Positions 1 through 64,000 of a stretch of 64,000 bases of DNA are shown one piece after another. Numbering within the stretch: the stretch's first letter is position 1; every line of letters begins with the position of its first letter. The stretch comes from Arcobacter sp. FWKO B (lineage in GTDB: Bacteria > Campylobacterota > Campylobacteria > Campylobacterales > Arcobacteraceae), in NCBI RefSeq assembly GCF_014844135.1, contig NZ_CP041403.1, positions 2,046,001 to 2,110,000 of the forward strand, given 5' to 3'. The notes beneath the pieces were generated by a model. The model searched no databases, had not been told where the DNA came from, and saw only the letters and a list, made by a program, of their open reading frames with translations. The position numbers were made by a program, and so were the translations under genes.

Positions 1-1
1 A

Positions 2-295
2 AAAATTGAAAAAGAAAATTCAATTTTAGAAGATAAAAAAGATGTAATTGATAAAAAAAATAAAACAAAAAACGATATATTGTATCGCGAAAATGATATT
101 GAAGTTATCCAAAATGATTCAACTTTAAGTGCAGATGAGAAGATAAAAAAACTTCAAAAGTATGTTGATAATTTAGAAAATCTTGAGCGTAAGAATATTC
201 TACACTATAGTGAAATTCTAATAATAGACAAAGCAAAACCTGTAATCGAAAAATTAAAAGCACCTCATGTAACATATTACAAAGGTTCAAAATAA
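2..295 (+). CDS. C-terminal fragment of a charged hypothetical protein (cut by window edge)
   Basis: The reading frame is open from the first bases of the window and ends at a TAA at 293-295, so about 97 C-terminal residues are visible and the true start lies to the left. A TTG at 80 could be an internal start, but the frame upstream of it has the same Lys/Glu/Asp/Asn-rich composition, which argues for a longer protein. The visible part is highly charged and looks helical or coiled-coil, with no membrane segment and no motif I recognise. It is followed by the first copy of the element's conserved leader. It belongs to the mobile element; function unknown. Confidence 0.5.
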   Translation, partial: KIEKENSILEDKKDVIDKKNKTKNDILYRENDIEVIQNDSTLSADEKIKKLQKYVDNLENLERKNILHYSEILIIDKAKPVIEKLKAPHVTYYKGSK

Positions 296-311
296 AGATT
301 CAAAGATTCAA

Positions 312-381
312 AATCTTTAAATTGTGAAGTTGGTAAGAAACAGATTTAATCTGATTCAAAAATTAAAAAAAAAGGAAAACA
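312..381 (+). promoter_or_regulatory. Element leader repeat, copy 1
   Basis: This is the first of four related leaders that precede transcription units of the element. It reads AATCTTTAAATTGTGAAG, four bases, then TAAGAAACAG, and ends in the hairpin CAGATT-TA-ATCTG at about 341-353. Just upstream AAAGATT (302-308) and AATCTTT (312-318) form a perfect 7-bp inverted repeat. An AAAGGAAAA ribosome binding site and an ATG at 382 follow. The conservation is seen directly; whether it acts as promoter, operator or structured 5' UTR is not known. Confidence 0.6.
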
Positions 382-540
382 ATGAGAAAGTTTAAAATAA
401 TGCCGAAAGTAAAACTGTATTTAGCTTGCTACAAACATGCTAAATTAATTCATAGTGAATTTGTTTATAACAAAGAGTCAGAGGTGAGCTACAAAGAGCA
501 GCTCAAAAAATTTTTAATATTAAAAGGAGTTAAATTATGA
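382..540 (+). CDS. small basic hypothetical protein, 52 aa
   Basis: An ATG at 382 preceded by AAAGGAAAAC opens a 52-codon frame whose TGA overlaps the ATG of the ParA-like gene at 537, as in translationally coupled operons. The product starts MRKFKIMPKVKLYL and is basic, with no membrane segment. The overlap, the ribosome binding site and the leader repeat upstream are the evidence that it is real. A similarly sized small gene at 9162 sits directly behind another leader copy. I do not recognise a family. Confidence 0.6.
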   Translation: MRKFKIMPKVKLYLACYKHAKLIHSEFVYNKESEVSYKEQLKKFLILKGVKL

Positions 541-1340
541 TTCATGTAACTATTAGTACAAAGGGCGGTGTCGGTAAATCTACCGCAGCTCTTCAAGTTT
601 TGTCAGCTTATGTATCAAATAAAAACCCAGACAAAAGATTAAATTTTGTGGAGATTGATGATGAAAATAGAAGCGTAGCTAAATTTAGTCAATCTAAAAT
701 ACTAGAATTTGCTAGAGTCGTCAGCACAGAGTTTATTGAAGATTTTATTGACGACTCTGCTTTTGCTTCTGATGATATTGTAGTTGATGTGGGCGGAAAT
801 AAAACAGCGACAATGTTTCTTCAAACTTTGTCTAAAAAAGGGGGTTTTTTGGATGAAGTAACTTATTATATTCCGATGATGGATGGAGACCAAGACGCTC
901 AAAACGCCCAAGAAACATTTGAAATTATTAGACAATTTGATAAAAAGAATAAAATTGTCTATGTATTAAATAGATGTCAAAAAAAAGAAAATAAAGATTT
1001 GCTTGAGCGTCAATTTCTTTTTTACTTTGGTAACGATTCATTGGACATTCAACCAATTACAAAAGATGAAAAAACATTTGAAATTGGTATAAATTATGCT
1101 GATATCTACAAAGTTGCTGGCAAATTGCAAAAGTTAGTCTATGAGTTAGCTGATGAGGATCATCAAGAGGAATTTGAAACTTTAGCAAAACTTTATTGGG
1201 AAGACAAAAACAACAAAGAAGTCTACAAAAAAGTAAGAAAGATTCAAAAACTCAAAGATAGTGCAAGAGAAGCAAAAGAGCTAGTTCGTAATGAATATCT
1301 GGCTTTATTTAATTCCATCGATAAAATCTTGGAGGCATAA
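537..1340 (+). CDS. ParA/MinD-type P-loop ATPase
   Basis: The 267-residue product begins with a deviant Walker A motif, KGGVGKST at residues 9-16, whose two lysines are typical of the ParA/MinD/Soj family. Residues 37-46 (EIDDEN region) stand where the family has its conserved acidic stretch, and IVVDVGG at 81-87 is the second nucleotide-binding strand. Family members move or position plasmids, chromosomes or protein complexes on DNA or membrane; VirC1-like members bring relaxosomes to conjugation machinery. The C-terminal third (about 195-267) is a charged helical extension. No ParB-like gene adjoins it. With coupling-protein genes downstream, a role in partition or in delivering DNA to a transfer machine is inferred, not shown. 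Confidence 0.85.
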   Translation: MIHVTISTKGGVGKSTAALQVLSAYVSNKNPDKRLNFVEIDDENRSVAKFSQSKILEFARVVSTEFIEDFIDDSAFASDDIVVDVGGNKTATMFLQTLSKKGGFLDEVTYYIPMMDGDQDAQNAQETFEIIRQFDKKNKIVYVLNRCQKKENKDLLERQFLFYFGNDSLDIQPITKDEKTFEIGINYADIYKVAGKLQKLVYELADEDHQEEFETLAKLYWEDKNNKEVYKKVRKIQKLKDSAREAKELVRNEYLALFNSIDKILEA

Positions 1341-1673
1341 ATGAGCGATGATAAAGAAGTTGATAAATTACTGGTAGAAATAGGTACGGTGATTCCCCTA
1401 TTTCACATGGTGCTTAAGCAAAATAAAGAAATCATCGCTATTAATGAAAATTTGATGGATAGAATCGCAACACAAGATATTATCGAATCAAAAGAGTTTC
1501 ATTTTATTGAAGAAATGAGATTTGCTAAAATCATCAATCGTTCATTAATGTATGCTATTGTTACTGATCATCAAATGGTGTTAGATGTTATAGGTGCTGC
1601 AAAAGAGCAAAACGACAAAGAAGTCGTTGACTATTGGACTCTTAAATTAGAGTCCAATACCTCTAAATTTTAA
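1341..1673 (+). CDS. hypothetical protein, 110 aa
   Basis: The ATG at 1341 follows the ParA gene's TAA without a gap and an AGG lies just upstream (ATCTTGGAGGC), so the two are very probably co-translated. The product is soluble, largely helical by composition, with no cysteine, signal peptide or membrane segment. I recognise no domain. Immediate coupling to a ParA-type ATPase suggests a partner or adaptor of it; this is inference from position only. Confidence 0.7.
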   Translation: MSDDKEVDKLLVEIGTVIPLFHMVLKQNKEIIAINENLMDRIATQDIIESKEFHFIEEMRFAKIINRSLMYAIVTDHQMVLDVIGAAKEQNDKEVVDYWTLKLESNTSKF

Positions 1674-1684
1674 AGGGGTCAAAG

Positions 1685-1972
1685 ATGAAATTCGGTTTTT
1701 TTGGTGGAGCAATATTGCTCATTCTTACTTTAGTGTTCGCTAAACTCGCGATGGACACCGATAGAATGACAAAAGAAATAGTCGCAGATGCTTTTCAACT
1801 TGAAGAAAAACAAATTCAAAAAGAAGCAAAAACAAATCAAAATGTCGAACAACCTGTACAAGCTCATCAAAATGTTGAAGTTGTACAGCAAGTTCAAGTT
1901 CAAAAAGATGACAAATGGTCTGACTTTGATTCAAAATTTGACAAATTTGAAGAAAAATTCAAAAATTTCTAA
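1685..1972 (+). CDS. small single-pass membrane protein with Gln-rich coiled-coil tail, 95 aa
   Basis: It starts 11 bases after the preceding stop, behind AAAGGGGTC. Residues 3-22 are a hydrophobic segment (FGGAILLILTLVFA core), followed by a Lys/Glu/Gln-rich tail with repeated VQ and QNVE patterns that should form a coiled coil and ends in alternating Phe/Lys/Asp residues. The layout is that of a membrane anchor with a soluble interaction tail. No family recognised. It closes the first ParA-containing cluster; a new leader copy starts right after it. Confidence 0.7.
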   Translation: MKFGFFGGAILLILTLVFAKLAMDTDRMTKEIVADAFQLEEKQIQKEAKTNQNVEQPVQAHQNVEVVQQVQVQKDDKWSDFDSKFDKFEEKFKNF

Positions 1973-1985
1973 TTCATTAATTTGA

Positions 1986-2034
1986 AATCTTTGAATTGTG
2001 AAGTAAGTAAGAAAACAATTTGAGGAGTTCAAAA
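1986..2034 (+). promoter_or_regulatory. Element leader repeat, copy 2 (short form)
   Basis: This copy reads AATCTTTGAATTGTGAAG, four bases, then TAAGAAAACA, matching the other three copies in sequence and spacing. It lacks their clear hairpin because the ribosome binding site (GAGGAG, 2022-2027) follows at once, with the ATG at 2035. The short distance to the start codon constrains models: if this were only a -35/-10 promoter, the -10 would overlap the ribosome binding site. Confidence 0.55.
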
Positions 2035-2271
2035 ATGGAAGAGAATACAATTACTAGATGGTGCAATGCGATTATTCGTGGTTGTTTTGGTGCGATGATT
2101 ATCATCGTTATAGGTTTTACACCTGGACTGATTGCTGAATGGTATTATTTACATCAGCTGGATGATGTTCCTTCATATGTCGCTTTTATTGAAAGATGGT
2201 ATCCGAGTTGGTCGGTACTAACTGAGCCTTTAATGCAAGATTGGGTTGAAAAACAACAAAAATTAAAATAA
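2035..2271 (+). CDS. small membrane protein, 78 aa
   Basis: I chose the ATG at 2035 because GAGGAG sits 7 bases upstream; an in-frame TTG at 2020 overlaps that site and is unlikely. The product has one hydrophobic segment at about residues 18-40 (GAMIIIVIGF core) and a Trp/Tyr-rich C-terminal part. No motif is recognised. It is the first gene of the cluster leading to the first MSGNA-repeat protein and the first coupling protein, so a membrane accessory of that machinery is plausible. Confidence 0.7.
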   Translation: MEENTITRWCNAIIRGCFGAMIIIVIGFTPGLIAEWYYLHQLDDVPSYVAFIERWYPSWSVLTEPLMQDWVEKQQKLK

Positions 2272-2289
2272 AAAACAAGGATTAAAAAA

Positions 2290-2616
2290 ATGAAAATTGA
2301 AATAAATAAAGATTTAGAAGTTGCAATCGAAGCTGCAGCTAACTTGCAAAATGTGAGTGTTGATGATGTCGTTAATGACATTGTGAGATTTAGTTTGAAT
2401 ACTTATGTTGCAGCTGAGCAAGCAAATAAGTTGCTATATTTGCTTGAAAATGAAGTATTGCCGAGAATTGCAAATGTTGAAGTTAGCAATATAGCAACTA
2501 GACATCAGTTAACAAATCTACACGCTGATGTCTTAGAAAATAGCGACAGGGCTTTAGTGATTGCTGATGAAGCGACACAGATTGGATTATCGACAATCTT
2601 TAAAAATGAGGAGTAG
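2290..2616 (+). CDS. hypothetical protein, 108 aa, possible ribbon-helix-helix-like N-terminus
   Basis: It starts behind an ACAAGGATT site, 18 bases after the previous stop. Residues 1-45 (MKIEINKDLEVAIEAAANL, then SVDDVVNDIVRFSL) have the short strand plus two amphipathic helices seen in small ribbon-helix-helix proteins of plasmids, but the match is by shape only. The rest is helical with heptad-like Leu/Val spacing. It could be a small DNA-binding accessory or a structural coiled-coil protein. It ends 3 bases before the MSGNA-repeat gene, so they are co-transcribed. Confidence 0.65.
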   Translation: MKIEINKDLEVAIEAAANLQNVSVDDVVNDIVRFSLNTYVAAEQANKLLYLLENEVLPRIANVEVSNIATRHQLTNLHADVLENSDRALVIADEATQIGLSTIFKNEE

Positions 2617-2619
2617 GTC

Positions 2620-4065
2620 ATGATTGGTCCTATGAGTGGAAATGCGATGGCAGGTAGTCATGCGATGTCGGGCAATGCGATGAGTGGAAATGCGATGGCA
2701 GGTAGTCATGCGATGTCGGGCAATGCGATGAGTGGTAATGCGATGGCAGGTAGTCACGCTATGTCGGGCAATGCGATGAGTGGTAATGCGATGAGCAGTG
2801 GACTCATGTTTGGAAGCAACCATTATGCTTCCAATTTTTGGGATATGGGCGATAAAAAAGCGAATGAAAATGCGGATTTAGCTGGTGGCTTGTTGATGGC
2901 AGGTGGTGTCGGTTATATCGCAAGTGGTGGCAGTGTTGCAGGTCTAGTGAGTATGGGTAAAGGAATCGCAGCGATTGCAGGTTTAGGTCCAGTTGGTACA
3001 GCGATTGGTGCTGGACTTCTTGCTTTTGGTGCACTTGCTGCTGTTTCGTATGGCGTAAGAAAACTATCACAAAAAAAATCGAATCAATATGAACCTAAAA
3101 GATACAACCCCAACAATCAACAACAGGAGTTCAAAGCTAATAGTAACAATGGAGATGGTGGCATTTCAAAGCTAATCACATCTACAGCTAAACTTGCAGG
3201 TCGTGGACTTGCTGCAATCGGCAGAAGTGTAAAAAAAGCATATAACAATTCGGACTATATGCAAAATAAAAAGATTGCTATGGAAGTAAATAAACAGAAC
3301 ATAAACAAAATGCAAAACGATCAAAAAGAGGGTAAAGACATAACTCAAGACTTTATGAGGGCTATAGATGTTAAAAATCTTCCATCCACCCAAAAAAAAG
3401 AGATGTTGAGTATTTATTCTCAACAAAAAATCAAAAATAGTGTAGATAAGGACGGTATCGTCAATTTCAAATCTATTGAAAATGAGATTATCAAAGATGC
3501 TACTGTTGCTGGATTAACTCAAAATCAAGCGAATGAAATGTTTAAAAATATCTATGACACTGGAAAGAAAATGAGAAGTCAAAATCAGATTACATTAAAA
3601 GGTATGCCCAACATAAACTTCATGCCGGACTTAAATCTAAAAAAAGATGTAACACAAAAGCAAATGCAGCAGCAGCAAGTGGCTTCAAATTTGGGAAAGT
3701 CTCAAGAGCTTCCAAAATCTCAAGAGCTTCCAAAAAAAGAAGAAGAACAATCATCTTCTCAAGTCGCTCAAAAACAACAAGAGCCACAAAAACAGGTTCA
3801 AGCACAACAACAAGGTCAAGCAGCTCAAAAGCCACAAGGTCAAGGTCAAGCATACAAAAGAGATGAAGTATCACTGGACTATAAAACTCAAAAAGCTCAA
3901 GCTCAAGGTCAAGTTGCTCAAGGTCAAGTTGCTCAAGGTCAAAAGCCACAAGCTCAAAAGCCACAAGGTCAAGTTGCTCAAGCTCAAAAGCCACAAGGTC
4001 AAGTTGCTCAAGCTCAAAAGCCACAAGCTCAAAAAGCTCAAACAAAAGACAGAGGGGGCCGATAA
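2620..4065 (+). CDS. MSGNA-repeat membrane protein with Gly-rich hydrophobic core and Gln-rich tail, 481 aa
   Basis: The protein has four visible parts. Residues 5-57 are a tandem array: three copies of the 16-residue unit MSGNAMAGSHAMSGNA plus a final MSGNA. Residues about 87-147 are a long Gly/Ala-rich hydrophobic stretch with glycine-zipper spacing (GGLLMAGGVGYIASGG, then GLGPVGTAIGAGLLAFG), suited to one or more membrane helices. Residues about 150-350 are charged and helical. Residues about 350-476 are Gln/Ala/Lys/Pro-rich with repeated KPQGQVAQAQ motifs. I know no family with this layout. Its last base overlaps the start of the coupling-protein gene, so the two are translationally coupled. 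A shorter protein with the same N-terminal motif (9731) lies two genes upstream of the second coupling protein. Function unknown; substrate, pilot or channel partner of a coupling protein is inference. Confidence 0.85.
   Translation: MIGPMSGNAMAGSHAMSGNAMSGNAMAGSHAMSGNAMSGNAMAGSHAMSGNAMSGNAMSSGLMFGSNHYASNFWDMGDKKANENADLAGGLLMAGGVGYIASGGSVAGLVSMGKGIAAIAGLGPVGTAIGAGLLAFGALAAVSYGVRKLSQKKSNQYEPKRYNPNNQQQEFKANSNNGDGGISKLITSTAKLAGRGLAAIGRSVKKAYNNSDYMQNKKIAMEVNKQNINKMQNDQKEGKDITQDFMRAIDVKNLPSTQKKEMLSIYSQQKIKNSVDKDGIVNFKSIENEIIKDATVAGLTQNQANEMFKNIYDTGKKMRSQNQITLKGMPNINFMPDLNLKKDVTQKQMQQQQVASNLGKSQELPKSQELPKKEEEQSSSQVAQKQQEPQKQVQAQQQGQAAQKPQGQGQAYKRDEVSLDYKTQKAQAQGQVAQGQVAQGQKPQAQKPQGQVAQAQKPQGQVAQAQKPQAQKAQTKDRGGR
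2632..2790 (+). repeat. 48-bp tandem repeat encoding MSGNA units
   Basis: Units start at 2632, 2680 and 2728, followed by a partial 15-base unit to 2790. Units 1 and 2 are identical over 48 bases and unit 3 differs at three positions. Each unit encodes MSGNAMAGSHAMSGNA. The near identity implies recent amplification or ongoing slippage, so the copy number may vary between strains. Confidence 0.9.
3894..4041 (+). repeat. degenerate tandem repeat encoding Gln/Ala/Lys/Pro-rich tail
   Basis: The segment is assembled from the short blocks GCTCAAGGTCAAGTT, GCTCAAAAGCCACAA and GGTCAAGTTGCTCAA in varying order, encoding AQGQV, AQKPQ and GQVAQ peptides. It is the low-complexity C-terminal tail of the MSGNA-repeat protein. 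Confidence 0.85.
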
Positions 4066-5951
4066 TGAAAAACGAAGAAGAAATATCCAAAAAATTTGGA
4101 GAAAAGTTAGATAACTCATTGCGCGATACGAGATATCGCGCGTTTGAGAAAATGCAACATGAAACCGAAATGAGAATTAAAGCATACATTACTGAGTATG
4201 CTTTGTATCTTTTGCCCCTAATATTATCAATTTTTTTATATTTTGCAATCGCAACATTTTACAGCATGAGTCTAAACTACACCGAAAGTAGAAACTTCTC
4301 ATATTTCAATAGCTGGTTTATTTTTGCTTTGATAGTCGGCTCAGCTGCAACTTATGCTTATAACAGATTGTTCCACAAGCAAATTAAAGAAAAGATAGCA
4401 ACTCAACATACAGAAATTACAACTGATAATTATGTCAAAGGTGCAAAATTCACGAACACAAAAGACTTTAATAAGTCTCTTTGGGCTCACATCAAGATAA
4501 TGATGAGGGGTTCTGATGATATCAAAGCGACAGAAGTCTTTACTATTAAGACTACAGAGCTTGATAGCGATGATAAGAACTTTGAAGACAATGTCGAAGA
4601 TATCATAATACCTAGAATATCACTTTCGAGTGGCTTGGGAATCTTTGGGAAGCCAGGTCAAGGTAAATCGGTGATGATTAATCAAGTGATTCAACAAATA
4701 CCAGATGACAAACACTCTAAGACCTCTATCATTGATGTCAAAGGTGAGTTTTTACAAAACTTTTATAATCCTGTAAAAGATGTGATAATTTGTCCTAGTG
4801 ATTTGCGGACACATAGATTTGACTTGCACGAACTTGTTCGTACTAAAGTTGATGCTGCGTATATCGCTGAAATTATCGTGAGCGAAGATAAACAGACACA
4901 AGACCCTCATTGGACAAACACTGCAAGAGCAGTATTTGAGGGAGTACTCTATGAAGCTTGTATAAAAGAGTTGAGTAATCAAGAGATATTCGCTTTGATT
5001 TCTACACCTGAGTTATTAAAAGAAATGGCGGATGAAAATGATGAAATAGCGTTAATTTGCGGACAATATCTAAGGTTCGAGGATGGCAATCCGGGAAAAG
5101 AAACTGCGAGTATATTATCGACACTTGCACGAAAAGCTAAGATACTTCAATATTTAGCTTTTATGGATGATCTAAAAGATAACCCAAAAATAGTATTGAA
5201 AAAATGGCTCAATGACAAAAAAGGCGGTAAGCTATTTCTTCTAAGTCCTGAAAACTTGAGTAAAGTTTTTGCTCCATTGTACGGTGTGATAACATCATAT
5301 TTGATGATAGAAACTTTATCAAAACAAGATTCACACAATCAAGATTTGTTTTTTGTTCTTGATGAGTTGCCGCGATTAGGCAAAATTTTGGGAGATAATT
5401 TAGAGCTTGCTCTTGCAACTGGAAGAAGCAAAGGTATGAAAATCATTTGGGCAGCTCAAAGTGATTCGCAACTTAAAGAAAATTTTGGTGATAAAAAGTT
5501 TATGTCGATTCTTGATTCTACAAATTCATTAATGACATTTTCGTCGAATGTTGGGGCTCAATTTAGTGAGAAATATTTTGGTAAAACGACTGTTTTACGA
5601 AACAAAACTGGTTATAGTATGGGTATGGATACAATGGCAGATAGAATAACCATAAATCAAGATCTAGTAAAAGAAGCACTCATTGATGATGCTGAATTTA
5701 TGCGTTTAATTCCTTTTGAATTTTTTATTAAAGTTGAAGGATGTAGGGATATTTTAAAAGCGAAGCTCGAAAGATACTTTCTTGATAAAAAAGCTAATAT
5801 TGATGTCTATATTGAAAACCCAAAAATGAATATCTTAAAAATTGAGAAAGAGCTTGAGAGAGTAGCTCTAAACATTAAAAATTCTTTTGTAGATTTTGAG
5901 AAAGCGAGAAATAAAGATGTCTTCAAAACAATTCAAACAGATTATCTCTAG
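4065..5951 (+). CDS. Membrane-anchored type IV coupling protein (VirD4/TraD-like ATPase)
   Basis: At 628 residues this has the size and layout of type IV coupling proteins, which couple DNA or protein substrates to a type IV secretion channel at the inner membrane. Two membrane helices lie at about 44-66 and 83-100. Walker A is GKPGQGKS at 195-202, and the family's following stretch SIIDVKGEF is at 221-229. Walker B is DLFFVLDELPRLGK at 427-440, then the GRSKGMKIIWAAQS region typical of TraD/TraG ATPases. Its start overlaps the MSGNA-repeat gene by one base and its end overlaps the lipoprotein gene by 35 bases, so all three are one unit. A second, unanchored relative is at 10404. No relaxase or VirB-type channel gene is in view. 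Confidence 0.9.
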   Translation: MKNEEEISKKFGEKLDNSLRDTRYRAFEKMQHETEMRIKAYITEYALYLLPLILSIFLYFAIATFYSMSLNYTESRNFSYFNSWFIFALIVGSAATYAYNRLFHKQIKEKIATQHTEITTDNYVKGAKFTNTKDFNKSLWAHIKIMMRGSDDIKATEVFTIKTTELDSDDKNFEDNVEDIIIPRISLSSGLGIFGKPGQGKSVMINQVIQQIPDDKHSKTSIIDVKGEFLQNFYNPVKDVIICPSDLRTHRFDLHELVRTKVDAAYIAEIIVSEDKQTQDPHWTNTARAVFEGVLYEACIKELSNQEIFALISTPELLKEMADENDEIALICGQYLRFEDGNPGKETASILSTLARKAKILQYLAFMDDLKDNPKIVLKKWLNDKKGGKLFLLSPENLSKVFAPLYGVITSYLMIETLSKQDSHNQDLFFVLDELPRLGKILGDNLELALATGRSKGMKIIWAAQSDSQLKENFGDKKFMSILDSTNSLMTFSSNVGAQFSEKYFGKTTVLRNKTGYSMGMDTMADRITINQDLVKEALIDDAEFMRLIPFEFFIKVEGCRDILKAKLERYFLDKKANIDVYIENPKMNILKIEKELERVALNIKNSFVDFEKARNKDVFKTIQTDYL

Positions 5952-6195
5952 TATCACTATAGTTGTGATACTATCTGGTTGTTCGGTAAAGCAAACAGAT
6001 AGTATCACAACAAAAACAATAAAGCATACAGTAAATAGTCCTGCATATGTACTAGTCGGTACTGGCTATCTCGCTGAAACAGCTATCATCTTCGCGGTTG
6101 GCGGAACTCTCTACTCAATCAAATACACTCACAAATATTTTTCAGATATTTTAAGCAGTTCTGGAAATAAAGAAGAAAGCAATTTGTCTCAATAA
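5917..6195 (+). CDS. small lipoprotein, 92 aa
   Basis: The ATG at 5917 lies inside the end of the coupling-protein gene (35-base overlap, other frame); an in-frame TTG at 5896 is less likely because the ATG start places a typical signal directly at the N-terminus. Residues 8-21 are hydrophobic and end in the lipobox LSGC with Cys22, predicting signal peptidase II processing and lipid anchoring. A second hydrophobic stretch (about 50-68, YVLVGTGYLAETAIIFAVGG) may be membrane-associated. Small lipoproteins next to coupling proteins recall VirB7-like channel components, but no sequence match supports that identity. Confidence 0.75.
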   Translation: MSSKQFKQIISSITIVVILSGCSVKQTDSITTKTIKHTVNSPAYVLVGTGYLAETAIIFAVGGTLYSIKYTHKYFSDILSSSGNKEESNLSQ

Positions 6196-6240
6196 TTGTT
6201 TTTTTCACTTCTTTTTTTAAATCAAAAATCTTTAATCTCA

Positions 6241-6311
6241 AATCTTTGAATTGTGAAGAGTGTTAAGAAACAGTTTTTTGCGACTGATTCAAACAAATTA
6301 AGGAGTTCGGA
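6241..6311 (+). promoter_or_regulatory. Element leader repeat, copy 3
   Basis: The copy reads AATCTTTGAATTGTGAAG, five bases, then TAAGAAACAG, followed by a CAGT/ACTG stem (6271-6286). AAGGAG (6300-6305) and the ATG at 6312 follow. It opens the cluster of three exported or membrane-anchored proteins. Confidence 0.6.
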
Positions 6312-7094
6312 ATGAAAAAAATAGTTTTAAGTGCAGTACTAGCTACTGCTATAGTTACAAGCGCGAGTGCTGAAACAAAATATGCTCAGCATTTTGGTGA
6401 AAAAATAGTGCTTGAAAACAAAGATGAGTTTGGCAACATTAAAAAAAACCAAGAGTGTAAGTTTAGTGTAGACATTATCAACACTATCAAAAAACAAGGC
6501 GTTAATCGAGATTCTAAAATAAAAGAATTTTCTATTTTAACAGGTGAGAGTGTTTGGTATCATTTTCATAAAATTGGTAAAAGTAAACCAGTTGATAAGC
6601 TTTATTTTTTTTATGATCAAGGGGAGCTGCACGCATATACCCAATTAGGTAAACTTCCTAATTCGTTTAGTATTGATACAGCTAATTTGCAGTTATCTGA
6701 TAGCAATAAGATTAATTCTCAATATGGCGTTTCGAATTTACATCAAAAACTTTATGATTATATATACAAAAGTGATGATTTAGAAACAACAGTAAATAGA
6801 ATATTTTTAGTGCATGCTTTTCTTTTGAATGTTAGTGGCGGTGGAGTATTTTTTCTTGAGAGCACGAACTGCAAAGCGCATAAGTTTGAATCAGCAGCTA
6901 CAAATACATATCATATTGTTCAAATGATAAAAAATCCAAAAATTGCAAAGTTTGTAAATTTGCTGATGATTACTAGTGATCCAAAAGAAATTTCAAACTC
7001 TTTAATTAATGATTTGGAGACAAAAAGAATTTATGATCAAATAAAACAAGCATATGAAAATGCGAAAAGAGGAAAATCAAATGTTAAGCAATAA
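6312..7094 (+). CDS. exported hypothetical protein, 260 aa
   Basis: A Sec signal peptide is evident at residues 1-20 (MKKIVLSAVLATAIVTSASA, cleavage after ASA predicted). The mature part has two cysteines (in NQECKF and STNCKAH) that could form a periplasmic disulphide, and no membrane segment. AAGGAG upstream fixes the start. The first residues and codons are nearly the same as those of the gene at 7959, suggesting the signal-peptide region was duplicated or recruited. I recognise no domain. It is the first gene behind leader copy 3 and overlaps the next gene by 14 bases. Confidence 0.8.
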   Translation: MKKIVLSAVLATAIVTSASAETKYAQHFGEKIVLENKDEFGNIKKNQECKFSVDIINTIKKQGVNRDSKIKEFSILTGESVWYHFHKIGKSKPVDKLYFFYDQGELHAYTQLGKLPNSFSIDTANLQLSDSNKINSQYGVSNLHQKLYDYIYKSDDLETTVNRIFLVHAFLLNVSGGGVFFLESTNCKAHKFESAATNTYHIVQMIKNPKIAKFVNLLMITSDPKEISNSLINDLETKRIYDQIKQAYENAKRGKSNVKQ

Positions 7095-7962
7095 AAAGTA
7101 CATAATAGATGCAGGAGGAATTTTATTTGCTCTTGCTTTAATAACTGTAGGTGCGGTTGGTATAAAAGCTGATAGCAATGTGGTAGATAAAACTGCAAAA
7201 GTTGAAAAGTCGAAAACGATTCATTTTGAGCAAGTAAAAAAAACAGAAGACTTTCCAGGTCAAATAAAATTAACAAAAAAAGAAATTGATATGGGTAACT
7301 TTGCTGTTAAAAAATATAATGAAGCGATGAAAGGCAACCACTTGGCATTAGTTGATGCTTTTAATGCAAAAATGGCATTTTTAAAGATGATGAGAGAACA
7401 TGAATATCCAACTGCTAAAAATATAATTGATTCTATCAATCTTCTTGACACTTTACCAGCGGTAAACCAATATTGCGTGTACGGAATGCTTCAAAAAAAC
7501 GAAGAGATAGTAGATAATTGTTTCAAGAATATTAGTGAGCTAGAATTTGATGAAAAAACTGGTAACAACACAGCAACTACAAGAGAAGCAGTTTTAGAGA
7601 ATTTAGTTATTTTTTATGGAAATAAAAATGATAGCTATAAATCAGAAAGAATAGCTTATATGACACTTTTAGAGTTTCCAAAAAATATGGCGACGCTACA
7701 CAATCTTAGCTTACTATATTCTCCGAATAAAAATTTAGCTTATAAAGCTAATTTTGAGGATTTGAATGAAGTAGCAGTATTTGTATATTTACTAACTTTA
7801 AGAAGTGCAGAATTAGGCTTTAAACCAGCAAAAATTGATTTAAATACTGCATATGAATATTTGGGTACAGATAATGTTAACACGATGGGTTATGATTTAT
7901 ATGAGATGATTGATAAATTTTCAAAACAAGTTCTTGGAAAGAAAAAAGAGGTTAGCAAATGA
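7081..7962 (+). CDS. membrane-anchored hypothetical protein with helical repeat-like region, 293 aa
   Basis: I chose the ATG at 7081 because AGAGGAAAA precedes it; an in-frame ATG at 7054 lies deep inside the previous gene. Residues 5-30 hold one hydrophobic segment (AGGILFALALITVGAVGI), after which the protein should lie in the periplasm. The region from about 150 on (SLLYSP, NEVAVFVYLLTLRSAELGF) has the A/L/Y/G pattern of short helical repeats (TPR or Sel1-like), which is a shape match only. It overlaps both neighbours, so the three genes form one unit. Confidence 0.75.
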   Translation: MLSNKKYIIDAGGILFALALITVGAVGIKADSNVVDKTAKVEKSKTIHFEQVKKTEDFPGQIKLTKKEIDMGNFAVKKYNEAMKGNHLALVDAFNAKMAFLKMMREHEYPTAKNIIDSINLLDTLPAVNQYCVYGMLQKNEEIVDNCFKNISELEFDEKTGNNTATTREAVLENLVIFYGNKNDSYKSERIAYMTLLEFPKNMATLHNLSLLYSPNKNLAYKANFEDLNEVAVFVYLLTLRSAELGFKPAKIDLNTAYEYLGTDNVNTMGYDLYEMIDKFSKQVLGKKKEVSK

Positions 7963-9011
7963 AAAAAATAGTTTTAACGAGTTTAATAGCTAGTAATCTG
8001 CTACTTGCTGATTTAACAACGACAGTTACAAAACAAGATCAACAAAGTGAAAGTACAAAAGAGCAATTGCAAAAAAGTATAAACAAAGCTCTTACAGATA
8101 CAGAGAGTAAGAGTAGAGGTGATGAAAATAGTATCAATAAGAGTTTGTCAAAATCTTTGACTGAAACAAGATCAGTAACTCAAAATGCTACACAATCAAA
8201 AACAGGGACTTGGAGTGTAACAATCAATCCTGTGCCATATGTATTAATGCAGCTCAGGCAAAACGGTTGGGATAAAAGAGCTTTTTTTATAACAAATCAA
8301 GAGCTAGGCACTAGTTATTATCTTGATGATAATGAAGATGATGGAATTATTGATTTAAATAAAAAGTCTTATGTTGAGGCTAAAGCTTCAACTAGAGGTA
8401 AGATGTCAAAAGAGCAATTGAAGAAGATTGAAGAAGTTGTTAATATTCTACATTATACTGGTACAGTCGCAGAACACGCTATCAACAATATGAATAAGTA
8501 TCACAATCCAGACACTACAAATATTGAAGATTTAGCACTAAAAGCAGTTATTGAAGCAACTAAAAAAGTCAAACATAGATATATAAATCTCTATAAGTGT
8601 AATTATGGCGGTAGTAATGATGTCTATGTGTGTAATGATAGTGAGTACACGCTATCGTTGTCTCAAGTGGGTGCTAGTGTTGGAATACCGTCACTGCTCA
8701 AAAATGGTGTAGCGTATTACAGTGCTGACAAAATAGGGTTTTCTACACCCACGCTAACATTAGCTTTTGCGAACACGACGAGCGAAGCAATGTCAAAACT
8801 ATTACAAGACAGTGAATCATCAGCAGTAGCTCAAGCAGTTAGAGAATATACATCGACTTTAAGAAGTCAAGGTCAAACAAAAACAGCTTCACAAATCGAA
8901 AGTGCTTTTGTCGAAAAAGCATTAACAAAAAATGTAAACAAAGACATAGCTGCGGTCAAACAAGCTATAGATTCAGCTAGTCCAACTTCGGTACTAAAAA
9001 TATTTCAATAA
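7959..9011 (+). CDS. exported Ser/Thr/Gln-rich hypothetical protein, 350 aa
   Basis: The ATG overlaps the stop of the previous gene (ATGA). Residues 1-17 (MKKIVLTSLIASNLLLA) form a signal peptide. Residues about 20-75 are Ser/Thr/Lys/Asn-rich with repeated SINK and SLSK-like motifs, likely an extended surface region. The central part has two cysteines (CNYGG, VCND). The tail (about 255-350) is rich in Ala/Thr/Ser helices. No known family is recognised. It could be a surface or pilus-associated component of the element's transfer or infection apparatus, which is inference from export and context. Confidence 0.75.
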   Translation: MKKIVLTSLIASNLLLADLTTTVTKQDQQSESTKEQLQKSINKALTDTESKSRGDENSINKSLSKSLTETRSVTQNATQSKTGTWSVTINPVPYVLMQLRQNGWDKRAFFITNQELGTSYYLDDNEDDGIIDLNKKSYVEAKASTRGKMSKEQLKKIEEVVNILHYTGTVAEHAINNMNKYHNPDTTNIEDLALKAVIEATKKVKHRYINLYKCNYGGSNDVYVCNDSEYTLSLSQVGASVGIPSLLKNGVAYYSADKIGFSTPTLTLAFANTTSEAMSKLLQDSESSAVAQAVREYTSTLRSQGQTKTASQIESAFVEKALTKNVNKDIAAVKQAIDSASPTSVLKIFQ

Positions 9012-9019
9012 TTCTTAAT

Positions 9020-9047
9020 GATTGGGTGACTTAAACATCACTCAATC
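9020..9047 (+). terminator. candidate terminator after exported-protein cluster
   Basis: GATTGGGTGA (9020-9029) pairs with TCACTCAATC (9038-9047) with one G-U pair and an 8-base loop. Only a short GTTTC follows, so termination efficiency is uncertain. It separates the exported cluster from leader copy 4. Confidence 0.5.
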
Positions 9048-9085
9048 GTTTCAAAAAAACCAATCAAATAAATTCTACAATCTTA

Positions 9086-9161
9086 AATCTTGAAATTGTG
9101 AAGAGAATTAGAAACAGTTGTTAATCAACTAGCTCAAATTCAAAAAACATAAGGGGGTGCA
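9086..9161 (+). promoter_or_regulatory. Element leader repeat, copy 4
   Basis: It reads AATCTTGAAATTGTGAAG, then TTAGAAACAG after a short spacer, followed by the hairpin AGTTG-TTAAT-CAACT (9117-9131). AAGGGGGTG and the ATG at 9162 follow. The loop and stem sequences differ from those of copy 1 while pairing is kept, which hints that structure matters. Confidence 0.6.
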
Positions 9162-9314
9162 ATGCCACAAAAATTAGCTTTTAGCGAGTTTGGAAAACTT
9201 GCGTTATTACGATTGAATGAGGGTGCTTTTCAAAATGAAGAGCTGATGAAGTTTGCAAAAGAATTAAAGCTTCCAGTGCAAACAAAAATAAATTTTAAGA
9301 AAAAAAGAGGTTAA
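9162..9314 (+). CDS. small hypothetical protein, 50 aa
   Basis: The ATG at 9162 follows AAGGGGGTGCA, a strong ribosome binding site, directly behind leader copy 4. The product (MPQKLAFSEFGKLALLRL at the start, basic KKKRG at the end) is helical and soluble. The next gene starts 1 base after its stop. Its place mirrors that of the 52-residue protein behind leader copy 1, though I see no clear sequence similarity. Function unknown. Confidence 0.65.
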   Translation: MPQKLAFSEFGKLALLRLNEGAFQNEELMKFAKELKLPVQTKINFKKKRG

Positions 9315-9315
9315 A

Positions 9316-9714
9316 ATGAGCAATGATGTAACATATAAGCAGGTAGAAAAAATGCTTGTGGAGCTCTCAACTTTAAAGCCAGAACTTGAAGTTTTGAATC
9401 TGAATCTTGAAACTATGGCAAGTTCAAATTCCAAATTAAGTTTGGCGGTTGAAAAATTAAATAATGCTGCAAATAATGCCGACGATATGGTCAAAAAGTT
9501 CGACAATATAGAGCTTGGTAAATATGGTGAAACAATCACAAGTCTTAAAAACTCTATTTTATTGATCTACAAAAGCAATAAAGAAAAAGCTAACATAGAG
9601 CTAGTCGAAGAGCTTAATAGTAGAATAAACACAAAAATAGATTATTTAATGTATGGTATTGTAGCTACTTTAGGTATTAATTTTGTTTCGCTATTTACTA
9701 TTTTATTAAAATAA
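9316..9714 (+). CDS. tail-anchored coiled-coil protein, 132 aa
   Basis: An AAAAGAGG site precedes the ATG. Residues about 5-105 are Leu/Asn/Glu/Lys-rich with heptad-like spacing (LSTLKPELEVLNLNLE), indicating a coiled coil. Residues 110-131 (YLMYGIVATLGINFVSLFTILL) are a single hydrophobic segment at the very C-terminus, so the protein is probably tail-anchored with a cytoplasmic coiled coil. Such a layout suits a scaffold or receptor at the membrane. No family recognised; it lies in the second coupling-protein cluster. Confidence 0.75.
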   Translation: MSNDVTYKQVEKMLVELSTLKPELEVLNLNLETMASSNSKLSLAVEKLNNAANNADDMVKKFDNIELGKYGETITSLKNSILLIYKSNKEKANIELVEELNSRINTKIDYLMYGIVATLGINFVSLFTILLK

Positions 9715-9730
9715 AAACAAGGAGTTAGAT

Positions 9731-10123
9731 ATGATGGGTAATGATAAAAGTTGGAACGCAATGAGCGGAGATAATGCAATGAGTGGTCACAATGCTATGA
9801 GTGGCAACGCGATGGAAGGTGGCAATTATGGTGGTGGTGGTGCAAGAAGCGAAGATGATGATCTGTTCCTTTCACCTGAGGAGAGGCTCGCTTTAAAAAT
9901 GTATCTTGGTGTTGGGATAGGTGTTGTAATATCGCTTGTGAGTTTTGGTGTTTTATTGTTTTCTTCGACAATCTCACTAGTAGTGATAGCTCTATTTTTC
10001 TTTATAGGATTAGTTATTGCTGGTGGTTCTTTTGGAGCTTATGAGTTAAAGATGAAGTTCTACAAACGATTCACAAAAGATGAATTTGAGCATGAACTTG
10101 TTCGCCCAGGACAAAAGAGATGA
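9731..10123 (+). CDS. MSGNA-motif membrane protein, 130 aa
   Basis: The N-terminal 30 residues contain NAMSGDNAMSGHNAMSGNAM, a degenerate version of the repeat in the 481-residue protein at 2620, followed by a Gly-rich linker (GGNYGGGGA) and an acidic patch. Two hydrophobic segments at about 57-77 and 80-103 form a membrane hairpin, and the C-terminus is charged. It lacks the long Gln-rich tail of its larger relative. AAGGAG precedes the start. It is two genes upstream of the second coupling protein and overlaps the next gene by 4 bases. The shared N-terminus suggests both proteins are handled by the same partner. Confidence 0.8.
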   Translation: MMGNDKSWNAMSGDNAMSGHNAMSGNAMEGGNYGGGGARSEDDDLFLSPEERLALKMYLGVGIGVVISLVSFGVLLFSSTISLVVIALFFFIGLVIAGGSFGAYELKMKFYKRFTKDEFEHELVRPGQKR

Positions 10124-10407
10124 GAAGAGAACTAATCATCATAAATGGATATGTATCAAGTCTTTGTGAAAAAGATATTTTAACTGCTATTAAGAACACG
10201 CAGATTGATGATTTGCGTTTTGATAGAGACAGATGTTGTTATGACTATGACAACGCAAGTGAAGAAGTGAAAAAAAGGTATTTAAATGAATTCATATCGT
10301 CATTAGTTCTTTTGTGGGCTGGTAAAAATACTAAAGAAGATGGACGCATTAAAGAGTGGCGCTTGGGTTGGGTTGAAAAAGTTTCATTAGAGTCTTTAGA
10401 GCAATGA
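10120..10407 (+). CDS. hypothetical protein, 95 aa
   Basis: The ATG overlaps the stop of the MSGNA-motif gene (ATGA), and its own TGA overlaps the ATG of the second coupling protein, so the three are translationally coupled. The product is soluble, charged and Trp-rich near its end (RIKEWRLGWVEKV). No motif is recognised. Tight coupling suggests an adaptor of the ATPase encoded next. Confidence 0.7.
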   Translation: MRRELIIINGYVSSLCEKDILTAIKNTQIDDLRFDRDRCCYDYDNASEEVKKRYLNEFISSLVLLWAGKNTKEDGRIKEWRLGWVEKVSLESLEQ

Positions 10408-11657
10408 AAGAGATATTAATTGGTGGGGCGATACATAAAGATACGTTCCTCACTCAAAATGAAAATACAGATATTTTAAGTCATCATTTGCACATTAAAA
10501 ATGATGATGAGTTTAAGCACTTTGGTGTTTTTGGTGCTTCTGGAGCAGGTAAAACAGTTTTACTCAATAATCTATTTTATCAAATTAGAAAAAGGCTCAA
10601 TGAAAAAGCGATTGTTCACGACTTCAAACAAGATTTCACAGACAATCATTTTAATCCTTTTTTTGATGAAATCTTCAATCCTGTTGAAACTCAAAAATCT
10701 TTAAGATGGACGATTTTCAACGACATCAAAAACAAGCAAGATATTGACATAATAGTCAATTCGTTAATTCCAAATTCAAATGCAAATGACCCATTTTGGA
10801 ATAATGCAGGGAAAAATGTGTTTAAGGCACTTTTACGACTTTTACACTTCACTCATCCAAATCCGAAAAATGCTGATTTGTGGGATTTAATTTGCATGAA
10901 TGACAAGAATATTCATGATAAATTACTGCTTTGCGAAGAGACTAGATTTTATGCTTCTATCTTCAAAGATATGCAAAGTAAAACGACTCAAAGCGTGATG
11001 GAAGTACTTAAAACTCATGTTGAATGTTTTGAGTATATGAAAGATATGGATGGTGACTTTTCGATGAGGGCGTGGGTAAAAAAAGGCACTGGTAGTATAT
11101 TCGTCCAAAATAACAAGAATGTTCAAGACACTATCAAGCCCTTGATTACATTGTTTTTGGATTTAGCGAGCAAATTCGCTCTTGCTCAAAAAGACCAAAA
11201 AACAAATAAAATTTGGTTCTTTTTTGATGAAATAGGTGAACTACACAGACTTGATTCTATTATATCTTTGCTCACTCAAGGACGAAGTAAAGCAGTGATT
11301 AGCGTAGTTGCTACTCAGGGCCATATGAATCTAAAAAATATTTATTCGACGGAAGAGCTATCTATAATATTAAATGCTATCTCAAATCTTTTTATACTCG
11401 AAATGAATGACGATATCGAGTGTAAATATTTTGCGAATCACATTGGACCTACAAAAGTTAAAAAAAGGAATGTCCAGTACAATTCAAAAGGTCGTCAAAT
11501 CGGAGTAAATGAACATGTAGAAGAAAGATTGATTGTTCAGCCTTATGAGATTAAAAACGCTGGTGAAAGAGTTGTTTTTTGCAAATCTGCGAGCGATTTA
11601 AACTGGACTTTTGTTAAAGTTTTTCCAAAGAGAGATTGGGGGAAAGGGATTTTGTAA
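10404..11657 (+). CDS. Second type IV coupling protein-like ATPase, without membrane anchor
   Basis: The 417-residue product has Walker A GASGAGKT at 44-51, a NHFNPFF segment at 81-87, DPFWNNAGKNVFKALL at 129-144 (TraD-type ATPases carry a similar DP-W-A segment), Walker B WFFFDEIGEL at 271-280 and the TQGRSKAVISVVATQG stretch at 291-306. These place it in the TraD/TrwB group of coupling-protein ATPases. Unlike the 628-residue relative at 4065 it has no N-terminal membrane helices, so it must act in the cytoplasm or through a membrane partner, for example the proteins at 9316 or 9731. It ends a coupled gene cluster and is followed by a large hairpin. Two such ATPases in one element is unusual. 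A packaging or conjugation-related HerA-type ATPase is the alternative reading. Confidence 0.85.
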   Translation: MKEILIGGAIHKDTFLTQNENTDILSHHLHIKNDDEFKHFGVFGASGAGKTVLLNNLFYQIRKRLNEKAIVHDFKQDFTDNHFNPFFDEIFNPVETQKSLRWTIFNDIKNKQDIDIIVNSLIPNSNANDPFWNNAGKNVFKALLRLLHFTHPNPKNADLWDLICMNDKNIHDKLLLCEETRFYASIFKDMQSKTTQSVMEVLKTHVECFEYMKDMDGDFSMRAWVKKGTGSIFVQNNKNVQDTIKPLITLFLDLASKFALAQKDQKTNKIWFFFDEIGELHRLDSIISLLTQGRSKAVISVVATQGHMNLKNIYSTEELSIILNAISNLFILEMNDDIECKYFANHIGPTKVKKRNVQYNSKGRQIGVNEHVEERLIVQPYEIKNAGERVVFCKSASDLNWTFVKVFPKRDWGKGIL

Positions 11658-11666
11658 GCATAAAAT

Positions 11667-11739
11667 TTGTGAATATATATAGAGAGAAATACAATATGAC
11701 TAAAGTTGTATTAATTCAGGACCATATATATATTCACAA
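11667..11739. terminator. nested perfect inverted repeat between convergent genes
   Basis: TTGTGAATATATATA (11667-11681) and its exact complement (11725-11739) enclose a second perfect stem, AATACAA (11688-11694) with TTGTATT (11706-11712). It lies between the stop of the second coupling-protein gene and the end of the minus-strand gene at 11700, which it overlaps. The position suits a bidirectional terminator, though the stem is AT-rich and lacks clear T-tracts. Confidence 0.5.
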
Positions 11740-12698
11740 TCACTGTTAACCAATTCATGTTCCATTAATTCTGTCCACCAAGGTGAATTTTCTATATTCC
11801 AATGTTTTAACCAACAAATATTTTCCAATGAATAAGGTATACACCCATCGATATCGTCACACATTTCTGTAGTATAATTGTTGTCTGCTATAAACTGTTT
11901 TAATCCAGACAAAGTTATTTTATACTTATCTTCAGGTGTTCTGAATAAAAATTTAGTAAATATGTAGAAATCATAATCTTTGATGTCAATATATAAAAAT
12001 TCCCATCCTATATATAAATCATTTCTGATTTTATATTCAAAAAATTCGTTAATAGTTTTAGGAATAAAATTTTTTTCTAAATACTCAGCATTGTTGTTGT
12101 CTAAGTGTTTAAAAAAATCTTTAGAATTGTAATGATTGTATGGCATTAAGTCACCATAATAATTGTAAAAGAAATTACGAACAGTTTTTTCTAAATAATT
12201 TTCTTCATCTGTTGGGATACAAGTTATAATAGCATCCATTTCATTGTTAATTTCCTGAATGATTTTATAAAATATAGAATAACTCAACTTCTTTATAATA
12301 TCATTTTTATATTCAAAATAGCTTTTGAATATAAATCTTTCAATTTTATTAGTACACATAGAACTCATTCTTTGTGTTTGTAAATCACTACATTCAGTAT
12401 GATTGATTTGCAAGTTTAAATTTAAAGGATTGGGATTATATACAAAATTTTCGATGTCTTGAAAAAGTTCATCAATCTTTTCAATATTACAATACAATTT
12501 TGTAATTTGAATTACAATTTGATATTTAGGAAAATTTATTGATTCTTTTTTATATTTGAGTATCTGGAAGAGTAAGTCATTAGTATTTTCTATTTGAATA
12601 TTAATTTTATTATTTTGAATCATATCCCTACAAACATTTTGAGCATTTTGTCCGCCCGAAACAGTATCAATCCTTTGAATATCACTAGTCATTGTCAA
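11700..12698 (-). CDS. hypothetical protein paired with CI-like repressor, 332 aa
   Basis: The ATG overlaps the stop of the repressor gene at 12695 by 4 bases, so they form a two-gene operon. Residues about 8-27 (IQRIDTVSGGQNAQNVCRDM) nearly repeat a segment of the repressor (IQTISNGQNAQTVHRDM), also at DNA level. The remainder is rich in Tyr, Asn, Ile and Phe with several Trp near the C-terminus; it has no membrane segment. It lacks the HExxH of ImmA-type anti-repressor proteases. I recognise no family. Given its place beside a repressor in a mobile element, a modulator of the repressor or an accessory (for example defence) protein are both possible. Confidence 0.7.
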   Translation of the reverse strand: MTMTSDIQRIDTVSGGQNAQNVCRDMIQNNKINIQIENTNDLLFQILKYKKESINFPKYQIVIQITKLYCNIEKIDELFQDIENFVYNPNPLNLNLQINHTECSDLQTQRMSSMCTNKIERFIFKSYFEYKNDIIKKLSYSIFYKIIQEINNEMDAIITCIPTDEENYLEKTVRNFFYNYYGDLMPYNHYNSKDFFKHLDNNNAEYLEKNFIPKTINEFFEYKIRNDLYIGWEFLYIDIKDYDFYIFTKFLFRTPEDKYKITLSGLKQFIADNNYTTEMCDDIDGCIPYSLENICWLKHWNIENSPWWTELMEHELVNSDCEYIYGPELIQL

Positions 12699-12899
12699 TA
12701 ATCCATTAAGTGAACTCTAAAACCTTTTAAATCATTTTTATCTTTTGCTTTTTGATATGCCTCAATAAAAAGACTAAGAGTTGCGGTGTCAATATCTTTA
12801 CATAAATTATCTTCTTTCGGATTTGAGCCACTAATCATATCCCTATGAACAGTCTGAGCATTTTGTCCGTTTGAAATAGTTTGAATTGTTTGCGAATAT
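12618..12899 (-). repeat. duplicated segment in adjacent genes (GQNAQ motif)
   Basis: 12618-12682 and 12833-12899 are direct copies with about 80 percent identity over the first 60 bases by eye. The first encodes the N-terminus of the 332-residue protein and the second the linker of the repressor. Both encode a GQNAQ-x-V-x-RDMI peptide. Confidence 0.75.
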
Positions 12900-13090
12900 G
12901 ATGGAGTATAAATATATTCCATCGCCTTTGAGTCTCTAGAATTTATATATTCTAACATTGTACCTAAAGCTTTTCTACTTTTCCAGCCGTTGACGGTACT
13001 TCTTTCCGCACCTATACTATTTGCAAAATCAGTTATAGAAGATACATTGTAATAGTTAAACAATTTGCTTAAAACATCATCAAAATCCAT
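12695..13090 (-). CDS. CI-like HTH repressor lacking a peptidase domain, 131 aa
   Basis: Residues 1-48 (FDDVLSKLFNYYNVSSITDFANSIG, then STVNGWKSRKAL) match the layout of the phage CI repressor N-terminal domain, with the recognition helix around GAERSTVNGWKSR. The linker holds the motif NGQNAQTVHRDMI, and the C-terminal 35 residues are a short helix-rich segment, too short for an S24 peptidase. It should therefore not be inactivated by RecA-stimulated self-cleavage. It is transcribed divergently from the AlpA-like genes; the 208-base gap holds palindromic sites and a strong promoter, so it probably represses that promoter and its own. Confidence 0.8.
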   Translation of the reverse strand: MDFDDVLSKLFNYYNVSSITDFANSIGAERSTVNGWKSRKALGTMLEYINSRDSKAMEYIYTPSYSQTIQTISNGQNAQTVHRDMISGSNPKEDNLCKDIDTATLSLFIEAYQKAKDKNDLKGFRVHLMDY

Positions 13091-13134
13091 AATACTACCC
13101 TTTTTGTTTCAAAATTAATCAAATATTCATTAAA

Positions 13135-13150
13135 ATGATACAAATATCAT
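13135..13150. promoter_or_regulatory. operator-like palindrome
   Basis: ATGATA (13135-13140), CAAA, TATCAT (13145-13150) is a perfect inverted repeat in the divergent region just upstream of the repressor gene. Related half-sites occur at 13163-13170 (CATATGAT) and 13202-13209 (ATCATATG), flanking the rightward promoter. They are candidate binding sites of the CI-like repressor. Confidence 0.5.
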
Positions 13151-13158
13151 CAAAACAC

Positions 13159-13187
13159 TTGACATATGATTAAAAACTTGCTATGAT
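13159..13187 (+). promoter_or_regulatory. sigma70 promoter of the AlpA-like operon
   Basis: TTGACA (13159-13164) and TATGAT (13182-13187) are separated by 17 bases, a near-consensus promoter and unusual in Campylobacterota, where the -35 box is normally weak. CATATGAT and ATCATATG sites overlap and follow it, so tight repression is likely. Confidence 0.75.
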
Positions 13188-13298
13188 TTCTTTAATAACT
13201 CATCATATGTTATATTTATGATTAAATACTAATCGTTAATATTAAAACATAATGATGAGTATTATAGTAAAAAAAAGCTTAAAAACAAAAGGATACAA

Positions 13299-13541
13299 AT
13301 GGATACTATAAATCAAACTATAGCCCAAATTGATGAAATGGGCTACAAAAATAAAATAACGCTAAATGAAGCTACTGTAGCAAAAATAATAGGTGTAAGT
13401 AGCTCAACATTGAGCAACTGGCGTAAAGAGGGCTTAGGCCCAAATTATAAAAAAATAGACAACGGTAAGGTGATTTACACCAAGCAAGCAATAGCAGAGT
13501 GGCTATCGCAAACAAAAAGATTAAAACACAAAAGGAGATAA
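13299..13541 (+). CDS. AlpA/excisionase-like HTH protein, 80 aa (first of tandem pair)
   Basis: Residues 20-72 contain ITLNEATVAKIIGVSSSTL followed by SNWRKEGLGPNYKKI and VIYTKQAIAEWL, the helix-turn-helix plus wing pattern of the AlpA/Xis (MerR-like) family. Members act as excisionases and as transcriptional activators in phages and integrated elements. An AAAAGGATAC site precedes the ATG. The gene at 13543 is a close copy that starts 1 base after this stop. As first gene behind the CI-controlled promoter it is a good candidate for the switch that activates or excises the element. Confidence 0.85.
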   Translation: MDTINQTIAQIDEMGYKNKITLNEATVAKIIGVSSSTLSNWRKEGLGPNYKKIDNGKVIYTKQAIAEWLSQTKRLKHKRR

Positions 13542-13542
13542 A

Positions 13543-13782
13543 ATGGACACTATGGCACAAATAATGGCTCAAATAAATGAAATGGGCTATAAAAACAAAA
13601 TAACCCTAAATGAAGCTACTGTAGCAAAGATAATAGGTGTAAGTAGCTCAACATTGAGCAACTGGCGTAAAGATGGATTAGGGCCAAACTACAGAAAAAT
13701 AGATAACGGTAAAAAAGGTAAGGTGATTTATACCAAGCAAAGTGTAGCTGAATGGCTAAGTCAAACAGTTCTTACGGCTTGA
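13543..13782 (+). CDS. AlpA/excisionase-like HTH protein, 79 aa (second of tandem pair)
   Basis: It repeats the product of the preceding gene over nearly its full length: the core from EMGYKNKITLNEATV through the SSSTLSNWRK helix is identical, followed by E-to-D and K-to-R changes, an inserted KKG before KVIYTKQ and a different C-terminus. AAAGGAGATAAA precedes the ATG. The pair is therefore a tandem duplication that has begun to diverge. Two copies could form heterodimers or divide excision and activation roles, which is inference. Confidence 0.85.
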   Translation: MDTMAQIMAQINEMGYKNKITLNEATVAKIIGVSSSTLSNWRKDGLGPNYRKIDNGKKGKVIYTKQSVAEWLSQTVLTA

Positions 13783-13792
13783 GGAATATAAA

Positions 13793-14551
13793 ATGTCTAA
13801 ATATGGCGATATTAAGCTTGAATTAAGCTTTACATTGAGTAAAACTCCTACCAGAAAAGTAGTTGAAATGGTTGCTGCGTACGACCGTTTAATAATGAAT
13901 ATAGTCGAAAAGCTGGCTTTCGCTAAATTCCAAAGGGAATTTTCAATCCCTGATTTTTGCCCAAAATCTGTGTTTATGGACTTTGCGAAACACTATTTTG
14001 AGCAGAGATGGATTAAAAATCATACTAAATATGATCTATCTGATAATGAAAAAGTTATCAATAAAGCGATATCTGTCATGTTCGCGTCGCTTAAAAACCT
14101 TGTGAGTGAGGGTTGGACTTGTACAAAAACTGGAAGATGGGTTGAAAATCCAAGGAAAATAACAGAGAGCGATATGTATAGTATCGTTCATTCTTTGGGG
14201 TATGATAATGACTCTCAAAAAGAACTAGAAGATGGTATTGAGATTGAAAGAATCAAAAAATATCATATAAATGAAGCCGAAATGGCTATAAAATCGATGT
14301 TGGATGAGTTAAAAATAACCCGTCTTGAAGCTTTTGAAATTGCAGATATACTTCAAATTGATTTAAAGATATCAAATGATTACAATGATGTAAGTGAGAT
14401 GGTTACAGTCGATAATCATCATCAAGTGAGAGTATTTGCTGATGAGAGCGTAGTCATTAGTAGTTTCATAAATTATTACAATGGTGCAAAATATCGTCAA
14501 AATCGAAATTTCGCAAAAAAAGCAACTCAAGCAGTCTTATCATTTTCATAA
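13793..14551 (+). CDS. hypothetical element protein, 252 aa
   Basis: It starts 10 bases after the second AlpA-like gene behind a GAGGAATAT site, so it is in the same operon. The product is soluble and mostly helical with a Trp-containing central part (EGWTCTKTGRWVENP) and no membrane segment or recognised catalytic motif. Its position as last gene before the tRNA, under the element's regulated promoter, would suit a replication, excision or mobilisation function, but nothing in the sequence proves one. An earlier guess of replication initiator could not be supported. Confidence 0.7.
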   Translation: MSKYGDIKLELSFTLSKTPTRKVVEMVAAYDRLIMNIVEKLAFAKFQREFSIPDFCPKSVFMDFAKHYFEQRWIKNHTKYDLSDNEKVINKAISVMFASLKNLVSEGWTCTKTGRWVENPRKITESDMYSIVHSLGYDNDSQKELEDGIEIERIKKYHINEAEMAIKSMLDELKITRLEAFEIADILQIDLKISNDYNDVSEMVTVDNHHQVRVFADESVVISSFINYYNGAKYRQNRNFAKKATQAVLSFS

Positions 14552-14564
14552 AATACTCTCCCAC

Positions 14565-14654
14565 AGGGTAGATATAGGGTAGATATGATTTTTGTTAAAT
14601 TTGCTTTTTTTGCGATTTGATTGGTTGAAACTTCTATTTTATGGTGTTTGTAAG
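14565..14654. other. candidate right end of the integrated element
   Basis: The 90 bases between the last element gene and the tRNA 3' end hold a perfect tandem 11-bp repeat, AGGGTAGATAT at 14565-14575 and again at 14576-14586, and otherwise AT-rich sequence. Element genes on one side and housekeeping genes on the other place the junction here. Integration at a tRNA 3' end would leave the tRNA intact, as seen. The partner attachment site would lie left of the window, so this remains unproven. Confidence 0.4.
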
Positions 14655-14731
14655 TGGTGGGTCCAGAAGGACTCGAACCTTCGACCACTCGGTTATGAGC
14701 CGAGTGCTCTAACCAACTGAGCTATAGACCC
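14655..14731 (-). tRNA. tRNA with CAU anticodon (probably elongator tRNA-Met)
   Basis: The minus strand folds into a full 77-base cloverleaf with CCA encoded: acceptor GGGTCTA, D arm GCTCAGTTGGTTAGAGC, anticodon stem CTCGG/CCGAG with loop CTCATAA, and T arm with GGTTCGAGTCC. The anticodon is CAU. The sequence resembles elongator tRNA-Met more than initiator; a lysidine-modified tRNA-Ile2 shares the CAU anticodon and cannot be excluded by eye. The 3' end faces the mobile element. Confidence 0.9.
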
Positions 14732-14764
14732 TTTTATTTTATGCTGTTGATTAAATAGGGTGGA

Positions 14765-14770
14765 ATTATA
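14765..14770 (-). promoter_or_regulatory. -10 element of the tRNA promoter
   Basis: TATAAT on the minus strand lies 33 bases upstream of the tRNA 5' end, a usual distance for a short leader. Confidence 0.5.
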
Positions 14771-14783
14771 ATCAAGATTTCAT

Positions 14784-14812
14784 AAAAGTTTGCTTAAATT
14801 TTGCAAACTTTT
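14784..14812 (-). terminator. terminator of the PP-loop gene
   Basis: AAAAGTTTGC (14784-14793) and GCAAACTTTT (14803-14812) are perfect complements with a 9-base loop, directly behind the stop of the minus-strand gene at 14812 and followed on that strand by T residues. Confidence 0.65.
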
Positions 14813-15795
14813 TATGATTGTTGAACAAAATATTTTGCTGCTACATCTTTACTAAGAAATTTAACACCTTGCATTTGAAAATCTTCAAAGTCTACTGTAT
14901 AAATTTTTTCAGCTTCAGTTTTTCCATAAGTTAAAATCAATTTTGTTGCAAATGCTTTGTCTGCTTCAGTTGCATTTTTACTTAGCATACTAAAAGGTCC
15001 AATGGCATCTTGTATTTTTGCTCTATAAAATTTGTTTGTTTGAACTTTTTCTAAAGATAGATTGTCAGCTTCATTTCTTCCTATTACGAGTTTTGCACCT
15101 TCTGGTAAGCGTAAGTGCCTTCCAAACTTTAATATATCTATGTCATCAACTTCAAGTTTGTCATGTGAAATAAAATCACGAATTCTTGCAGTCGTTTCTA
15201 TATGTGTCAGAAGACATCCACCTGCAGGTTCTTCAAAACCTTCAAGACCAATATCTTTTGCCATATTAAGTTGAATCTGTCTATTCCTTCCACTAATATC
15301 TAATAGCTTTTCTCTATATACCCAACCTTCAATTTCAGGTTTTGTAGGTTCTAAAAGTTTAGCACTTAGTGGACGAAGAATTAGTTCGTCATTTTGGCTT
15401 AATTGTTTTACAATGTCTAAGGACTCTTTTTTTTGACTCATAGGTCTTTGTCCAAGTACTTCACCACTAATCATAAAAGAAGCATCAAATTTTTCTAAGA
15501 GTTTGCTTGTATATCTAAACATAAAGCCATGACAATCAATGCAAGGATTAAAATTTTTGCCATATCCATATTTTGGTGTAAATAGGACTTCATCTAAAAA
15601 TTCTTTTCTTAAATCAAGTATTTCAAGTTTTGCACCAATTTGATTACAAAGATTTTGTAAATAATCTCTTTTGTCGTTTGTCCCGCCAAATCCCATATCA
15701 ATATGAACGGCTACTACCTCTATACCTTGATCTATAATTAGCTTCATAGCTAATGTAGAGTCAAGTCCTCCGCTAAAAAGCGCCAATGCTCTCAT
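14812..15795 (-). CDS. PP-loop ATPase of the tRNA-thiolation (MnmA/ThiI-like) superfamily
   Basis: The 327-residue product opens with the PP-loop motif SGGLDS at residues 8-13, used to adenylate a substrate with ATP. CIDCH at 85-89 gives a cysteine pair like those of thiouridylases. The next stretch (ISGEVLGQRPMSQ) is typical of ThiI/MnmA-like alpha-hydrolases. The C-terminal third (from about 205, FGRHLRLPEGAKLVIGRNEADN) resembles an NFACT-R/DUF814-like module. The family is common in Campylobacterota and often loosely labelled tRNA methyltransferase or argininosuccinate synthase domain protein. A sulphur transfer or tRNA modification role is likely; the exact reaction is unknown. Confidence 0.8.
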   Translation of the reverse strand: MRALALFSGGLDSTLAMKLIIDQGIEVVAVHIDMGFGGTNDKRDYLQNLCNQIGAKLEILDLRKEFLDEVLFTPKYGYGKNFNPCIDCHGFMFRYTSKLLEKFDASFMISGEVLGQRPMSQKKESLDIVKQLSQNDELILRPLSAKLLEPTKPEIEGWVYREKLLDISGRNRQIQLNMAKDIGLEGFEEPAGGCLLTHIETTARIRDFISHDKLEVDDIDILKFGRHLRLPEGAKLVIGRNEADNLSLEKVQTNKFYRAKIQDAIGPFSMLSKNATEADKAFATKLILTYGKTEAEKIYTVDFEDFQMQGVKFLSKDVAAKYFVQQS

Positions 15796-15820
15796 ATCTA
15801 TTCCTAAATAAATTTTTTGG

Positions 15821-15826
15821 TATAAT
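15821..15826 (+). promoter_or_regulatory. -10 promoter element
   Basis: TATAAT preceded by a T-rich stretch and GG, 30 bases upstream of the GTG at 15856, with AAGGATAG as ribosome binding site between them. Confidence 0.5.
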
Positions 15827-15855
15827 ATCTAAAATTTGGTTAAAGGATAGATATA

Positions 15856-16566
15856 GTGCTTATATACCAGCTTGTTAATGGGTATTGTTATAATAGTGAT
15901 ACATATTTTTTATATAACTTTATTTTATACAATCTTGAAAAACTCAAAAATCCAAAAGGTGATATACTTGATGTTGGAAGTGGAAGTGGTATTTTAGGGT
16001 TGTTAGTTGCAAGAGAATATGAAAATATGATTCTATCTCAAGTGGAAATTCAAAAAGATTTTTGCTTTTTATCTAAAAAAAATGCACAAATCAACCAAAT
16101 AAAAGCAAATATGTATGAAGGTAGTTTTTTTCATATTGAATTTGATAAAAAATTTGATATGATAGTATCTAATCCCCCCTTTTATCATACAAATTCATTA
16201 AAAAGTGAAAATGAAAACTTAAAAATTGCAAGGTATAATACTAACTTTACATTAAATGATTTTATACAAAAAGCTTCAAAAATTATAAAACCAAATGGTA
16301 GATTGTTTTTTTGTTATGATGTTAAGCAGATAAATGATATTATTGCGACTTTATATAAATATAAATTTAATTTAGAAGCTTTACAGTTTGTTCATCCTTT
16401 TAAACATAAGGATGCTTCACTAGTTCTTGTATATGCTAAAAAATCTTCTAATTCTTTAGTAAAGATTTGTCCTCCTGCGATAGTTTTTGATGGTGGGGAC
16501 TATAGTGTAGAGACTTTTCATATATATCAAAAAGCTTCAACCCATAGTATAAAGTGTGAATTATGA
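15856..16566 (+). CDS. SAM-dependent N6-adenine tRNA methyltransferase (TrmN6-like)
   Basis: The 236-residue product has motif I DVGSGSGILG at 39-48 and the catalytic NPPFY at 106-110, characteristic of N6-adenine and N5-glutamine methyltransferases. Overall size and layout match TrmN6 (YfiC), which methylates A37 of tRNA-Val; HemK-type enzymes are the alternative. The start is GTG at 15856, supported by AAGGATAG. The next gene's ATG overlaps its stop. The N-terminus is short compared with E. coli TrmN6. Confidence 0.8.
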   Translation: MLIYQLVNGYCYNSDTYFLYNFILYNLEKLKNPKGDILDVGSGSGILGLLVAREYENMILSQVEIQKDFCFLSKKNAQINQIKANMYEGSFFHIEFDKKFDMIVSNPPFYHTNSLKSENENLKIARYNTNFTLNDFIQKASKIIKPNGRLFFCYDVKQINDIIATLYKYKFNLEALQFVHPFKHKDASLVLVYAKKSSNSLVKICPPAIVFDGGDYSVETFHIYQKASTHSIKCEL

Positions 16567-16934
16567 TAAAAAAAGATGGCTTTGATTTTAGCTTTGATGA
16601 AAACAAATGTAATGAATGTGATGGTAACTGTTGCATAGGTGAGAGTGGTTATATTTGGATAAATATGCAAGAGATTGAAAAATTTGCAAAAGCTTTTGAA
16701 ATAAGCGTTGATGAATTTAGAGAAAAATATCTTATAAAAGTTGGTTATAAATTCTCTATCAAAGAAGTTGAGTATTCTAGCGGGAAGTTTGCTTGTGTTT
16801 TTTTTGACTTTCAGAATAAAAACTGTAGTGTTTATGATTTAAGACCTACACAATGTAGAACATTTCCTTTTTGGGATTACTTTAAAACAAATTTACAAGA
16901 GGTACAAAAAGAGTGCATAGCTATAAAAGTTTAG
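16563..16934 (+). CDS. YkgJ-family cysteine-cluster protein
   Basis: The 123-residue product has CNECDGNCC at 16-24 and later cysteines in ACVFFDFQNKNC and RPTQC, the pattern of the YkgJ/UPF0153 family presumed to bind zinc or an iron-sulphur cluster. The ATG overlaps the previous stop (ATGA), so it is co-translated with the methyltransferase. The biochemical role of the family is not settled. Confidence 0.85.
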   Translation: MIKKDGFDFSFDENKCNECDGNCCIGESGYIWINMQEIEKFAKAFEISVDEFREKYLIKVGYKFSIKEVEYSSGKFACVFFDFQNKNCSVYDLRPTQCRTFPFWDYFKTNLQEVQKECIAIKV

Positions 16935-18229
16935 TTTTAGCTTTATTAATACCATTTATCTTTGCTGCTTGTGCGACTAAAGAATATAGTAGCTCAGCCA
17001 AAGGTAGTATTACACAAATAGATCAAAAAGTATTTGATGGTGAAGATATGTATATATTATTTGCACTTGAAGCATTAAATCAGCAAGATCATCTAAATGC
17101 ATTTGAACTTTTTGTTATTTTGTATAATTCAACTTATAAGTATGAATATTTGCAAAGAGCTATAAGTATAGCTCTTGTCAATCAAGAATATCCTGTTATT
17201 ATAGATTTGGTAGAATCAAATATTAAACGACATAAAGAGCATTTGGACGATTTGAATTTTATTTATTCTGTATCATTAATGAATGTAAATAGATTAGATG
17301 AGGCACTAGTAGTTGCTTTGTCATTGTTAAACAAAGATTCAAGTGTAAAACACCTTATCCTTACTGGTAATATCTATTTTTTTCAAAACGAATATGATAA
17401 GTCCTTATCATATTTTATGCAAGCATACGACATACAAAAAGAAAATACAGCTTTATTACTTGTAATAAGTGATATTTTATTTTATAATTTAGAACAAAAA
17501 GATGAAGCGATAAAACTTCTAGATAATTTTATTACTGAAAATGGTTGTCAGATAAATATTTGTGAAAAAATCTATCTTTATTATATGGAACAAAATGATA
17601 TTGATGGTATGATTTCAACACTTGAAAAAAACTATAAGTTAATGTTATCATTAAATAATATTGATCAGATGTATAAAACTTTAAATGTTATGATTGAAAT
17701 GATAAAACTAAAAGATATAAATAAAGCAATCGAATTTGTACAATCTTTAGATGATAATGAATACAAGATAATTAAACTAATAGAATTATATAAACTTGAT
17801 TCAAATTTAGAAAAACTATTAGAAACTATGCAGATATTGTATGATAAAACAAACAATATTGATGTATTAGCACAAATGGCAATATTTCAATTTGAGTTGA
17901 GTGAAGATAAAAAGTCTGTATTAAAATCTGTTATTTCAAAGTTTGAAAAGGTATTAAAAGTTTCAACAAATCATATGTATCAAAACTATCTAGGTTACTT
18001 GCTTATTGACTATGATATAGATTATAAAAAAGGATTAAAGCTTGTCAAAATGGCATTAGAACAAGATGGTGAAAATATTGCATATCTTGATTCATTAGCA
18101 TGGGGTTATTATAAGCTTGGTGATTGTGATAGTGCATATAAATATATGTTTGATATAGTTAATAAAATTGGACTTGAAAACGAAGAAATAAAACTACATT
18201 GGGAAGCAATAAAAAATTGTAAGGAGTGA
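16913..18229 (+). CDS. TPR-repeat lipoprotein
   Basis: The GTG at 16913 lies inside the end of the previous gene and is preceded by AGAGGTAC. Residues 1-19 are a signal peptide ending in the lipobox FAAC with Cys20. The rest of the 438 residues consists of paired helices with tetratricopeptide-like spacing (for example FELFVILYNSTYKYEYLQRA, and near the end AYLDSLAWGYYKLGD). Such lipoproteins scaffold envelope complexes. The partner is unknown. trpC follows after 6 bases. Confidence 0.8.
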   Translation: MHSYKSLVLALLIPFIFAACATKEYSSSAKGSITQIDQKVFDGEDMYILFALEALNQQDHLNAFELFVILYNSTYKYEYLQRAISIALVNQEYPVIIDLVESNIKRHKEHLDDLNFIYSVSLMNVNRLDEALVVALSLLNKDSSVKHLILTGNIYFFQNEYDKSLSYFMQAYDIQKENTALLLVISDILFYNLEQKDEAIKLLDNFITENGCQINICEKIYLYYMEQNDIDGMISTLEKNYKLMLSLNNIDQMYKTLNVMIEMIKLKDINKAIEFVQSLDDNEYKIIKLIELYKLDSNLEKLLETMQILYDKTNNIDVLAQMAIFQFELSEDKKSVLKSVISKFEKVLKVSTNHMYQNYLGYLLIDYDIDYKKGLKLVKMALEQDGENIAYLDSLAWGYYKLGDCDSAYKYMFDIVNKIGLENEEIKLHWEAIKNCKE

Positions 18230-18235
18230 TTTAAA

Positions 18236-19027
18236 GTGATTTTAGATGAAATTATAAAAAGAACTAAAGAAGATTTAGAAAAAAGAAAAGCAGAATTTAG
18301 CCTAGATTGGTTGGGCAGGAGTTTGGCTTTTAATCCATATCCGCCAAGAGATGTAAGAAAAGTTCTCACTAGTGCAAAAGATGATCGTGTTAAAATAATA
18401 GCTGAAGTAAAAAAAGCAAGTCCAAGTAAAGGTATAATAAGAGAAGATTTTGATCCGTTATTGATAGCTGATATTTATAGTAAGAATGGAGCAGATGCAA
18501 TATCGGTTTTAACTGAACCTCACTATTTTCAAGGGAATTTAGAATACCTTACACAAATAAGAAGATATGTACCAACACCACTTCTGAGAAAAGATTTTAT
18601 CGTTGATAAGTACCAAATAGTTGAAGCTTTAGTGTATGGAGCTGATTTTATTTTACTTATTGCAAAAGCTTTGTCATCAAAAGAGTTAAAAGAACTTTAT
18701 GATTATGCATTGTATGTGGGACTTGATGTTTTAGTTGAAATACATGATAAAGAAGATTTAAAAAAAGCTATGTTTGCAGGAGCACATATTATAGGGATTA
18801 ACCATAGAAACTTAGAGACATTTGAGATGGATATGACACTATGCGAAAAACTTATACCTATGATTCCAAATGGAAAGATAATTGTTGCTGAAAGTGGTGT
18901 AAGTGATACTGACATTATAAAACATTTATCAGAAGTTGGAGCTGATGCATTTTTAATTGGAGAACATTTTATGAGACAAGATGATATCGGTGCTGAAGTA
19001 TCAAGGCTAAAAAATAGTTTTAACTAA
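18236..19027 (+). CDS. trpC: indole-3-glycerol-phosphate synthase
   Basis: The 263-residue TIM-barrel protein carries the TrpC signature [13 protein letters not shown], the [12 protein letters not shown] segment, the GINHRNL segment and VAESGVS near the end. It converts carboxyphenylamino-deoxyribulose phosphate into indole-3-glycerol phosphate in tryptophan synthesis. GTG at 18236 is supported by AAGGAG 9 bases upstream. It stands apart from other trp genes and behind a lipoprotein gene, so transcription may read through from there. Confidence 0.95.
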
Positions 19028-19113
19028 AAACTCAAAAATTAAATATAAGTTTATTTATAAGAAAAATTCAATAGCATTATAAAAAAATTTACTACTGATG
19101 GGAGGTAGCAACT

Positions 19114-19953
19114 ATGGAAGTTATAAAAACAACAGCTCTTTTAGTATTACTTAGTGTACTTCTTGTATCTCTTGGTGGCTATTTTGGCGGAGCTAATGGG
19201 ACACTTATAGCACTTTTATTGGTTGGTGGAATGAATTTTTATGCTTATTTTTATTCTGATAAACATGTCTTAAAACATTACCAAGCAGTGGAACTTACTG
19301 ATAGTCGTCATTTTGTTTATAAAATGGTTGAAGAGCTTGCATTTAAAGCAAAATTACCTATGCCTAAAGTTTATATAATTCCTCAAAATATCCCAAATGC
19401 CTTTGCAACTGGTAGAAATCCAGAAAATGGTGTAGTTGCGGTTACTCAAGGGCTTATTGATTTATTAAATCCTGAAGAGGTAAAATCTGTAATAGCTCAT
19501 GAACTTGCACACATAAGACATTATGATATTTTAACAGGTACAATAGCAGCTACTATTGCAGGTGCCATTGCAGCAGTGGCAAATATGATGAAATTTGGTG
19601 CAATTTTTGGAAACAATTCAGGTCGTGGTATGCATCCAGCTGTGATGATAGTACTTGCTATTATATTGCCTTTAGCTGCTATGATTATACAAATGACTGT
19701 AAGTAGAAGTAGAGAGTATGCAGCAGATGCCGCCGCAGCAAAACTTGTAGGTACACCTTTGCATTTACAAAATGCTTTGAGAAAATTAGACAACTATGCT
19801 AGAAGGGGTGATCTTAGAAATGCTACTCAAGAAACAGCACATATGTTTATAATAAATCCGTTTGCTGGACACGATATAAGTTTTAGAGAGCTTTTTAGTA
19901 CTCATCCGTCTACTACAAAAAGAATAGAAAGACTTTCTCAAGTTAAGATATAA
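19114..19953 (+). CDS. htpX: membrane zinc protease HtpX
   Basis: The 279-residue product has membrane helices near the N-terminus (about 5-45) and in the middle, the M48 zinc motif HELAH with downstream glutamate in [12 protein letters not shown], and the C-terminal [13 protein letters not shown] block. HtpX degrades misfolded inner-membrane proteins together with FtsH. GGGAGGTAG precedes the ATG. It is followed by a long imperfect hairpin. Confidence 0.93.
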
Positions 19954-20027
19954 AGTTTACGCACACATAACACACTCTTGCTCCTCGCGCTAAATCTAAG
20001 CAAGATTGTGTTATGCATGTGTAAACT
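19954..20027. terminator. long imperfect hairpin after htpX
   Basis: A 29-base arm at 19954-19982 pairs with 19999-20027 at 25 of 29 positions around a 16-base, GC-richer loop (CCTCGCGC core). It starts on the base after the htpX stop. No T-tract follows, so it may stabilise mRNA or be a decayed mobile repeat rather than a classical terminator. Confidence 0.5.
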
Positions 20028-20102
20028 GTTATCGTAATTCTACAATAATAACATTAAATTAAAATTAATTAGAAAAAAAATGCTATATAAACTCTTAGAC
20101 AG

Positions 20103-20108
20103 TATAAT
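20103..20108 (+). promoter_or_regulatory. -10 promoter element
   Basis: TATAAT in AGTATAATTTAAG, 18 bases before the ATG at 20126, leaving a very short leader. Confidence 0.45.
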
Positions 20109-20125
20109 TTAAGTAAAATTCCAAT

Positions 20126-20785
20126 ATGACACGATTTAAGAGTATAAAAATATTACAAGCTTTAAATACATTAAAATCTTTTGGTTATGAGTATCATATG
20201 CCAGTGGTTATAACCAAAGAGATACCAAAAATAAAGTTACCAAATAAAATAGAAGATTTAAGAAATATAGTAAACAATTGTAGTTTATGTAGTCTTAGCA
20301 AAACAAAAAAAAATATTTTATTTGGAAATGGCGATATTAATAGTGATATCATGATTGTAACTTTTGCACCTACAGAATTAGAAGATAGTACTGGTGAGTT
20401 TTATGCTGGAAATGGTGGACAATTGATAGAAAATATTGTAACAAATGTGTTAAATAGAGATAAAAATGAAGTTTTTATTACATCTTTTTTAAAATGTAAG
20501 CCAAATTTTAATGATACATCAACAGAAGATGCAATTGAGGCTTGTAAAAGCTATTTATATCAACAAATTGTTTTAATAAAACCAAAAATTGTTGTTTTAT
20601 TTGGAGAAAATGTATATAAAGCGTTTTTAAATAAAGAAGATTTTGAGTATATTAAAGGAAGTATTTTTGACTATAATGGTTACAATATATTAGCTACTTA
20701 TGAACATATGCATATACTAAAAAATCCTACACTAAAAAAAGAGGTTTTTGTAAATATGTTAAAAATTAAATCATTCTTGGAGTAA
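20126..20785 (+). CDS. family-4 uracil-DNA glycosylase-like protein
   Basis: The 219-residue product keeps the four iron-sulphur cysteines of family-4 enzymes: CSLC near residue 52, FLKCKPN near 132, and EACKSY near 147. The uracil pocket motif, normally GEAPG followed by E, is altered to TFAPTELED and the C-terminal HPS motif is replaced by YEHMHIL. It is therefore a family member with a possibly changed base specificity or lost activity. The downstream lipoprotein gene starts 2 bases later, so the two are an operon. Confidence 0.75.
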   Translation: MTRFKSIKILQALNTLKSFGYEYHMPVVITKEIPKIKLPNKIEDLRNIVNNCSLCSLSKTKKNILFGNGDINSDIMIVTFAPTELEDSTGEFYAGNGGQLIENIVTNVLNRDKNEVFITSFLKCKPNFNDTSTEDAIEACKSYLYQQIVLIKPKIVVLFGENVYKAFLNKEDFEYIKGSIFDYNGYNILATYEHMHILKNPTLKKEVFVNMLKIKSFLE

Positions 20786-20787
20786 AG

Positions 20788-21954
20788 ATGAAAAGAAATA
20801 TTATTTTTGTTTTGTTAATTTTATTATCCTTTGTAGGATGTACTAAAAGTATTGATACTATTAAAGTACAGCCAACAACTGTTCCTGTAGAATATAAGGT
20901 AACTAAAATACAAGAACATGAATCAAAAGAGATTGAAGTAGAAGAGGTTTTTAATGAAGTGATAATTAAAAGTCCTATTGAAGAAACTTTACCTTTAACA
21001 ATGATAAAAAAAGAGAAAATTGCATTAGTGTTTCCTTCTAAGATTGTTGGAAGATATGGAAATGACGCATTAAATACAATTATGGCATATTCACTATTTA
21101 GAAATATTGATTTTGAGATAAAAGTATATGATTCACAATTTGAATCTTACAATCATATTTCAAATATTTTTAAAAAGATTGAACAAGATGGCTTTAAAAA
21201 AGTAATTGCAATATTTTCCCAAAACGATACAGTATTAAATATATCTAATCTAAATAGCTTTCAAATATATATCCCAACTCTATTAAGACAAAATTCACCA
21301 TTAAAAGTAAATAATATAACATATGGTGCTATAAACTACAGTGAACAATTCAATCATCTTATGAAATTTGCACAAGGTGGTTACACGGAAATTTTTGATA
21401 ATGAATCAATTTCATCAATATTATATGCAAATTTACAAAATAAAAGTATAAATTTAAGATCAAAACAATTTATATCACAACAAACAACAAATTATAAGCC
21501 ACTTTTTGAAAATAATAGAACTATAAATAATAGTACATTATTTTTAAATACAACTGTTCTTCAAAGCTCAATAATATTGTCACAATTAAGAGTTTATGAA
21601 ATAAATCCTTTTGTAGTATTATCAACTCAAATAAACTATAACCCTATGATTTTATCACTTAGTCAATTTGAAGATAGAAAGAGTATGCTTATAGCAAATT
21701 CTATAGGATATGTAGACCCAAAACTTAAAGCAATTGCAGAAACACTTAGAAGTGACTTAGAATATAACTGGGTAAATTTTTCTACAATAGTTGGTATAGA
21801 AAGTCTTTTATTTAACAATCAAAAAAAATACTCAAAAGGGTATGATATAAGAGACAATCAAGTTTATTATGAAACTACAGTTTACAGACCTGCTAGTTAC
21901 TCTTTTATAAAAGTAGAACAAATGCAACCAGTATTCCTAAGAGAAACTAATTAA
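20788..21954 (+). CDS. lipoprotein with periplasmic-binding-like domain, 388 aa
   Basis: Residues 1-17 form a signal peptide ending in FVGC with Cys18, so the protein is lipid-anchored. From about residue 77 (KIALVFPSKIVGRYGNDALNTI) the alternating strand-helix pattern resembles the type-1 periplasmic-binding fold of LpoA-like activators of penicillin-binding proteins. That assignment is by pattern only. GGAGTAAAG precedes the ATG. A hairpin terminator follows. Confidence 0.7.
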   Translation: MKRNIIFVLLILLSFVGCTKSIDTIKVQPTTVPVEYKVTKIQEHESKEIEVEEVFNEVIIKSPIEETLPLTMIKKEKIALVFPSKIVGRYGNDALNTIMAYSLFRNIDFEIKVYDSQFESYNHISNIFKKIEQDGFKKVIAIFSQNDTVLNISNLNSFQIYIPTLLRQNSPLKVNNITYGAINYSEQFNHLMKFAQGGYTEIFDNESISSILYANLQNKSINLRSKQFISQQTTNYKPLFENNRTINNSTLFLNTTVLQSSIILSQLRVYEINPFVVLSTQINYNPMILSLSQFEDRKSMLIANSIGYVDPKLKAIAETLRSDLEYNWVNFSTIVGIESLLFNNQKKYSKGYDIRDNQVYYETTVYRPASYSFIKVEQMQPVFLRETN

Positions 21955-21967
21955 ATACAAATCAATT

Positions 21968-22006
21968 AAAAGCTTTAAACTTAAACACTTTTTAAGCTTT
22001 TTTTTT
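21968..22006 (+). terminator. rho-independent terminator
   Basis: AAAGCTT and AAGCTTT form a stem around an AT-rich loop and are followed by a run of T residues (to about 22006), just downstream of the lipoprotein gene and just upstream of the ribosomal-protein promoter. Confidence 0.7.
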
Positions 22007-22007
22007 G

Positions 22008-22013
22008 TATAAT
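22008..22013 (+). promoter_or_regulatory. -10 element of the rpmJ-rplQ operon promoter
   Basis: TATAAT after a T-rich stretch. Transcription would start around 22019-22020, exactly where the structured leader begins, which supports both calls. Confidence 0.7.
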
Positions 22014-22019
22014 CCACAA

Positions 22020-22117
22020 CTGTTTTCTAATCAAAGAGGAAGTTTTTGCAAAATATGCTATTTTTTTAAAATAGATTTTGTAAAGAGTTGGTGTACTTGC
22101 CACCTATTAGAAAACAG
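22020..22117 (+). ncRNA. three-way-junction leader RNA of the rpmJ operon (candidate ribosomal-protein autoregulatory element)
   Basis: P1 is a perfect 12-bp stem between CTGTTTTCTAAT (22020-22031) and ATTAGAAAACAG (22106-22117). Inside it, TTTTGCAAAAT (22044-22054) pairs with ATTTTGTAAAG (22075-22085) with two G-U pairs and encloses CTATTTT/AAAATAG with a TTT loop (22058-22074). A third stem GGTG/CACC (22090-22104) abuts P1. The rpmJ ribosome binding site lies 20 bases further on. S4 and other ribosomal proteins bind mRNA leaders in such operons in other phyla; which protein binds here is inference. Confidence 0.7.
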
Positions 22118-22143
22118 AGAATTTAACGGCGCAAAGGAAAGCT

Positions 22144-22257
22144 ATGAAAGTAAGAGCTTCAGTTAAAAAAATGTGTGACAAATGTAAAGTCATCAAAAGA
22201 AGAGGTGTTGTAAGAGTTATCTGTGAAACACCAAAACACAAACAAAGACAAGGATAA
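22144..22257 (+). CDS. rpmJ: ribosomal protein L36
   Basis: The 37-residue product [20 protein letters not shown] and following [16 protein letters not shown] is a textbook bacterial L36 with the zinc-binding C-x2-C, C and H ligands. AAAGGAAAG precedes the ATG. It heads the operon, with rpsM starting 3 bases after its stop. It is too short for many gene callers. Confidence 0.97.
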
Positions 22258-22260
22258 ATA

Positions 22261-22629
22261 ATGGCTCGTATCGCAGGTGCTGATTTACCAAACAAAAAAA
22301 GAATGGAATATGCCTTAACATATATTTATGGTATAGGACTACATACTTCAAGATTGATTCTTGATGCAACAGGAATATCTTACGACAAGAGAGTTTTTGA
22401 ATTAACAGAAGATGAAGCAGCAGCTATCAGACAAGAAATTCAAAAAAACTATATGGTTGAGGGTGATCTTAGAAAAAAAGTTGCTATGGATATTAAAGCT
22501 CTAATGGACTTAGGTAATTACAGAGGTTTAAGACATAGAAAAGGTTTACCAGTTCGTGGTCAAAGCACAAAAACAAACGCTAGAACTAGAAAAGGTAAAA
22601 AGAAAACCGTTGGTTCTGCATCTAAGTAA
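22261..22629 (+). CDS. rpsM: ribosomal protein S13
   Basis: The 122-residue product shows the S13 start [19 protein letters not shown], the GIG signature of the helix-hairpin-helix, and the C-terminal [10 protein letters not shown]-type block ([19 protein letters not shown]). S13 sits in the head of the small subunit, contacting tRNA and L5. Standard length, standard operon position. Confidence 0.97.
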
Positions 22630-22641
22630 TAAGGTTTAGTA

Positions 22642-23037
22642 ATGGCAAAGAAAAAAAATGTAGTTAGAAAAAAAATAGTAAGAAAAAATATTGCTGATGG
22701 TATAGTACATATTGCAGCAACATTTAATAATACAGTTGTTTCTGTAAGTGACAATGCTGGAAATGTTATTGCTTGGAGTAGTGCTGGAAGCCTAGGTTTC
22801 AAAGGTAGCAAAAAATCTACACCATTTGCAGCACAACAAGCAGTTGAAGATGCAATGAAAAAAGCGATGGAACATGGTATCAAATTCGTAGGTATCAAAG
22901 TTCAAGGTCCTGGTAGTGGTAGAGATACTGCTGTGAAATCTGTAGGTTCAATTGATGGTGTTAGTGTAAGATGGTTCAAAGATGTTACACCACTACCTCA
23001 CAATGGTTGTAGACCTCCAAAAAGAAGAAGAGTGTAA
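22642..23037 (+). CDS. rpsK: ribosomal protein S11
   Basis: The 131-residue product carries the S11 hallmarks [32 protein letters not shown] and the C-terminal [13 protein letters not shown]11 forms part of the platform of the small subunit. The N-terminus is Lys/Arg/Val-rich as usual for the phylum. Confidence 0.97.
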
Positions 23038-23047
23038 GGAGTAGGAT

Positions 23048-23674
23048 ATGGCAAGATATAGAGGACCAGTAGAAAAAGTAGAAAGAAGATTAAACGCTGA
23101 TCTAGGCCTTAAAGGTGAAAGAAGATTAGCTGGTAAAAGTGCATTAGAAAAAAGACCATATGCTCCTGGACAACATGGACAAAGAAGAACAAAAATTTCT
23201 GAGTATGGTTTACAATTAAGAGAAAAGCAAAAAGCTAAGTATATTTATGGTATTTCTGAAAAACAATTTGCAAAATACTTCAAAGAAGCTGCAAGAAGAA
23301 CTGGTAACACAGGGGAAAACCTAATTATTATGCTTGAGCAAAGACTTGATAATGTAGTTTATAGAATGGGTTTTGCAACTACTAGAAGATTTGCAAGACA
23401 ACTTACAACTCATGGACATATCTTAGTAGATGGACAAAAAGTTGATATCCCTTCTTATGTAGTAAGACCAGGGCAAAAAGTTGAAATTAGAGAAAAATCT
23501 AAAAGTAATCCACAAGTTTTAAGAGCAATCGAACTTACAAATCAAACAGGTATGGTTGATTGGGTTGATGTTGAAAAAGAAAAACAATATGGTATATTCA
23601 CAAGATTACCACAAAGAGAAGAGGTTGTTATACCAGTTGAAGAGAGACTTGTAGTTGAGTTATATTCTAAGTAA
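23048..23674 (+). CDS. rpsD: ribosomal protein S4
   Basis: The 208-residue product has the S4 N-terminus ([19 protein letters not shown]), the central [20 protein letters not shown] block and the S4 RNA-binding domain [17 protein letters not shown]. It lacks the zinc cysteines of some S4 forms. S4 nucleates small-subunit assembly and represses its own operon in several bacteria, which makes it the first candidate ligand for the leader RNA at 22020. Confidence 0.97.
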
Positions 23675-23687
23675 TAAGGACTAGAAT

Positions 23688-24689
23688 ATGAGAAAAATTA
23701 CAGATACACCGTTTTTACCAACTGATGTAGAGATTGAAAAAGTAAGTGATACAGTTTCTAAAATTATTGCGTACCCTTTTGAAAGTGGTTATGCAGTAAC
23801 TTTAGCTCATCCGTTAAGAAGAATTCTAATGAGTAGCTCAAAAGGTTTTTCACCAATAGCAGTAAGAATTGCTGGTGTTAAACATGAGTTTGACTCATTA
23901 AGAGGTATGCTTGAAGATGTTGCTGTATTTATTATCAATCTTAAAAATATTGGCTTTAAAGTTAGAGGCACAACAGAATCTCAAATTGAAGTAGAGTATT
24001 CTTTTGATGGTGCTAAAGAAATTAAAGCAATAGACTTAAATAACTCTTTTGTAGAAGTTGTAAATGAAGATGCTCATTTAGCTACAATCAATAGTGATTG
24101 TAATCTTTCATTTTCAATTATATTACAAAGAGGTATAGGATATGTTCCAAGTGAAGAGATCAGAGATTTAATTCCTGCTGATTATATTCCACTTGATGCA
24201 TTTTTCTCTCCTGTAAAAAAAGTTATTTACGATATAGAGAAAATGCTTGTAGAAGACAATCCAAACTATGAGAAAATAATATTTACTGTAGAAACTGATG
24301 GAGAAATTACACCTGTTGAAGCTTTTAAAGAAGCTGTATCTGTAATGTATTCTCAAATGTCAGTGTTTAATAAAGTATTTGATTTAAGTGATGTATCTTT
24401 AGCTGAAACAACTGAAGAACCTGCTGAAGTTAAGTCTTTAGTACAAAAAATAGAAGATTTGAATTTAAGTGCAAGAAGTTTTAATAGTTTAGATAGATCA
24501 GGCATCAAATACTTAGGTGAATTAGTATTAATGAGTGAAGCTGAAGTTAAAAATATTAAAAATCTTGGAAAAAAATCTTATGATGAGATTAGTGAAAAGC
24601 TTGAAAGTCTTGGATTTCCAGTAGATTATACTTTGCCTGAGAGCATTGCTTCAACTCTACGAAGAAAATTAGAGCAATTAAAAGCTTAA
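23688..24689 (+). CDS. rpoA: RNA polymerase alpha subunit
   Basis: The 333-residue product has the dimerisation domain (GYAVTLAHPLRRILMSSSKG region, about 35-55) and the C-terminal helix-hairpin-helix domain from about 255 (LNLSARSFNSLDRSGIKYLGEL, NLGKKSYDEISEKLESLG) that contacts UP elements and activators. Length and position between rpsD and rplQ are standard. Confidence 0.97.
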   Translation: MRKITDTPFLPTDVEIEKVSDTVSKIIAYPFESGYAVTLAHPLRRILMSSSKGFSPIAVRIAGVKHEFDSLRGMLEDVAVFIINLKNIGFKVRGTTESQIEVEYSFDGAKEIKAIDLNNSFVEVVNEDAHLATINSDCNLSFSIILQRGIGYVPSEEIRDLIPADYIPLDAFFSPVKKVIYDIEKMLVEDNPNYEKIIFTVETDGEITPVEAFKEAVSVMYSQMSVFNKVFDLSDVSLAETTEEPAEVKSLVQKIEDLNLSARSFNSLDRSGIKYLGELVLMSEAEVKNIKNLGKKSYDEISEKLESLGFPVDYTLPESIASTLRRKLEQLKA

Positions 24690-24725
24690 ATTTTTGAGCA
24701 TATGCCAATAAAATAAAGGACAAAC

Positions 24726-25076
24726 ATGAGACATAAGCATGGTTATAGAAAACTAAATCGTACATCTTCTCATAGAAGTGCGTTACTGAAAAACTTAGCG
24801 ATTTCTTTGATTCAACACGAGAAGATAGAAACTACATTACCAAAAGCAAAAGAGCTTAGAAGTTATGTAGAAAAACTTGTTACAAAAGCTAGAGTTGCTG
24901 ATTTTAATTCACATAGAGCAATTTTTGCAGTATTACAAGACAAAGAAGCTACAAAAAAATTAATTAATGAAGTAGCTCCTAAATATGTTGGAAGAAATGG
25001 TGGATATACATCTATCATTAAAACAAGAATTAGAAGAGGCGATGCTACACAAATGGCATTTATCTCTTTCGTATAA
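24726..25076 (+). CDS. rplQ: ribosomal protein L17
   Basis: The 116-residue product starts [20 protein letters not shown] and contains the family's [18 protein letters not shown] block, as all bacterial L17 proteins do. AAAGGACAAAC precedes the ATG. It is the last gene of the operon and is followed by a strong terminator. Confidence 0.97.
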
Positions 25077-25097
25077 TTTTTTATAAATATATTTCAG

Positions 25098-25132
25098 AAG
25101 GGTTGGTATCTTATGATATCAACCCTTTTTTT
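25098..25132 (+). terminator. rho-independent terminator of the rpmJ-rplQ operon
   Basis: AAGGGTTGGTATC and GATATCAACCCTT form a stem of about 13 bp around a short loop, followed by seven T residues. Confidence 0.9.
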
Positions 25133-25169
25133 GTGTCTTAAAATTACTAATATTACATAAGGTAACCGC

Positions 25170-25901
25170 TTGAAAATAAATACAAACCAAATAAGTAATT
25201 ATGTCTACTGTGATAGTTCACTAGAAAATATGTTTATTGAATCTAAGTTTTTACCCAATCCATACAAAGACTATCCATTTATGATAATTAAAAATTTTTT
25301 ATCCTTATCTGAATGTAAAGAAATTGTTGATACTATTCAAAAAAGTTCTGATTATGAAAAAGCAATGGTTAAAACAAAACTATTAGATAGTGTTGTCGAT
25401 TCAACATTAAATCAAAAGATTAGAAAAACAAATATTTACTCATTGGATGAAAAATATGAACAAATGTATCAAAACTCTTTTATAAAACACCAAGAAGAAA
25501 TTGAAGATTTTTTTTGTGTTTCTTTAAATCTGGCTACCAAAACTCAAGTTTTAGAGTATACTAAAGGGTGTTTTTATATCAAACACAGTGATGATTCAAA
25601 TGAATTAATAGATACTGATAAAAATACAATTGGTTTTGATTTAGTTGTTCCTCAAAGAAAAATTACAACAGTATTATTTGTAACTACAAATGTTGATGAA
25701 GTTTGTGATGAGTATAGTTTTAGTGGTGGTGAACTTATTTTTAATTATCTTTTTGATGAGCATGGAAATAATATTATTATGAAACCTGAAGCTGGAGATA
25801 TGGTAGTATTTCCTAGTAATCCCTATTTTTCTCATGAAGTAAAAGTAGTCAAAGATGGCTATAGACTTACCATAGTACAGTGGCATAATGCACTTTTTTG
25901 A
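25170..25901 (+). CDS. 2-oxoglutarate/Fe(II)-dependent dioxygenase (prolyl 4-hydroxylase-like)
   Basis: The 243-residue product has the double-stranded beta-helix features of the P4Hc family: KHSDDS near residue 149 gives the iron-binding H-x-D, FSGGELIFN is the conserved strand, and SHEVKVVKDGYRLTIVQWH gives the distal His and the Arg that binds 2-oxoglutarate. Start is TTG with TAAGGTAAC upstream. Family members hydroxylate proline or other residues in proteins; the substrate is unknown. It follows the ribosomal operon after a terminator, so common regulation is not implied. Confidence 0.8.
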   Translation: MKINTNQISNYVYCDSSLENMFIESKFLPNPYKDYPFMIIKNFLSLSECKEIVDTIQKSSDYEKAMVKTKLLDSVVDSTLNQKIRKTNIYSLDEKYEQMYQNSFIKHQEEIEDFFCVSLNLATKTQVLEYTKGCFYIKHSDDSNELIDTDKNTIGFDLVVPQRKITTVLFVTTNVDEVCDEYSFSGGELIFNYLFDEHGNNIIMKPEAGDMVVFPSNPYFSHEVKVVKDGYRLTIVQWHNALF

Positions 25902-25947
25902 AAAAATTTATTATTATAATAAGCTCTAATTTTAAGCTCAAATTGGA

Positions 25948-25953
25948 TATAAT
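25948..25953 (+). promoter_or_regulatory. -10 element upstream of gatA
   Basis: TATAAT in GGATATAATACATC, 31 bases before the GTG at 25984; AGGAGTACTAGA supplies the ribosome binding site. Confidence 0.6.
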
Positions 25954-25983
25954 ACATCTTTATTAAGACTCAGGAGTACTAGA

Positions 25984-27348
25984 GTGATTACACTAAAAGA
26001 AGCATTGACACTATCTCAAGATGAACTTAAAAATCTAAAAAGTGAATTATCAAAAAAGATTAAAGATCAAAAACATATTGGTGCATATATTGAACAATTA
26101 ACAAATCAAGATATATTTACTAGAGGTAATGGGATACCTATAGCTATAAAAGATAATATAAATATAAAAAATTTTTCAATGACTTGTAGTAGTGAAATAC
26201 TTCAAGGTTATGTGGCGCCATATGATGCTACTATCATTGCTAATTTAGAAACTAATGGTTTTTCTCCATTTGGTATTACAAATATGGATGAGTTTGCTAT
26301 GGGTAGTTCTACTGAAAGTAGCTTTTATGGAAAAACATTAAATCCAATTAATAATGAAAGAGTTCCAGGTGGAAGTAGTGGTGGTAGTGCAGCAGCTGTT
26401 GCTTCTGGTCTTGCTGTTGCAGCAATAGGAACAGATACTGGGGGTAGTATAAGACAACCTGCTGCTTATTGTGGATGTGTAGGGATGAAACCAACTTATG
26501 GAAGAGTAAGTAGGTATGGAATTACTGCTTATAGTTCATCACTTGATCAAGCTGGTCCTATAACACAAAATGTTACAGATGCAGCTATTTTATATGATGC
26601 TATTGCAGGGTATGATCAATTAGATTCTACTAGTGCTAATATATCTTATGAAAAAGTAACTGCAAATCTTAATCCAAATAAAAAGCTCACTATTGCTGTT
26701 ATCCAAAATTTTATTGATGAAGCTAGTGATGATATAAAAAAAGAATTTGAAAGAACTATTAATGAACTAAAAAATGCTGGTCATACAATAGTATATGATA
26801 ATATGGTAGATACTAAAATGATAGTATCATCATATTATATAATAGCAACAGCAGAAGCTAGTGCAAACTTAGCAAGATTTGATGGTATTAGATATGGAAA
26901 TAGAAAAGGTGAAGCTGGGCTTAAAGATATCTATCTTAAGACTAAATCTCAAGGTTTTGGTGATGAAGTTCAAAGAAGAATTATGCTTGGTTCCTTTGTA
27001 CTAAGTAGTGGTTATTATGATGCTTATTATATAAAAGCTCAAAAAGTAAGACATCTAATAAAAGACAATTATGATAGAATATTACAAAATGCAGATTTGA
27101 TTCTTTCTCCAGTAGCACCAACAACTGCTCCAAAGTTTGGTGCATTTTCAACACCTCTTGAGATGTATTTAAGTGATATTTATACAATATCAGTAAATCT
27201 TGCAGGACTTCCAGCAATATCTTTACCAGTTGGAAAAGACAGTGAAGGTATGCCTATTGGATTACAATTAATTGGTAAAGCATTTGATGAACAAACACTT
27301 TTTGATGGTGCTTTAAGTTTAGAACAATCTGTTAATTACAAAGGATAA
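25984..27348 (+). CDS. gatA: Asp-tRNA(Asn)/Glu-tRNA(Gln) amidotransferase subunit A
   Basis: The 454-residue amidase-signature protein has the catalytic lysine in [10 protein letters not shown] (about 52-61) and the serine-rich [15 protein letters not shown] motif with the cis-Ser/Ser pair. It liberates ammonia from glutamine for GatB, converting mischarged tRNA. Campylobacterota need GatCAB for Gln-tRNA. GTG start with AGGAG upstream. gatB and gatC are not adjacent, as is common in the phylum. Confidence 0.96.
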
Positions 27349-27352
27349 ATAA

Positions 27353-28796
<1,444 letters not shown>

Positions 28797-28798
<2 letters not shown>

Positions 28799-28894
28799 GG
28801 TACTGAGGTACTAAGTGACTGAGGTACTGAGTGACTATGAAGTTTAAGACTATTTTCTTCATGCCTCAGCACCTCAGTACCTAAGTAGCTCAGC
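28797..28894. repeat. hairpin with 8-base-phased arms
   Basis: The left arm (28797-28836) is five octamers: GAGGTACT twice, AAGTGACT, GAGGTACT, GAGTGACT. The right arm (28863-28894) is the octamers GCCTCAGC, ACCTCAGT, ACCTAAGT, AGCTCAGC, roughly complementary. The apex is a perfect ATGAAG/CTTCAT stem. It lies between guaB and metX and begins inside the guaB stop codon; it may act as a terminator. Confidence 0.8.
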
Positions 28895-28920
28895 AACTTT
28901 TTAAAAAGAGGCTGATAAGT

Positions 28921-30030
28921 TTGAAGATAGAGACAAAGAAAGCTAGATTTACCAATCCATTATATCTTGAAAGTGGGCGTATATTAGAGCCATATGAAAT
29001 AATGTATGAAACTTATGGTGAGTTAAATGAAGATAAAAGTAATGTTGTCTTAATTACTCATGCCTTAAGTGGTAACCACCATTGTGCAGGAAGATATGCA
29101 AATGAAGCAAAACCTGGCTGGTGGGATAACTTTATAGGACCAAATAAGCCAGTAGATACAAATAAATATTTTGTAATATGCACAAATAATCTTGGAAGTT
29201 GTTTTGGAAGTACTGGTCCTATGAGTCCAAATTACCCTAGTGATAAGCCATATAGATATAAATTCCCAGTTCTGACAATTAGCGATATTGTAAAAGCCCA
29301 AAAAATACTTCTTGATTCTTTGGGAATATATCATGTAAAAGCTATTATTGGTGGAAGTATGGGGGGTATGCAAGCACTTTGTTATGCTATTGAATACCCT
29401 AGATTTGCTGATATTATTATCCCTATGGCAACAACAGCCTATACTAGACCATGGGCAATAGCATTTAATAAAATAACAGTTGAAGCTATTAAAAATGATC
29501 CAGAATTTAAAAATGGCGAATATGAAGCTGAAGATATAAAAGCAAATGGGCTTGCTGGACTTGCTGTTGGAAGAATGGCTGGACATATATCTTATCTTTC
29601 TCCGATGTCAATGGAAGAAAAATTTGCTAGAAATTATGTACAAACTGATGGATTATATGAACTATTTGGTAGATTTGAAGTAGAAAGATATATGGAATAT
29701 AACGGATATAATTTTCCACATAAGTTTGATCCATTAAGTTATCTTTATATAGTAAAAACTATAAATATATTTGATGCAAGTAGAAACTATGATAGTTTAG
29801 AAGATGCATTTAGTAGAATAAAATCAAAACTTCATTTAATATCTTTTAGTGGTGATATGTTGTTTTTTCCATCTGAAATGGAAGAAATTTATAATATGAT
29901 GTGTAAATTAGGAAAAAGTGATATATGTACTTATAAGATGGTAGAGAGTGATTATGGACATGATGCATTTTTAGTTGAAGTTGATAAATTTGGTGATTAT
30001 ATCAAGGATTTATTAGAGAGTAAAGCGTGA
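28921..30030 (+). CDS. metX: homoserine O-acetyltransferase
   Basis: The 369-residue alpha/beta-hydrolase has ITHALSGNHH near 45-54, the nucleophile elbow GGSMGGMQ with Ser146, the SGDMLFFP segment carrying the catalytic Asp region, and DYGHDAFLVE with the catalytic His near the end. It acetylates homoserine in methionine synthesis; specificity for acetyl rather than succinyl donors cannot be read with certainty. Start is TTG at 28921, with AGAGG upstream. Confidence 0.93.
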   Translation: MKIETKKARFTNPLYLESGRILEPYEIMYETYGELNEDKSNVVLITHALSGNHHCAGRYANEAKPGWWDNFIGPNKPVDTNKYFVICTNNLGSCFGSTGPMSPNYPSDKPYRYKFPVLTISDIVKAQKILLDSLGIYHVKAIIGGSMGGMQALCYAIEYPRFADIIIPMATTAYTRPWAIAFNKITVEAIKNDPEFKNGEYEAEDIKANGLAGLAVGRMAGHISYLSPMSMEEKFARNYVQTDGLYELFGRFEVERYMEYNGYNFPHKFDPLSYLYIVKTINIFDASRNYDSLEDAFSRIKSKLHLISFSGDMLFFPSEMEEIYNMMCKLGKSDICTYKMVESDYGHDAFLVEVDKFGDYIKDLLESKA

Positions 30031-30042
30031 AAAGGAATTATA

Positions 30043-30243
30043 ATGGAAGAGAATAATATAGTATCGTTTGAGCAAAAGTTACAAAAGGCTCAAGAACTAT
30101 TAAAAGAGTTAAGTAATCCAGAAATTGCTTTAACAAAAAGTGTAGAAATTTATAAATTGGGCTTAAAAGAGTTAGAAGAAGCATCTCAAATGCTCGAAAG
30201 CGCAAAAGTGGAGTTTGAAGTATTAAATAAACCTGCAAACTGA
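30043..30243 (+). CDS. xseB: exodeoxyribonuclease VII small subunit
   Basis: The 66-residue product has the XseB pattern: SFEQKLQKAQELLKELSNPE, then EIYKLGLKELEEASQMLESAK, a two-helix coiled coil. It joins XseA to degrade single-stranded DNA. AAGGAATTATA precedes the ATG. The next gene begins 1 base after its stop. Confidence 0.9.
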   Translation: MEENNIVSFEQKLQKAQELLKELSNPEIALTKSVEIYKLGLKELEEASQMLESAKVEFEVLNKPAN

Positions 30244-30244
30244 T

Positions 30245-30889
30245 ATGAAAATAACTATCATAAAGAAAAAAATCAAAAATAGTTATATTAAAATACTGCC
30301 AACAGCAGAGGTACAAGTTAGTGTACCTAAGCATGCTTCACAATTTTATATCGATAATCTTATAGAATCAAAAAAAGAGTGGATTTACAAAAAAATAGAT
30401 TTTGTATCTAATAAAATTAATTATAACAAACCATTAAATTTAGTAGATGGTGATGAACTATATTACATGGGACAAAAATATAATTTACAAATTTTAAAAT
30501 CTTGCACCAATAGTGTTTATATTGATACAGAGTATATAATACTGACTACAAAAATTGATACTTTTGAATATAAAAAAAAATTAATTGATAAATTTTACTT
30601 AGAAAATGCAAAAATAATTTTGACAGAAATTTTAAATAATTATCAACAAATGGTAAAAAAAAATATAAATTGTGTTAAAATAAGAAAAATGAGTTCAAGG
30701 TGGGGTAGTTGTAACTACATTAAAAAAAATATTAATCTTAATAGTGAGCTTATCAAAAAGCCTTTGGGATTTATAGAATATGTTGTGTTACACGAGTTAG
30801 CTCATCTAACGCATCCAAATCATAGTCGAGATTTTTACAGTTATATAGAAGAATTTATGCCAGATTGGAAGATGAAATGCAAGTTATAA
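30245..30889 (+). CDS. YgjP/WLM-type zinc metallopeptidase-like protein
   Basis: The 214-residue product contains SRWGSC at 151-156, VVLHELAHLTHPNHSRDF around 181-197 with the zinc motif HELAH, and FMPDWK near the end, all marks of the YgjP (DUF45, M48-related) family. The cellular substrate is not established. It sits in a tight run xseB - this gene - ThiF-like, overlapping the next gene. Confidence 0.88.
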   Translation: MKITIIKKKIKNSYIKILPTAEVQVSVPKHASQFYIDNLIESKKEWIYKKIDFVSNKINYNKPLNLVDGDELYYMGQKYNLQILKSCTNSVYIDTEYIILTTKIDTFEYKKKLIDKFYLENAKIILTEILNNYQQMVKKNINCVKIRKMSSRWGSCNYIKKNINLNSELIKKPLGFIEYVVLHELAHLTHPNHSRDFYSYIEEFMPDWKMKCKL

Positions 30890-31575
30890 GTGAAGAATAT
30901 ACTAAATTTTTTCATAGACAAATAGAACTTTGGGGTGAAGAAACACAAGTAAGTTTGTTAGATAAAAAAATACTTATTATAGGAAGTGGTGGTTTAGGCT
31001 GTAGTTTGGGAATTGCTCTTGGAAGTAGCGGAATAGGTCAAATTGATTTGGTTGATTTTGATGAAGTGAGTTTACACAATATCCATAGACAAGTTGCCTT
31101 TAAAACTAATGATGTTGGTAAAAAAAAGTGTGAAGTATTAAAAGAGTTAATACTTTCAAGAAATCCATTTGTAACTGTAAATTCATATGACTGTGATTTA
31201 GACACTTTCATAACGAACCACTATTCACAATTAACAATCAACTATGATTTAATCATAGATGCAACAGACAATCTTCCAACTCGTGCAAAAATTGACAATT
31301 TTGCAAAGCGTATAAATATACCTTGGCTTTATGGCAGTGTAGAAGAGTTTCATGGACATATTTGTTTGTTTAATAAAGCTTCATTTGAAAGTGTATTTCA
31401 AGTAACAAACAGAAAACCAGCTGGAATAGCTGCTCCTATTGTTGTACAAATAGCTGCAACACAAGCAAATATTGCTTTACGATTTTTGGCAGGGCAAAGT
31501 GTATCAACAGATAAACTATATTATTGCTATTATGATAAAAATGGCGATTTTTCTCTTCAGAAATTTGGAGTTTAA
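30877..31575 (+). CDS. ThiF/MoeB/HesA-family adenylyltransferase
   Basis: I chose the ATG at 30877 (GGAAG just upstream) over a TTG at 30865; the gene overlaps the peptidase gene slightly. The about 232-residue product has the E1-like ATP site IIGSGGLGCSLG, the DFDEVSLHNIHRQ segment and DATDNLPTRAKIDNFA. E1-like enzymes adenylate the C-terminus of ubiquitin-like sulphur carriers such as ThiS or MoaD. It lacks the zinc-binding C-x2-C pairs of MoeB/ThiF. An extra loop (TNHYSQLTINYD) is encoded by a heptamer-phased repeat at 31214-31248. Confidence 0.85.
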   Translation: MQVISEEYTKFFHRQIELWGEETQVSLLDKKILIIGSGGLGCSLGIALGSSGIGQIDLVDFDEVSLHNIHRQVAFKTNDVGKKKCEVLKELILSRNPFVTVNSYDCDLDTFITNHYSQLTINYDLIIDATDNLPTRAKIDNFAKRINIPWLYGSVEEFHGHICLFNKASFESVFQVTNRKPAGIAAPIVVQIAATQANIALRFLAGQSVSTDKLYYCYYDKNGDFSLQKFGV

Positions 31576-31788
31576 ATGGTAAATAAAATAAAACTTTTAA
31601 TAGTTGGTTGTTTTATCTCTTTTAGTCTAAGTGGTTGTGTAGCAGAATTAATGCTTGCTGGAACTGCTGTTTCTGTAGCGTCAACTGCTCAAGAAGTTGA
31701 AGAAGAGCATAATAATAATTTCTTTAGTTATGTTGAGAGCAAGTGGACATCTTTAAAATCATATATAGAAAGAAAAACTAGCAACTAA
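31576..31788 (+). CDS. small lipoprotein, 70 aa
   Basis: The ATG follows the previous TAA without a gap. Residues 1-20 are a signal peptide ending in the lipobox LSGC with Cys21. The short mature part is Ala-rich and then charged. No family recognised; similar small lipoproteins are frequent in the phylum. Confidence 0.75.
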   Translation: MVNKIKLLIVGCFISFSLSGCVAELMLAGTAVSVASTAQEVEEEHNNNFFSYVESKWTSLKSYIERKTSN

Positions 31789-31818
31789 AAATTCACATAA
31801 TCTTAAGCCCTTTTTTGG

Positions 31819-31824
31819 TATAAT
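31819..31824 (+). promoter_or_regulatory. -10 element upstream of carB
   Basis: TATAAT preceded by CCCTTTTTTGG, 35 bases before the carB ATG; the T-rich upstream stretch is typical for the phylum. Confidence 0.65.
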
Positions 31825-31859
31825 CACTAAATTTGTATAAAAAAATGAAGGAATAATAT

Positions 31860-34800
31860 ATGCCAAAAAGAGAAGATATTAAGTCTATTTTGTTAATCGG
31901 TTCAGGTCCTATTATCATAGGTCAAGCGTGTGAGTTTGATTATAGTGGTACTCAAGCTACAAAAACTCTTAAAGAGCTTGGATATAGGGTAGTCTTAATA
32001 AACTCAAATCCAGCTACTATTATGACAGATCCAGAATTCGCTGATAAAACTTATATCGAACCAATTACAGAAGAAGTTGTTGCAAAAATTATAAAACAAG
32101 AAAATATTGATGCTATTTTACCTACAATGGGTGGGCAAACTGCACTTAATGTAGCAACATCAATGTATGATAAGGGTATGCTAGAAGGTGTAAAATTCCT
32201 TGGTGCAAATCCAGCTGCTATCAAAAAAGGTGAAGATAGACACCTATTTAATGAAGCTATGAAAAAAATAGGAATGGACTTACCAAAAAGTGCAAATGCT
32301 TACAATCTTGAAGAAGCTATAAAAGTAGCAAAGGAGTTTGGTTTTCCTTTGATAAGTAGAGCATCATTTACCCTTGCTGGTGGAGGAAGTGGAGTTGCTT
32401 ATAATATGGAAGAGTTCAAAGCTCTTGCACAAGCTGGACTTGAAGCATCACCTATTAATGAAATCGAGATTATGGAATCGATGCTTGGATGGAAAGAGTA
32501 TGAAATGGAAGTTATCAGAGACAAAAATGATAACTGTATTATAGTATGTTCTATAGAAAATCTTGATCCTATGGGTGTACACACAGGTGATAGTATTACA
32601 ATAGCACCTGCACTTACTTTGACAGATAAAGAATACCAACATATGAGAAATGCATCTTTTGCAATTTTGAGAGAAATTGGTGTGGATACTGGTGGAAGTA
32701 ATGTTCAGTTTTCAATTGATCCAAAAACTGGAAGAATGATAGTTATTGAGATGAACCCAAGGGTAAGTAGAAGTTCTGCTCTAGCATCTAAGGCTACAGG
32801 GTATCCTATAGCAAAAGTAGCAACATTACTTGCAGTTGGATTTACACTAGATGAGATTACAAATGATATTACAGGTACTGCTGCATCGTTTGAGCCAGTA
32901 ATTGATTATGTGGTTACTAAAATTCCTAGATTTACTTTTGAAAAATTCCCTAAAGCAAATAGCACTTTGACTACATCAATGAAATCTGTAGGTGAAGTTA
33001 TGGCTATGGGTAGAACTTTTAAAGAGTCTATTCAAAAAGCACTTTGTTCTCTTGAAACAGGACTTTGTGGTTTTGATGAAATTGGTGGTGATTTGGAATT
33101 TGTAAAAGCTGAGATTAGAAGACCAAATGAGGATAGAATAAGATATTTAATGCAAGGTATGAGGCTAGGACTTACAAATGAAGATATATTTGAACTTAGC
33201 AAAATAGACCCTTGGTTTATCTCTCAATTTAGAGGGATTTACAATCTTGAACTTGATGTTAAAAATGCAAAGAGTACTATATTAAAAGATGAAGCTAAAT
33301 TAAGAATTTTAAAATCAGCTGGTTTTAGTGATAAGATGTTATCAAAACTAATTGGATGTAGTGAAAATGATGTTTATAATGCTAGAAAATCACTAGGAAT
33401 AAATTTTGAGTATAATGAAGTAGATACTTGTGCGGCTGAATTTAAGGCATTGACTCCATATTTATATTCTACTACAAATGTTACACCATTGCCTCAAACT
33501 CCAAAAACAAAAACTAGACCAAAAGTTATGATACTTGGTGGTGGACCAAACAGAATAGGGCAAGGTATAGAGTTTGATTATTGTTGTGTTCATGCTTCAT
33601 TTGCACTTGCAGAGATGGATATAGAGACTATTATGTATAACTGTAACCCTGAAACTGTAAGTACAGATTATGATACAAGTGATATATTATATTTTGAACC
33701 AATAGACTTTGAACATGTAAGAAGTGTTATAGAAGTTGAGCAACCTGATGGTATCATAGTTCATTTTGGTGGACAAACTCCACTAAAACTTGCAAAAGGA
33801 CTTGATGCAATAGGTGCGAAGATAATAGGAACTCCAGCAAAAGTTATAGAACTTGCTGAAGATAGAAAACTTTTTTCTGCGTTTGTTGATAATTTGGGTC
33901 TTTTACAACCAGAAAATGGAACTGCTGTTAATAAAGAAGAAGCCATTGCTATAGCTACAAAAATTGGTTATCCTGTACTTGTAAGACCTTCATTTGTTCT
34001 TGGTGGTAGAGCTATGAGAATAGTATACAATGAAGATGAACTAAGTCAATATATGGATGAAGCAGTTTCAGTATCAAATGATTCACCAGTCCTTGTAGAT
34101 AAATTCCTTGATCGTGCAACAGAACTTGATGTTGATTGTATTAGTGATGGAAAAGAGGTTTATATAGGTGGTATAATGCAACATATTGAAGAAGCAGGAA
34201 TTCACTCAGGTGATAGTGCTTGTTCACTTCCTCCTATATCAATCCCAGCAGCACTTATAGAAGAACTTGAGACAAAAACAAAAGAGATTGCCCTTGGACT
34301 TGGAGTTGTTGGTTTGATGAATGTTCAATATGCAATACACAAAGGTAAAATTTATCTAATAGAGGTAAACCCAAGAGCAAGTAGAACAGTTCCTTTTGTA
34401 AGTAAAGCTACAGGTATGCCACTAGCAAAAGTTGCTACAAGAGTTATGTGGGGTGAGACATTAAGAGATGCACTAAAGGTTTATGATAAAGATATAGTAA
34501 AAGAAGAAAATAGTGTATTAAAACCAAAATTAAAATCTCATGTTGCTGTAAAAGAAGCTGTATTTCCTTTTAATAAGCTTAATGGAGCAGACTTATTACT
34601 TGGACCTGAAATGAAAAGTACAGGTGAAGTTATGGGTATTAGTAGTAGTTTTGGTATTGCATTTGCTAAATCTCAAAGTGCAGCTAAAAACTTCTTACCA
34701 GTAAAAGGTGGAAAAGTATTTATTTCTTTAGCAGATCTTGATAAAGAATTTGCTCCTGAGATAGCAAGAGGTCTAATAGAAGAGGGCTTTAGCATAGTGG

Positions 34801-35111
34801 CAACTGGTGGAACTTATAATACTTTAGTTAGCAATAATATAGAGTGTGAGCAAGTTTTAAAAGTAAGTGAAGGAAGACCAAATATTACTGATCATCTTAC
34901 AAATGGTGAGATAGTAATGGCTATAAACACAAGTGACAATAAAGCACTTACTAAGAATGATGGTATAGAGATAAGAAGAACTGTATTAAGAATGAATGTA
35001 CCATATTTTACAACTGTTGCAGGGGCTAAAGCAAGTGTTGAAGCTATAAAAGCTCTTAGAAGTAAAGATGGGATTAGTGTTAAATCTATTCAAGAGTTTT
35101 TGGCAGAATAA
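31860..35111 (+). CDS. carB: carbamoyl-phosphate synthase large subunit
   Basis: The 1083-residue product is full length. It has two ATP-grasp halves starting with [20 protein letters not shown] and [19 protein letters not shown] (about residues 10 and 555), the two EMNPR/EVNPR motifs, and a C-terminal methylglyoxal-synthase-like allosteric domain from about 940. It makes carbamoyl phosphate for pyrimidine and arginine synthesis. GAAGGAATAAT precedes the ATG. carA is elsewhere. Confidence 0.97.
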
Positions 35112-35118
35112 TTAATTT

Positions 35119-35199
35119 AGTGGATAGGTGGTAGTGGATAGTGGATAGTGAAATACAAAAGAAATTAACACTTAACACTTATCACTCATCACTATTTCT
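35119..35199. repeat. hairpin with 7-base-phased arms at the start of the Sua5-like gene
   Basis: The left arm (35119-35153) is the heptamers AGTGGAT, AGGTGGT, AGTGGAT, AGTGGAT, AGTGAAA; the right arm (35165-35199) is TTAACAC, TTAACAC, TTATCAC, TCATCAC, TATTTCT. The arms are partly complementary. The GTG start at 35141 lies inside the left arm. Confidence 0.8.
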
Positions 35200-35614
35200 T
35201 GTGCAAACAGACACAACTGTAGGGTTTTTATCTAAAACTTTAGATAAACTCTACACTTCAAAACAAAGAGATAAATCAAAAAAAATACTTCAAGAAGTTG
35301 ATAGTTTTCATACTCTTACGACTCTTACAAGAGTCCCATCAAAATATAAAAAACTAGTAAGAAATAGTATCAAAACTACTTTTATATATCCAAATGGTGA
35401 CTCATTTAGAGTTGTTGATAAAAATTCACATCATTATCCTTTTATATCAAAATTTAAAACAATGTATTCTACCAGTGCCAATATAAGTGGTGGAGAATTT
35501 AATGAAGAATTTGCAAGAAGTAAGGCTGATATTATAGTAGAGGATAGTTTTTGTGCTACTACACCATCAAAGATATATAAAATATCAAATCATAGAAAAA
35601 TAAGGATAAGATAA
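35141..35614 (+). CDS. short Sua5/YciO/YrdC-like protein, 157 aa
   Basis: The core LVQTDTTVGFLS corresponds to the PTDT-x-YG nucleotide/threonine-binding motif of YrdC-domain proteins and YSTSANISGG to their T-SAN-SG motif, so the fold is recognisable, but spacing is short and several residues differ. YrdC proteins make threonylcarbamoyl-AMP for tRNA t6A. This compact variant may have lost or altered that activity. The first 20 residues are encoded by a heptamer repeat, so the true start could be the GTG at 35141 or a later codon. It overlaps mog by one base. Confidence 0.75.
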   Translation: MDSEIQKKLTLNTYHSSLFLVQTDTTVGFLSKTLDKLYTSKQRDKSKKILQEVDSFHTLTTLTRVPSKYKKLVRNSIKTTFIYPNGDSFRVVDKNSHHYPFISKFKTMYSTSANISGGEFNEEFARSKADIIVEDSFCATTPSKIYKISNHRKIRIR

Positions 35615-36141
35615 TGACTGCAAAAATAGGGATAATTACTGTTAGTGATAGAGCAAGTGCTGGAGTATATGAAGATATATCAGGTAAGGCTATTATAGAT
35701 GTTTTAGATTCATATTTAAGCTCTCCTTGGGAGAGTGATTATAGAGTCATTCCAGATGAACAAGATTTGATAGAAAAAACTATAATAGATATGGTGGATA
35801 ACCAAAAATGTTCATTAGTAGTTACTACAGGAGGAACAGGACCAGCTTTGCGTGATGTTACACCTGAAGCTACAGAAGCAGTTTGTGATAGAATGATGCC
35901 AGGATTTGGTGAGCTTATGAGGCAAGTAAGTCTTCAATATGTTCCAACAGCTATCTTATCAAGACAAACAGCAGGACTTAGAGGAAGTTCGTTAATTATA
36001 AACTTACCTGGTAAACCAAAGTCTATAAAAGAGTGCCTTGATGCAGTGTTTCCTGCAGTTCCATATTGTATAGATTTGATGAATGGACCTTTTTTAGAGG
36101 TAAATGAAGATATAATTAAGGCTTTTCGTCCAAAATCATAA
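35614..36141 (+). CDS. mog: molybdopterin adenylyltransferase (MogA/MoaB family)
   Basis: The 175-residue product has IGIITVSDRASAGVYEDISG at the start, the TTGGTGPALRDVTPEAT motif and the LPGKPKSIKECLDAV segment, all typical of MogA. It adenylates molybdopterin before metal insertion. The ATG overlaps the stop of the Sua5-like gene. Length fits MogA rather than MoeA. Confidence 0.92.
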   Translation: MTAKIGIITVSDRASAGVYEDISGKAIIDVLDSYLSSPWESDYRVIPDEQDLIEKTIIDMVDNQKCSLVVTTGGTGPALRDVTPEATEAVCDRMMPGFGELMRQVSLQYVPTAILSRQTAGLRGSSLIINLPGKPKSIKECLDAVFPAVPYCIDLMNGPFLEVNEDIIKAFRPKS

Positions 36142-36199
36142 CAGAATATAAGTAAATATTCTGTAAAATTAACAATTATACTTCTAAAATGGACAATAT

Positions 36200-37249
36200 A
36201 TGAATCAAGATAGTTTTAACATAAATAAAGAACTTTTATCCAAAGCAACGATGTTGTACATTGAAGATGAAGATATAGTAAGGCAAGAAACAACTGAGCT
36301 TTTTAGTGTCTTTTTTGATAAGGTTTTAGTAGCTGCAAATGGAAAAGAAGCACTTGAATTATATATGGACAATGAAGATACAATAGACTTGATTTTAACT
36401 GATTTAAATATGCCTGTAATGAATGGAATAGACTTTATTTCAAATGTCAGAGATAGAAACTGGGATGTTCCTATTTTAGTAAATACAGGATTTGACGATT
36501 CTAAAACTATTTTAAAAGTTATCAAACTAAATATTGCAAATTATATATTAAAACCTATACAAATCAATACGACATTAAAAATCATTTCTAGAATATTAGA
36601 AGAGAGTGATAAAACCAAAGAAATAATTAGACAAAGAAATGAATTGAACCAGTTTATGAGTATATTAGACTCTCAAAATTTAATATGTGAGTATGATAAT
36701 CATGGTATGATTGTATATGCTAATGAAAACTTTTGTAATATAAGTGGGTACACTATTCAAGAAGTATGTGGGAAAAAGTATGATTTTTTAAAATATTGTA
36801 ATTCAAATATTTATGATTTGATCGCTAAATCATTAGAAAATGGTGATATTTTTAGTGGAAAATTAAAAAATATATCAAAAGATGGTAAAATATTTTATTT
36901 GAATTCGACAATATTTCCTATATTTGATAAGGATAAAAATATCATTAAATATAGAGCATTTTCATATTTGAGAACAGAAGATGAAGAAGAGAAAAACTCT
37001 ATGAAGAAACAGATTATATCATTAAAAAGTGATGTTTTTAAACAACAACTTCAAGCAAAAGAGAATGAAACAAAATCTTCTGAAGAACAAAAGAGTTCTA
37101 TATCTAAAACAGAACTTGAAATGATATCATTAAGAACACAGATAAAAGATTTGAAAAAGCAAAATAAGTATTTATTACAAAAATTAGATGCCCAACAAAA
37201 AAGGGTTGAAGATTATCAGTTACAGTTATTAAAGATAAAGGGTGATTGA
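36200..37249 (+). CDS. response regulator with PAS domain and C-terminal coiled coil
   Basis: Residues about 15-130 are a receiver domain with the acidic pocket (E22, D23), phospho-acceptor Asp68 in LILTDLNMP and Lys118 in YILKP. Residues about 145-255 form a PAS domain (ILDSQNLICEYDNHGMIVYA). Residues about 268-349 are a coiled coil. There is no DNA-binding, GGDEF or kinase domain, so output must be by protein contacts. No kinase gene is adjacent, although a binding-protein/kinase pair lies 5 kb away on the same strand. Confidence 0.88.
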   Translation: MNQDSFNINKELLSKATMLYIEDEDIVRQETTELFSVFFDKVLVAANGKEALELYMDNEDTIDLILTDLNMPVMNGIDFISNVRDRNWDVPILVNTGFDDSKTILKVIKLNIANYILKPIQINTTLKIISRILEESDKTKEIIRQRNELNQFMSILDSQNLICEYDNHGMIVYANENFCNISGYTIQEVCGKKYDFLKYCNSNIYDLIAKSLENGDIFSGKLKNISKDGKIFYLNSTIFPIFDKDKNIIKYRAFSYLRTEDEEEKNSMKKQIISLKSDVFKQQLQAKENETKSSEEQKSSISKTELEMISLRTQIKDLKKQNKYLLQKLDAQQKRVEDYQLQLLKIKGD

Positions 37250-37264
37250 TTTAATTTGATTTTA

Positions 37265-37291
37265 TTTTAACCCCGTTTAAAGGGGTTAAAA
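37265..37291. terminator. bidirectional rho-independent terminator
   Basis: TTTTAACCCC (37265-37274) and GGGGTTAAAA (37282-37291) are perfect 10-bp complements with a 7-base loop, giving a GC core with T-runs on both strands, between the convergent response-regulator and rpsR genes. Confidence 0.92.
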
Positions 37292-37299
37292 CCAGATAT

Positions 37300-37554
37300 T
37301 TATCTGTATGCAGCATCCGTTACATTTTTTGTATCTACAACATAAGGAACTAAAGCCATATGTCTTGCTCTTTTGATAGCAAGTTCTACCATCTCTTGAG
37401 CTCTTTTTGCGTTACCTGTAAGTCTTCTAGGCATAATTTTGCCTCTTTCACTCATAGATATTTTTAAAAGATCAAGATTTTTATAATCAATAAAATCTAC
37501 TTTCATTTCTGTATATTTACAATATTTTTTACCGTATTTTCTTTTTTCAGCCAT
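37300..37554 (-). CDS. rpsR: ribosomal protein S18
   Basis: The 84-residue product has the S18 core [19 protein letters not shown] followed by [24 protein letters not shown]. Last gene of the rpsF-ssb-rpsR operon, the conserved bacterial order. AAAGGAATAAA precedes the start on the minus strand. Confidence 0.97.
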
Positions 37555-37569
37555 TTTTATTCCTTTTTC

Positions 37570-38070
37570 CTAAAATGGTATTTCATCATCATTTATATCA
37601 TATTCTGGTATGTAGTGTTGTTGTTCAACTCTTTGCATACCACCACTAGCTTGTCCTGATTGAGCTGTAGGTGCAGGTTTTGAATAGCTTGATGAAGGAT
37701 TGTTGTCGTAATTGCCTTGAGGCGCATAACCACCTTCTGTTGAAGATTTTGAATCCAACATTTTCATAGTATCTACTCTTAAAGAGTGTTTTGTTCTATT
37801 TTGTCCATCTGTACCAGTCCACTGCTCTAAAACCAATCTACCTTCTAATAAAACTTTTGACCCTTTTTTTAGGTATTGATTGGCAATTTCAGCACTTCTA
37901 CCAAAAATATTGAAATCTAAAAAACAAACTTCATCTTTTTGTTCACCAGTTTGAGTTTTATATTTGTAGCTTGTAGCTATTGCACTTTTAGCAACAGCAC
38001 TACCGCTTGGCAAATATCTAAGTTCAATATCTCTAGTCAAGTTTCCGATCATTACCACTTTATTATACAT
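37570..38070 (-). CDS. ssb: single-stranded DNA-binding protein
   Basis: The 166-residue product starts MYNKVVMIGNLTRDIELRYL, has the OB-fold through about residue 110 (FLDFNIFGRSAEIANQYLKKG), a flexible Gln/Ser/Gly-rich linker, and the acidic tip DINDDEIPF that recruits replication and repair proteins. Standard position between rpsF and rpsR. Confidence 0.97.
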   Translation of the reverse strand: MYNKVVMIGNLTRDIELRYLPSGSAVAKSAIATSYKYKTQTGEQKDEVCFLDFNIFGRSAEIANQYLKKGSKVLLEGRLVLEQWTGTDGQNRTKHSLRVDTMKMLDSKSSTEGGYAPQGNYDNNPSSSYSKPAPTAQSGQASGGMQRVEQQHYIPEYDINDDEIPF

Positions 38071-38090
38071 TGTAGGGTCCTTTTATAAAA

Positions 38091-38441
38091 TTAGTTGCTT
38101 TTTTTCGCAGCTTCTTCGCTCATTTTTGTCCAAGCAGCTATTTCTTTTTTGCTTTCATATTTAATGAAGATAAATCTTAAGATATTTTCGTTAATTCTAT
38201 AATTTCTCTCAAGCTCTAATATTGCATTTGCAGGAGCTTTGAAGTACATTACATAGTAATATCCTCTTTTGTGCTTGTTGATTTGGTATGCAAGTTGTCT
38301 TGAACCAATATCTTCTGTTGAAACTATTTCTCCACCATTTTTTTCAATATTGTTTTTTACAATATCGATTTGAGCCGCTATCTCTTCAGCTGTAAGAGTA
38401 GGCTTAACTATAAACATCGTCTCGTAATGTCTAACTGACAT
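38091..38441 (-). CDS. rpsF: ribosomal protein S6
   Basis: The 116-residue product has the S6 pattern [20 protein letters not shown], the [20 protein letters not shown] block and [15 protein letters not shown]6 forms a heterodimer with S18 on the small-subunit platform. It heads the rpsF-ssb-rpsR operon; a TATTAT -10-like box lies about 30 bases upstream on the minus strand. Confidence 0.96.
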
Positions 38442-38531
38442 ATATTCTCCTTTTGGGTATGTATAACCGATAATACAAGATTACCAGTAAGGCTTTTATT
38501 GGATTTAATCCACAAAAAGTATGCGATTTTA

Positions 38532-39512
38532 TCAAAATATAGTTGAAAAGTTTCTTAAACCTGTTTCTAAAAAGTTAGTATTATCAATTCCAGATGTACT
38601 TTTTAACTTTAATTCTAAATCAAAAAGGTAATTTAACATCTTTAAATAGTCTTCATTTTTAAATTTAATTGCTAAATTTGCCCTTTCATCTTCAATATTT
38701 TTTGGTAATTTATAACCTAGTATTTCACTGGAATTTATATAGCCGTTGATAGTGATAAAACTATTAAACATAAACAATTGAGACACAAAAGATGTTATTT
38801 GATTTACTAAATAAACATCATTTATCCCTTCATCTATCAAATATGTAAGTTCTGATGAAATATCTTTTGAAAGCAAAAGTTTAACAATAAATTCATCTAA
38901 ATTAATACTCCCAAAGCCAAAACAGTTATTATCTATAACCTTTACAGTGAGTGGTTCATTTAAAAGTGCTAACTTTTCCAAATCATTAAATGCTAGTTCT
39001 AAAGAATTTTTATGCATATTAAGTAAATGGTATAGTACATTTGCATGTTCATATTTTATATCTAATTCATCTGCTCTTTGTTTTAAAATATTTAATGCTT
39101 CATTTGGAAATGGATTGTAAAATCTTACATTTACACCATTTTGTTTTGCGTCAAAATTTTTTGCCATTTCTCTAAAATCTGTATCCCCAATACAAGCAAT
39201 AAGTACTGTACTTGCAGGATTTGTATTTACAGCACTTATAAGCTCTTGACACTCTTTTTTAGGAATAGTTTTTTGTGTTTTAATAACTAAAATATTTGAA
39301 TCACTAAAAAGTGAAGATTGAAGTAGTATATCAAGTGCTTTTTTTGTATCATATTCTTCAAAATAAAGCTTATTTATTTCATCTTTTGGAGCTAGTTTTG
39401 AACTTACCAAATTAGTATAGTAATCTATTAAAAAAGTAGATTCTCCAAAAAACATATAAGCTTTGAAGGCTTTGTTTTGTTTTAATAAGTTATCAAATTC
39501 TGATTTATACAT
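38532..39512 (-). CDS. holA: DNA polymerase III delta subunit
   Basis: The 326-residue product has the HolA layout: MYKSEFDNLLK, then the AYMFFGESTFLIDYY region, a degenerate Walker-type N-domain (LFSDSNILVIKTQK) and C-terminal helical collar. It opens the sliding clamp in the clamp loader. Sequence is divergent, as usual for the phylum. It directly follows rnr on the same strand, with 9 bases between. Confidence 0.85.
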   Translation of the reverse strand: MYKSEFDNLLKQNKAFKAYMFFGESTFLIDYYTNLVSSKLAPKDEINKLYFEEYDTKKALDILLQSSLFSDSNILVIKTQKTIPKKECQELISAVNTNPASTVLIACIGDTDFREMAKNFDAKQNGVNVRFYNPFPNEALNILKQRADELDIKYEHANVLYHLLNMHKNSLELAFNDLEKLALLNEPLTVKVIDNNCFGFGSINLDEFIVKLLLSKDISSELTYLIDEGINDVYLVNQITSFVSQLFMFNSFITINGYINSSEILGYKLPKNIEDERANLAIKFKNEDYLKMLNYLFDLELKLKSTSGIDNTNFLETGLRNFSTIF

Positions 39513-39521
39513 ATTTACAAC

Positions 39522-41354
39522 TTATGATATTATTGTTCCAACAATTTCTTTTGTTGCAATATTCACATTTTTTATTTGGATTCTTACTTTTGAAAAAAGT
39601 TTTTGACCATGGTAGTTTTCAAATTTAACTCTAGCTCCTATTGCACCTTGTTTTAAAACTGCCACTTTTTTTTCAACATCTACAATCTCACATACGAAAA
39701 TTTCATTTATTCTTTTTTCAAGCCATCTTGCATATTTTCTATCTTCAAAATCCCAAACTGCTTGATCTATCTCTCTTTCTTTAATACTTATTTCATCACA
39801 AATATTTGCTATATCAGTAGGAATTTCTCCAGTTTTTAATATCCTATGCAATACTAAATCGGCATATCTTCTAATAGGGGAAGTAAAGTGTGAATATCTA
39901 TCAAACCCAAGTCCAAAGTGTCCACTTGCATTACTATTATATACGGCTTGTTGTTGAGCTTTTATTATCAGGTCATCAACTTCACTTACAAGAAGATATT
40001 TTTTTGCTTGTTTTTGAATTTCTAGGATAGTTTGATGGATATCATTTTTTAATGAAGCATCTATTCCAAGAAGTCCTAGCTCAGTAAGAAGGTTTTGCAT
40101 AGATTTCATTGATGGTTCTTCGTGTGTTCTGAAAATCCCTCTTTTTTTTAGTCTTTTTGCAGCAGCTATATTTGCTAAAAGCATACACTCTTCTACTAAT
40201 GAATGTGAAGGAGTTGATTCTTCAGTTTCAACATTTACAAGTTCAAAATTTTTATCTAAATTTAACTTATTTTCCACAGTTCTAAAATCATACCCTTTTT
40301 GTAGTCTTTTAGCTCTTAGTTTTTGTGTAAACTTATAAAGATTGGTTAGATTATCAAAAATATCTTTTTCTAATGCTGTATATTGATCAAGTTTTCCAGC
40401 CAAAACCCTATCTATCCTGCCATATGTGAATCGTTTTTTAGAAATTATAATAGCTTCAAACAACTCAGAATCTATAATATTTAAACTATTTGGATCCACT
40501 TCTATTTTAAATACAAAACTAAGTCTTGGCACATCTGGTTTTAGTGAACATAAATCACTACTTAATTTATGTGGAAGCATTGGTAGTACTTTATGTGGTA
40601 AATATAGTGAAAAAGCTCTTTTTCTTGCTTCTTTATCAATAGCTGTATTTGGAAGAACATATGAACTAACATCTGCTATAGCTACATATATAGTAGAGTT
40701 TTTTTCATCATAATATATAGCATCATCAAAGTCTTTTGCAGTATCTGGATCTATTGTAGAAAAATTTAGGTGACTTAAATCTACTCTATTATCACTTTCT
40801 TTAGGTATATGAAACTCTAAATCTTCAAAACCACTATTTAATCTGTACTCTTCATGGTATATAATAAGAGAAATTTCTTCATCTATTTTTGGATCAGATA
40901 AATTTCCTATATATCTTGATATTTGATTTGTTTTTGTATCAAGTAAGATAACATCAAGTTCTTTTAAATCATTATGTTCAAAAGTATATGAGATAGGTAT
41001 ATTTTCTTTTAGTGTCCAAAAGTTGTAATCTTTTTTATATACAAGAATTGTTGAAAATTGTTTGTTAAGTATAAATTCAACTTTTATTTTGTTTCTAGCT
41101 CTTGGGTGAAAAACTTTTTTTGCTATTACAATATCACCGTTATATGCTCCATTTAAATCATCAAACTCTATATGTGGTGTAAAATCATCTGTTTCAAGAT
41201 GTAATAGAGCATATTTGTATTTTATTTCTATAGTACCTATTAAATATTTTGTATTAAGGATATATTCACCATGTTTAAGCTTGATTACATCATTGTTAAT
41301 CAATTTTTCTAAAAGACCACTGTTTTGTAATAATTTAATTTGTTCTTTGTTCAA
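39522..41354 (-). CDS. rnr: ribonuclease R (RNB-family exoribonuclease)
   Basis: The RNB domain is clear: LSHLNFSTIDPDTAKDFDDAIY carries the metal-binding aspartates, followed by VAIADVSSYV, LPHKLSSDLCSL, and ASGHFGLGFDRYSHFTSPIRRYADLVLHR; an S1 domain closes the C-terminus (EIVDVEKKVAVLKQGAIG). I chose TTG at 41354 because AAAAAGG precedes it and the reading frame further upstream overlaps the divergent promoter. An ATG at 41393 would add 13 residues but lacks a ribosome binding site. The enzyme degrades structured RNA 3' to 5'. About 610 residues, short of E. coli RNase R but usual here. Confidence 0.9.
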   Translation of the reverse strand: MNKEQIKLLQNSGLLEKLINNDVIKLKHGEYILNTKYLIGTIEIKYKYALLHLETDDFTPHIEFDDLNGAYNGDIVIAKKVFHPRARNKIKVEFILNKQFSTILVYKKDYNFWTLKENIPISYTFEHNDLKELDVILLDTKTNQISRYIGNLSDPKIDEEISLIIYHEEYRLNSGFEDLEFHIPKESDNRVDLSHLNFSTIDPDTAKDFDDAIYYDEKNSTIYVAIADVSSYVLPNTAIDKEARKRAFSLYLPHKVLPMLPHKLSSDLCSLKPDVPRLSFVFKIEVDPNSLNIIDSELFEAIIISKKRFTYGRIDRVLAGKLDQYTALEKDIFDNLTNLYKFTQKLRAKRLQKGYDFRTVENKLNLDKNFELVNVETEESTPSHSLVEECMLLANIAAAKRLKKRGIFRTHEEPSMKSMQNLLTELGLLGIDASLKNDIHQTILEIQKQAKKYLLVSEVDDLIIKAQQQAVYNSNASGHFGLGFDRYSHFTSPIRRYADLVLHRILKTGEIPTDIANICDEISIKEREIDQAVWDFEDRKYARWLEKRINEIFVCEIVDVEKKVAVLKQGAIGARVKFENYHGQKLFSKVRIQIKNVNIATKEIVGTIIS

Positions 41355-41382
41355 GTTAAAACCTTTTTCAAATTGTTTACGG

Positions 41383-41388
41383 TATAAT
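41383..41388 (+). promoter_or_regulatory. -10 element of the binding-protein/kinase operon
   Basis: TATAAT in CGGTATAATGAC lies 31 bases before the GTG at 41419 in the narrow divergent region with rnr. Confidence 0.6.
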
Positions 41389-41418
41389 GACATAAATAGA
41401 GTTATAAAGGATTTAAGC

Positions 41419-42183
41419 GTGATATTAAAGTTGAAGTTTTTTATGTTACTAATGATTGCTTTAAGTAGTTCGTTGTATGCATCAAAAAAACAGGTTTTGA
41501 TATATTGTGGCATTACAATGGTCAATCCTATAAAAGAGATTAGTGATATTTTAAAAGATGAACTAGATATTGATATAGTTATCACTCAAGGTGGTTCTGC
41601 TAATTTGTTTAATTCATTAAAAACTTCTAAAGTAGGTGATATCTATATAGCTGGTGAGCAAAGATATATTGATGATTATATAAATGAAGGTTTTTTTACT
41701 GACTATATTAAAGAAATAGGCTACAACCAAGCAGCTATTTTTGTGCATAAGGGAAATCCATATAATATATCATCACTTGATGATCTCTTAAGAGATGATA
41801 TCTCAACAATCTTGTGTGACTATAATACAGGAAGTATTGGAAAAATGACAAAAACTGTACTTGAAAACTATGGTGGAGAGAGCTTTTTAACAAAAGCATA
41901 TCTAAATAGTGTAGAAATAGGGACAGATTCAAGAAATATAAATGCTTCTTTATCTAGAAATAGGGTGGATATGGCAATTAATTGGAAGTCTACAATAACA
42001 TTTGGCAATCATAAAGATTTATTTACAGTTATTGATATTGATGAACAATATGCACCAAAGATGACAATACCAGCTGTTTTATTAAAAAGTTCAGAAAATC
42101 CAGAACTTGCAAGAAGTATTATTGATTTTATAGTTAGTGATAGAGGAAAAGAGATTATGAAGAAATATGGGTTTTTAGAGTAA
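41419..42183 (+). CDS. periplasmic substrate-binding protein (ModA-like) paired with a histidine kinase
   Basis: I chose GTG at 41419 because AAAGGATTTAAGC precedes it and the product then begins with a clean signal peptide (MILKLKFFMLLMIALSSSLYA). The 254-residue protein has the type-2 binding-protein layout of ModA/PstS-like proteins: LIYCGITMVNPIKEISD, then ITQGGSANLFNSL, GDIYIAGEQRYI and the C-terminal SDRGKEIMKKYGF. Ligand is probably an oxyanion. Its stop overlaps the kinase start (TAATG), and no transporter genes adjoin, so it most likely serves as ligand sensor for the kinase. Confidence 0.85.
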   Translation: MILKLKFFMLLMIALSSSLYASKKQVLIYCGITMVNPIKEISDILKDELDIDIVITQGGSANLFNSLKTSKVGDIYIAGEQRYIDDYINEGFFTDYIKEIGYNQAAIFVHKGNPYNISSLDDLLRDDISTILCDYNTGSIGKMTKTVLENYGGESFLTKAYLNSVEIGTDSRNINASLSRNRVDMAINWKSTITFGNHKDLFTVIDIDEQYAPKMTIPAVLLKSSENPELARSIIDFIVSDRGKEIMKKYGFLE

Positions 42184-44252
42184 TGCAGATACAACAAAGT
42201 ACTACAAGTAAACAATTATTTGCACTTATTGCTGTATTTTTGATTGGTCTTATTTTAATAGTTGGTGTGAATATATTTTTTTCATACCTTATGTCTGAAC
42301 TAAATGAAAAGGTAGATAATCAAAAAGCCAAGATTGAAATAAGTGAAGCAATTTCTTTGGATATTCAGAAATTAAGAAGTTATTTCTTTGAAATGGCAGC
42401 CACTACATCAAATCCAAGAGCCACAAAGCTAGTAGAAGATGATATAGCAATAATAGTTGACATGATGAATGAATCTATAGATGTCTTAGAACGAGGTGGT
42501 ATTTTAAAAAGAGAAGTTAGTTTAAATATTGTAGACCTTGATCAGATGTATAAAAATATAAAATATACAAAAATAGAAAGTGAAAAGATAGTATTAGAAG
42601 TACTTGATATTAGACCTAAAATAGATGAGTTTTTGGATTTAAAACAAAAGCTAGTTGAACTTGTAACACTAAGACACAATGCTTCCAAGCTAGGTGATAC
42701 ACAAGAATTTGCTAGAATTATTGATGAAATAAGATTGTTCTTTAAAATGGCCCCAGCATTTTTTAATAGATTTGCTGAAAATAATGCAAGATTATTATAC
42801 GAGGCTCAAAAAGAGCTTGAATTATTGGAAATAGAGATTGAAGATAAAAAAAATAACTATATATTAACAGAAGCATTTTTGATTTTTTTAATTTTCATTT
42901 TTGTTTTTGTGCTTGGAACATTGATTTTCAAAAGTATTGATAATGTCAATAAAGAGCTAAAACTTTTAAATAAAGAATTAAATAAAAATATTAAAGAATT
43001 AGCAGAACAAAAATCATATGTTAGAGGGATACTAGATGCTCAATCAAATATAGTAATAGTTACAAGTGGACTTAGAATAATTGATGCAAATAAAGCTTTG
43101 TTTGAGTTTTTTAGCGAGTATAAAACACTTGAAGAGTTTTTAAGTGAGCATGATTGTGTATGTGATTTTTTCTTGCCTTATGGTGAAAAATATATAATTA
43201 AAAAAGATTATGATGGTAAAAATTGGGCTGAGTATATATATGAAAATAGCGAACAAGAGCATTTTTCAGCAATAAAAAGGGCTGATAAAATATACCATTT
43301 TAAGATAAATATTGATAAACAATCTTTTAGTAATAAAGAAGATATTTTAGTTGTTTCATTAAATGATATTACAATTGAAATAGAAGTACAAAATAGACTT
43401 CAAGAATTAAATGAAAATTTGGAAAATATAGTTAAGGAAAAAACTAAAGAGCTTCAAGACTTGAATGAAAATTTAAAACAAAAAGTTATAATTGAAGTTG
43501 AAAAAAATAGAAAAAAAGATAAGCAAATGATTGAACAATCAAGACATGCTGCACTTGGTGAAATGATAGGTAATATCGCACATCAGTGGCGACAGCCACT
43601 TAGTGCTATAAGTACAACATCATCAAGTGTAAAACTTCAAATGCAACTTGGGATTGTGAGTAATGAAGAAGTTGAACAAGCTTTTGATGATATTATGAAT
43701 TATGTACAGTTTTTAAATCAAACTATAGAGGACTTTAGAGGTTTTTTTAGGCAAGATGTTAAAAAGGAGCCTTTTAATATTCTAGATTCACTCAAAAGTA
43801 CACTAAAAATTGTATCAGCATCCTTTAAAGACAATGAAATAAAAATCTTTACAGATTATCAAAATGAAACTATAATGGCATATGGATGTGGAAGTGAATT
43901 GTCACAAGTGTTGTTAAATATATTAAATAATGCTAAAGATATTTTAGTAGAAAAAAATGAAGATGACAAAAAAATCCATATATATGTAGAAGTAGTAAAT
44001 GATGAAATATTTATATATATACAAGATAGTGGTGGCGGTGTTCCAGAAGAGATACAAGGTAAAATATTTGACCCATATTTTACAACAAAACATAAAAGCC
44101 AAGGGACAGGAATAGGTCTTTATATGAGTAAAGAGATAGTTGAAAAAAAATTAGGTGGTTTTTTAAGTGTAAAAAATAGAGATATTACACTTAGCAATGA
44201 GCATTTTTTAGGGGCTTGTTTTATAATTCAAATCCCACTTTTCAAAGAGTAA
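42183..44252 (+). CDS. membrane sensor histidine kinase
   Basis: The 689-residue product has a membrane helix at about 11-36, a helical periplasmic sensor region to about 225, a second membrane helix (LIFLIFIFVFVLGTLIF), a PAS-like segment, a coiled coil, the phospho-acceptor box HQWRQPLSAIS with His467, and a HATPase domain with N box LNNAKDIL, then DSGGGVPEEI and GTGIGLYMSKEI. HQWRQPLS is common in kinases of this phylum. It is translationally coupled to the binding protein. No response regulator gene is adjacent. Confidence 0.92.
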   Translation: MQIQQSTTSKQLFALIAVFLIGLILIVGVNIFFSYLMSELNEKVDNQKAKIEISEAISLDIQKLRSYFFEMAATTSNPRATKLVEDDIAIIVDMMNESIDVLERGGILKREVSLNIVDLDQMYKNIKYTKIESEKIVLEVLDIRPKIDEFLDLKQKLVELVTLRHNASKLGDTQEFARIIDEIRLFFKMAPAFFNRFAENNARLLYEAQKELELLEIEIEDKKNNYILTEAFLIFLIFIFVFVLGTLIFKSIDNVNKELKLLNKELNKNIKELAEQKSYVRGILDAQSNIVIVTSGLRIIDANKALFEFFSEYKTLEEFLSEHDCVCDFFLPYGEKYIIKKDYDGKNWAEYIYENSEQEHFSAIKRADKIYHFKINIDKQSFSNKEDILVVSLNDITIEIEVQNRLQELNENLENIVKEKTKELQDLNENLKQKVIIEVEKNRKKDKQMIEQSRHAALGEMIGNIAHQWRQPLSAISTTSSSVKLQMQLGIVSNEEVEQAFDDIMNYVQFLNQTIEDFRGFFRQDVKKEPFNILDSLKSTLKIVSASFKDNEIKIFTDYQNETIMAYGCGSELSQVLLNILNNAKDILVEKNEDDKKIHIYVEVVNDEIFIYIQDSGGGVPEEIQGKIFDPYFTTKHKSQGTGIGLYMSKEIVEKKLGGFLSVKNRDITLSNEHFLGACFIIQIPLFKE

Positions 44253-44329
44253 ATTATTATGACTAGATGGGATTTATCCTTCTTTAATTTACTTTTTGGT
44301 AAAATCTCAAAAATTTATACAAAAGGTAA

Positions 44330-45355
<1,026 letters not shown>

Positions 45356-45359
45356 TATT

Positions 45360-45388
45360 TTTAAGTATGGCACTTAGCCATACTTAAA
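45360..45388 (+). terminator. hairpin after ilvC
   Basis: TTTAAGTATGGC (45360-45371) and GCCATACTTAAA (45377-45388) pair perfectly around a 5-base loop, directly after ilvC. There is no T-tract behind it, so it may attenuate rather than stop transcription into the next gene. Confidence 0.6.
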
Positions 45389-45399
45389 CTAGAGTATAT

Positions 45400-46506
45400 A
45401 TGGCTAAAATAAAACCAAAAAAAACTGCAAAAATATCATCAAGAAAAAATACAAAATCAAAAAAATTTAAAAACCCTTTATTTGTAAGAAATATGCTAAT
45501 ATTTATTATCATATTATTAGTAACAGCTATTATTTCATTTGTGAGTTATATTTATTTATCAACACAAGAAACAAAAAAAGAGGTAACGGTAGTACAAAAG
45601 GTTGAAAAGAAACCTGAAATTAAACAAGTTGAAGAGTTCAGAGATTTAGATAAAGAATATGAAATATTAGATAAACAAATAGAAGAAATAAAACAAAAAC
45701 TAGATAATGAAGAGAAAAAACCAGAAATTAAACAAGAGTTAAAACCTGAAAAAAAAGAGGTTGAAGAAAAACACTTAGCAATACCAGAAGAATATCCAGA
45801 TGTTAAACAAGTAGTTCAAGAATCAATTGTTAAAAAACAAGTGCTTAAAAAGGGTGAAAAACCAAAACTTGCTATTGTTATTGATGATGTTGTGTATGCT
45901 TCTCAGGTAAAGGCATTGAAAAGTGTAGGATATCCTATAAATATGTCATTTTTGCCACCTACGGCTGATCATCCTCATTCTGCGCAAATTGCACAAAATT
46001 TAACAAATTATATGATACACCTTCCATTACAAGCTATGAATTTTGCTAAAGAGGAAGAAAATACACTTCATGTTGGTGATAGTATTAGTAAAATAGAACA
46101 AAGGATTATAGAACTAAAAAAACTTTATCCTAAGGCAAAATATATAAATAATCATACAGGTAGCAAATTTACAAGTGATGATGAGTCTATGGATAAATTA
46201 ATGTTTGTATTGAAAAAACACAATCTTATATTCTTAGATAGTAAAACTACAGCAAATACAAAAGCTCCAAAATATGCTAGAATTCATAAAGTGCCATTTT
46301 TATCAAGGGATATTTTTTTAGACAATGTACAAGAATTTAGCTATATACAATCACAGTTAAGACAAGCTATTGCTGTAGCTAAACAAAGAGGATATGCTGT
46401 TGCTATTGGACATCCATATAGCTCTACAATAGATGTACTGCGTTCATCAATAGAACTTTTAAGAGATATTGATGTAGTGTATATTGATGCAATACCACTG
46501 CAATGA
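45400..46506 (+). CDS. divergent polysaccharide deacetylase-like protein with membrane anchor
   Basis: The 368-residue product has a basic N-terminus, one membrane helix at about 31-53, a charged coiled-coil linker (Lys/Glu/Pro repeats) to about 145, and a C-terminal NodB-like domain of the divergent polysaccharide deacetylase (YibQ/DUF610) family: KPKLAIVIDDVVYAS, MSFLPPTADHP, MIHLPLQA, INNHTGSKFTSD, AIGHPY. The family is envelope-located; substrate unknown. The dprA-like gene overlaps its end by 4 bases. Confidence 0.85.
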   Translation: MAKIKPKKTAKISSRKNTKSKKFKNPLFVRNMLIFIIILLVTAIISFVSYIYLSTQETKKEVTVVQKVEKKPEIKQVEEFRDLDKEYEILDKQIEEIKQKLDNEEKKPEIKQELKPEKKEVEEKHLAIPEEYPDVKQVVQESIVKKQVLKKGEKPKLAIVIDDVVYASQVKALKSVGYPINMSFLPPTADHPHSAQIAQNLTNYMIHLPLQAMNFAKEEENTLHVGDSISKIEQRIIELKKLYPKAKYINNHTGSKFTSDDESMDKLMFVLKKHNLIFLDSKTTANTKAPKYARIHKVPFLSRDIFLDNVQEFSYIQSQLRQAIAVAKQRGYAVAIGHPYSSTIDVLRSSIELLRDIDVVYIDAIPLQ

Positions 46507-47255
46507 TATCAAAAACTTATATTAATCAACTTCAAAAAGAGTTATATTATATAGGTAATCTAGAATTATTACAACGCACAAAAGTTTCTGTTGTTGGAAC
46601 ACGAAAACCGATAAAATACACCCAAATTAAAACAAGTGAAATAGTATCAAAGTTAGCTCAAAGAGATGTTGTTATTGTTAGTGGTGCAGCTATGGGAGTA
46701 GATGCTATTGCTCATAGCAGTGCAAAAACAAATAACACTATTGCAGTAGTAGCAAATGGACTTGATATAAGGTATCCAAGTGTTAACAAAAAGTTAATAG
46801 AACAAATAGAAAAAGATGGACTAATGCTTTCACCTTTTGAAGCTGGACATCAAGCAAGAGCTTATAATTTTGTACAAAGAAATGAGCTTGTAGTAGGTTT
46901 AGGTGATGTTCTTATTGTAACCCAAGCAGATTTAAATAGTGGAAGTATGAGAAGTGTAGAGTTTGCACTTAAAATGGATAAAAAAATTTATGTTTTGCCA
47001 CATAGGTTAGAAGATAGTGAAGGTACAAACTATCTCCTAAAAAATAATCTTGCTAGTGCAATATATAATATAGATGAATTTGTATCTATATTTGGTAATA
47101 GTACTTTTGTAGAAATAAAAGATGAGTTTTTAGAGTTCTGCAAAAAAAATCCTACTTATGATGAAGCTGTTGAGAAATTTGGCTCAAAAGTTTTTGAATA
47201 TGAACTATTGGGAAAAATTGAAGTAAAAAATGGTTTAATAAGTCATTCTAACTAA
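46503..47255 (+). CDS. dprA: DNA-processing protein A (short form)
   Basis: The 250-residue product has the DprA Rossmann fold: VSVVGTRKPIKYTQ, VIVSGAAMGVDAIAHSSA, TIAVVANGLDIRYPSVN and RNELVVGLGDVLIVTQADLNSGS. DprA loads RecA on incoming single-stranded DNA during natural transformation. The usual N-terminal SAM-like and C-terminal winged-helix domains are short or absent, giving the compact form frequent in Campylobacterota. It overlaps the preceding gene (ATGA). Confidence 0.9.
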   Translation: MISKTYINQLQKELYYIGNLELLQRTKVSVVGTRKPIKYTQIKTSEIVSKLAQRDVVIVSGAAMGVDAIAHSSAKTNNTIAVVANGLDIRYPSVNKKLIEQIEKDGLMLSPFEAGHQARAYNFVQRNELVVGLGDVLIVTQADLNSGSMRSVEFALKMDKKIYVLPHRLEDSEGTNYLLKNNLASAIYNIDEFVSIFGNSTFVEIKDEFLEFCKKNPTYDEAVEKFGSKVFEYELLGKIEVKNGLISHSN

Positions 47256-47320
47256 TAAGACTATTTAAGAAATTTATCAAAGAAAATCTTTTAATATTAC
47301 AAAAAAATTGGGGGTAAATA

Positions 47321-48115
47321 ATGTATGACAAAATAAAAAATATTGTAGATAGTAAAAAATTCCAGAATTTTATTATTGCACTTATAGTCTTTAATGGTAT
47401 TACTATGGGTATGGAGACATCAAAAGATATTATGTCTTCAGCAATTGGGATATTTATAAATATTTCAACTATTTTAGTTATATCAATATTTGTAGTTGAA
47501 ATAGCTATGAGAATATATGTTTATAGGGGAACATTTTTTAAAGATCCTTGGAGTTTATTTGATTTCTTTGTTGTTGCGATTTCACTAATCCCAGCAAGTG
47601 CTGGATTTGAGGTTTTAAGAATATTAAGGGTTTTAAGATTATTCAGGCTTGTTACTGCTGTACCACAAATGAGAAAGATTGTAATGGCACTTGTTAGCGT
47701 AGTACCTGGCATGCTTTCTATTGCTGCAATTTTAAGTATATTCTTTTATGTATTTGCTATTATGTCAACACATCTTTTTGGTGAAAGTTTTCCAGAATGG
47801 TTTGGGACTTTAGGTGCATCATTGTATACACTTTTTCAGGTTATGACGCTTGAGTCTTGGTCTATGGGAATAGTAAGACCAATTATGGAAGTATATCCAA
47901 GTGCGTGGGTATTTTTTATAATATTTATTTTTGTTGCTACATTTGTAATGATCAATCTAATTGTAGCTGTAATTGTAGATGCTATGGGACAACTTAAAAA
48001 AGATGAAGAAGCTCATATTATTGATGAAATACATCAAACAAGTGAAATATCAAATAAAGAGTTAATTGAACTTAAAAATGAACTTACACAGATTAAAAAA
48101 TTACTTCAAAAATAG
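47321..48115 (+). CDS. voltage-gated sodium channel (NavAb-type)
   Basis: The 264-residue product has six membrane helices: S1 ([18 protein letters not shown]), S4 with arginine repeats ([11 protein letters not shown]), the pore helix and selectivity filter TLESWSM at 176-182, S6 ([24 protein letters not shown]) and a C-terminal coiled coil ([18 protein letters not shown]). The filter, the S4 segment and the VPQMRKIV linker correspond closely to my recollection of NavAb from Arcobacter butzleri. It forms a homotetramer that admits sodium on depolarisation. It stands alone, with its own ribosome binding site and a terminator behind it. Confidence 0.95.
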
Positions 48116-48123
48116 TTATAGTC

Positions 48124-48155
48124 AAAAGGTATAAGAAATAAATCTTATACCTTTT
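48124..48155. terminator. bidirectional terminator
   Basis: AAAAGGTATAAG (48124-48135) and CTTATACCTTTT (48144-48155) pair perfectly around an 8-base loop with A/T tracts on both sides, between the convergent sodium-channel and amidase genes. Confidence 0.88.
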
Positions 48156-48160
48156 TCATA

Positions 48161-49579
48161 TTATGGATTATTTAAAAAATATGAGTCAATACCATTTGCA
48201 ATCCCTTTGGCTAATTGCTTTTGGTAGTTTGTTTCAAATATTCTTTTGCCCTCTATTGGATGAGTAATATATCCAATTTCAACTAATACTGAAGGCATTT
48301 GTGCACCAACAAGAACATAAAATGGACCTTCTCTTACTCCACCATCAACAGTGTCTTTATGGCTTTTTCTTGCCTCATGTAGCATATATTTTTGAATATC
48401 AATTGCTAGTTTATTTGATGATGTTATTCTACTTTGATTTAGTATTGTAAGAAGTGCATTTTGGCTACTTAAATCAAGTGATTGCATTTCATCTTTATTT
48501 TCTAAAGCTGCAAGTCTTTTTGCTCTTTCACTTCTTGCAGGTGATAAAAAATATGTTTCAACACCTCTTGCATTAGCAGCATTTTGTTTATCTACTGCAT
48601 TAGCATGAATTGATATGAATATATCAGCGTGATTATGATTTGCAAACTCTGTTCTTTCTTTTAGCGTTAGATATTTATCATTATCTCTAGTAAGAAGTAC
48701 CTTATAGCCCCTTGTTCTTAAATGTTCTGCTAAATATCTTCCAACTGCTAGTACTGCAGTTTTTTCATGGTTATTCCCTATAACAGCACCTGGGTCTTTT
48801 CCACCATGACCAGGATCTATCACTATTGTTCTTGCCCTTAAAAATTCAGTTTTTTGGATTGCAGGGCTTGAGCTAATAGCGGTTTCTTTTGGGGTTTGTG
48901 GTGTTTTTGGAAAAGTTCTTAGCACTATAGTTCTTTGATTAACAATATATATTGTATTAGGGTCATAACTATTAACAATCGATACTCTTAATACAGAAGG
49001 AGCTTGTTGATTTACAATAACTCTATCAATACCATCTATTTTAATAACAGTTGATTGAGCATCTTTAAAATTTCCTTTTATATCAAATATATCTCTATGT
49101 GTACCTCTACCTCTTTCTTGAGAAAAAGATATATCATCTAGTGTTATATCATGGTTAAATCTTATAATAATGTCATTTCCATTATTTTCAACAGCATTTA
49201 TAGAAAATTTAGGATCAATTGGTGTAGTTTTTGGTTTAGGGTTTGTTAGGTTAGTTAAATTTGCTTGTTGTTGAATATTAGGTGATTCTTCTAAAGTTGT
49301 TTTTTGTGTTTGAGGTGGTGGTGTTGATACGATTTGTTTTTGTTTTGCATAGATTGAGTTAAGTGCATCTTCATATCGTTTGGTATCGATAGAAATTTGT
49401 TTACCAGTTTCAATAATTATTTTTAAATTTGATACTTCATCATTAGAATTACCATTTACAACCGCTCTTAAATAATCAATTTTTGCTTGATTGAATTTTT
49501 GAGTCAGTTGTTCATAGTTTGTAGCAAAAACTAGTGTAAACGAGAATAAGCACAAAAATAAAATTTTAGAAAACTTCAA
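48161..49579 (-). CDS. N-acetylmuramoyl-L-alanine amidase with AMIN domain
   Basis: The 472-residue product has a signal peptide (MKFSKILFLCLFSFTLVFA), a coiled-coil and Pro/Thr/Gln-rich stretch, an AMIN domain at about 125-230 that targets the septum, and an Amidase_3 domain from about 250: VIDPGHGGKDPGAVIG, ISIHANA, SVLVEIGYITHP. It cleaves the bond between MurNAc and the stem peptide to separate daughter cells; it corresponds to AmiA/AmiC-type enzymes of related bacteria. Confidence 0.94.
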   Translation of the reverse strand: MKFSKILFLCLFSFTLVFATNYEQLTQKFNQAKIDYLRAVVNGNSNDEVSNLKIIIETGKQISIDTKRYEDALNSIYAKQKQIVSTPPPQTQKTTLEESPNIQQQANLTNLTNPKPKTTPIDPKFSINAVENNGNDIIIRFNHDITLDDISFSQERGRGTHRDIFDIKGNFKDAQSTVIKIDGIDRVIVNQQAPSVLRVSIVNSYDPNTIYIVNQRTIVLRTFPKTPQTPKETAISSSPAIQKTEFLRARTIVIDPGHGGKDPGAVIGNNHEKTAVLAVGRYLAEHLRTRGYKVLLTRDNDKYLTLKERTEFANHNHADIFISIHANAVDKQNAANARGVETYFLSPARSERAKRLAALENKDEMQSLDLSSQNALLTILNQSRITSSNKLAIDIQKYMLHEARKSHKDTVDGGVREGPFYVLVGAQMPSVLVEIGYITHPIEGKRIFETNYQKQLAKGIANGIDSYFLNNP

Positions 49580-49584
49580 ATTTT

Positions 49585-50667
49585 TTATTCTCCATTTACT
49601 AAAATATCCATAAGCTCTTTTACTGAAATAATTTTGTCTAGTTTATAACCGTTTGAACCCGTAAAAAAGAGCCCAGTTTCAACATTTCCTAGATAAGCAT
49701 CACTAAGTCTATCCGCAATACAAAAACCTACTGCTTTTGCCTCTTCTCCATGTTTACATGGAAAAACACAATTACTAATACAAGCAACCTTTGGTGCTGT
49801 GCCATTTTCTATTGCGTGTTGTAAATTTGTTACTACTCCTCTTGCAGGATAACCAACAGGAGATTTCATAAGTTGAATATCCTCAGCTTTTGCATTTAGT
49901 AATACTTGTTTTAGATTATCATGTGCATCACATTCAAATGTACCTATAAATCTTGTACCCATTTGAACACCAGCACATCCCATATCCAAAAATTTATCTA
50001 TATCTTTTTTGTCCCAAATTCCACCAGCAGCAATGACTGGAATATCTCCCCAATTTTTTGCTTCTTCAATTATTGGTGGAACAATGTTTTCAAGTTGATT
50101 TTCCTCTTTTAAACACTCTTCATAACTAAAACCTTGATGTCCACCACTAAGAGGTCCTTCTACAATAACAGCATCAGGAACTTTATCGTATCTTGCCCAT
50201 CTTTTGCAGATTATTTTAAGTGCCTTTGCAGATGATACTATAGGAATTAATGCAACATTTGGATAATCTTTTGTAAATTCTGGCATATTTGTAGGAAGTC
50301 CTGCACCTGTGATAATAATATCTATACCAGCTTCACAAGCATCACGAACAACTCTTGCATAGTCATTTATTGCATAAAGTATATTTGCGGCTAATGGTTT
50401 GTCACCACATATTTTTCTTGCATTATCAACAATTGCTTTAAAAGCCTCTTTTGAGTAAAAGTTTGCAGTATCAACTGGTCTATTACTTGCAAGTTTATGT
50501 GCGTATTTTAAGTTCTCATAATATCCAGTGCCTACTGCACTTATTACTCCTAATCCACCTTCAGCTGATACACTACCAGCTAGTTTGTCCCAGCTTATAC
50601 CAACACCCATACCACCTTGGATAATTGGCTTTGCTATTGTATATTTTCCTATTTTAAAACTTTTCAA
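49585..50667 (-). CDS. nitronate monooxygenase / FabK-like flavoprotein
   Basis: The 360-residue TIM-barrel protein begins KIGKYTIAKPIIQGGMGVGISW and holds AAGGIWDKKDIDKFLDMGCAGVQMGTRF, the FMN phosphate site of the NPD family. Four cysteines near ACISNCVFPCKHGEEAKAVGFC suggest a metal or cluster site seen in some homologues. Family members oxidise nitronates or act as enoyl-ACP reductases; Campylobacterota homologues are usually called nitronate monooxygenase. Specificity cannot be decided here. It is 3 bases from tyrS. Confidence 0.85.
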   Translation of the reverse strand: MKSFKIGKYTIAKPIIQGGMGVGISWDKLAGSVSAEGGLGVISAVGTGYYENLKYAHKLASNRPVDTANFYSKEAFKAIVDNARKICGDKPLAANILYAINDYARVVRDACEAGIDIIITGAGLPTNMPEFTKDYPNVALIPIVSSAKALKIICKRWARYDKVPDAVIVEGPLSGGHQGFSYEECLKEENQLENIVPPIIEEAKNWGDIPVIAAGGIWDKKDIDKFLDMGCAGVQMGTRFIGTFECDAHDNLKQVLLNAKAEDIQLMKSPVGYPARGVVTNLQHAIENGTAPKVACISNCVFPCKHGEEAKAVGFCIADRLSDAYLGNVETGLFFTGSNGYKLDKIISVKELMDILVNGE

Positions 50668-50670
50668 AAC

Positions 50671-51879
50671 TTATCCTATTATAAATTTGGCAAAACTTTT
50701 TTTACCTTTTTGTATGATATACTCACCTTTTGTTAGGTTTAATTTATAATCAGTTAGTTTATCTTGGTTGATTTTAACTCCACCAGAACCTATATCTCTT
50801 CTTGCTTGAGATGTTGAATTTACAAGTTGGCTATCAACTAGAGCTTGACAAATCCATACACCATCTTCAAAATTAAACTCAGGTATATCAGTAGGGATAT
50901 CTTTATTTGAAAAGATTTTTATAAACTCTTCTTTGGCCTTTACTCCCTCACCAATGCCGTGAAATCTATCAACTATTTCTATTGCTAGATTGTCTTTTGC
51001 TGCTTTAGGGTGTATTGTACCATTTTCTACATTTAATTTTAATTCTTTTATCTCATTTAGTGATTTTGCCGATAAAAGTTCGTAATATCTCCACATTAAT
51101 TCATCACTAATTGATAAAACTTTACCAAACATATCATTTGGCGCATCAGTTACTCCTATATAGTTACCTAGAGATTTTGACATTTTTTGTACACCATCAA
51201 GACCTTCAAGGATTGGCATCATAAGAACTGCTTGTTCTTTTCCAATATCATATGCTTTTTGTAGCGTTCTTCCCATTAAAAGATTGAATTTTTGATCAGT
51301 TCCACCAAGTTCCACATCTGACTTTAAATGAACACTATCATATCCTTGAAGTAGGGGATATAAAAACTCACTTATTGCTATAGGTGTATTTGATTTGTAC
51401 CTTTTTGTAAAATCATCCCTTTCTATCATTCTTGCAACTGTAAAGTTTCTTGAAAGTGCTATAAGTCCACCAGCACCTAGCTCATCAAGCCAAGAGCTAT
51501 TAAAAACTACTTTTGTATAATCAGGATTTAATATTTTAAATACCTGATCTTTATAGCTTTGAGCATTTTCTAGTACTTGCTCTTTTGTAAGGACTTTTCT
51601 AGTTTCACTTTTTCCAGTAGGATCACCAATAGTAGCTGTAAAATCGCCTATTAAAAACTGTACGCTTCCACCAAATTTTTGAAAAGTTGCTAGTTTTTGA
51701 AGTAATACAGTATGTCCAAGATGTAAATCAGGTGCAGTTGGATCAAACCCAGCCTTTACCTCAAATCTCTCTCCTGTAGTATAAAACTTAGTAATAAGCT
51801 TCGTAATAGCTTCCATATCAATAATCTCAGCACTCCCTCTACTTATCTCATCAAGTGCAATTTTAATTTTCTCTTCCAT
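50671..51879 (-). CDS. tyrS: tyrosyl-tRNA synthetase
   Basis: The 402-residue class I enzyme has the HIGH-type motif [11 protein letters not shown], the KMSKS motif in [13 protein letters not shown] and a C-terminal S4 RNA-binding domain ([19 protein letters not shown]). It corresponds to the TyrRZ-like long form common in Proteobacteria. It lies in a co-directional run between spoT and the flavoprotein. Confidence 0.97.
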
Positions 51880-51912
51880 TATACTTTTTACCTTTTAGAT
51901 TTTAAATTTTGC

Positions 51913-54054
51913 TTATTTATATGCGTCTGCTTTTGAAAAAAAGTCTATTATTTTTACCCTTTTTTCAATAAGTGTTTTTAAATGTTCTTTATTTGCATGA
52001 GTTGTTTCAAACTCTATCTCACAATATCTTGTGTGACTTATTTTATCTCTACCGTATTCAATAAATACAATATTTATATCATGAACAGAAAGATAAGTAA
52101 GAAGTTTTGCAAGTTCACCTTTTACATTAGGAATACTTACTACCATTTTGTAGTTGTGAAGTTTATTCTCTTCCCATTTACAAAATAGCATATGATCACC
52201 ATTAAGTATCTTTTTGTATGCTTTATTACACATTTTATGATGAATTACAGCACTGCTTTTTTCTTTAAAAGCTACTATATCATCACCAAATTTTGGGTGG
52301 CAACAGTGTTCAAATAATAAATTGTTTATACTAAAGTTTGAATAAAATACAACTTTATCAATTTTGTATTCTCTAAATTTTAGATTTTGAAGTTTTAGTC
52401 TTGTTACAAAGCCAAGCTTACCCACAAGCTGTTCTGTAATTTTCTTTTTAACCTCTTTTAAATAATCCAATATAACTGGAATTTTGTAGAATTTAACTTG
52501 ATAATCAAGTTCTGATAAGACATTGGTTTTATATCTGCTAAAAATAGTATTTACAATATTTTTACCACTTGATTCATCTATTTCTCGCAATCTTGTGCTA
52601 CAAAGAAGTTTGATAGCTTTTTTAGCCCTAGTTGTTTTTACCATATCTATCCAACTACATCTTGGTATTTGATGGTCAGTTGTTTTAATTGATATAATAT
52701 CAGAGCTTTTTAGTTCTGTTAAAAGCGGAACTTTTACATTATTTACGAAACTCTCAACTGCACAATTACCCAAATCTGTGTGTATTAAATATGCAAAATC
52801 AAGTGCTGTTGCACCTCTTGGTAATGCAAAAGTATTCCCTTTTGGGGAGTAGACAACTATCTCTTCACTATATAAGTCTTGTTTAGCGTCAGAGTAAAAT
52901 TCTTCTATATTTTCATTTTCAAATTCAAGTGAGTGTAGCCATTTAAGATTTGGCGAGTGGGCATTTAATCCACTTTTATATTTCCAATGAGCAGCTACAC
53001 CATATTCAGCAACTTTATTCATATCAAATGTTCTAATTTGTACTTCATAAATACTTGAGTCATAAAAAACTGTTGTATGAATTGTTTGGTAACCATTTTC
53101 CTTAGGTGTAGATACATAATCCTTAAATCGTGCAATTAATGGCTTATATTTCATATGAATGTGACCAAGCACATCATAACATTCAATAGGATTATCAACC
53201 AAAATTCTAATTGCTAGTAAATCAAGAATCTCATCAATACTGATCCCTTTTCTTTGCATTTTAAGAAAAATTGAGTAATGATGTTTTATACGGCTAAAAA
53301 TTTTGAGATTTTCAGCATTAAATCCATGATATTCTAAAAGGGATTTTGTATTGGATACAAAGTCATTTAGTTTTAGTTGTATCTTACTTTGATATTCTTG
53401 TAAATAATTGTCGATTTCTTTGTATTCTTCAGGATAAATATAAAAAAATGCTAAATCTTCAAGATCATTTTTAAGTGTAGAAATACCAAGTCTATGTGCT
53501 ATTGGAGCATAAACAACTAATGTCTCTTCAGCAATCCTGATTTGCTTTTCTCGTTTTAAAGCATCAAGTGTAAGCATATTATGAAGTCTATCACAAAGTT
53601 TGATTACTAAAACTCTTACATCTTCTATAGAAGCTATTAACATTTTTCTAAAAGAAAGAGCAGAACTTAGAAGCTTTTCATGAGATGTTGAGCTAGTAAG
53701 TTCATGCTCTCTTATCTCAACAATTTTTGTAAGCCCATCTACTATTCTTGCTACATCTACGCCATATTCATGTTCAACATCTTCTATTGTTGATGGAGTG
53801 TCTTCAACTACATCGTGCAATAATGCAGCTATAACCATAGACTCATCATTACTAAAATATGCAGTTATTGTAGCTACTAATATTGGATGTACAGCATAAG
53901 GTTCGCCACTTTTTCTATATTGTTTATCATGTGCAACTATACAAAAATCGACAGCTTTTTTAATATTTTGAGTGATTTGTATAGAAGATGCTAAAATTTC
54001 TTTAGCACCATCTATAGTATTTATTTTTTGGAGTTCTTTACAAAAAGTATTCAT
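51913..54054 (-). CDS. spoT: bifunctional (p)ppGpp synthetase/hydrolase
   Basis: The 713-residue RSH protein has the N-terminal HD hydrolase domain (KSGEPYAVHPILV, ALLHDVVEDTPST), the synthetase domain (RIKHHYSIFLKMQRKG, DLLAIRILVD, PKENGYQTIHTTVF), a TGS domain (VYSPKGNTFALPRGATALDFAYLIHTDLG region) and a C-terminal ACT domain. Intact HD and synthetase motifs suggest the single RSH enzyme of the cell carries both activities. It follows rpoZ on the same strand, an arrangement known from many bacteria. Confidence 0.96.
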   Translation of the reverse strand: MNTFCKELQKINTIDGAKEILASSIQITQNIKKAVDFCIVAHDKQYRKSGEPYAVHPILVATITAYFSNDESMVIAALLHDVVEDTPSTIEDVEHEYGVDVARIVDGLTKIVEIREHELTSSTSHEKLLSSALSFRKMLIASIEDVRVLVIKLCDRLHNMLTLDALKREKQIRIAEETLVVYAPIAHRLGISTLKNDLEDLAFFYIYPEEYKEIDNYLQEYQSKIQLKLNDFVSNTKSLLEYHGFNAENLKIFSRIKHHYSIFLKMQRKGISIDEILDLLAIRILVDNPIECYDVLGHIHMKYKPLIARFKDYVSTPKENGYQTIHTTVFYDSSIYEVQIRTFDMNKVAEYGVAAHWKYKSGLNAHSPNLKWLHSLEFENENIEEFYSDAKQDLYSEEIVVYSPKGNTFALPRGATALDFAYLIHTDLGNCAVESFVNNVKVPLLTELKSSDIISIKTTDHQIPRCSWIDMVKTTRAKKAIKLLCSTRLREIDESSGKNIVNTIFSRYKTNVLSELDYQVKFYKIPVILDYLKEVKKKITEQLVGKLGFVTRLKLQNLKFREYKIDKVVFYSNFSINNLLFEHCCHPKFGDDIVAFKEKSSAVIHHKMCNKAYKKILNGDHMLFCKWEENKLHNYKMVVSIPNVKGELAKLLTYLSVHDINIVFIEYGRDKISHTRYCEIEFETTHANKEHLKTLIEKRVKIIDFFSKADAYK

Positions 54055-54072
54055 AAGATTTATATAAAGGAG

Positions 54073-54288
54073 TTATTTAGAAACAACACCATCTATTGTT
54101 AAAAGACCACTTGCAATTTCATTTATAGCAATGTCTGTGTATTTCATATTTTTAACACCATCTTCTATTAATGGTTTTGCACCACGACTAAGTTCATCAG
54201 CTCTTTGTCCTACAGCAAGTGCAAGGATATATCTGTCATTATTTACTCTTTTTAGAGCTTTTGCCATTGTTTCTTCTAATCTATTCAT
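54073..54288 (-). CDS. rpoZ: RNA polymerase omega subunit
   Basis: The 71-residue product has the omega pattern RYILALAVGQRADELSRGAKPLI and an AINEIASG segment. Omega assists assembly of beta-prime and, in many bacteria, mediates ppGpp binding; its place next to spoT is conserved. GGAGAGAATAA precedes the start on the minus strand. Confidence 0.93.
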   Translation of the reverse strand: MNRLEETMAKALKRVNNDRYILALAVGQRADELSRGAKPLIEDGVKNMKYTDIAINEIASGLLTIDGVVSK

Positions 54289-54299
54289 TTTATTCTCTC

Positions 54300-55019
<720 letters not shown>

Positions 55020-55066
55020 TTAGTTCTTAAAATTAGGAGATTATAGCCAAAATAAACTTAAGAAAT

Positions 55067-55108
55067 CGTGAATTGTAAATGGTAAGTCGTAAATAACAAA
55101 TTACGACT
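55067..55108. repeat. heptamer-phased repeat with hairpin at the uvrB 3' end
   Basis: The sequence reads as the heptamers CGTGAAT, TGTAAAT, GGTAAGT, CGTAAAT, AACAAAT, TACGACT. AGTCGTAA (55085-55092) pairs with TTACGACT (55101-55108). The uvrB stop codon lies inside the hairpin. Confidence 0.65.
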
Positions 55109-57074
55109 CTTTTATCTTTTCTATCTTATCTCTTAGTCTTATTGCTTCTTCAAAGTTCAAATCTTTTGCAGCTTGTTTCATCTGTTTATTGAGTTCATCA
55201 AGTATTTTTTTCTTTTCACTAGCAGGAATTTTGGATAATTTGTCTCTTTTTAAAGCTATATCATCATATTCTTCTACTTTTAGATTTTCATCGAGTTTTC
55301 TAGTAGTCGTAGTTGGAATAATATTGTGCTCTTCATTGTATTTCATTTGAAGTTCTCTTCTTGCAGTAGTTATATCAATTGCTCTTTGCATAGAGTCAGT
55401 GATCTTTTTTGCAAAAAGTATGACTTTACCTTCACTATTTCTTGCAGCTCTTCCCATGGTTTGGATAAGTGCAGTTTCACTTCTTAAAAAGCCTTCTTTA
55501 TCAGCATCAAGTATAGCAACAAGTGAAGTTTCTGGGATATCAAGCCCTTCTCTTAAAAGATTTATCCCAATAAGTATATCAAACTGTCCAAGTCTAAGTG
55601 CTCTAATTATTTGGTTTCTTTCAATTGCATCAATTTCAGAGTGCATATACTTTACTTTTAATCCTAAGTCTGTGTAGTATTTTGCAAGTTCTTCTGCCAT
55701 TTTTTTTGTTAGTACTGTTACCAAAACCCTTTGATTTTTGACAATAACTTTTTTTATTTCATCATAAAGTGTTTCTACTTGATGCGTAGAGTCTTTTATC
55801 TCTATTATTGGATCAAGTAATCCTGTTGGACGAATTATTTGTTTTGCTACTGCTGAAGAGAGTTCAATTTCGAGTTCTTTTGGGGTTGCACTTACAAATA
55901 AAAAGTGAGGAGCTTTATTTATAAATTCTTCAAACCTAAGCGGACGGTTATCTAGTGCTGATGGAAGTCTAAAACCATACTCTACTAAGACCTCTTTCCT
56001 ACTTCTGTCTCCTGCATACATCCCTCTAAACTGAGGTAAAGATACATGTGATTCATCTACAATTAATAAAAACTCTTTATGCTTTTGTGAAAAATAATCT
56101 ATCAAAGAATAAGGTGTTTCTCCCTCTTTGAGTCCTGTTAGATGGCGGGAATAGTTTTCTATACCTTTACACATACCAGTAGCTTCAAGCATTTCTAAAT
56201 CAAACTCTGTTCTTTGTTTTAGTCTTTGATATTCTACGACTCTGTCTTCTTTTTTATAAAACTCTAATCTTTGGGCAAGCTCTTTTTCTATACCATCAAT
56301 GGCAACAGCAAGTTTTTCATTTGATACAACAAAAGGATTTACGCTATAAAGGGTAAAACTTTTTAACTCTTCTTTTTTATTATTTGTTAAATAATCAATT
56401 CTTGAAATATATTCTATTTCATCGCCAAAAAATTCAATTTTAATATATTCATCTTCAAAATAAGCAGGATAAATATCAAGACAATCTCCATTTACCCTAA
56501 AATCACTTCTATCAAAAAATTTATCATTTCTTTTATATCCCATTTCTACAAGCTTTAAAAGTAATTGTTTTTGACTGTAGTCTTGTCCAATTTCAAGTTT
56601 TTGTACCATTGCTGAGTACTCTTCAGGGGAACCTAAACCATAGTTTGCTGAAACAGATGCTATTACTATTACATCATCAAAGCTAAGAAGTGATGCAGTT
56701 GTGCTTAGTCTTAATCTTTCTAATTCTTCATTTATAGAAGAATCTTTTTCTATAAATAAGTCTTGTCTTGGGATATACGCCTCTGGCTGATAATAGTCAT
56801 AATATGATATAAAGTATTCCACATGGTTATTAGGAAAAAAGCTTCTAAATTCACTATAAAGCTGTGCTGCTAGAGTTTTGTTATGAGTCATAATAAGTGT
56901 TGGCATTTGAACTTTTTCTATAACTTTTGCCATAGTATAAGTCTTACCACTTCCAGTAACACCAATAAGTGTTTGATACTGGTTACCTTGCATAATAGAA
57001 CCACTTAGAGTTTCTATAGCTGTGGGTTGGTCTCCACGAGGTTCATAATCACTTACAACTTTAAATTTATTCAT
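55101..57074 (-). CDS. uvrB: excinuclease ABC subunit B
   Basis: The 657-residue product has Walker A GVTGSGKT near 39-46, the damage-sensing beta-hairpin region ([21 protein letters not shown]), helicase motifs ([56 protein letters not shown]) and a C-terminal UVR domain that binds UvrC. It verifies damage in nucleotide excision repair. Its start overlaps the end of the small membrane protein gene by 4 bases, linking it to the S24 repressor upstream. Confidence 0.97.
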
Positions 57075-57280
57075 GATGCAATTGTATCAAATTGTTTGTT
57101 AAATGTACTATATTCTAATGACAAGTTGTTTTTAGTAATATTGTTTTTCTTAACAGTAGTTAAGATATCATCAAATCTTAATTTCCCTTTTTGTTTGTTT
57201 AACTCATCTAAATATGCCAAAACCAAAAGAATTGCTGTGATTGATGTCATAATTATTATAATAAATAAAATCATTTCCAT
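57071..57280 (-). CDS. small membrane protein between repressor and uvrB, 69 aa
   Basis: The product begins [20 protein letters not shown], a single membrane helix at about 3-26, followed by a charged, mostly helical tail. Its start shares one base with the stop of the repressor gene and its stop overlaps the start of uvrB, so the three are translationally coupled. I recognise no family. Small membrane proteins induced with repair genes can delay division (SulA-like or SidA-like roles), but that is speculation from context. Confidence 0.75.
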
Positions 57281-57948
57281 TATACTACTCCTATTTTGCT
57301 AATTACTTTTCCAAGAATATTTATATTTTCAAGTTCATAAGGCTTAAATATTTCACTATTGTAGTTTTTGTTATCACTAATTAGTTCTATATTCCCATCA
57401 AGTTTTCTTGATATTCTTTTTACAAAGAGCCCTGCTAGTGTTGATACTACAAATATTCCACCTTTTGAGATGTCTTTTTTTGTTTTGTCAAAGAGTATTA
57501 TTTCTTTATCATTTAATGTAGGATACATAGAATCTCCTATTACATTAATTGCTACTATATCATCTGATATTATTTTGTTTGATTTGTATAAACTTTGCAA
57601 TATAATTGAATCAAATGCTATATATTCATAATCTTCTTCAAAATTTAAAGAACCTCCACCAGCACTTGCACTTATCTCTTTAAAATATTTTATTTTTGTA
57701 TATTTGTTTGTTTGTTCTTCTAATGACTTTGGCAATTGATCAAAAAGTACCCAATTAATAGATATATTTCTTTTTGCACAAAAATATGCAATTTGTTCAT
57801 AAGGAATAGAGTTCCTTTTTTTTAGATGGGACAAACTTTCATTGGATATATGCAAAGCTGTAGCAACATCTTTATCAAATACCCTTTTGTTCCCAATTTC
57901 TGAACTAATAATATCTTTTAATTTGTCAATTATTTCACTAAATTCCAA
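57280..57948 (-). CDS. S24-family self-cleaving repressor (CI/LexA-like)
   Basis: Residues 1-70 are a CI-type helix-turn-helix domain (DKDVATALHISNESLSHLKKRN with IPYEQIAYFC and SINWVLFD). Residues about 86-222 are a LexA/CI-type peptidase: a possible Ala96-Gly97 cleavage site in SASAGGGS, the serine in IGDSMYPTL (Ser140) and the lysine in LFVKRIS (Lys177). These are all the parts needed for RecA-stimulated self-cleavage. It is the first gene of an operon with the small membrane protein and uvrB and diverges from a Y-family polymerase, so a DNA-damage response regulator is likely. A prophage remnant repressor is the alternative. Confidence 0.88.
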   Translation of the reverse strand: MEFSEIIDKLKDIISSEIGNKRVFDKDVATALHISNESLSHLKKRNSIPYEQIAYFCAKRNISINWVLFDQLPKSLEEQTNKYTKIKYFKEISASAGGGSLNFEEDYEYIAFDSIILQSLYKSNKIISDDIVAINVIGDSMYPTLNDKEIILFDKTKKDISKGGIFVVSTLAGLFVKRISRKLDGNIELISDNKNYNSEIFKPYELENINILGKVISKIGVV

Positions 57949-57962
57949 ATATATCCTTTTAA

Positions 57963-57983
57963 TAATTGATAAAATATCAATTA
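57963..57983. promoter_or_regulatory. perfect operator-like palindrome between repressor and polymerase genes
   Basis: TAATTGATA (57963-57971) and TATCAATTA (57975-57983) are exact complements separated by AAA. A further TATCAA half-site is at 57997-58002. The palindrome would lie in the 5' UTR of the repressor operon and upstream of the polymerase promoter. It is the best candidate binding site for the S24 repressor. Confidence 0.7.
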
Positions 57984-58006
57984 ATTAATGACATTCTATC
58001 AAATAT

Positions 58007-58012
58007 ATTATA
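58007..58012 (-). promoter_or_regulatory. -10 element of the repressor-uvrB operon
   Basis: The minus strand reads TATAAT here, about 59 bases upstream of the repressor ATG. It overlaps plus-strand TATTAT/TATACT boxes that could serve the polymerase gene, so the two promoters are interlocked. Confidence 0.5.
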
Positions 58013-58048
58013 CTTATGTCAAGATTTATTGAAAATAAAAGGACAAAA

Positions 58049-59341
58049 ATGAAAATACATCTAGATTTAGATTGTTTTTTTGTATCTGCTGAAAGGGCTA
58101 GATATCCATTTTTAAATGGTAAATGTGTAGTTGTTGCAAAAGGAAGTGATAAAAAAATATTTTCTAATACAAAAAAAGATGGTAGGTTATTGCAAGAAGC
58201 TGGAGCTTTTAACTCTATTTTACAGTTTGATAGCAATTACGATAAAAGCTCTGTATTAACAAATTGGAAAAAAGAGTTTATAGATGAAGATGGAGCTATT
58301 CATGCTATAGTAATAGCAAAAAGTTATGAATGTAAACCTTATGGGATAAAAACAGGTACGCATTTGGGTGATGCTTTTTGTATGTGTAAAGAGCTAATAG
58401 TGTTACCTAGTGATCACATGTATTATCAAAGTATATCTCATAAACTTAAAGAGTTCCTTGATACAAAAATACCACTTATTGAACAATATTCAATTGATGA
58501 GTTTTTTGGTGATTTAACTGGCTGGATTAACGATGAAGATGTATATGATTTTATAAATGATTTACAAGCTCAGATAATGGATATATTTTCATTACCTATT
58601 AGTATTGCAGCAAGTGAGTCAAAATGGATTGCGAAACTTGCAACAGACAAAATAAAACCATATGGAGTTAAAGTGGTTACTAAAGAAAAAGTCGATGAAT
58701 TTACACAAGATATAGGTATAAATGAATTTCCTGGTATTGGAAAGTCTATTTCAAAAAGACTTGCATCATATTATATAAATACCATTTCGCAGGCAAAACA
58801 ATATCCAAGTATTTTTGATTCTTATGGTAAGATGGGGAAGGTATTATATAAAAGGATATGTGGTATAGATAATGAAGCTGTAATACCATCTGTAAATAGA
58901 AAAGGGATAGGAATAAGTAGAAACTTTAGTGCAATAATATCTCGTGAGGAACTTTTAAGAAGAGTAGCTATCTTAGCAAGATATTTGTCTCATACTATCT
59001 TAAAGCTAAATCTTAATCCAACAACTTTTTACTTTAAGATAAAATATGAGTACAACTTAAAAGCATCAAAGTCTATTACTATTGATAGAGTATTTAATGA
59101 AAAATTTTTGATTGACTTGGCAAAAGAGATGTTTTTAACCCTTGATACACACCATAACTATAAAATTCATAAGATATCAATGAATGCATCAAATTTTACA
59201 TCTACTTCAAATCAAAAGACGCTCTCTTTACTAACACTGCAAAAAGATATTTCTCAAGCAAGATTGTCACAAAGTCTAGTAAAAATAAGAGATAAGTATG
59301 GAATAGATATCATAAAATATGGTATAGAAAATATACCTTAA
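58049..59341 (+). CDS. Y-family translesion DNA polymerase (DinB/UmuC-like)
   Basis: I chose the ATG at 58049 because AAAAGGACAAAA precedes it and the protein then starts at the conserved KIHLDLDCFFVSAE with its catalytic aspartates; an ATG at 58016 would add 11 residues and lies at the promoter. The catalytic SIDEFFGDLTG, the IAASESKWIAKLATD segment and FPGIGKSISKRLASYY helix-hairpin-helix follow, with a little-finger domain behind. About 430 residues make it longer than typical DinB, with an insertion near residues 45-85 (SNTKKDGRLLQEAGAF region). It copies damaged DNA with low fidelity and diverges from an S24 repressor. Confidence 0.92.
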   Translation: MKIHLDLDCFFVSAERARYPFLNGKCVVVAKGSDKKIFSNTKKDGRLLQEAGAFNSILQFDSNYDKSSVLTNWKKEFIDEDGAIHAIVIAKSYECKPYGIKTGTHLGDAFCMCKELIVLPSDHMYYQSISHKLKEFLDTKIPLIEQYSIDEFFGDLTGWINDEDVYDFINDLQAQIMDIFSLPISIAASESKWIAKLATDKIKPYGVKVVTKEKVDEFTQDIGINEFPGIGKSISKRLASYYINTISQAKQYPSIFDSYGKMGKVLYKRICGIDNEAVIPSVNRKGIGISRNFSAIISREELLRRVAILARYLSHTILKLNLNPTTFYFKIKYEYNLKASKSITIDRVFNEKFLIDLAKEMFLTLDTHHNYKIHKISMNASNFTSTSNQKTLSLLTLQKDISQARLSQSLVKIRDKYGIDIIKYGIENIP

Positions 59342-59346
59342 GTATT

Positions 59347-61461
59347 CTATTCGTGCAATCCATCTTTTGTTTTTGATAAAGGTTCAGGTTTTCCATAATA
59401 AAAACCTTGTTTATAGTCTACTCCAATTTCGTCTAAAATTTTTGCAATTTCCGCATCTGAAACAAACTCAGCTATTGTTTTAAGACCAGTTTTTTTTGCA
59501 AAGTCTACTATTGTTTCTACAACTATTTTTGCATCTGGATCTTTAACCACATCTTTAATAAGTGAGCCATCAATCTTAAGAAAATCAGCCTTCATTTTTA
59601 AAACTTGTTCAAAGTTTGAGTATCCACTACCAAAATCATCTATTGCAAACTTACAACCATAAGCTTTAAATTTCGTAATAAATGAATAAACTTTGTCATA
59701 ATCTTCTATACTGTCTGTTTCAAGTATCTCAAAAGTAATTCTTGGACCAAGTTCTGGAAAAATGATAAATTGATTTTCTATGAAAGTTTCTGTATCAATA
59801 TCAATCATATCTTCATAACCAATATTTAAACTCAATTCTTCATCTCTTTCAAGGAAGATATTGAAGCTTTTTAAAAACATAGTTTGCGTGATATATTTAT
59901 ATTCTCTTATTTGTTTAGAAATATCCAAAAATAGATTTGGAGTAAGAACTGTGCCATCAGGTTCTATAAGTCTTACAAGAGCTTCGTATTTGATTATTTT
60001 ATTTGTTTTTGCACATACTATTGGTTGAAAATATGGCTTTATACCATTTTGTTCTAGGGCTTGAATAACTTTATGTGTATATTCAAAGTTTTTATTAGAG
60101 TTTTCAAATATTTTAAGTTCATCACTATAAACAATATATTTATCATTTTTCTTTTGTTTTAAGACTTTCATTGAGGCATCAGCAGTTTGTAAATAAGGCT
60201 CTTTCTTTGTGATACTAGCACTTGCAGTTATTCTTATTTTAAAACCTTTTATATTAAAGTTAGTTTCACTTATTTTATTTAAAAAATTTAAAATCAAAGA
60301 GTTAAAAGCAAAAGTCTTACTCCTTGTATTTACAAGTATCCCAAAGTCATCACCACCAAGTCTAAAAATAGTAGTATCTTGTGGAAAGAACTCTATTACA
60401 AAAAGTTTCAGTCTATTTGCAACTTTGTATAAAATAACATCTCCAACATCAAATCCATAAAAATCGTTCAAGTCTTTGAAGTTATCAATATTAATCAGTA
60501 TAAATACAGCATCTTTTGGATTTGATTTTATCACTTCATTGAAACTAGTTCTATTCATTAGTCCAGTCAATGAGTCATACTTTGAGTTAAATTCCAAAGT
60601 TTTTGTGATAGAGTTTAGCCTTTTATTGTCTGTTTTTACTTTTGATAATAAAAATAAAATTGAAATGATAGTAAGAGTAAATATAGCTACTAGTAAAATT
60701 GAAATGCTATTAAGATTACCTAAAATATTTTTTGAACTTGCTAAAAATTCTTTATCTATTAATTCTATAGAGTGTTTACTTTCAAGTTCAAATACTTTGT
60801 TTAATGATTGTATATATACTTGTTGATTATTTAGATATACATTATAAAGTTCAATATATGAGTTTTTAAAAGAATTAAGTTGTTGGTTTTTTAGTGAAAT
60901 GTTATTTAGATTTTGAATTAAGCTTTCTATTTCATATTTAATATCTGAGTTTTTAAAGTCATTTGTTTTAAGGAGTCTAATCAATATTGAAGAACTTTGA
61001 AACAAAAATTGTTTTTCACTTTCATCTTGAAAGTTTATATTTTCTCTGAGGTGAAATTGCATATTTGGAAGTTGTGATATAACATTTTGCATATTTATAG
61101 CAGCTTTTACTGCATCTTTACCTAGCTGTTCTTTTTGTTTTACTATTTCAAGGTATTCGTTAAGATAAAATTTTTTTGTTTCTGTTAAGTTTAAAGTTTC
61201 AAAAGAAGAATATACATTATTTATCCTATCCATTGTATCATCTATTTCAGAATATCCTCTATCAAGTAGAATAGTCCCTTGCAATATAGTAACATTTAGC
61301 TTTTCGTCACAATATTTTAATTTCTCTACTTTTTCTTGAAATGCTTTATTGTAATGGATATACTCATTTACTTTGAAACTATGTAAAATAGATGCTAAAA
61401 TAAATAATAATATTGCTATAAAAGCTAAAAAAATTTTGTTTTTACTAAAAAAATCAATCAT
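59347..61461 (-). CDS. membrane GGDEF/EAL cyclic-di-GMP protein
   Basis: The 704-residue product has a membrane helix at about 10-29, a periplasmic helical sensor region (DAHL-like) to about 250, a second membrane helix (ISILLVAIFTLTIISILFLLS), a GGDEF domain from about 290 with the variant active site GGDDF, and an EAL domain from about 455 with YEALVRL and FAIDDFGSGYSNF. The EAL motifs look intact, so phosphodiesterase activity is likely. GGDDF is a conservative change of GGDEF, so cyclase activity may be reduced. The stop of the phosphatase gene upstream overlaps its start. Confidence 0.92.
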   Translation of the reverse strand: MIDFFSKNKIFLAFIAILLFILASILHSFKVNEYIHYNKAFQEKVEKLKYCDEKLNVTILQGTILLDRGYSEIDDTMDRINNVYSSFETLNLTETKKFYLNEYLEIVKQKEQLGKDAVKAAINMQNVISQLPNMQFHLRENINFQDESEKQFLFQSSSILIRLLKTNDFKNSDIKYEIESLIQNLNNISLKNQQLNSFKNSYIELYNVYLNNQQVYIQSLNKVFELESKHSIELIDKEFLASSKNILGNLNSISILLVAIFTLTIISILFLLSKVKTDNKRLNSITKTLEFNSKYDSLTGLMNRTSFNEVIKSNPKDAVFILINIDNFKDLNDFYGFDVGDVILYKVANRLKLFVIEFFPQDTTIFRLGGDDFGILVNTRSKTFAFNSLILNFLNKISETNFNIKGFKIRITASASITKKEPYLQTADASMKVLKQKKNDKYIVYSDELKIFENSNKNFEYTHKVIQALEQNGIKPYFQPIVCAKTNKIIKYEALVRLIEPDGTVLTPNLFLDISKQIREYKYITQTMFLKSFNIFLERDEELSLNIGYEDMIDIDTETFIENQFIIFPELGPRITFEILETDSIEDYDKVYSFITKFKAYGCKFAIDDFGSGYSNFEQVLKMKADFLKIDGSLIKDVVKDPDAKIVVETIVDFAKKTGLKTIAEFVSDAEIAKILDEIGVDYKQGFYYGKPEPLSKTKDGLHE

Positions 61462-62212
61462 TAATATTTAGATGTTCCAATTTTATACTTTTTTGTGACA
61501 TTCTAGCATACATTTTAGAACAAAAAGCTGAAGGTAAATTAAAATAATTTTTGTTAGCATATAATAATGAACTACATTGATGAAAGTGACCTTCAATAAT
61601 ATAATCACATGGTGGATAGCTATTTATCCTAGATATCATAAAATCATCAAAATTATCTAGTTTTTTGCATATATTTTTAATTGCCAATTTTTTTGCAATT
61701 TTTTTTGTAATAAAGTTGTTGAAATCAAATAAGTTTACAATTTTAAGTAACAAAGAGTTTCTAATAACCTTACAGTAAAGATTATAAATATTGTTTGTAT
61801 ATATATCACCATGACTTAGATAAGCTATCATATTAGTATGTAAACCAAAAGCTACAGGTTGTATATTTCTTGGAAAAACTTTTACTTTTGGAAATATAGA
61901 AGCAAGATTAAAATCGTGATTACCTTCAAAATAATATATCTCTATTTTTTGAGATAGCTCATTGATAATAGAAATTGGTTCTTGATTTACTGTTTTAAAG
62001 TAGTTAGATTCTTCACATAAAAAATCAAAGATATCACCCATCAAAAAAAGTTGTGTTGTTTGTATATCACCAGATTTGATTTTTTCTAATATGGTTACTA
62101 ACTCATTTCTTTCTTTGTTATAGTGTGAATCAGCTATGAATATAGCTCCTTCTTTGATAGTAGATAGTAGATAGTTTATAGTTGATGACTGATGGTGAAT
62201 ATCATTAATCAT
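61454..62212 (-). CDS. calcineurin-like phosphoesterase (LpxH-like)
   Basis: The 252-residue product has the metallophosphoesterase motifs IADSH (D28, H30), LMGDIFDFL near 57-65, YFEGNHDFN near 94-102 and GHFHQ near the C-terminus. This is the pattern of UDP-2,3-diacylglucosamine hydrolase LpxH in lipid A synthesis and its relatives. The first 20 residues (MINDIHHQSSTINYLLSTIK) are encoded by a heptamer repeat and precede the family core, so they look like an added leader; translation may begin further in. Identity as the cell's actual lipid A enzyme is unproven. Confidence 0.8.
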   Translation of the reverse strand: MINDIHHQSSTINYLLSTIKEGAIFIADSHYNKERNELVTILEKIKSGDIQTTQLFLMGDIFDFLCEESNYFKTVNQEPISIINELSQKIEIYYFEGNHDFNLASIFPKVKVFPRNIQPVAFGLHTNMIAYLSHGDIYTNNIYNLYCKVIRNSLLLKIVNLFDFNNFITKKIAKKLAIKNICKKLDNFDDFMISRINSYPPCDYIIEGHFHQCSSLLYANKNYFNLPSAFCSKMYARMSQKSIKLEHLNIND

Positions 62213-62269
62213 TGATATATCTTTTGTAATTTTTTACTAATCACTATCAACTACCAACTATCAACTACA
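62156..62269. repeat. hairpin with 7-base-phased arms at the 5' end of the phosphatase gene
   Basis: The left arm (62156-62197) reads GATAGTA, GATAGTA, GATAGTT, TATAGTT, GATGACT, GATGGTG; the right arm (62242-62269) reads CACTATC, AACTACC, AACTATC, AACTACA. The arms are roughly complementary. The left arm is coding in the phosphatase gene and the right arm ends at the argC stop. Confidence 0.8.
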
Positions 62270-63277
62270 CTAAGGTACATAAGCAAACTTAGGAATACCA
62301 TAGTCTTCTTCAAAGCCGTACATTAAGTTTGCATTTACAACAGCTTGTGATGAAGCTCCTCTTAGGAGATTGTCAATAGAACTACTTACAAATAGGTCTT
62401 TGCCATTAGTAGTAGCAAATATATCACAAAAATTCGTTCCACTTGAAGATTTTATATCTACAGGATTATCAAAAATTCTTACAAATTTAGAATTTTTATA
62501 AAACTCTTCTAATACCTCTTTTGCATTAATTTCTTGTGACAAAGAAGCATAAATACTACATAACATACCTCTTGTAGCAGGAAGAAGGTGTGGTACAAAA
62601 TTTATATTTAGATTTTTATTTGTAACTTTAGATATTTTTTCTTTTATTTCTGGAGCATGTCTATGTTTAAATGGATTGTATGCAAATAAGTTTTCATTTA
62701 TTGTACAATAGTGAGTTGTTTCGCTAAGTTTTTTTCCAGCTCCACTTACTCCACTTTTTGCATCTACAAATAAAGAGCTTTGATCTTGAATATATTTTAC
62801 AAAAGGGATTATTCCAAGGAGTGTTGCCGTAGGATAACACCCTGGATTAGCAACAAGATTTGCATTTTTTATCTCTTTGCTATAAAATTCAGGTAAGCCA
62901 TACACTGCATTTGGTAAGTTTTCTTTATCAATATGAGGGCAATAGTGTTCTTCATAAGTATCAAGTTCTAGTCTATAATCAGCAGATAAATCAACCACTT
63001 TTACACCACCTGCAATCAGCTCTTTTGCCAGTCCCATAGATGCTTTATGTGGCAATGCTAAAAATGCAAGTTCACAAGAGTTGATAATATCGTTTGTGTC
63101 GGCTTTTTTTACTTCTAAATCACAAATACCTTTTAGACTAGGATGAAGTTTTGACAAAGATGTACTTCCTTCACTATTTGCAACATATGATATTTCAAAT
63201 TTTGGATGGATTGATAAAATTTTTACAAGTTCAAGTCCAGTATATCCAGTAGCACCTATAATTCCAACTTTTATCAC
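62270..63277 (-). CDS. argC: N-acetyl-gamma-glutamyl-phosphate reductase
   Basis: The 335-residue product has the NADP site GIIGATGYTGLELVKIL, LALPHKASMGLAKEL, the active-site cysteine in NPGCYPTATLLG and HRHAPEI for the catalytic His. It performs the third step of arginine synthesis. It overlaps greA by 4 bases at its start, so the two are co-transcribed. Confidence 0.97.
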   Translation of the reverse strand: MIKVGIIGATGYTGLELVKILSIHPKFEISYVANSEGSTSLSKLHPSLKGICDLEVKKADTNDIINSCELAFLALPHKASMGLAKELIAGGVKVVDLSADYRLELDTYEEHYCPHIDKENLPNAVYGLPEFYSKEIKNANLVANPGCYPTATLLGIIPFVKYIQDQSSLFVDAKSGVSGAGKKLSETTHYCTINENLFAYNPFKHRHAPEIKEKISKVTNKNLNINFVPHLLPATRGMLCSIYASLSQEINAKEVLEEFYKNSKFVRIFDNPVDIKSSSGTNFCDIFATTNGKDLFVSSSIDNLLRGASSQAVVNANLMYGFEEDYGIPKFAYVP

Positions 63278-63756
63278 TTCACTTCCTTATAATATACTCT
63301 TTCAATTTCGAATTCTTTTTTTCCACCTGGAAGAGTAGCTTTTAGTTCATCACCTTCAACTTTTCCTAAAAGTTGTTTTGCTAAAGGTGAATTAAAAGAT
63401 ATTAACCCATTTGTTGGGTCACTTTCTGTAGAACCAACTATAGTGTATGTAATTTCTTCGCCTGAAGCTACATCAATCATCAATACAGTAGAACCAAAGC
63501 TTACTCTATCATGTGGTAATGTTGCAGGGTCTATAATGATAGCTTTTGTTATAGTATCATTAAGTTCAGCTATTTTTGCATCTATAATTTTAAGTTTTTC
63601 TCTTGCAGCGTGATATTCTGCATTCTCTTTTAAGTCTCCTAGTTGTCTAGCTTCTTCTATTGCTATAAGTGTAGCAGGTCGTTCTACTGATTTAAGATGA
63701 CTCAGCTCCCCAGTTATTTGCTCATAACCAGTTTTTGTCATAGGTTCTTTATCCAT
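63274..63756 (-). CDS. greA: transcription elongation factor GreA
   Basis: The 160-residue product has the N-terminal coiled coil with acidic tip (ARQLGDLKENAEYHAAREKL) and the C-terminal globular domain (SPLAKQLLGKVEGDELKATLPGG). GreA rescues backtracked RNA polymerase by stimulating transcript cleavage. GGAAAAAATGG precedes the start on the minus strand. Confidence 0.97.
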   Translation of the reverse strand: MDKEPMTKTGYEQITGELSHLKSVERPATLIAIEEARQLGDLKENAEYHAAREKLKIIDAKIAELNDTITKAIIIDPATLPHDRVSFGSTVLMIDVASGEEITYTIVGSTESDPTNGLISFNSPLAKQLLGKVEGDELKATLPGGKKEFEIERVYYKEVK

Positions 63757-63802
63757 TTTTTCCTCTTCTTGTAAATATTTTAGCTCTTTATTTTTATTTG
63801 TG

Positions 63803-63808
63803 TATAAT
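63803..63808 (+). promoter_or_regulatory. -10 element of the tcdA-like gene
   Basis: TATAAT in GTGTATAATTATATC; transcription would start near 63815, before the ATG at 63843. Confidence 0.6.
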
Positions 63809-63842
63809 TATATCAAAAATAAGTTAAACAATGGAAGATAAT

Positions 63843-64000
63843 ATGGATACAATACTAACAGAGTCTTTAAACCATGACTCTAAGCACTCTTTTAATAGAT
63901 ATGATAGGTGTAAAAAACTTTTCGCAGATGATTTTGAAAAAATACAAAATACAAAAATTATAATACTTGGTGTTGGAGGAGTTGGGAGTTTTGCCCTTGA
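63843..64000 (+). CDS. tcdA: TcdA-like tRNA threonylcarbamoyladenosine dehydratase, N-terminal part (cut by window edge)
   Basis: About 52 residues are visible: a short leader, then FNRYDRCKKLFADDFEKIQ and KIIILGVGGVGSFALD, the E1-like ATP site as placed in TcdA (CsdL) proteins. TcdA cyclises t6A in tRNA. I prefer the ATG at 63843, with GGAAG 5 bases upstream, over the ATG at 63831, which has no ribosome binding site. MoeB/ThiF relatives remain possible because the rest is outside the window. Confidence 0.75.
   Translation, partial: MDTILTESLNHDSKHSFNRYDRCKKLFADDFEKIQNTKIIILGVGGVGSFAL

Follow-up and report, generated by a model that had tools for sequence, protein, structure and literature searches.

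How ribosomal-protein synthesis is controlled in Campylobacterota has so far been nearly a blank, and the locus analysed here raises the question of whether one of its large ribosomal-protein operons starts with a regulatory RNA, and if so which protein that RNA might bind. The window, i.e. the whole stretch of DNA that was analysed, comprises 64,000 nucleotides of Arcobacter sp. FWKO B (contig NZ_CP041403.1, positions 2,046,001 to 2,110,000). An earlier note, made from the letters alone, had proposed a new leader RNA of 98 bases in it, upstream of the following genes.

22144..22257, plus strand: rpmJ (L36), first gene of the operon (ORF and translation)
22261..22629, plus strand: rpsM (S13) (ORF; PF00416)
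22642..23037, plus strand: rpsK (S11) (ORF; identity from sequence)
23048..23674, plus strand: rpsD (S4) (ORF; identity from sequence)
23688..24689, plus strand: rpoA (ORF; identity from sequence)
24726..25076, plus strand: rplQ (L17) (ORF; identity from sequence)

The sequence, coordinates, reading frames and stems given in that note were all borne out by the window sequence and its ORF list. The leader and its surroundings can be divided as follows.

22008..22013, plus strand: -10 box TATAAT of the leader promoter, its end 7 nt before 22020 (sequence; relatives)
22020..22117, plus strand: structured leader RNA with a three-way junction (z of -4.4; matches to the R1 and R2 models described below)
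22020..22031, plus strand: closing stem P1, 5' strand (12 perfect pairs; relatives via duplex search)
22032..22039, plus strand: purine-rich junction J1/2, CAAAGAGG (two alignments, core counts)
22040..22054, plus strand: P2, 5' strand (AA base pairs, G22042 opposite G22087, then 12 pairs)
22058..22074, plus strand: apical hairpin on P2, 22058-22064 paired with 22068-22074 (fold)
22075..22089, plus strand: P2, 3' strand, with AGAGUU at its end (fold, covariation)
22090..22104, plus strand: hairpin P3, GGUG 22090-22093 with CACC 22101-22104 (covariation, fold energy)
22106..22117, plus strand: closing stem P1, 3' strand (fold; duplex search; alignment of relatives)
22118..22143, plus strand: linker with the Shine-Dalgarno sequence AAGGA at 22134-22138 (sequence; pseudoknot tests)

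The closing stem is perfect over its 12 base pairs, as had been described, with 22020-22031 (CUGUUUUCUAAU) facing 22106-22117 (AUUAGAAAACAG). The two-part P2 hairpin and the GGUG/CACC P3 hairpin, which had been said to complete a three-way junction, agreed with both the fold and the relatives, and the start codon of rpmJ at 22144 leaves the expected gap of 26 bases. The leader has a minimum free energy of -27.2 kcal/mol; 200 dinucleotide-shuffled versions gave -14.4 +/- 2.9 (z -4.4), and none of them folded as well (0/200). The fold of minimum energy differs at P3, pairing GGUG with UGCC and adding AGG 22037-22039 with CCU 22103-22105; the GGUG/CACC form, at -27.1 kcal/mol, lies 0.1 above it and is the one backed by relatives. 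The last bases of J1/2 form a conserved RARG ahead of the P2 base, which reads GAAG in other families. In the predicted fold of the window leader the Shine-Dalgarno sequence does not pair with the leader.

The prediction that transcription starts at the first base of the leader fits the TATAAT box and its counterparts in relatives. A TA[TCA]AAT motif was present just 5' of P1 in 98 of 100 Arcobacteraceae members, against 22 expected from shuffles, and its end was separated from the first paired base of P1 by 0-7 nt. On account of this position, the transcript probably begins within P1. The promoter was missed by a consensus sigma-70 scan because the scan demands a -35 box, and such a scan is uninformative for the Campylobacterales lineage. 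No terminator-like hairpin was found between the leader and rpmJ. On the other side, a hairpin (AAAAGCUU...AAGCUUUUUUUUU) with a T run at 21967-22007 looks like a terminator for the upstream gene at 20788-21954, and overlaps the region directly 5' of the TATAAT box.

We compared the leader with catalogued RNAs. None of the 4227 families of Rfam 15 reached its gathering score in the window leader or in the leaders of 36 related loci, tRNAs being the sole matches in the window and these loci; sixteen related loci of Arcobacteraceae gave no Rfam match. The earlier note had named a match to a known leader family as one result that would count against it; Rfam 15 gave none. Membership of the Alpha_RBS family (RF00140) was considered and rejected: its best match in the window scored 18.8 bits against a cut-off of 38 (E 0.034) and lay at 22197-22293, outside the leader, covering the last part of rpmJ and the first part of rpsM; an AGGUGUU/AACACC stem lies within rpmJ. 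In two relatives this model scored 22.8 and 17.2 bits, again below gathering and outside the leader. Such sub-threshold matches probably reflect sequence similarity around the start of rpsM. Like the RF00140 leader of E. coli and other gammaproteobacteria, whose ligand is S4, the element precedes the core genes rpsM-rpsK-rpsD-rpoA-rplQ, and in most families it likewise has an RNA pseudoknot in the region of a translation start. The Campylobacterales element differs from RF00140 in forming a three-way junction that lies before rpmJ and leaves the start codon outside. Neither a Campylobacterota leader nor rpmJ is mentioned in the text of the 2020 r-leader survey (PMC7247131), and no leader of r-protein genes is named in the main text of an RNA screen that covered the Arcobacter sp. 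L genome (PMC6429828). No report of this leader was found in the literature searched, in whose supplements an unnamed motif is possible. Since no Rfam 15 family fits and both sources are silent to this extent, we class the leader as a new family among r-protein leaders.

Conservation was examined first of all within the Arcobacteraceae. Regions upstream of rpmJ were fetched by way of S13 from 100 of the 104 genomes searched, covering 20 genera. The core of the three-way junction was present in all of them (100/100), its signature being a closing P1, a P2 with RARG and an AA...UU base, and a P3 with a GG...CC base. An automatic duplex search, misled by a few long or odd P3 arms, allowed a closing stem to be drawn for nearly all 100 regions. 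The sequence of P1 is wholly different among groups: CUGUUUUCUAAU/AUUAGAAAACAG is the version of the window's genus, and others read CCAUUUUUCCAAC/GUUGGAAUGUGG, UUCAUUCUCAA/UUGAGAUGAA and CUGUUUCUAUAG/CUGUAGAUUCAG. The distal part of P3 is highly variable, from 15 to about 200 nt. Several genera (L004, L013, L016, L061, L063 and others) have a P3 arm enlarged to about 120-200 nt with inner hairpins of its own, on an unchanged junction.

A sequence-only MAFFT alignment of 43 Arcobacteraceae members, in which the variable P3 tips were replaced by a short filler, gave a covariation score of 0.330 against 0.155 after shuffling (0/500), and structures slid along the alignment scored at most 0.107. 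Overall, 90.4% of helix cells paired. Two-sided changes were found at 6 of the 7 inner pairs of P1 and at 8 pairs of P2, 98.5% of whose cells were paired; the GG/CC base of P3 paired in 40 of the 43 members and its outer pairs covaried. The covariance model R1, built from this alignment, had a sole significant match in the window (22016-22121, 67.8 bits), a single match in the 2.24-Mb genome to which the window belongs (E 6e-11), and exactly one match per genome in 101 of 104 Arcobacteraceae genomes. Two records titled Helicobacter pylori PMSS1 (L222) and Lutibacter sp. (L250) carry an S13 that is 84-85% identical to that of the window and look like mislabelled Arcobacteraceae.

A blind search with R1 then covered 349 genomes of the order, and 20 of its matches outside Arcobacteraceae were fetched. 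Those with E values up to 0.012 all lay 18-47 nt before rpmJ-rpsM, while those above 0.018 did not; the weak matches above about 0.02 (L144-L150) had no rpmJ downstream and were taken as random. The DNA upstream of rpmJ was examined in 54 genomes of other families. Most of these have P1, a GAAGA-type junction, a P2 ending in (U/C)UGG and a GG...CC P3, and the leader often lies inside the gap between infA and rpmJ. A second alignment, of 24 sequences from other families, gave a covariation score of 0.451 against 0.146 after shuffling (0/500), with slid structures at 0.129 or less. Paired cells amounted to 97.7% in P2 and 94.4% in P3, but only 46.5% in P1, whose register differs among groups. 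Covariation of the stems in relatives, one of the checks that the earlier note had proposed, was thus observed in two alignments.

A model built from these 24 sequences, R2, contains no Arcobacteraceae sequence. It nevertheless matched the window leader at 22021-22116 (23.5 bits, E 2.9e-5 in 1.1 kb). Strong R2 matches (E below 1e-5) were obtained in the families that we label f3, f4, f5, f6, f7, f9, f10, f11, f12, f18, f19, f20, f21 and f22, and the leader was found in at least 13 families besides Arcobacteraceae. Among the 65 genomes with rpsM located, the match lay 135-586 nt upstream of that gene on the same strand in 64; in the remaining one, match and rpsM are on different contigs. Carriers include Aliarcobacter vitoriensis, Malaciobacter halophilus, Poseidonibacter ostreae, Campylobacter volucris, C. 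showae, Sulfurospirillum, Hydrogenimonas, Sulfurovum and Nitratifractor. In the Hydrogenimonas-like family f4 (L152-L154) the leader is 265-586 nt upstream of rpsM, with a GC-rich insert between it and rpmJ. Divergent versions were recognised by eye in f15, f16 and f23. The earlier note was therefore too modest: the leader occurs in most sampled families of the order, and outside the window's genus it has in addition a pseudoknot with the ribosome-binding region.

Nothing like the leader was seen in the DNA upstream of rpmJ in f8, f13, f14 and f17; R2 matches in f13 genomes (E 0.02-0.08) were at chance level, too weak to be retained. At several f13, f14 and f17 loci (L174-L179, L188-L189) no more than 60-120 nt separate rpmJ from the end of the upstream gene, which is infA in the cases where that end could be recognised. 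This short distance in leaderless loci suggests that the leader was lost where infA and rpmJ are tightly linked. The apparent absence in f13, f14 and f17 offers a natural comparison.

In most families the loop of P2 has a complementary segment in the linker that joins P1 to the start codon. The loop/segment pairs are CCACU/AGUGG, CCGCU/AGCGG, GGCAC/GUGCC, UGCACCG/CGGUGCA, ACACU/AGUGU and GGGAA/UUCCC in other families, and UUUGUGU/ACACAAA and UUGUGAUU/AAUCACAA in Arcobacteraceae. Pairing of each loop with its own downstream segment exceeded 5000 of 5000 permutations, a statistic that ignores kinship of the sequences. When 20 sequences were aligned by sequence alone, the five pseudoknot pairs had a covariation score of 0.289 against 0.156 after shuffling (0/500), with slid structures at 0.095 or less; the numbers of pairs and of pair types with change showed no excess over shuffles in the same 20 sequences. 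From the end of the pseudoknot's 3' strand to the rpmJ start the distance is 9-16 nt in Arcobacteraceae and mostly 21-25 nt in the others, so that this strand abuts the Shine-Dalgarno region. If P2, about 13 bp long, lay next to P1 with its 7-12 bp, its loop would come to the point where the linker leaves P1, a geometry that would be consistent with a pseudoknot.

The window's genus shows no convincing pseudoknot. Its P2 has either an added apical hairpin or a different loop, the apical hairpin occupying the place of the loop that forms the pseudoknot in most relatives, and the candidates of 3-4 bp, in differing registers, were rejected. The pseudoknot is also weak in one large related genus. 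In the Arcobacteraceae genus g2 (L018, L026, L028) the downstream ACACAAA is kept and the P2 loop matches it poorly; this segment may have another role, or the pseudoknot may be decaying.

The assignment of the leader to the rpmJ-rpsM-rpsK-rpsD-rpoA-rplQ operon is well supported, all copies checked preceding rpmJ-rpsM. This fixed place, the single copy per genome, junction bases that hardly vary and a pseudoknot right beside the Shine-Dalgarno region together point to a protein-controlled initiation of translation. On balance, we favour the reading that the RNA is a cis-acting autoregulatory leader of the whole operon that represses translation, with S4 as its most likely ligand. The transcript would begin at P1 or slightly upstream of it and fold over its first ~98 nt into the three-way junction. 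An r-protein of the operon in excess over rRNA, most likely S4, would bind the conserved core made of the purine junction, the AA/UU base of P2 and the GG/CC base of P3. It would then repress initiation at rpmJ, and the later genes via translational coupling. In most relatives, pairing of the P2 loop with the bases right before the Shine-Dalgarno sequence would transmit repression by fixing the RNA in a fold that obstructs the 30S subunit or traps it. That a protein binds, that it is S4 and that control is translational rather than transcriptional is what we infer.

S4 is the first candidate because of precedent in E. coli, B. subtilis and other lineages. In E. coli it traps the 30S subunit on a pseudoknot at the ribosome binding site and thereby represses the alpha operon, and in B. 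subtilis it autoregulates rpsD (PMC10931766). According to the r-leader survey, four S4 leaders are predicted in other lineages, the ligands known for r-leaders are products of regulated genes, and among the proteins of this operon S4 is the one with established multigene alpha-operon leaders elsewhere (PMC7247131). As described there, the Firmicutes rpsD and Fusobacteriales S4 leaders share S4 as putative ligand, and the Fusobacteriales leader likewise precedes rpsM-rpsK-rpsD-rpoA-rplQ (PMC7247131); judged from these descriptions, they differ in that the rRNA-like GUAA element common to both is unconserved in ours. The S4 motifs of Clostridia, Bacteroidia and Flavobacteria in the same survey are also predicted leaders of alpha-operon genes, but belong to other lineages, and those of Bacteroidia and Flavobacteria are described as hairpins rather than three-way junctions (PMC7247131). 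A pseudoknot lying upstream of the initiation site and excluding it is known from the mycobacterial rpsO (S15) leader, where it is thought to block ribosome binding, whereas gene, ligand and fold all differ (PMC10931766).

One argument for S4 was abandoned. The core, with GAAGAAG... and GUAAAG, first resembled helix 16/18 of the S4 site on 16S rRNA. GUAA is present at the candidate position in the window (UUGUAAAG) but in only 9 of 100 Arcobacteraceae, and is not conserved in Campylobacter-type leaders or those of other families; the mimicry argument was dropped for this reason. That the earlier note did not recognise the structure as a described alpha-operon or S4 leader is in line with the lack of an Rfam 15 match in the leader. 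Two further observations count against the favoured reading: the leader precedes rpmJ rather than rpsM or rpsD, and the window's genus lacks an evident pseudoknot, its Shine-Dalgarno sequence being free in the predicted fold.

Autoregulation by another ligand of the operon (S13, S11, L17, L36 or their complex) is a possibility to be taken seriously, if an unlikely one. The leader always precedes every one of these genes, those for L36 and S13 being nearest, the core has no conserved S4-type GUAA element, and the survey admits that prediction of ligands by precedent is uncertain (PMC7247131). Against this, S13, S11 and L36 leaders are absent from the new motifs listed in the text of that survey and L17 leaders are listed there only directly before rplQ (PMC7247131), while S4 belongs to the primary 16S-binding proteins (PMC10931766), the class from which ligands usually come. 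It is rather doubtful, in particular, that the RNA is an order-wide r-leader with S13, S11 or L36 and not S4 as ligand, in which the P2 loop would fold along P1 and clamp the bases before the Shine-Dalgarno sequence. If the ligand is S4, the leader is another unrelated RNA solution for one protein; if it is not, a new autoregulatory r-protein would be at hand. With one leader across most of the sampled order, Campylobacter included, autoregulation of the alpha operon becomes directly testable there.

We regard as improbable that the conserved 5' UTR structure acts without a ligand, as an mRNA-stabilising 5' cap, an RNase processing site or a 30S standby site setting high constitutive expression of the operon. 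P1 does start, in almost every species, with the bases predicted to be transcribed first, like protective 5' hairpins, and the distal P3 varies from 15 to about 200 nt. A protective stem, however, needs neither the near-invariant RARG, AA/UU and GG/CC found in all families nor a covarying pseudoknot ahead of the Shine-Dalgarno sequence. Finally, that AT-rich intergenic DNA folds in this way by chance, or that the structure is the terminator of the gene before it, has practically no probability left; the AT-rich region and the separate hairpin with T run at about 21967-22007 might speak for it. The z of -4.4 speaks against it, and it is already refuted by covariation that exceeds both controls by far in each of two independent alignments, and by blind homologues in the same position in other families.
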